This document shows, in pieces, positions 1 to 19,222 of a stretch of 19,222 bases of DNA. The translations under genes and the position numbers were made by a program. The DNA lies in the NCBI GenBank assembly GCA_938023895.1, contig CALJDH010000275.1:1-19222 (forward strand), given 5' to 3'. A model generated the notes under the pieces. That model did not search any database. It saw only the letters and a program-made list of their open reading frames with translations, and was not told the origin of the DNA. The stretch is from an uncultured Aliiroseovarius sp. Lineage in GTDB: Bacteria; Pseudomonadota; Alphaproteobacteria; Rhodobacterales; Rhodobacteraceae. How positions within the stretch are numbered: the stretch's first letter is position 1; each line of letters opens with the position of its first letter.

Positions 1-257
1 AGATGCGCCAAGGCGAAGGCGGACAGGCCGTACAGGAAAGGACCGTCCCCATCGCGCGACAGGCCGAAATCCCCAAGCGCAGACAGGAACAATCCGGCCA
101 CCAGAAAAGCGGACCCTCCACCCCAATAGGCGGCCAGCGAAAAGGCCAGAAGCGGGATCGTCTTGATGATCGAACGCGGCCAGGTCGGCGCGCGCGACGT
201 GAGCGGGAAATAGGCCAGCGAAATCAGCAGGCCGAGGATGAGGGGCAGTTGGGCCAT
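1..257 (-). CDS. YhhN/TMEM86 (lysoplasmalogenase) family membrane protein, partial
   Basis: This is the N-terminal part (about 85 residues) of a multi-pass membrane protein; the gene runs off the left edge. I translated the minus strand from the ATG at 257, which opens MAQLPLILGLLISLAYF. The visible part has hydrophobic helices at about residues 3-17, 33-44 and 50-62. The conserved region LSALGDFGLSRDG, followed by FLYGLSAFALAHL, matches the LLGD...F..GL.AF..AH pattern of the YhhN family. Characterised members of this family (mammalian TMEM86B and some bacterial homologues) hydrolyse the vinyl-ether bond of lysoplasmalogen, but many bacterial members are untested. The gene starts 110 nt after fdhB on the same strand and may be co-transcribed with it. 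The upstream Shine-Dalgarno is weak. Family assignment is fairly secure; substrate is unknown. Confidence 0.78.
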   Translation of the reverse strand, partial: MAQLPLILGLLISLAYFPLTSRAPTWPRSIIKTIPLLAFSLAAYWGGGSAFLVAGLFLSALGDFGLSRDGDGPFLYGLSAFALAH

Positions 258-318
258 GTCTTTGCGTAGTCCAAACGGGTTAACCGCGCGTTGACCACCG
301 CCAACACGCGCCCAGCCA

Positions 319-339
319 ACCCGCGCGTGACGCGCGGGT
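319..339 (-). terminator. Strong hairpin between fdhB and the YhhN-family gene
   Basis: A perfect 9-bp stem, ACCCGCGCG (319-327) with CGCGCGGGT (331-339), closes a three-base loop. It begins 29 nt after the fdhB stop codon. There is no T-tract on either side, so it is not a canonical intrinsic terminator. It may protect the 3' end of fdhB mRNA, separate fdhB from the downstream gene, or assist Rho-dependent termination. A small palindrome, GGTTAACC at 278-285, lies between it and the next start codon. Confidence 0.45.
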
Positions 340-367
340 CAAGCATGACGTTACCGCAATTGGAAGA

Positions 368-2053
368 TCAGACTTCGTCCGGGAAGTGCTTCATGGTCAA
401 ACGGATCGGGTTCGGCGCCGCCTGCCCCAGACCACAGATCGACGCATCGACCATTGTCTGGCTCAGCTCTTCCAGCAGATCCTGATCCCACTTGTCCGCC
501 TGCATAAGCTTCACAGCTTTCTCGCAGCCGACACGACACGGGGTACACTGACCGCAGCTTTCATCCTCGAAGAAGCGCAGCATGTTCAGCGCGGCCTCTT
601 TCGCGCTGTCCTTGTCGGACAGAACCACGACGGCGGCCGATCCGATGAAGGTGCCATGCGGCTGCAGCGTATCGAAATCCAGCGGGATGTCCGCCATCGA
701 CGCGGGCAACAGACCCGAGGACGGGCCACCCGGCTGATAGGCCTTGAAGCTGTGGCCCTCGGCCATGCCACCTGCGGCCTCGATAATGTCGGTGATCGTC
801 GAACCCGCGGGCAACAGATGCACACCCGGATTGGCGACACGGCCAGACACGGAATACGAGCGCAGCCCCTTGCGGCCATTCTTCTCGACCGAGGTCAGAA
901 TTTCCGGCCCTTCGCGCATGATCCGCGCGACCCACAGCAGAGTCTCGACGTTGTGCACCAAGGTCGGGCGATTGAAGATACCCACCTGCGCCACGAATGG
1001 CGGGCGGTGACGTGGTTCGCCGCGTTTGCCCTCGATCGACTCGATCATCGCGCTTTCTTCGCCGCAGATATAGGCGCCCGCACCACGGCGCAGATCAATA
1101 TATCCGGGGGCAACGATGCCCGCGTCTTCCAGCGCTGCAATCTCGCGGCGCAAAATGTCCAGCACAGCGGGGTATTCGTCGCGCATGTAGATAAAGCAGG
1201 TCTCGGCCTCGACCGCCCAAGCGGCGATCAGCATGCCTTCCAGCATCAGATGCGGGATGCGTTCCAGATAGTAGCGGTCTTTGAACGTACCCGGTTCGCC
1301 CTCGTCACCGTTGACGGCCAGATAACGCGGACCTTCATTGGCGCGCACAAAGCCCCATTTGGTGCCCGACGGGAAGCCCGCGCCGCCAAGACCGCGCAGG
1401 CCAGCGTTCAGAACGGTTTCCTGAACGTCTTTCCAATCACCACCGTCGCGTAGCTCGGCCAGTTTGGCGTAACCGCCTTCGGCCTGATAGGCGGCCAGAT
1501 CTTGATAGTCGGGGATGTGGGCGTGAGTGTCGTCGGCCTGCAGCGCCGCCAACGTTTTGTCAAACGTGGCGTGGTCGATGTGGTTGTGGCCCAGTTCCAG
1601 CACTGGCGCGGTGTCGCAACGGCCCATGCACGGTGCGCGCACGACGCGCACTTCGGACGCGTCCAACCCGTCCTCAAGCGCCTTTTGCAGCGATTCGGCG
1701 CCGGCCAGTTCGCAGGACAGGGAATCACAGACGCGGATGATCAGCGCGGGCGGAGGCGTCTCACCTTCTTTCACCACATCGAAATGGGCATAGAAGCTGG
1801 CGACCTCGTAAATCTCGGCCTGACCGGTGCCCATTTCCTGCGCCAGCGCGCGGATGTGGTCGGCAGACAGATGGCCGTATTCGTCTTGAATCAGGTGCAA
1901 AAACTCGATCAGCAGGTCGCGGCGACGCGGGCGATCACCCAGCAAATCCTGCACACGCTCCAGCGCATCCATATTCAGCTGACGGCCCTTGGGCGTCCGA
2001 CGCCCTTTGCCTTTGCCCGATTTCCAGATGCCTTTTTTATCGTCCAGCGCCAT
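368..2053 (-). CDS. fdhB: NAD-dependent formate dehydrogenase beta subunit (fused NuoE/NuoF-type diaphorase)
   Basis: The 561-residue protein fuses a NuoE-like thioredoxin-fold domain (about 30-175) to a NuoF-like NADH/FMN domain (about 195-561). It passes electrons from the formate-oxidising alpha subunit to NAD+. The NuoE part has the 2Fe-2S ligands C109, C114, C142 and C146. The NuoF part has GLRGLGGAGFPSGTKW (218-233), the FMN loop NGDEGEPGTFKDR (248-260), GAGAYICGEES (324-334), and the N3-type 4Fe-4S cysteines C500, C503, C506 and C540. Length and fusion match Fdh1B of Methylobacterium (about 570 aa) rather than separate Complex I subunits. No other nuo gene is nearby. I chose the ATG at 2053 because an AAGGGGA ribosome site lies just upstream; an in-frame ATG at 2128 has none. 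Residues 6-25 are strongly basic. The catalytic alpha subunit is not in view and could lie beyond the left edge. Confidence 0.88.
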   Translation of the reverse strand: MALDDKKGIWKSGKGKGRRTPKGRQLNMDALERVQDLLGDRPRRRDLLIEFLHLIQDEYGHLSADHIRALAQEMGTGQAEIYEVASFYAHFDVVKEGETPPPALIIRVCDSLSCELAGAESLQKALEDGLDASEVRVVRAPCMGRCDTAPVLELGHNHIDHATFDKTLAALQADDTHAHIPDYQDLAAYQAEGGYAKLAELRDGGDWKDVQETVLNAGLRGLGGAGFPSGTKWGFVRANEGPRYLAVNGDEGEPGTFKDRYYLERIPHLMLEGMLIAAWAVEAETCFIYMRDEYPAVLDILRREIAALEDAGIVAPGYIDLRRGAGAYICGEESAMIESIEGKRGEPRHRPPFVAQVGIFNRPTLVHNVETLLWVARIMREGPEILTSVEKNGRKGLRSYSVSGRVANPGVHLLPAGSTITDIIEAAGGMAEGHSFKAYQPGGPSSGLLPASMADIPLDFDTLQPHGTFIGSAAVVVLSDKDSAKEAALNMLRFFEDESCGQCTPCRVGCEKAVKLMQADKWDQDLLEELSQTMVDASICGLGQAAPNPIRLTMKHFPDEV

Positions 2054-2134
2054 GATGTTCCCCTTGAAGCACCCGCATATCATAGCGGCCCCCCAATACC
2101 CCGCGCCATTCAAAAGCGACATCAGCATGACGGA

Positions 2135-2163
2135 TTGCGTAGAAGCGTGCTTTCCAGTTTAGT
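2135..2163 (+). promoter_or_regulatory. Candidate promoter for the alkane monooxygenase gene
   Basis: TTGCGT (2135-2140) and TTTAGT (2158-2163) are 17 nt apart in the 143-nt region between two divergent genes. This would place the transcript start about 25-30 nt before the GTG at 2197. The match to sigma-70 consensus is only moderate. For the opposite strand (fdhB), a TATGAT lies upstream of the start without a recognisable -35 element, so activator dependence is possible. Confidence 0.22.
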
Positions 2164-2196
2164 TGCGGGAACAGTTTTCATCGTTAGAGGTTACTG

Positions 2197-3255
2197 GTGT
2201 CACACCCCCTACGGTTCTTCGCCTTCGCGGCGGGCATTCCAGCGCTGCTGATCACCGCCGCAAGCTTCTTCGGCGGCCTTATTTGCGTTATTCTAGTGCT
2301 TTACATGACAGCCATCGCCTTTGGGCTAGACCAAGCGATTTCGCGCGTCGCACCGGCATTGGACGAGGACAGCATTGCCAGAGACGCCGACCGCCTGTCC
2401 ATCGCCATTGCCGCGTCGCATTTCGTTGCGCTTGTGTTGGTCGTTGTCGCGTTCTCGGGCCAAACCAGCCTGAGCGGGTGGGAGCTGTTTGGCCTCTTTT
2501 GGGGTGCGGGGCTGTATTTCGGGCAGGTCTCGAACGCGAATGCGCACGAGCTGATCCACCGTGCTGACAAACGCCTGAAATGGTTGGGTGTCTGGGTCTA
2601 TATCTCGCTTCTGTTCGGGCACCATGCCTCGGTCCATCCCAAGGTCCACCACCGCTTTGTTGCCACACCCGACGATCCGAATACCGCGCAAGAAGGCGAG
2701 AGCTTTTACGCCTTCGCGCCGCGGGCGTGGAAAGGGGCGTTCGTCGCTGGGTACGAGATGGAGACACACGATTTGGAGCGTGCCGGGCGCAGCGCCTTGC
2801 GCAATCCCTATGTGGTATACGTGTCTGGGGCCGCCCTGATGGTCATCCTTGCCGCCGTGATCGGCGGATTTGGCGGTCTAGTGGGCTATCTACTGGTCTG
2901 TGCCTATGCCCAAACGCAGCTGCTTTTGTCCGATTACGTGCAGCATTACGGGTTGATGCGCGACACCCGCGAAGATGGTCGGGTCGAGCCGGTCGGCCCA
3001 CAGCACAGCTGGAACGCCCCGCATTGGTTCACCACGCATATGATGCTGAATGCGCCGCGTCATTCAGACCATCACGCCCATCCAATGCGTCCCTATCCGG
3101 CCCTGCGTCTGCCCTCATCACACGAAGCGCCGATGCTGCCCTATTCGTTGCCGGTCATGGCGACGATTGCGCTGGCTCCGCGCCTATGGGGACGGGTCAT
3201 GGGGCGCACCCTAAGACGCTGGCGCGATCAGGCAACTCAGGCCCAAATTGGATAG
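2197..3255 (+). CDS. AlkB-type alkane 1-monooxygenase / membrane fatty-acid-desaturase-like hydroxylase
   Basis: This 352-residue integral membrane non-haem di-iron enzyme is predicted to hydroxylate the terminal carbon of alkanes or a similar hydrophobic substrate. The histidine boxes of the AlkB group are all present: NAHELIHR (115-122), HHASVHPKVHHRFVATPDDP (142-161), QHYG (249-252), and RHSDHHAHP (288-296). The VATPDDP and RHSDHHAHP segments favour AlkB over simple desaturases. Hydrophobic helices lie at about 7-45, 70-88, 96-112 and 205-240. The start is GTG at 2197, six nt after an AGAGG ribosome site. No rubredoxin, rubredoxin reductase or alk regulator is adjacent, so the electron donors must be encoded elsewhere. 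Substrate chain length cannot be read from sequence; a non-alkane substrate is possible. Confidence 0.85.
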   Translation: MSHPLRFFAFAAGIPALLITAASFFGGLICVILVLYMTAIAFGLDQAISRVAPALDEDSIARDADRLSIAIAASHFVALVLVVVAFSGQTSLSGWELFGLFWGAGLYFGQVSNANAHELIHRADKRLKWLGVWVYISLLFGHHASVHPKVHHRFVATPDDPNTAQEGESFYAFAPRAWKGAFVAGYEMETHDLERAGRSALRNPYVVYVSGAALMVILAAVIGGFGGLVGYLLVCAYAQTQLLLSDYVQHYGLMRDTREDGRVEPVGPQHSWNAPHWFTTHMMLNAPRHSDHHAHPMRPYPALRLPSSHEAPMLPYSLPVMATIALAPRLWGRVMGRTLRRWRDQATQAQIG

Positions 3256-3282
3256 CCCACTAGGTGCTGCGTCATTTCCCGC

Positions 3283-3317
3283 CAAGGGGGAGCCTTCAGA
3301 AGCATTCCCCCTTGTTT
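3283..3317 (+). terminator. Terminator-like hairpin after the alkane monooxygenase gene
   Basis: A 9-bp stem, CAAGGGGGA (3283-3291) with TCCCCCTTG (3306-3314), begins 28 nt after the stop codon. The loop holds a further near-palindrome (GC-TTC...GAA-GC). It is followed by a short T-rich stretch. A terminator between this gene and the next operon is the simplest reading. Confidence 0.6.
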
Positions 3318-3339
3318 ATCACTCCACCGGGCTTATTCT
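3312..3339 (+). promoter_or_regulatory. Weak candidate promoter for the micropeptide-xpaC-telA operon
   Basis: TTGTTT (3312-3317) and TATTCT (3334-3339) are 16 nt apart, in the 195-nt gap before the first gene of the plus-strand operon. The match is modest and the -35 overlaps the terminator stem. It is listed only because this gap must contain the operon promoter. The rest of 3256-3450 shows a GC-rich stretch around 3380-3410 and no other gene. Confidence 0.2.
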
Positions 3340-3435
3340 TCTTACTGATACAAAACTCATGGAACGTGTTGTTCTAAAAGGCCGCGCGGCGCGCAATCGC
3401 GTCACGGCCTTGTTGGCTGTAAAAACGCCATTTCT

Positions 3436-3443
3436 GGAAGGGG
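3436..3443 (+). promoter_or_regulatory. Ribosome binding site of the 27-residue membrane peptide
   Basis: The purine run GGAAGGGG ends seven nt before the GTG at 3451. This good spacing is the main DNA-level support for translation of a gene too short to stand on ORF length alone. Confidence 0.6.
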
Positions 3444-3450
3444 CCCGAAC

Positions 3451-3534
3451 GTGTCGGAAAATGGATTGCAGAAAACTGCGTTCTTCATGCTGCTCGCGCT
3501 AATCCTTTATGTCTCGATTATGGGGGGCGCGTAA
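3451..3534 (+). CDS. 27-residue single-pass membrane micropeptide
   Basis: A GTG-initiated frame of 27 codons opens MSENGLQKTAFFMLLA and ends ...SIMGGA. A short polar N-terminus is followed by one hydrophobic helix (about residues 9-26). Its TAA stop shares a base with the ATG of the XpaC gene (TAATG, 3532-3536), the classic geometry of translational coupling, and it has a well-placed ribosome site. I do not recognise a named family. The architecture suggests a small membrane subunit or regulator of the XpaC/TelA complex, but that is inference from position. It could instead be only an upstream frame that meters XpaC translation. Confidence 0.65.
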   Translation: MSENGLQKTAFFMLLALILYVSIMGGA

Positions 3535-4418
3535 TGGCACAACGATATGGGGGCGAATTCAGCCCCGGCGGGCAACCCAAGACACCGCCGCCCACCCGTC
3601 GCCCGTTTGACGGGCAAGAACCGGCCCGCAGTGCCGGGCGTGTGAACTTCCTGTTTCTTGCCCCCTTGCCCCTTGCGATCCGCGCGTTTTTTCAACCGCC
3701 GACAGTAATGGCCCTGACCCTTTTGGCCTTCGGCATCCTGATCGCATCAGCATGGCTGACCCGCGATGGCGTGATGGCTCATCAGGCCTATGACGCACGC
3801 AAAATCGCCCGCCGCCCCGCGATACCGCGCAAGCTGTTTGGTGCGGCTCTGATGGGGGCCGGTCTGGCGCTGGTCGGCTTTGCGGGTGGCTCAGTCCTGA
3901 ATGCGGTGATCTTTGGCGCGCTCGGCGCTGGCCTGCATTTGGCGGCCTTTGGCCCCGATCCCTTGCGCAACAAAGGCGCCGAGGGCGTGGACGAGTTTCA
4001 AACCGACCGCGTGGCCCGCGCCGTGGGCGAAGCTGAGAAGCACCTGAACGCCATGCGTGACGCCGTGTCTCGCATCCGCGACCGCCGGGTCGAAGCGCGT
4101 CTGGATCAGTTCATCGCCACCGCCCGCGACATGTTTCGCACGGTCGAGGACGACCCCCGCGATCTGACCTCGGCCCGGAAATATCTGGGCGTCTATCTGC
4201 TGGGTGCGCGTGACGCGACAACCAAGTTTGTCGACATCCACCTGCGCGACCCGCATGGTGGCGCGTTGGCCGATTACGAAACTCTGCTGGATGATCTCGA
4301 AGCGAATTTCGCAGCGAAGACCAAACAGTTCTTGAAGGATGATCGCAGCGATCTTGATGTCGAAATCGAGGTTCTGCGCGAACGACTGGCACGCGAAGGT
4401 GTGCGTACCGAAGATTAA
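3534..4418 (+). CDS. XpaC-family (5-bromo-4-chloroindolyl phosphate hydrolysis) membrane protein
   Basis: The protein has 294 residues. Its N-terminus is Pro/Gly-rich and disordered (1-35). About four hydrophobic segments follow (36-52, 57-75, 101-118, 120-139), then a charged, helical cytoplasmic domain (about 150-292). That domain carries the XpaC-type stretch DDPRDLTSARKYLGVYLLGA (206-225). XpaC was named for an indolyl-phosphate hydrolysis phenotype in Bacillus; its biochemical function is not established. Its recurrent partner is TelA, which follows here 17 nt later, and that pairing strengthens the call. The ATG overlaps the stop of the upstream micropeptide, so translation is probably coupled. 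I see no phosphatase motif, so the family name should not be read as an enzyme activity. Confidence 0.82.
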   Translation: MAQRYGGEFSPGGQPKTPPPTRRPFDGQEPARSAGRVNFLFLAPLPLAIRAFFQPPTVMALTLLAFGILIASAWLTRDGVMAHQAYDARKIARRPAIPRKLFGAALMGAGLALVGFAGGSVLNAVIFGALGAGLHLAAFGPDPLRNKGAEGVDEFQTDRVARAVGEAEKHLNAMRDAVSRIRDRRVEARLDQFIATARDMFRTVEDDPRDLTSARKYLGVYLLGARDATTKFVDIHLRDPHGGALADYETLLDDLEANFAAKTKQFLKDDRSDLDVEIEVLRERLAREGVRTED

Positions 4419-4435
4419 GTGACGAGGATAATGTG

Positions 4436-5629
4436 ATGACCCAGACCACCCGCGAACAGGCGCAAGCCGCGCTGAAAGAAATTGAAGAAGCCACCGCCGT
4501 GATCCTGCCCGAGCCGTCGACCGCTCTGGTCCCTCTGGCCGAGGCCGACAAGCCCACCAGCGCCGAAATCCAGAAGCGCATGGACGAGATCGACATGACC
4601 AACACCCAGTCGATCATCGAATTCGGCTCGGCCGCGCAGTCGGAGTTGCAGGTGATCAGCCAAGACATGCTGCAAGGCGTGCGCAACAAGGATGTTGGCC
4701 CTGCGGGCGATAGCCTGCGCAACATCGTGACCACGATCCGTGGCTTCTCGATCAGCGAACTCGACATGCGTCGCAATCGTAGCTGGTGGGAAAAACTGCT
4801 GGGCCGCATGGCCCCTGCCGCCAAATTCATGGCGCGCTACGAGGATGTGCAAGGCCAGATCGACAAGATCACCGACAACCTTCTGAACCACGAACATGTG
4901 CTGCTGAAAGACATCAAGTCGCTCGACAAGCTCTATGAGAAGACGCTCGATTTCTATGACGAGCTGGCGCTGTATATCGCAGCAGGCGAGGCGAAACTGG
5001 GCGAATTGGATGACACCGTGATCCCTGCCAAAGTGGCCGAAGTTGACGCCGCCCCTGAAGAGCAAGGTGTGATCAAGGCGCAAGAGCTTCGTGACCTGCG
5101 CGCCGCGCGGGATGATCTGGAACGCCGCGTGCATGACCTGAAACTGACCCGTCAGGTGACGATGCAGTCGCTTCCCTCGATCCGTCTTGTTCAGGAAAAC
5201 GATAAATCGCTGGTGACCAAGATCAACTCGACCTTGGTGAACACCGTGCCGCTGTGGGAAACCCAGCTGGCGCAGGCCGTGACCATCCAGCGTTCAGCCG
5301 AAGCCGCTGCCGCCGTGAAGGACGCGACCGACCTGACCAACGAACTGCTGACCGCCAACGCCGAAAACCTGCAAGAGGCCAACCGCATGGTCCGTCAGGA
5401 AATGGAGCGCGGCGTCTTCGACATCGAAGCGGTGAAATCTGCTAACGCCACCCTGATCGCGACGATCGAAGAAAGCCTTGCCATTGCCGACGAAGGTAAA
5501 GCCAAACGCGCCGCTGCCGAAGAAGAATTGGTGAAAATGGAAGCCGAGCTGAAAGACACCTTGGCGTCCGCCAAGGCACGCGGCACCGCGTCGGGGCACA
5601 ATCTGGCCGAAAGCGTGTCGGACAGCTAA
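4436..5629 (+). CDS. TelA / toxic anion resistance family protein
   Basis: This 397-residue, highly charged, almost wholly alpha-helical cytoplasmic protein belongs to the TelA family (PF05816). Members are associated with tellurite and other stress tolerance, but their mechanism is unknown. Diagnostic features are the N-terminal segment around residues 35-60 (SAEIQKRMDEIDMTNTQSII), a helical core with RSWWEKLLGRM (about 112-122), and long coiled-coil-prone helices to the C-terminus. There is no signal peptide or membrane helix. I place the start at ATG 4436, seven nt after GAGGA; a GTG immediately before it (4433) is also in frame but closer to that site. It follows XpaC, its usual partner. 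Nothing in the sequence indicates which anion or stress, if any, is the natural trigger. Confidence 0.87.
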   Translation: MTQTTREQAQAALKEIEEATAVILPEPSTALVPLAEADKPTSAEIQKRMDEIDMTNTQSIIEFGSAAQSELQVISQDMLQGVRNKDVGPAGDSLRNIVTTIRGFSISELDMRRNRSWWEKLLGRMAPAAKFMARYEDVQGQIDKITDNLLNHEHVLLKDIKSLDKLYEKTLDFYDELALYIAAGEAKLGELDDTVIPAKVAEVDAAPEEQGVIKAQELRDLRAARDDLERRVHDLKLTRQVTMQSLPSIRLVQENDKSLVTKINSTLVNTVPLWETQLAQAVTIQRSAEAAAAVKDATDLTNELLTANAENLQEANRMVRQEMERGVFDIEAVKSANATLIATIEESLAIADEGKAKRAAAEEELVKMEAELKDTLASAKARGTASGHNLAESVSDS

Positions 5630-5657
5630 GAAGGGCGAAAACCCGAAAGGCATTCAG

Positions 5658-6623
5658 GTGAGCAGAACTGCGTTTCACAAGATAGCAAGGGCCGTCATCG
5701 TGATGACGGCTCTGACTGCTGTGATGGGCTGTACCTTGCAGCAGACGGCCACCGCGCCGCCCAAGCCTGTCGAAACCTTGCCGCAACTGATCGTCAGCCC
5801 CGCGAAGGACAGCAGTGCATATCTGCGCAACTACTATTCCAAAATTCAGGCCAGCCGTCTGGTACACGACCAATTGCGCCGTGACGGGGGCGGCCCGGAC
5901 ACGCCCTTCACCGACGCGATGTTGGCGCGAAACTTCGAGCGTATCGCCCTCAACAGCGAATACACGAAAGTGGGTGATCGTCGAATCTCAGAGGAACACG
6001 AGGTCAATCTGACGCGCTGGACCAAGCCCGTGCGTTTCGGGCTGAACTTCGGGGACGCAGTGCCCGAGGATCAGCGCGCGGTCGACCGGCAGGTCTTTGC
6101 GCCCTATATCGCACGACTGGCCCGCTTGACCGGCCATCCGATCAGCGCCGCGCCGGACAACCTGCCTCTGGGAGTTAATTTCACCGTTTTCATCCTGAAT
6201 GAAGACGAACGCCGCGCCTTCGCCCCTTCCCTACGTCGGGCCATGCCAGGGATCAGTGCCGCCGACCAGTCCCAGATCGTCAATCTGAACCGTGACACCC
6301 ATTGCGCAATCTTCGTTTCCGACAGTGACGACAACAACAGGATCGAGCGTGCCGTCGCCGTAATTCGCGCCGAGCTGCCCGACCTGATGCGTGCGGCCTG
6401 CATCCACGAGGAATTGGCGCAAGGCCTTGGCCTACCCAATGACAGCCCCGAGGCCCGCCCCTCGATCTTCAACGATTCCGACGAGTTCGGGCTACTAACC
6501 TCGCATGACGAACTGCTGTTGCAGATGCTCTATGACAAGCGTCTGCAGCCCGGCATGACCGCCGACGAGGCACGCCCGATCTTTACCAAAAATGCAGCCG
6601 AACTTATGGGCGGCTCTGCGTGA
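5658..6623 (+). CDS. DUF2927-family lipoprotein, metallopeptidase-like
   Basis: This 321-residue predicted lipoprotein has an N-terminal hydrophobic segment ending in the lipobox AVMGC (Cys25 as lipidation site), so it is probably anchored in the periplasm. The C-terminal half matches DUF2927: IHEELAQGLGLPNDS (249-263), PSIFND (268-273), and LLTSHDELLLQMLYDKRL (279-296). HEELAQGLGL resembles the HExxHxxG zinc-protease helix with the second histidine replaced by glutamine, so catalysis is doubtful or unusual. The GTG start at 5658 follows an AAAGG ribosome site by seven nt. It sits 28 nt after telA and 28 nt before the SPFH gene, suggesting an envelope-facing component of the same system. No function is established for the family. 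Confidence 0.77.
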   Translation: MSRTAFHKIARAVIVMTALTAVMGCTLQQTATAPPKPVETLPQLIVSPAKDSSAYLRNYYSKIQASRLVHDQLRRDGGGPDTPFTDAMLARNFERIALNSEYTKVGDRRISEEHEVNLTRWTKPVRFGLNFGDAVPEDQRAVDRQVFAPYIARLARLTGHPISAAPDNLPLGVNFTVFILNEDERRAFAPSLRRAMPGISAADQSQIVNLNRDTHCAIFVSDSDDNNRIERAVAVIRAELPDLMRAACIHEELAQGLGLPNDSPEARPSIFNDSDEFGLLTSHDELLLQMLYDKRLQPGMTADEARPIFTKNAAELMGGSA

Positions 6624-6637
6624 CCCCATTGCCCCCC

Positions 6638-6643
6638 AGGAGG
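6638..6643 (+). promoter_or_regulatory. Strong Shine-Dalgarno fixing the SPFH gene start
   Basis: A perfect AGGAGG lies eight nt before the ATG at 6652. It decides against an in-frame ATG at 6592 that would overlap the preceding gene. It is the strongest ribosome site seen in this operon, suggesting that the SPFH protein is made in higher amount than its neighbours. Confidence 0.85.
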
Positions 6644-6651
6644 ATTTAACC

Positions 6652-7767
6652 ATGGGTATTCTTGATTTTCTGACCGGAGAATTCATCGACGTCATTCATT
6701 GGGTGGATGACACACGCGACACGATGGTCTGGCGTTTCGAACGCGAAGATCACGAGATCAAGTACGGCGCCAAGCTGACCGTACGCGAAGGTCAGGCCGC
6801 CGTGTTCGTGCATGAAGGCCAGCTGGCGGATGTGTTTACGCCCGGCCTTTACATGCTCGAAACCAACAACATGCCGATCCTGACGACCATCAATCACTGG
6901 GATCACGGCTTCAAATCGCCCTTCAAGTCCGAGATCTACTACGTCAACACGACCCGCTTCAACGATCTGAAATGGGGCACTAAAAACCCGATCATGCTGC
7001 GCGATCCCGAATTCGGCCCGACCCGCATCCGCGCCTACGGCACCTATTCGGTCCGCGTCACGGATCCGGCGAAATTCTTGGTCGAAATCGTCGGCACTGA
7101 TGGCGAATTCACCATGGACGAGATCAGCTTTCAGATCCGCAACATCATCGTGCAAGCCTTCAGCCGTGTGATCGCGGGCGCGGGCATTCCTGTTCTGGAC
7201 ATGGCCGCCAACACCGCCGATCTGGGCAAGATCGTCGCCACCGAGATCTCGGGCATCGTGGCCGAATACGGGCTGTCGATCCCTGAATTCTATATCGAAA
7301 ACATCTCGTTGCCCCCGGCCGTGGAAGAGGTGTTGGACAAACGCACCTCGATGGGGATTGCGGGCAATCTGGACAACTACATGAAGTTCAACGCAGCCGA
7401 GGCGATGGGGTCCGAGAACTCGGCCATGGCATCATCGATGGGTGCTGGTATGGGGGCCGCGATGGGCATGGGCATGGCAGGCCAGATGCAATCCGGCCCG
7501 TGGGGCGCGGCACCTGCCGCTCCGACTGCGCACGCACAAACGCCGCCGCCCCCGCCGCCAGTGGAGCATGTCTGGCATGTGGCCGAGAACGGCGAAATCA
7601 AAGGCCCATTTTCCAGGGCCGCGATGGGGCGCATGGCGACGGCAGGCAGCCTGACTCGCGACAGCCATGTCTGGACCCCCGGCCAAGACGGCTGGATGCG
7701 CGCCGAAGATGTGGCCGAGCTGGCCCAGCTTTTCACCATCTTGCCGCCGCCTCCGCCGGGTGCCTGA
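6652..7767 (+). CDS. SPFH-domain protein with C-terminal GYF_2 domain (YdjI-like)
   Basis: The 371-residue protein has an N-terminal SPFH/stomatin-like region (about 35-235) of the YdjI ('virion core protein') type. This includes REGQAAVFVHEGQLADVF (45-62), the GTYSVRVTDPAKF segment (130-142), and IPEFYIENISLPPAVEEVLD (210-229). A flexible Gly/Met/Ala-rich linker (about 251-281) and a run of six prolines (298-303) follow. Residues about 305-361 form a GYF_2 domain (WHVAENGEIKGPFSRAAM, with a later DGWMR). A second run of five prolines lies at 365-369, near the end. SPFH proteins form membrane-associated oligomers. In Bacillus, YdjI works with YdjG and YdjH around PspA. Here a YdjG-like gene lies one gene downstream. 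No classic signal peptide is seen, so membrane association is probably peripheral or through partners. Confidence 0.86.
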   Translation: MGILDFLTGEFIDVIHWVDDTRDTMVWRFEREDHEIKYGAKLTVREGQAAVFVHEGQLADVFTPGLYMLETNNMPILTTINHWDHGFKSPFKSEIYYVNTTRFNDLKWGTKNPIMLRDPEFGPTRIRAYGTYSVRVTDPAKFLVEIVGTDGEFTMDEISFQIRNIIVQAFSRVIAGAGIPVLDMAANTADLGKIVATEISGIVAEYGLSIPEFYIENISLPPAVEEVLDKRTSMGIAGNLDNYMKFNAAEAMGSENSAMASSMGAGMGAAMGMGMAGQMQSGPWGAAPAAPTAHAQTPPPPPPVEHVWHVAENGEIKGPFSRAAMGRMATAGSLTRDSHVWTPGQDGWMRAEDVAELAQLFTILPPPPPGA

Positions 7768-7770
7768 CCT

Positions 7771-8298
7771 GTGAACCGTCGCACGACTATTAAATGGCTG
7801 CATTGGCTGGCCTTCGGGTTGATCCTGTATTTCTTCCTTGTCGAACCCGAGGAAATACGGGGCAATCCGGGGCTTGGTCTGGCCACCCATTCGGGCATGG
7901 GCATCCTGCTGGCGCTGGTGGCCGCGATCTGGCTTGGCATGTACCTGTCAAAAGGGTTGGCAGGCCGGGCCGGGCCAAAGCTGCCCGGCTGGGGCAAGCA
8001 GTTCCACGCGCTGTCACACAAGGTGCTACAAATCGGCTTACCTGTGACGGTCGCCACCGGCGCCTTTGCAGGCCTTGCCGCGCCCTTTGCGATCCGGGCT
8101 TTCGGGCTTGTGCAGATCAACCCGGGCAACGCGCCCAAAGGGCTGCACAAGATCGCCGAGGAAGTTCACGAGATCGCCTTTGACGCGTTCATCATCCTAA
8201 TTCTGGCCCATGCGGCATTTCACATCTGGCGGCATTTCGGCTTGAAGGATAACGCGCTGCGCATCATGGTCCCGAAAGTGCTGCACAAATATCTCTAA
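7771..8298 (+). CDS. Cytochrome b561-family (cytochrome b/b6-like) membrane protein
   Basis: The 175-residue protein has four predicted helices (about 9-24, 38-60, 84-106 and 134-153) and the histidine layout of bacterial di-haem cytochrome b561. Candidate haem ligands are H11 (KWLHW), H40 (ATHSGMG), H133 (EVHEIAFDAF) and H147 or H151 (AHAAFHIWRHF). H79 and H83 lie just before the third helix. The family moves electrons across the inner membrane between quinol and another acceptor. The start is GTG at 7771, three nt after the SPFH stop, and its ribosome site is weak, so translation is probably coupled. A redox protein embedded between an SPFH protein and a zinc-ribbon membrane protein is unexpected. 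Its partner and substrate are unknown. Confidence 0.8.
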   Translation: MNRRTTIKWLHWLAFGLILYFFLVEPEEIRGNPGLGLATHSGMGILLALVAAIWLGMYLSKGLAGRAGPKLPGWGKQFHALSHKVLQIGLPVTVATGAFAGLAAPFAIRAFGLVQINPGNAPKGLHKIAEEVHEIAFDAFIILILAHAAFHIWRHFGLKDNALRIMVPKVLHKYL

Positions 8299-8307
8299 GG
8301 ACTCCGG

Positions 8308-9423
8308 ATGGCCTATCCGCGCGAAGACACTCAATCGCCTATCGAGGAACATCGTTTTCCCTGCGACCAATGCGGGGCGGATCTGCGATTTGATCCCGAG
8401 CACAATCAACTGACCTGTGACCATTGCGGCTTCAAGGCGCCGATCGAGGATCGCCAACCCGCCCAGCCCGTCATTCGCGAGTTGGACCTGAAGCGCGCAC
8501 TGTCCGCTGATCTTCCGGATCACGAGATGGAAGAAACCCGAGTGGTCAGCTGCCCCAACTGTGCCGCGCAATTTGAATTCGATAGCGCGACCCATGCCGC
8601 CGAATGCCCGTTCTGTGCCACGCCTGTAGTTACGGATACCGGCACGCATCGGCACATCAAACCCAAAGGTCTCGCCCCGTTCGTGATCGAAGAGCGCGAG
8701 GCCCACAAGGCCATGAGCGATTGGCTGGGCCGCCTGTGGTTTGCGCCAAACGGGTTGCAGGAATACGCCCGCAAGGGGCGCAAGATGACCGGCATTTATG
8801 TGCCCTATTGGACCTTCGATGCGGACACCAAGACGCGCTACACCGGCCAGCGCGGGACCGAGCACGAGCGCACCCGCACCGTCATGGTGAACGGCGAGCG
8901 GGAGGAGCGCACAACCAAGCACGTCCGGTGGACCTCGGTCTCGGGCCGGGTGGCGCGGTTCTTTGATGATGTGCTGGTGCTGGCCTCGAAAGGCCTGCCG
9001 AAGAAATATACCAACGCACTGGAACCGTGGGATCTGTCGCGACTGGAGCCCTATCGCCCCGAGTTTCTGGCGGGCTTTCGCGCCGAGGGATACACCGTCG
9101 AGCTGGACGAAGGCTTTGACGAGGCGCGTGACTATATGAACCGCGTCATCCTGCGCGATGTGAAGTTTGATATTGGTGGGGACCGTCAGCGCGTCAGCTC
9201 GATGGACACGGACATGTCTGACCTGACCTTCAAGCACATCCTGCTGCCGGTCTGGTTGGCCGCCTATAAGTATCGCGGCAAGACCTATCGTTTCGTGGTG
9301 AACGGGCAAAACGGGCGCGTGCAGGGGGAACGCCCCTACTCGGTCTGGAAGATCACCTTTGCGGTGATTTTGGGGCTGATCGTGGCGGGCGTGATCGGCT
9401 ATCTGTCGGCACAAAGCCAATAG
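8308..9423 (+). CDS. Double zinc-ribbon membrane protein, YdjG-like (TFIIB-type zinc finger)
   Basis: The protein has 371 residues. Two N-terminal zinc ribbons are clear: C19/C22 with C37/C40, and C82/C85 with C100/C103. A beta-rich middle region follows, containing KPKGLAPFVI (118-127) and YVPYWTFDADT (about 164-174). Near the C-terminus is one transmembrane helix (about 350-366). This layout matches the YdjG-type proteins encoded with PspA and an SPFH protein in Bacillus. The ATG follows AAGGA by six nt and lies nine nt after the cytochrome gene. The zinc ribbons may bind protein or lipid partners rather than DNA, given the membrane anchor. It pairs naturally with the upstream SPFH protein. 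Family recognition is good; function is inference. Confidence 0.8.
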   Translation: MAYPREDTQSPIEEHRFPCDQCGADLRFDPEHNQLTCDHCGFKAPIEDRQPAQPVIRELDLKRALSADLPDHEMEETRVVSCPNCAAQFEFDSATHAAECPFCATPVVTDTGTHRHIKPKGLAPFVIEEREAHKAMSDWLGRLWFAPNGLQEYARKGRKMTGIYVPYWTFDADTKTRYTGQRGTEHERTRTVMVNGEREERTTKHVRWTSVSGRVARFFDDVLVLASKGLPKKYTNALEPWDLSRLEPYRPEFLAGFRAEGYTVELDEGFDEARDYMNRVILRDVKFDIGGDRQRVSSMDTDMSDLTFKHILLPVWLAAYKYRGKTYRFVVNGQNGRVQGERPYSVWKITFAVILGLIVAGVIGYLSAQSQ

Positions 9424-9433
9424 AGGTTAACCG

Positions 9434-10114
9434 ATGACCCCCGACCAACTCGACGCGCTTCTTGGTGCCCGTCATTCCTGCCGCGCCTTCCGCCCGGATC
9501 CGATCCCCGCACCGGTGATCGAGCAGATGCTCCTCGCGGCCCAGAAGGTGCCAAGCTGGTGTAACGCCCAGCCGTGGCAGGTCGACGTGACCACCGCGGC
9601 TGAGACCGACCGGCTGCGCGACGCCTTCTATGCTCATGCGATGGAAGCTGCGCAGACGCCGGACGTCGACTGGCCCAGCGCCTACACTGGCCTGCACCAG
9701 CGTCGCCGCAAGACCTGTGGCTTGCAGCTTTACAAAAGCGTGGGTGTCACACCGGGGGATCGCGCAGCCTCGGGTCGGCAGATGCTAGAGAACTTCCGCT
9801 TCTTCGGCGCGCCGCATATCGCGCTGATCACGGCACCTGCAGAGCTTGGCCCCTATGCTTATTTGGATTGCGGGGGCTTTGTGACCGGGTTCTGTCTTGC
9901 CGCCACGACCCAAGGTGTCGCAACAATCCCACAAGCCGCCGTCGCCGCCTTCGCGCCCTTCCTGCGCGACTGGTTTAATCTTCCCGAAGATCGCGTGATC
10001 CTGTGTGGCATTGCTTTTGGATTGAGCGACGAGGAGCACCCCGCCAACAGCTTCCGCACCGAACGGGCGGATTTGGAGGAATGGGTGCATTGGCATGGAA
10101 AGGACAGAGAATGA
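9434..10114 (+). CDS. Nitroreductase-family FMN oxidoreductase
   Basis: The 226-residue protein belongs to the FMN-dependent nitroreductase family. The N-terminal FMN-binding motif [12 protein letters not shown] (13-24) and the [13 protein letters not shown] segment (about 40-52) are characteristic. The FGAPHIALI strand and a glycine-rich [20 protein letters not shown] helix region lie further on. It probably reduces nitro-, quinone- or flavin-type substrates with NAD(P)H; the natural substrate cannot be inferred. It starts ten nt after the zinc-ribbon gene. Its TGA overlaps the ATG of dtd (ATGA at 10111-10114), so both are read from one transcript. It may be only a passenger of the membrane module. 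Confidence 0.86.
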
Positions 10115-10548
10115 GAGCTTTGATCCAACGCGTCAGCGAAGCTGCCGTCCGCGTTGACAGTGAAATCGTCGGCGAAATCGGCCCCGGCCTTCTGGTTCTG
10201 GTCTGCGCGATGGAGGGTGACACCGAGGCGAATGCCAACACGCTGGCGGCCAAGATTTCGAAGCTGCGGATCTTCAAAGATGACGCGGACAAGATGAACC
10301 GGTCGGTGGTGGACACAGGTGGCGCGGCACTGGTGGTCAGCCAGTTCACGCTGGCCGCCGACACATCGCGCGGGAACCGTCCGGGATTTTCAACGGCGGC
10401 GCGTCCGGACGAAGGTGAGCGGCTGTATGAATACTTCGCAGACCAATTGCGCGGGCATGGAATCGAGGTCGCGCAGGGACTCTTTGGTGCGGACATGAAG
10501 GTCGCTCTGGTGAATGACGGACCGGTCACGATCTGGATGGAGTTCTAG
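10111..10548 (+). CDS. dtd: D-aminoacyl-tRNA deacylase
   Basis: The protein has 145 residues, the usual length for DTD, which cleaves D-amino acids (and glycine mischarged on tRNA-Ala) from tRNAs in the cytoplasm. The opening [16 protein letters not shown], the catalytic SQFTLAAD motif, and the C-terminal [11 protein letters not shown] with its Gly-Pro pair are diagnostic. The ATG at 10111 overlaps the nitroreductase stop by four nt and follows AAAGGA. Longer in-frame starts inside the nitroreductase gene lack any DTD homology. It is the last gene of the plus-strand operon; a hairpin-rich spacer and a terminator follow. Confidence 0.96.
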
Positions 10549-10557
10549 GGCGAAGGT

Positions 10558-10630
10558 GGCTCACGTCGTGAGCCTGAAGGGGCGTTGCCCCTCTGCGCTG
10601 CGCGCATTCACCCCAGGATATTTTCAACAA
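10558..10630 (+). repeat. Intergenic palindromic element, resembling a dispersed Rhodobacterales repeat
   Basis: Two compact hairpins lie in tandem. The first is GGCTCAC (10558-10564) with GTGAGCC (10568-10574). The second is AGGGGC (10578-10583) with GCCCCT (10587-10592). They are followed by an A/T-rich segment, CCCCAGGATATTTTCAACAA. From memory, GC-hairpin-plus-'GGATATTT' elements are frequent after genes in roseobacter genomes; that recollection could not be checked here. The element sits just before the shared terminator and may be an ordinary intergenic repeat with no specific role. Confidence 0.5.
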
Positions 10631-10636
10631 GAAAAT

Positions 10637-10660
10637 GCGGGTTTAGTAGCCCGCTTTTTT
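10637..10660. terminator. Bidirectional intrinsic terminator between dtd and ghrA
   Basis: The stem GCGGG (10637-10641) with CCCGC (10650-10654) is followed on the plus strand by six T residues (10655-10660). On the minus strand it is followed by ATTTTC. It therefore can stop both converging operons. The ghrA stop codon (10643-10645) lies inside the loop, so the terminator is built partly from coding sequence. Confidence 0.8.
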
Positions 10661-11575
10661 ATCGACCAGATGCAGGAATGGTTCTTTCGCCTCGCCACGG
10701 CGGATATTTTCCGCGATCACTTTTGCCGCTGTATCTGGGCGTGTGTCCGAGGCGATATGCGGTGTGACCGTCACCTTCGGATGGGTCCAATAGGGATCGT
10801 CATTCGGCAGGGGTTCGATGCGGAACACATCTAGCGTTGCATGGGCAATGTGACCACGATCCAGCGCGTCCAACAGGGCGGCATCGTCAATCAGCGGGCC
10901 ACGGCCCGGATTGATGATCACGGCACCTTCGGGCAGCATCGCGATCCGTTCGGCGTTCAGGACGTTCTCGGTCGCTTTGGTGGCGGGCAGCAGCAGGACC
11001 AGAATGTCCGAGTTGCGCAGCACCTGTTCCAATCCTTCATCGCCATGCAGACAGGTCACGCCGTCGATGGACTTGACCCCACGACTCCAGCCGGACACGG
11101 GGAAGTTCAGATCGGTCAGCGCCTTGGCACAGACGCGCCCCAGCTCTCCCAACCCCAGAATGCCGACGCGTCGATCGCGGGCCAGAGGTGGGGCAAGACG
11201 CCCCCAGGCAGGGGTGGTGTTGTGGATATCCTGATCCATCTCCAGATGGTGACGCAGCACGTGGCCCACGACCCATTCGGTCATGCCTTCGCTTAGACCC
11301 TGATCCACCATGCGCGCATAAGGTTGGGTCAGTGTCGGATTGTAGACGATCCGTTCGACCCCGGCCCACAGACCCAGCACCGCTTTGGCGCGGGTGAAAG
11401 GCGTGAAATCCTGAAGCGCGCTGTTGGGATCATAGACGATGTAATCCACTTGATCGGCAGGCAGATCGCAGGACAGCGTCGCCTCGATCTGGATCTCGTC
11501 AAGCGCTTTGTTGATCTCGCGGTGATAGACATCCCAGCGTTTGGGATTACCGGCATACAGGACGTTGATGGGCAT
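10643..11575 (-). CDS. ghrA: Glyoxylate/hydroxypyruvate reductase A
   Basis: This 310-residue D-2-hydroxyacid dehydrogenase of the GhrA type reduces glyoxylate and hydroxypyruvate with NAD(P)H. The Rossmann motif GILGLGELGRVCA lies at 138-150. The catalytic trio is R225 (NPGRGPLI), E254 (FRIEPLPNDDP) and H273 (TPHIAS), and WAGVERI is at about 70-76. I use the ATG at 11575, whose A is the last base of the rodA TGA. A GTG one codon upstream is equally possible. A metabolic reductase at the end of a cell-shape operon is functionally odd. It may simply exploit the transcript, or it may be linked to serine or C1 metabolism in this bacterium. Confidence 0.85.
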   Translation of the reverse strand: MPINVLYAGNPKRWDVYHREINKALDEIQIEATLSCDLPADQVDYIVYDPNSALQDFTPFTRAKAVLGLWAGVERIVYNPTLTQPYARMVDQGLSEGMTEWVVGHVLRHHLEMDQDIHNTTPAWGRLAPPLARDRRVGILGLGELGRVCAKALTDLNFPVSGWSRGVKSIDGVTCLHGDEGLEQVLRNSDILVLLLPATKATENVLNAERIAMLPEGAVIINPGRGPLIDDAALLDALDRGHIAHATLDVFRIEPLPNDDPYWTHPKVTVTPHIASDTRPDTAAKVIAENIRRGEAKEPFLHLVDKKAGY

Positions 11576-12720
11576 CACTTTTGTCTCGCTCTGTGCACAT
11601 GTGCGCTTTGGACCAAACCGAATCCGACCAGCAAAATCAACATGGCGGACCCACCATAGCTGACCATCGGCAAAGGCACCCCGACCACCGGGGCAAGGCC
11701 CATCACCATGGACATGTTCACGGCAAAGAACAAGAAGAAGGTGACGGAAATTCCAAGGATCAGAAGCGAGCTGAAACGGTCCTTGTTCTGGAAAGCCGAC
11801 ACGGCGCAGAAGATCAAGATCAGCACGTAGAGCGTGAGCAAAGACGCACCACCTAGAAAGCCGAATTCCTCAGCCAGCGTGGTGAAGATGAAGTCGGTGT
11901 GTTTTTCCGGCAGGAAGTTCAGGCGCGACTGGGTGCCCTGCATGAAGCCCCGCCCGGTCCAGCCGCCGGACCCCAGCGCAATCTTAGACTGGGTGATGTG
12001 ATAGCCCGCCCCCAGTGGGTCCGAGGAAGGGTCAAGAAACGTATCGATCCGGCGGTATTGATAGTTTTTCAGAAGCTGCCATTCTGTCCCACGCGACATG
12101 AAGACCGACGTAACCAGCCCCACGCCCGAAGCAATGACCGCCCCGAAATACCACAGGCTGACGCCTGCCAGAAACATGATCACTCCGCCACCCGTCACCA
12201 GAAGGATCGAGGTGCCGAGGTCCGGTTGGCGCAGCACCAGGAAGGTCGGCAGCATGATCAGTATCACCGGGATCAGCACCCACAGCGGGCGCGAGACCTT
12301 CTTGATATCCAGCCAATCGTAATAGGCCGCCAGCATCATCACCAAGGTGATCTTCATCAGCTCGGACGGCTGCAGGCGCATGAAGCCAAGGTCGATCCAG
12401 CGCTGTGCGCCCATGCCGACCGAGCCCATGACCTCGACCAGAACCAGCAGGACCAGCGACAGCAGATACCCCACCCCGGCCATGTTGCGCCAGAACCAGA
12501 TGGGCACCATGGCGATCACGAACATCAGGAACATGCCAAGGGCGAAGCGCTTCATCTGAGCCATCGCCCACGGGTCCATCTTGCCGCCCGCGACAGAGAA
12601 CAGCATCAGGAAGCCGACGCTGGCCACCGCGATCAGCAGCAGCACCAGCGACCAGTTCAGATGGAGCACCTTGCGCAATCCGGTGGGGACAGTTTTGACG
12701 TTATACTCAAGATAACTCAT
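11575..12720 (-). CDS. rodA: Rod-shape SEDS peptidoglycan glycosyltransferase RodA
   Basis: This 381-residue SEDS-family polytopic membrane enzyme polymerises lipid II into glycan strands in the elongasome, working with PBP2. About ten transmembrane helices are visible. Family landmarks include AQRWIDLGFMRLQPSEL (105-121), FLDPSSDPLGAGYHITQS (228-245), and NFLPEKHTDFIF (268-279), whose Asp276 corresponds to the essential SEDS aspartate. The FtsW/RodA signature NMSMVMGLAPVVGVPLPMVS (335-354) runs directly into YGGSA. The presence of mrdA and mreBCD upstream separates it from FtsW, which sits in the division cluster. Its ATG overlaps the mrdA stop as ATGA (12717-12720). Confidence 0.96.
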   Translation of the reverse strand: MSYLEYNVKTVPTGLRKVLHLNWSLVLLLIAVASVGFLMLFSVAGGKMDPWAMAQMKRFALGMFLMFVIAMVPIWFWRNMAGVGYLLSLVLLVLVEVMGSVGMGAQRWIDLGFMRLQPSELMKITLVMMLAAYYDWLDIKKVSRPLWVLIPVILIMLPTFLVLRQPDLGTSILLVTGGGVIMFLAGVSLWYFGAVIASGVGLVTSVFMSRGTEWQLLKNYQYRRIDTFLDPSSDPLGAGYHITQSKIALGSGGWTGRGFMQGTQSRLNFLPEKHTDFIFTTLAEEFGFLGGASLLTLYVLILIFCAVSAFQNKDRFSSLLILGISVTFFLFFAVNMSMVMGLAPVVGVPLPMVSYGGSAMLILLVGFGLVQSAHVHRARQK

Positions 12721-14672
12721 GCCCGACCCTCGGCGGCTTTCACGCGTTCGTCATGCGGCATCTCGAGCATCTCTTCGATGTCGCGTTGGCGGGTTTGGAT
12801 CGTGCCGCGCTGATTGGAGGGATAGGCCTCGAGCGGGGGCTTGCCCTTGTAGAAAGCTTGCAACATCACGTCCCGGGCAATCGGGGCCGCGGCCTTGGAT
12901 CCGCCGCCGCCATGTTCGACCACGACGGTCACCGCATAGCGCGGGTTGTCATGTGGTGCATAGCAGACGAACAGTGCGTGGTCGCGCCGCTCCCACGGCA
13001 GGTCCTCGTTGCGGAACACCCCGCGCGCGCGTTCGGCGGCAGTGATGTTGCGGACTTGACTGGTGCCGGTTTTACCTGCCATGCGCAGGTCGTCCCCCAC
13101 GATCTTCGAGCGTCCCGCCGTACCTCGCCTTGCGTTCACGACCTCGTACATCCCATCACGGATAGCATTCAAATTGCTGGTGCTGATCTCGAGCGGGCCG
13201 TCATTGCGGACCGGTGTCTCGACCCCGTTGACCGAGCGCACAAGCCGCGGATAGATCGCCTGTCCGGTTGCCAGACGCGCGGTCATCACCGTCAGTTGCA
13301 AGGGTGAGGCCAGAACGAAGCCCTGCCCGATGCCCGCATTCAGGCTGTCACCGATCACCCAGTCCGCCCCCCGTGCTTCGCGCTTCCACGCCTTGGTCGG
13401 GATGAGGCCCTGCGCGATTGCAGACAGCGGCAAATCATGGCGTTCGCCCAGCCCCAGCTTGCGGGCCATTTCGGCGATCTTCTCGATCCCGACGCGTTGG
13501 GCGATATCGTAGTAATAGATGTCACAGCTTTCGCGCAGGCTTTTCGCCAGATCGACCGGCCCGTGCCCGCCGCGTTTCCAACAGTGGAACCTGCGCTTGT
13601 GCACTTCGATATGACCCCAGCATTTAATGGTTTCACCGGGGTCGATCACGCCTTCTTCCAGCGCGGCCAAGGCGGTGACCATCTTGAAGGTCGATCCGGG
13701 CGGATAGGTGCCCTGCGCGGGCTTTGCCGCCAGCGGGCGGTATTTGTCGTTCAGAAGCGCGCTGTAGTCCTTGCTGGAGATTCCGCGCACGAACTTATTG
13801 GGATCAAACGTGGGCGCCGAGCCGATGGCCAGCACATCCCCCGTCTGGGTGTCCATCACGACCGCAGCGGCGCTTTCGCCCGCCAGTCGCGCTTGGACAT
13901 AGGCCTGCAGGTCGGCATCCACGCTCAGCTGGATGTTGTCGCCCGCGCGGCCTTCTTCGCGGCCAAGCTCGCGCATTTCGCGGCCGACGGCGTTGACCTC
14001 GACCTCGCGCGTGCCAGCGGATCCGCGCAGATCCAGCTCCATCTTCGCTTCAACACCGCTTTTGCCGATTTGGAAACGCGGGATTTGCAGAAGGGGATCA
14101 GGGTCTTCAAGCTTGGACAGGTCATAGTCCGACACGGGACCCACATAGCCAATCACATGGGCAAAATCATCCGCGCGCGGATAGCTGCGCGACAGGCCGA
14201 CCTCGGCCGTGATGCCGGGCAGCGCAGGGGCGTTCACGGCGACCTCGGCCACGTCTTCCCACGCGACGCGGTCAGCAACGGTCACCGGCACAAAGGCGCT
14301 ACGGCGGCGCATTTCATCCAAAGTGCGTTTTATGTCTGCATCGTCCAGCCAAACGATCTTGCGCAAACGGTTCAGCACCGCTTCGGGGTCATCTGCATCC
14401 TCGCGTACGATGACGATACGATAGTTCTGTTCATTTCCCGCGATCAACACGCCATTGCGGTCATAAATAAGCCCACGGGCCGGCGGTAGAAGCGAGAACT
14501 TCACGCGGTTTTCTTCCGCCAGATCGCGGTATTCATCGGCCTGTTCGACCTGCATATACCGCATCCGCCCTACCAGCATCGCCGCGAACGAGACCTGAAG
14601 CCCGCCAAGGAACAATCCCCGCCGGGTGATCTTGCGGGCGCTTGCCTCGGTATCTTGAGGGGAGCGCTTCAT
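12717..14672 (-). CDS. mrdA: Penicillin-binding protein 2 (elongasome transpeptidase)
   Basis: This 651-residue class B PBP cross-links lateral-wall peptidoglycan with RodA. It has an N-terminal membrane anchor (about 19-37) and a pedestal domain with RGLIYDRNG (66-74). The transpeptidase domain carries all active-site motifs: S327-TF-K330 (PPGSTFK), the SCD triad at 382-384 (in place of SxN), and KTG at 534-536. YPPGSTFKMVTALAALEEG and LNAGIGQGF are typical of PBP2. The start is the ATG at 14672, which overlaps the mreD stop (ATGA). A longer in-frame extension to 14885 would lie inside mreD and has no homology. Length is normal for the family. Confidence 0.96.
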   Translation of the reverse strand: MKRSPQDTEASARKITRRGLFLGGLQVSFAAMLVGRMRYMQVEQADEYRDLAEENRVKFSLLPPARGLIYDRNGVLIAGNEQNYRIVIVREDADDPEAVLNRLRKIVWLDDADIKRTLDEMRRRSAFVPVTVADRVAWEDVAEVAVNAPALPGITAEVGLSRSYPRADDFAHVIGYVGPVSDYDLSKLEDPDPLLQIPRFQIGKSGVEAKMELDLRGSAGTREVEVNAVGREMRELGREEGRAGDNIQLSVDADLQAYVQARLAGESAAAVVMDTQTGDVLAIGSAPTFDPNKFVRGISSKDYSALLNDKYRPLAAKPAQGTYPPGSTFKMVTALAALEEGVIDPGETIKCWGHIEVHKRRFHCWKRGGHGPVDLAKSLRESCDIYYYDIAQRVGIEKIAEMARKLGLGERHDLPLSAIAQGLIPTKAWKREARGADWVIGDSLNAGIGQGFVLASPLQLTVMTARLATGQAIYPRLVRSVNGVETPVRNDGPLEISTSNLNAIRDGMYEVVNARRGTAGRSKIVGDDLRMAGKTGTSQVRNITAAERARGVFRNEDLPWERRDHALFVCYAPHDNPRYAVTVVVEHGGGGSKAAAPIARDVMLQAFYKGKPPLEAYPSNQRGTIQTRQRDIEEMLEMPHDERVKAAEGRA

Positions 14673-15208
14673 GCTGCCTGACTCCGCATCGGATCGTCGC
14701 CGGGTTGCAGTTTCACGACCCCCAACACAAAGACCGAGGTGAAGACCACCGCCGGATAAATCGCGACGGTGCTGACAAACTGCAACAAGGCGCGGCCAAA
14801 GGGGATCTGGTCGACAAAGAAAATCGCCAGAAAAATCCGCTCGGCCAGCAGCATTGCCAGCAGGACAGCAGCGACGACGCCCCATTCGACCACAAAGGAC
14901 TGCTCGCGCAGGCCGGGTTCGCGCCGACGCAGAACCTCAAGCCCGATCACCGCCATCAGGGCGCCCACGGCGGGGATGTCTTGGTACAGAAGGTCGGTCA
15001 GAAAGATCAGCGCGGCCACCAACAGGATGGGGACATAGTCGGGACGGCGCAGCATCCATGCGACCACGACCGCCATGAAGATGTCAGGACCGGGGAAGCG
15101 CCCGGCGCTAAGGTCCAGCGGCAGCATTTTCACGAACAAAAGACCCGCCGAGATCGCGACGAGCAGCCCCCAGAAGGCCCAGCGCAGAAGCGTGATGCGG
15201 TCTGTCAT
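14669..15208 (-). CDS. mreD: Rod shape-determining membrane protein MreD
   Basis: The 179-residue, highly hydrophobic protein has about five transmembrane helices and a short charged C-terminus. Sequence conservation is low in this family. The call rests on size, topology, the IPFGRALLQF-type C-terminal region, and position between mreC and mrdA. MreD links MreC and the elongasome synthases in the inner membrane. Both ends overlap neighbours by ATGA: its start with the mreC stop (15205-15208) and its stop with the mrdA start (14669-14672). Expression is therefore probably stoichiometrically coupled. Confidence 0.9.
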   Translation of the reverse strand: MTDRITLLRWAFWGLLVAISAGLLFVKMLPLDLSAGRFPGPDIFMAVVVAWMLRRPDYVPILLVAALIFLTDLLYQDIPAVGALMAVIGLEVLRRREPGLREQSFVVEWGVVAAVLLAMLLAERIFLAIFFVDQIPFGRALLQFVSTVAIYPAVVFTSVFVLGVVKLQPGDDPMRSQAA

Positions 15209-16122
15209 TCGCCCTGCCCTCCGTCCTCGGGGGCAGCATCGACCGGTTCGGGCGGTAAGGCTGGTGTGGCGACGATCAGGCTGCCCTCGCCCTCGACCAT
15301 TTCGCCGGGGTGGCTGCGCAACACGCGCAGGAACTGAAGCCGTTCATAATCCGCAGCCAATCGGACGCGCAGGCGTCGGTCGGTGCCCATGGCCACATGC
15401 CCGACCAAAAGCCCTGCCGGGAATACGCCCCCGTCGCCAGACGACACCACGCGGTCGCCGGGCCGGACCTTTTCGGGGCTTTCAAGAAATTCGATCGGCG
15501 GAGCGGCCGAGTTGTCGCCAACCAGCAGCGCATCTTGGCCCGAGGGCTGTACCGTGATCGGAATGCGGCTGTTGCTGTCGGTCAGCAGAATCACGCGGCT
15601 GGTGCTTTTGCCCACGCCTGCAATCCGCCCGGCCAGCCCCAGACCATCGGTCGCTGCCCAGCCATCGACCAGCCCGTCGCGGGTGCCGATGTTCAAAAGC
15701 ACCGACTGCCGGAAGGGTGAACCACTGTCCGCCAGCACAACGCCAGTAACATAGGAGAGCTGCGCATCCAGACGCACGTTGTTCAGGTTCAGTAGCTGGG
15801 CGTTTTCCTGCTCCAGCTGAAGGGCGGCTTCTTTCCACGCCTTCATCTGCTGCAGCTCGCGGCGCAATTCCTGATTTTGTTCATAGATGCGTTGGTAAGA
15901 CTGGAAGTCTTCGACCATCCCGACCAGCTTGGTCACCGGCACCATCGCCCAATCAAAGCTGGGCACAACCGTGTCGATCAGGTTTGCCCGAAAGCGTTCG
16001 ACCCGAGGGCTGTCAATCCGCCAGACCAGAAAGACCAGAAACAGGCACAGCATCAGAATGCCGACAAAAAGCCTGCGCAGCGGACGGCCGTATTCCTCGG
16101 TCTGGTTCGGTTTGCGTGCCAA
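15205..16122 (-). CDS. mreC: Rod shape-determining protein MreC
   Basis: This 305-residue bitopic protein has a short cytoplasmic N-terminus, one transmembrane helix (about 17-34), and a periplasmic coiled coil (about 72-116, with EQNQELRRELQQMK). The beta-rich MreC domain follows, including SGSPFRQSVLLNIGTRDGL and PGDRVVSSGDGGVFPAGLLV. The C-terminus is acidic and Pro-rich (about 280-305). MreC scaffolds PBP2 and RodA outside the membrane. The start is TTG at 16122, supported by GGAGG five nt upstream; any later start would delete the membrane helix. It lies 51 nt downstream of mreB, behind a strong hairpin, and its stop overlaps mreD. Confidence 0.93.
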   Translation of the reverse strand: MARKPNQTEEYGRPLRRLFVGILMLCLFLVFLVWRIDSPRVERFRANLIDTVVPSFDWAMVPVTKLVGMVEDFQSYQRIYEQNQELRRELQQMKAWKEAALQLEQENAQLLNLNNVRLDAQLSYVTGVVLADSGSPFRQSVLLNIGTRDGLVDGWAATDGLGLAGRIAGVGKSTSRVILLTDSNSRIPITVQPSGQDALLVGDNSAAPPIEFLESPEKVRPGDRVVSSGDGGVFPAGLLVGHVAMGTDRRLRVRLAADYERLQFLRVLRSHPGEMVEGEGSLIVATPALPPEPVDAAPEDGGQGE

Positions 16123-16127
16123 TCTGG

Positions 16128-16132
16128 CCTCC
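16128..16132 (-). promoter_or_regulatory. Ribosome binding site supporting the TTG start of mreC
   Basis: GGAGG on the minus strand lies five nt before the TTG at 16122. With no ATG or GTG suitably placed before the membrane helix, this site is what makes the rare TTG start credible. Confidence 0.8.
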
Positions 16133-16143
16133 GGTTACCCGAC

Positions 16144-16171
16144 GGGCGCGCCCCACCGGCGGGGCAGACCC
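16144..16171 (-). other. Intercistronic hairpin between mreB and mreC
   Basis: GCCCC (16150-16154) pairs with GGGGC (16161-16165) around a six-base loop. The stem is extended by GGG (16144-16146) with CCC (16169-16171) across a small internal loop. It begins only two nt after the mreB stop codon and has no T-tract. It is therefore more likely a 3' stabiliser or partial terminator that keeps mreB output above mreCD than a full terminator. Confidence 0.55.
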
Positions 16172-16173
16172 GA

Positions 16174-17397
<1,224 letters not shown>

Positions 17398-17415
17398 TCA
17401 CTTTTCGAACCAAAT

Positions 17416-17445
17416 GTAAAAATGCGGGCAAATTGCTTTGCCCGC
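17416..17445 (-). terminator. Intrinsic terminator of leuA
   Basis: A perfect 9-bp stem, GCGGGCAAA (17424-17432) with TTTGCCCGC (17437-17445), closes a four-base loop. On the minus strand it is followed by ATTTTTAC. It starts 13 nt after the leuA stop and should insulate leuA from the mreB operon. Confidence 0.88.
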
Positions 17446-17458
17446 ACCTTGTTTCAGA

Positions 17459-18997
17459 TCAGACGCCCTCGGGCTTGGTCTTTTCGCGACGCGTGATCAG
17501 GTTGTTCAGCGCGTTTACGTAAGCCCGGACTGACGCCAGGATCGTATCGGTGTGCGAAGACTGGCCGGTCACGATCTTGCCGTTCTCTTCCATCCGGACC
17601 GAGACCGTCGCCTGCGCATCGGTGCCTTCAGTCACAGCATGAACTTGGTACAGCTGCAGACGTGCTTCGTGCGGGAAGATCATCTTCACGCAGTTGAACG
17701 CCGCATCCACGGGGCCATCCCCTTCCGAGGTCACTTTGTGCTCGACCCCGTTCACAGTCATGGTCAGATCGGCGGTATTCTTTTCCTCGCCGCCGGCAAT
17801 CACCCGCAAGGATTTCACCTGCAGCTGGTCATTGGCGTCATCGGTACCGTCGGTCATCAGAGCGACGATATCCTCGTCGAACACCTCTTTCTTGGTGTCG
17901 GCCAGTTCCTTGAAGCGTACGAAGACGTCCTTCAACTGGTTGTCACCAACGTCAAAGCCCAGATCGTTCAGCTTGGCTTTCAACGCTGCCCGGCCCGAGT
18001 GCTTGCCCAAAGGCAAGGACGTCCCGGCCAGACCGATGTCTTCAGGACGCATGATCTCGAAGTTTTCCGGGTTCTTCAGCATGCCGTCCTGATGGATGCC
18101 GCTTTCATGGGCGAATGCGTTCTTGCCCACGATGGCCTTGTTGTACTGCACCGCAAAACCCGACACCTGCGCCACGCGACGCGAGATGTTCATGATCTTG
18201 GTGGTGTCGATGCTGGTCGAGTACGGCATAATGTCGTTGCGCACTTTCAGGGCCATCACGACCTCTTCCAGCGCGGTATTGCCAGCCCGTTCACCCAAGC
18301 CGTTGATGGTGCATTCGATCTGACGCGCACCCGCCTCCACAGCGGCCAGGGCGTTCGCGGTCGCCATGCCCAAGTCGTTGTGACAGTGGGTGGCGAAGAC
18401 GATCTCGTCGGCACCCGGCACGCGTTCGATCAGCATGCGGATCAGATCTGCGCTTTCGCGCGGGGCGGTATAGCCCACCGTATCGGGAATGTTGATCGTC
18501 GTGGCGCCCGCCTTGATCGCGATCTCGATCACGCGGCAGAGATAGTCATGTTCCGTCCGCGTCGCGTCCATCGGCGACCACTGTACGTTGTCCACCAAGT
18601 TGCGCGCGTGGCTGACCGTTTCGTGGATCAGGTCGGCCATTTCGTCCTGGGTCAGGTTCGGAATGGCGCGGTGCAGGGGCGAGGTGCCGATGAAGGTGTG
18701 AATGCGCGGCTTGGCGGCCTTGCGCACCGCTTCGGCACAACGATCAATGTCTTTGAAGTTCGCGCGGCTCAGGCCACAGATCATCGAATTCTTGGAACGC
18801 TCAGCAATTTCGGACACAGCGGCAAAATCGCCTTCCGACGCAATCGGGAAGCCAGCCTCGATGATGTCCACGCCCATCTCGTCCAGCATCTCGGCGATCT
18901 CGAGCTTTTCGTCATGGGTCATGGTCGCGCCGGGGCTTTGTTCACCGTCACGCAAAGTGGTGTCGAAAATCAACACGTGATCCGAGGGATTGGTCAT
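17459..18997 (-). CDS. leuA: 2-isopropylmalate synthase
   Basis: This 512-residue enzyme condenses acetyl-CoA with 2-ketoisovalerate, the first committed step of leucine synthesis. The TIM-barrel catalytic domain opens with FDTTLRDGEQSPG (11-23) and carries the metal-binding THCHNDLG (203-210) and NGLGERAGNTALEEV (232-246). HESGIHQDGM follows at about 305. The C-terminal third (about 370-505) is the LeuA regulatory domain that binds leucine for feedback inhibition. The ATG at 18997 follows AAAGAGA by eight nt. The gene is monocistronic in this window, with its own terminator, and is preceded by the leucine-rich leader peptide and attenuator described separately. Regulation is thus probably both allosteric and by attenuation. 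Confidence 0.97.
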   Translation of the reverse strand: MTNPSDHVLIFDTTLRDGEQSPGATMTHDEKLEIAEMLDEMGVDIIEAGFPIASEGDFAAVSEIAERSKNSMICGLSRANFKDIDRCAEAVRKAAKPRIHTFIGTSPLHRAIPNLTQDEMADLIHETVSHARNLVDNVQWSPMDATRTEHDYLCRVIEIAIKAGATTINIPDTVGYTAPRESADLIRMLIERVPGADEIVFATHCHNDLGMATANALAAVEAGARQIECTINGLGERAGNTALEEVVMALKVRNDIMPYSTSIDTTKIMNISRRVAQVSGFAVQYNKAIVGKNAFAHESGIHQDGMLKNPENFEIMRPEDIGLAGTSLPLGKHSGRAALKAKLNDLGFDVGDNQLKDVFVRFKELADTKKEVFDEDIVALMTDGTDDANDQLQVKSLRVIAGGEEKNTADLTMTVNGVEHKVTSEGDGPVDAAFNCVKMIFPHEARLQLYQVHAVTEGTDAQATVSVRMEENGKIVTGQSSHTDTILASVRAYVNALNNLITRREKTKPEGV

Positions 18998-19023
18998 TGT
19001 CTTAGTCTCTTTAGATATAAGTT

Positions 19024-19111
19024 CTTAGCCTTAGTGGCCCACAAGGTTAGGGCCGGTTCGTGGCGCGGTTGGCGGTACCCCTGAGCGGTCGCGCCAAAAC
19101 GGCACGCTCAG
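19024..19111 (-). promoter_or_regulatory. Leucine attenuator: alternative RNA hairpins upstream of leuA
   Basis: On the leuA transcript, hairpin A pairs 19105-19111 (CTGAGCG, overlapping the leuL stop codon) with 19081-19087 (CGCTCAG). Hairpin B pairs 19090-19096 (TGGCGCG) with 19061-19067 (CGCGCCA). Each stem lies in the loop of the other, so they exclude one another as simple hairpins. Hairpin C spans 19029-19046 (CCTTGTG...CAC-AAGG with one bulged base). In addition, CTTAGCC within the leuL Leu-Ser-Arg codons (19116-19122) is complementary to GGCTAAG (19024-19030), shortly before the leuA ribosome site. No run of U follows any hairpin, so control may act through Rho or leuA translation rather than a classical intrinsic terminator. 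Confidence 0.65.
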
Positions 19112-19176
19112 AGGCGGCTAAGCAGTAGCAGAAGGCCCAGTGCGGGGCGGAAAGCGATATGGGTCTGCGTGTTCAT
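19108..19176 (-). CDS. leuL: Leucine operon leader peptide
   Basis: A 22-codon frame opens MNTQTHIAFRPALG, continues with five consecutive leucines, and ends Ser-Arg-Leu. Seven of the 22 residues are leucine (13, 15-19 and 22), placed near the end of the frame exactly as in attenuation leader peptides. It stops 110 nt before leuA. Ribosome stalling at the Leu run would cover the 5' arm of hairpin A, which overlaps the stop codon. There is no Shine-Dalgarno; instead the best -10 element places the transcript start at the ATG itself. The peptide itself probably has no further function, though trans-acting leader peptides are known for trpL in Sinorhizobium. Confidence 0.85.
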   Translation of the reverse strand: MNTQTHIAFRPALGLLLLLSRL

Positions 19177-19183
19177 GGGCGCA

Positions 19184-19211
19184 AATATACGTCGGTTTCC
19201 GTCGAGTTAAA
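19184..19211 (-). promoter_or_regulatory. Promoter of leuL-leuA, predicted to give a leaderless transcript
   Basis: The -10 element TATATT (19184-19189) lies seven nt before the A of the leuL ATG (19176), the normal distance from -10 to transcript start. Upstream, TTTAAC (19206-19211) is at 16-nt spacing, and the overlapping TTAACT (19205-19210) matches the -35 consensus better at 15-nt spacing; both are weak. The -10 is convincing in this GC-rich context and the -35 is less so. Confidence 0.5.
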
Positions 19212-19222
19212 GTCCTTTTTTC

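Follow-up and report, generated by a model that had tools for sequence, protein, structure and literature searches.

TelA and XpaC are widespread proteins whose names derive from phenotypes that leave them unexplained, and the locus described here raises the question of whether they act in one system with an SPFH protein and a zinc-ribbon membrane protein (hereafter ZnR), without PspA. The window (the whole stretch of DNA analysed, 19,222 nucleotides from an uncultured Aliiroseovarius sp. of the family Rhodobacteraceae) contains a tight run of genes, all on the (+) strand. Every gene named in the original prediction was located in this run at the position and with the domains given for it; the start of the run, position 3451, is that of a 27-codon frame which had been left unnamed. 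The gene order from 5' to 3', together with two flanking signals, is as follows.

3305..3313, (+): promoter-like element (TTCCCCCT...) in a weak copy upstream of the operon; part of the family shares it
3451..3534, (+): microprotein of 27 aa with a single TM, identified from the sequence; stop codon and XpaC start share 1 nt
3534..4418, (+): XpaC (PF10112; Pfam, 101 bits, 8.9e-29), with hydrophobic segments at 52-70, 101-119 and 121-139 by hydropathy
4433..5629, (+): TelA (PF05816; Pfam, 357 bits, 1.5e-106), no TM
5658..6623, (+): DUF2927 lipoprotein (PF11150; Pfam, 206 bits, 6.9e-61), C25 and motif residues conserved
6652..7767, (+): SPFH protein (Band_7_1, PF13421; Pfam, 334 bits, 3.8e-100) with a C-terminal GYF_2 domain (70 bits, 1e-19) and a polyproline tail
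7771..8298, (+): cytochrome b561 (PF01292; Pfam, 47 bits, 2.4e-12), an optional insertion, not core
8308..9423, (+): ZnR, with two four-cysteine zinc ribbons (CxxC at 19, 37, 82 and 100), a conserved middle domain and one C-terminal TM (349-367)
9434..10114, (+): nitroreductase-family protein (Pfam, 2.4e-26), a co-directional passenger
10111..10548, (+): Dtd, D-aminoacyl-tRNA deacylase (NCBIfam TIGR00256), a frequent neighbour with a housekeeping role
10637..10654, (+): terminator-like hairpin followed by a T-run, from a hairpin scan

Recomputed distances bear out the spacings of 3-28 nt and the overlaps that had been claimed: 14 nt between XpaC and TelA, 28 nt on either side of the DUF2927 gene, 3 nt between SPFH and cytochrome b561, 9 nt from there to ZnR, 10 nt from ZnR to the nitroreductase, and a 4-nt overlap of the latter with Dtd. 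These values depend on inner starts for two genes, SPFH (6652, within a frame open from 6592) and Dtd (10111, within a frame open from 10003). The arrangement of the genes suggests one continuous transcript.

Comparison of 53 family loci around TelA identifies XpaC, SPFH and ZnR as parts of one conserved neighbourhood (52, 51 and 48 loci, respectively), as originally claimed, and the DUF2927 gene is found in 50. With gene starts assigned mechanically, the median gaps are 23.5, 6.5, 26 and 47.5 nt, the first of these, between the adjacent XpaC and TelA genes, in 50 measured loci with a single outlier of 854. Because the set recurs in 53 Rhodobacteraceae loci with such short gaps, its togetherness is not due to chance. 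Two family loci (L071 and L076) encode XpaC–TelA without SPFH, and in three others (L045, L050 and L051) the gap between SPFH and ZnR contains a convincing-looking opposite-strand ORF, so that ZnR need not be co-transcribed with the other genes.

The original prediction is thus confirmed as a real observation, but the boundaries of the module have to be changed. ZnR is present in all 21 Aliiroseovarius genomes, whereas cytochrome b561, which had been taken for a redox component of the module, is found in only five of these, adjoining ZnR each time, and in 5/53 family loci; these presence counts rule it out as a core redox component and make any such component optional. The nitroreductase occurs in nine of the 53 loci and Dtd in 34, two of the latter on the other strand. 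At the level of sequence, the core is XpaC–TelA–(DUF2927)–SPFH–ZnR, where DUF2927 belongs to the core in this family but not to the wider one, usually with the TM microprotein as leader.

Outside the family, the linkage of XpaC/TelA with SPFH/ZnR is patchy. Four further alphaproteobacterial families each contributed a single genome with the same four-gene core (XpaC, TelA, SPFH, ZnR). A contig scan, of which the best 80 of at least 581 confirmed matches were considered, a selection biased toward the SPFH subtype of the query, yields all four core genes in 42 loci; four of these belong to the family by name and 38 lie outside it, mostly in Gammaproteobacteria and Campylobacterota. Among the same best 80, SPFH and ZnR are paired without TelA in 16 loci, in some cases owing to contig ends. 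In an even sample of phyla, none of 21 out-of-family SPFH genes lies near TelA, and five of those genomes carry TelA elsewhere; 8 of the 21 genes belong to a single genus, and some linkage may be lost to fragmented assemblies. The Band_7_1 cut-off was passed by 18 of 142 genomes, of which only the seven above 200 bits were counted, the other 11 scoring near 24-31 bits. At E <= 1e-20, the sole PF13421 match among 14 control genomes is in Bacillus subtilis and is probably YdjI.

The claimed absence of PspA holds for the operon. A profile built from 11 PspA copies (12 were fetched and one was omitted for lack of matches), for which the build set is the only positive control, detects no PspA in any of 146 loci, and the Pfam model PF04012, which has matches in 9 of 14 control genomes, finds none in the window's own genome, which is 56% complete. 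PspA is missing from 17 of the 19 genus genomes that are at least 90% complete, with ZnR present in all of those. Two of the 21 genus genomes do encode it, as do 11 of 61 in the family, one of the latter without TelA, and always away from the TelA locus; among the matches listed, 15 of 47 genomes with a TelA-linked locus carry a PspA elsewhere. These copies would suit a reading under which SPFH–ZnR still partners a PspA encoded elsewhere and XpaC–TelA is a neighbour with a separate job; given the near-complete genus genomes that have ZnR but no PspA, and the lack of an adjacent PspA in all 146 loci, we consider this very improbable.

As candidate sequence homologues of PspA, both TelA and XpaC were rejected (hhalign probability of 3.0% and 0.2%, respectively). 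The structure model of TelA (pLDDT 78) contains helices at 127-206, 209-325 and 331-388 that form a predicted long helical hairpin; a structure comparison, bearing on a possible ESCRT-III-like fold, returned no significant match, only generic long-helix matches, and PspA is not among the matches listed, which excludes nothing. Databases name TelA for 'toxic anion resistance', which invites the interpretation of the locus as a tellurite or toxic-anion resistance operon in which protection against oxyanions would come from TelA and XpaC, aided by the other gene products. The title of a study in the reference list of PMC12791056 assigns TelA a role in resistance to nisin and cell-wall antibiotics, a point against this interpretation. 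In Listeria, the XpaC/TelA pair has been likened to tellurite-resistance proteins, with a function that the available part of the source describes as not well established (PMC12791056). The core, however, includes neither a reductase nor a transporter in the family, outgroup and scanned loci, and the resistance interpretation appears quite unlikely.

SPFH, zinc-ribbon and TelA/Ter-type proteins are also discussed as components of conflict systems, so that a role in phage defence has to be weighed. A PADLOC search with five core proteins gives a sole, marginal match, of ZnR to TniQ (E 0.0038). TelA is a single-copy gene carried by 54 of the 61 family genomes, a distribution not typical of defence islands; a defence function is hardly credible.

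Among the closest known systems are two of Bacillus subtilis, in which, as the original prediction held for Firmicutes, the two halves of the core exist separately: the available text of PMC3498285 lists B. subtilis xpaC-yaaN and pspA-ydjGHI as separate units, both sigma-W dependent. With xpaC-yaaN the window shares the order XpaC then TelA, but here the two are joined to SPFH/zinc-ribbon genes. With pspA-ydjGHI, as described in the accessible portions of PMC8581546 and PMC11237479, it shares an anchorless SPFH protein, a two-zinc-ribbon TM partner and a compact operon. The SPFH protein of the window contains no TM or hydrophobic segment by hydropathy, which sets it apart from flotillins of the FloA/FloT type with their N-terminal membrane anchor, and no CxxC; in the alignment it ends in the polyproline tail. 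In ZnR, which falls below every Pfam cut-off, all eight cysteines are invariant in 15 aligned homologues. YdjG of the Bacillus system has, besides its two zinc ribbons and TM segment, an NTF2/YpeB-like middle domain. The differences from pspA-ydjGHI are the absence of PspA, the addition of XpaC, TelA and the TM microprotein, and an SPFH C-terminus that consists of GYF_2 and the polyproline tail instead of a zinc ribbon. For the TPM domain of YdjH, no match at E <= 0.1 was obtained among the ten proteins spanning the run. The locus also resembles the PspA–band-7 neighbourhoods of PMC11237479 (mSystems 2024), in which band-7 proteins accompany membrane-stress partners including zinc ribbons; the available main text of that article contains no occurrence of 'TelA', 'XpaC', 'tellurite' or 'GYF'. 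Among open-licence papers, none was found that joins phage shock, TelA and zinc ribbon, or toxic anion resistance with SPFH, and of those pairing TelA, the SPFH domain or the zinc ribbon, none concerns this operon, judged by title.

Taken together, these comparisons are best explained by a PspA-independent module for membrane surveillance, akin to the pspA-ydjGHI branch of the phage-shock response, a reading to which we assign a probability of about 50%. The inner-membrane part of such a module would be built from XpaC, the microprotein and a tail-anchored ZnR whose zinc ribbons face the cytosol. The anchorless SPFH protein would be recruited to the membrane in the manner of YdjI, whose membrane localisation, according to the available text of PMC8581546, requires YdjG/YdjH and which in turn recruits PspA. 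The SPFH protein might then form a scaffold, with its GYF_2 domain binding proline-rich tails, and TelA, a soluble protein with the predicted hairpin, would be the likely effector, recruited to stabilise or remodel damaged membrane and so filling the position that PspA has in Bacillus. In the family, the DUF2927 lipoprotein could contribute sensing or binding on the envelope side, and the module would do without cytochrome b561, the nitroreductase and Dtd. If so, the module may explain how many PspA-free bacteria handle membrane damage, and an operon in which XpaC and TelA accompany SPFH and zinc-ribbon proteins without PspA provides a testable biochemical setting for these proteins.

Knock-out of YdjG/H in B. 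subtilis leads to mis-localised cell-wall synthesis, as reported in the same portion of PMC8581546. Such a phenotype would fit a peptidoglycan-synthesis scaffold, with SPFH–ZnR placing the elongation machinery and TelA/XpaC in a structural role. The opposite-strand frames that follow the run in the window, which we take to be rodA, pbp2, mreC and mreB, point in the same direction, but queries with RodA, Pbp2, MreC and MreB gave 0/53 family loci, which reach about 9 kb past TelA and are a better test of rodA/pbp2 than of mreB/mreC; overall, the scaffold explanation seems unlikely.

For the surveillance module, the DUF2927 lipoprotein and the microprotein offer two concrete handles. The structure model of DUF2927 (pLDDT 90.3) matches the metzincin catalytic-domain fold in structure comparison, and we predict a metzincin fold with the zinc histidines replaced, a new observation. 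Compared with metzincin metalloproteases (MMPs, karilysin), the zinc motif is altered: in a manual alignment anchored on L-G-L, rather than a structural one, HExxHxxGxxH corresponds to EExxQxxGxxN. In 41 sequences, E251, E252 and G258 are invariant, and Q255 and N261 are conserved in at least 90%. A search of the DUF2927 profile against PDB sequences finds no match to any solved metzincin, and no open-licence paper on DUF2927, with or without metzincins, was found. The inclusion of DUF2927 in the module is upheld within the family but not beyond it, as the wider core outside the family lacks this protein.

The frame adjoining the XpaC start is conserved in the family, with mismatches of 0.61 at the third versus 0.28 at the second codon position, a pattern that indicates a leader microprotein under protein-coding selection, also a new observation. 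A lenient count gives 50 such frames, without a shuffle control, two of which end 25 or 95 nt 5' of XpaC. The motifs used for the microprotein were composed after the peptides had been inspected, and identical motifs were run on shuffles and other genes. Similar leader peptides are found in Gammaproteobacteria and Campylobacterota, but no leader was found in three of four alphaproteobacterial outgroups (L084-L086). On a broader and more tentative view, which is possible but doubtful, the module would represent a second lineage of bacterial membrane repair, in which SPFH recruits TelA, unrelated in sequence to PspA, as the membrane effector and the TM microprotein (~25-50 residues) is a subunit hidden from view; in Rhodobacteraceae-like bacteria, the metzincin lipoprotein with its altered metal site would act as a sensor on the envelope side.

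With respect to expression signals, generic scans of the region give no excess over shuffles, either for promoter-like matches (1 versus 2.4, sigma-70 scan) or for terminator-like matches (7 versus 7.8). By word counts, TTCCCCCT is present in 15 of 51 family upstream regions, against 0.1 in Markov shuffles, and may have a promoter-like role. A fuller form of the element, TTCCCCCTAGCAAGC-N-CCTA, is located about 155 nt 5' of XpaC in a subset of the upstream regions.

The co-directional run at positions 3451–10548 of the window, which is a single contig from a genome that is 56% complete, consists of nine frames followed by a terminator-like hairpin; the nearest named relatives of its TelA are Aliiroseovarius proteins.

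Genes of the run (position, strand, product)
3451–3534, +, 27-aa frame (microprotein)
3534–4418, +, XpaC
4433–5629, +, TelA
5658–6623, +, DUF2927 lipoprotein
6652–7767, +, SPFH (Band_7_1) protein with GYF_2; start chosen within a longer frame
7771–8298, +, cytochrome b561
8308–9423, +, double zinc-ribbon protein (ZnR) carrying four CxxC motifs, with a TM at the C-terminus
9434–10114, +, nitroreductase
10111–10548, +, Dtd; start chosen within a longer frame

The XpaC–TelA–SPFH–ZnR set is a genuine conserved PspA-less module, usually with a hidden microprotein, to which the Rhodobacteraceae version adds a DUF2927 lipoprotein with a metzincin fold predicted by modeling. TelA is present in 54 of 61 Rhodobacteraceae genomes, with a single match in each. 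A phmmer search with the window proteins of 53 fetched Rhodobacteraceae TelA loci (window excluded), some of which stop early (L037 and L061 are shorter than 5 kb), identifies XpaC in 52, SPFH in 51, DUF2927 in 50 and ZnR in 48. Dtd is found in 34 of these loci (on the opposite strand in two) and nitroreductase in 9. The predicted redox component is not supported: cytochrome b561 appears in only 5/53 loci and 5/21 genus genomes, adjoining ZnR every time, with ZnR itself in 21/21; in locus L036, the SPFH–ZnR gap contains a further protein, read as a b561-like cytochrome. Another 22 gap ORFs of ~300 aa form one family, read as sugar kinase, and often precede Dtd. Median gaps are 23.5 nt for XpaC–TelA and 6.5 nt for TelA–DUF2927 (n=50 each), 26 nt for DUF2927–SPFH (n=48) and 47.5 nt for SPFH–ZnR (n=42); some outliers exceed 400 nt. 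Two loci (L071, L076) carry XpaC–TelA alone from the gene set. On a Paracoccus plasmid, ordinary annotation gives the order toxic anion resistance protein, DUF2927, SPFH, zinc ribbon. Locus L080 encodes a second, diverged DUF2927-like lipoprotein between TelA and DUF2927, in which V replaces H before EE.

PspA was not found in the window's genome (56% complete) and is present in 2 of 21 genus genomes. It exceeds the cut-off in 11/61 Rhodobacteraceae genomes, one of which lacks TelA; these copies are either on a different contig from TelA or separated from it by over 1 Mb. A PspA profile (11 fetched copies, no outside positive control) has no match in the 146 comparison loci L031–L176. In a cross-count over the genomes of the best 80 of at least 581 scan matches, PspA passes the threshold in 15/47 with TelA linked vs 15/33 without. 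Therefore, PspA is not a constant partner of the operon's SPFH–ZnR pair.

Of 142 genomes sampled evenly across the class, seven carry strong Band_7_1 (>200 bits), and six of these genes adjoin TelA, including those of the window's own genome and one more of Rhodobacteraceae; the four loci outside Rhodobacteraceae read XpaC–TelA–SPFH–ZnR, without cytochrome b561 and without DUF2927. A genome-contig scan with an SPFH alignment produced at least 581 confirmed matches, the best 80 of which lean to the query's SPFH subtype and contain TelA in 47, XpaC in 45, ZnR in 63 and DUF2927 in 6 cases. All four core genes occur in 42 of these 80, four of which (L166, L170, L171, L175) we take to be Rhodobacteraceae from their genus names, and 37 of the 42 show the exact XpaC–TelA–SPFH–ZnR order with no other labelled gene. 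By title, the remaining TelA-bearing loci among the best 80 belong to Gammaproteobacteria, Campylobacterota or Alphaproteobacteria, except for L111 ("bacterium") and L122 ("Pseudomonadota"). Within the same 80, no TelA was detected in Desulfobacterota, Planctomycetota and Bacteroidetes, nor in some Gamma- and Alphaproteobacteria, where SPFH occurs with or without ZnR. In an even phylum sample (299 genomes, 35 strong Band_7_1 genes), all 14 Rhodobacteraceae genes share a contig with TelA and are close to it, vs 0/21 outside the family, where 8 of the 21 come from one genus and five genomes carry TelA elsewhere. Thus, TelA–SPFH linkage is widespread yet patchy.

In seven loci without TelA (L099, L107, L109, L123, L137, L140, L143), by title mostly Desulfobacterota, a 230–250 aa cysteine-rich protein follows SPFH instead of ZnR. 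In an alternative alphaproteobacterial context (L094:4335–8370, L095:3823–7416), TelA precedes a 523–560 aa gene, whose product resembles a lipoprotein in L094; next comes XpaC or a gene of similar size. Two alphaproteobacterial genomes (L114:6238–7991, L118:6135–7981) have a tandem DUF2927 pair between TelA and SPFH.

Membrane recruitment of PspA in B. subtilis requires YdjI (SPFH) together with YdjG/YdjH (PMC8581546), and a sigma-W-dependent listing covers both pspA-ydjGHI and xpaC-yaaN (PMC3498285). The zinc ribbons of YdjG and the band-7 proteins that partner PspA are described in PMC11237479, whose main text does not mention TelA, XpaC or GYF. No description of an XpaC–TelA–SPFH–ZnR operon was found in open-licence literature, screened partly by title and abstract start. 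Because of the roles of these relatives, membrane surveillance is the best inference for the module, in which TelA might be the effector.

GYF_2 domains bind proline-rich peptides. A conserved polyproline tail (PPPLP-like) ends the SPFH protein after GYF_2, so self- or cross-binding is possible. The ZnR family is labelled "primosomal protein N'/superfamily II helicase" or "RPC12/RpoP" in databases; the sole support for these names comes from weak zinc-ribbon matches, and a Pfam search gives no helicase domain.

In a lenient search, all 50 of 50 Rhodobacteraceae loci show a short hydrophobic frame ahead of XpaC, and in 48 it ends –5 to +4 nt relative to the XpaC start. The stricter GLQKLAF-like motif (end –12 to +8 nt) occurs in 28/51 upstream regions, window counted (Markov-shuffle mean 0.025), and in 1/197 regions before other operon genes. 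Beyond Rhodobacteraceae, a comparable form, KKxxGFxLLL, occurs in 19/35 (shuffle mean 0.05; other genes 0/105); none was found in outgroups L084–L086. The peptides span 25–30 aa in Rhodobacteraceae and 27–49 aa outside. The mismatch rates for first, second and third codon positions (0.44, 0.28, 0.61 within the family; 0.54, 0.28, 0.67 outside) point to protein-coding selection on a putative small TM peptide. Further upstream, ~155 nt ahead of XpaC, part of Rhodobacteraceae (e.g., L036, L041, L043, L053) has a promoter-like TTCCCCCTAGCAAGC-N-CCTA element, of which window 3250–3450 contains only a weak copy; the word TTCCCCCT is present in 15/51 upstream regions vs 0.1 in shuffles.
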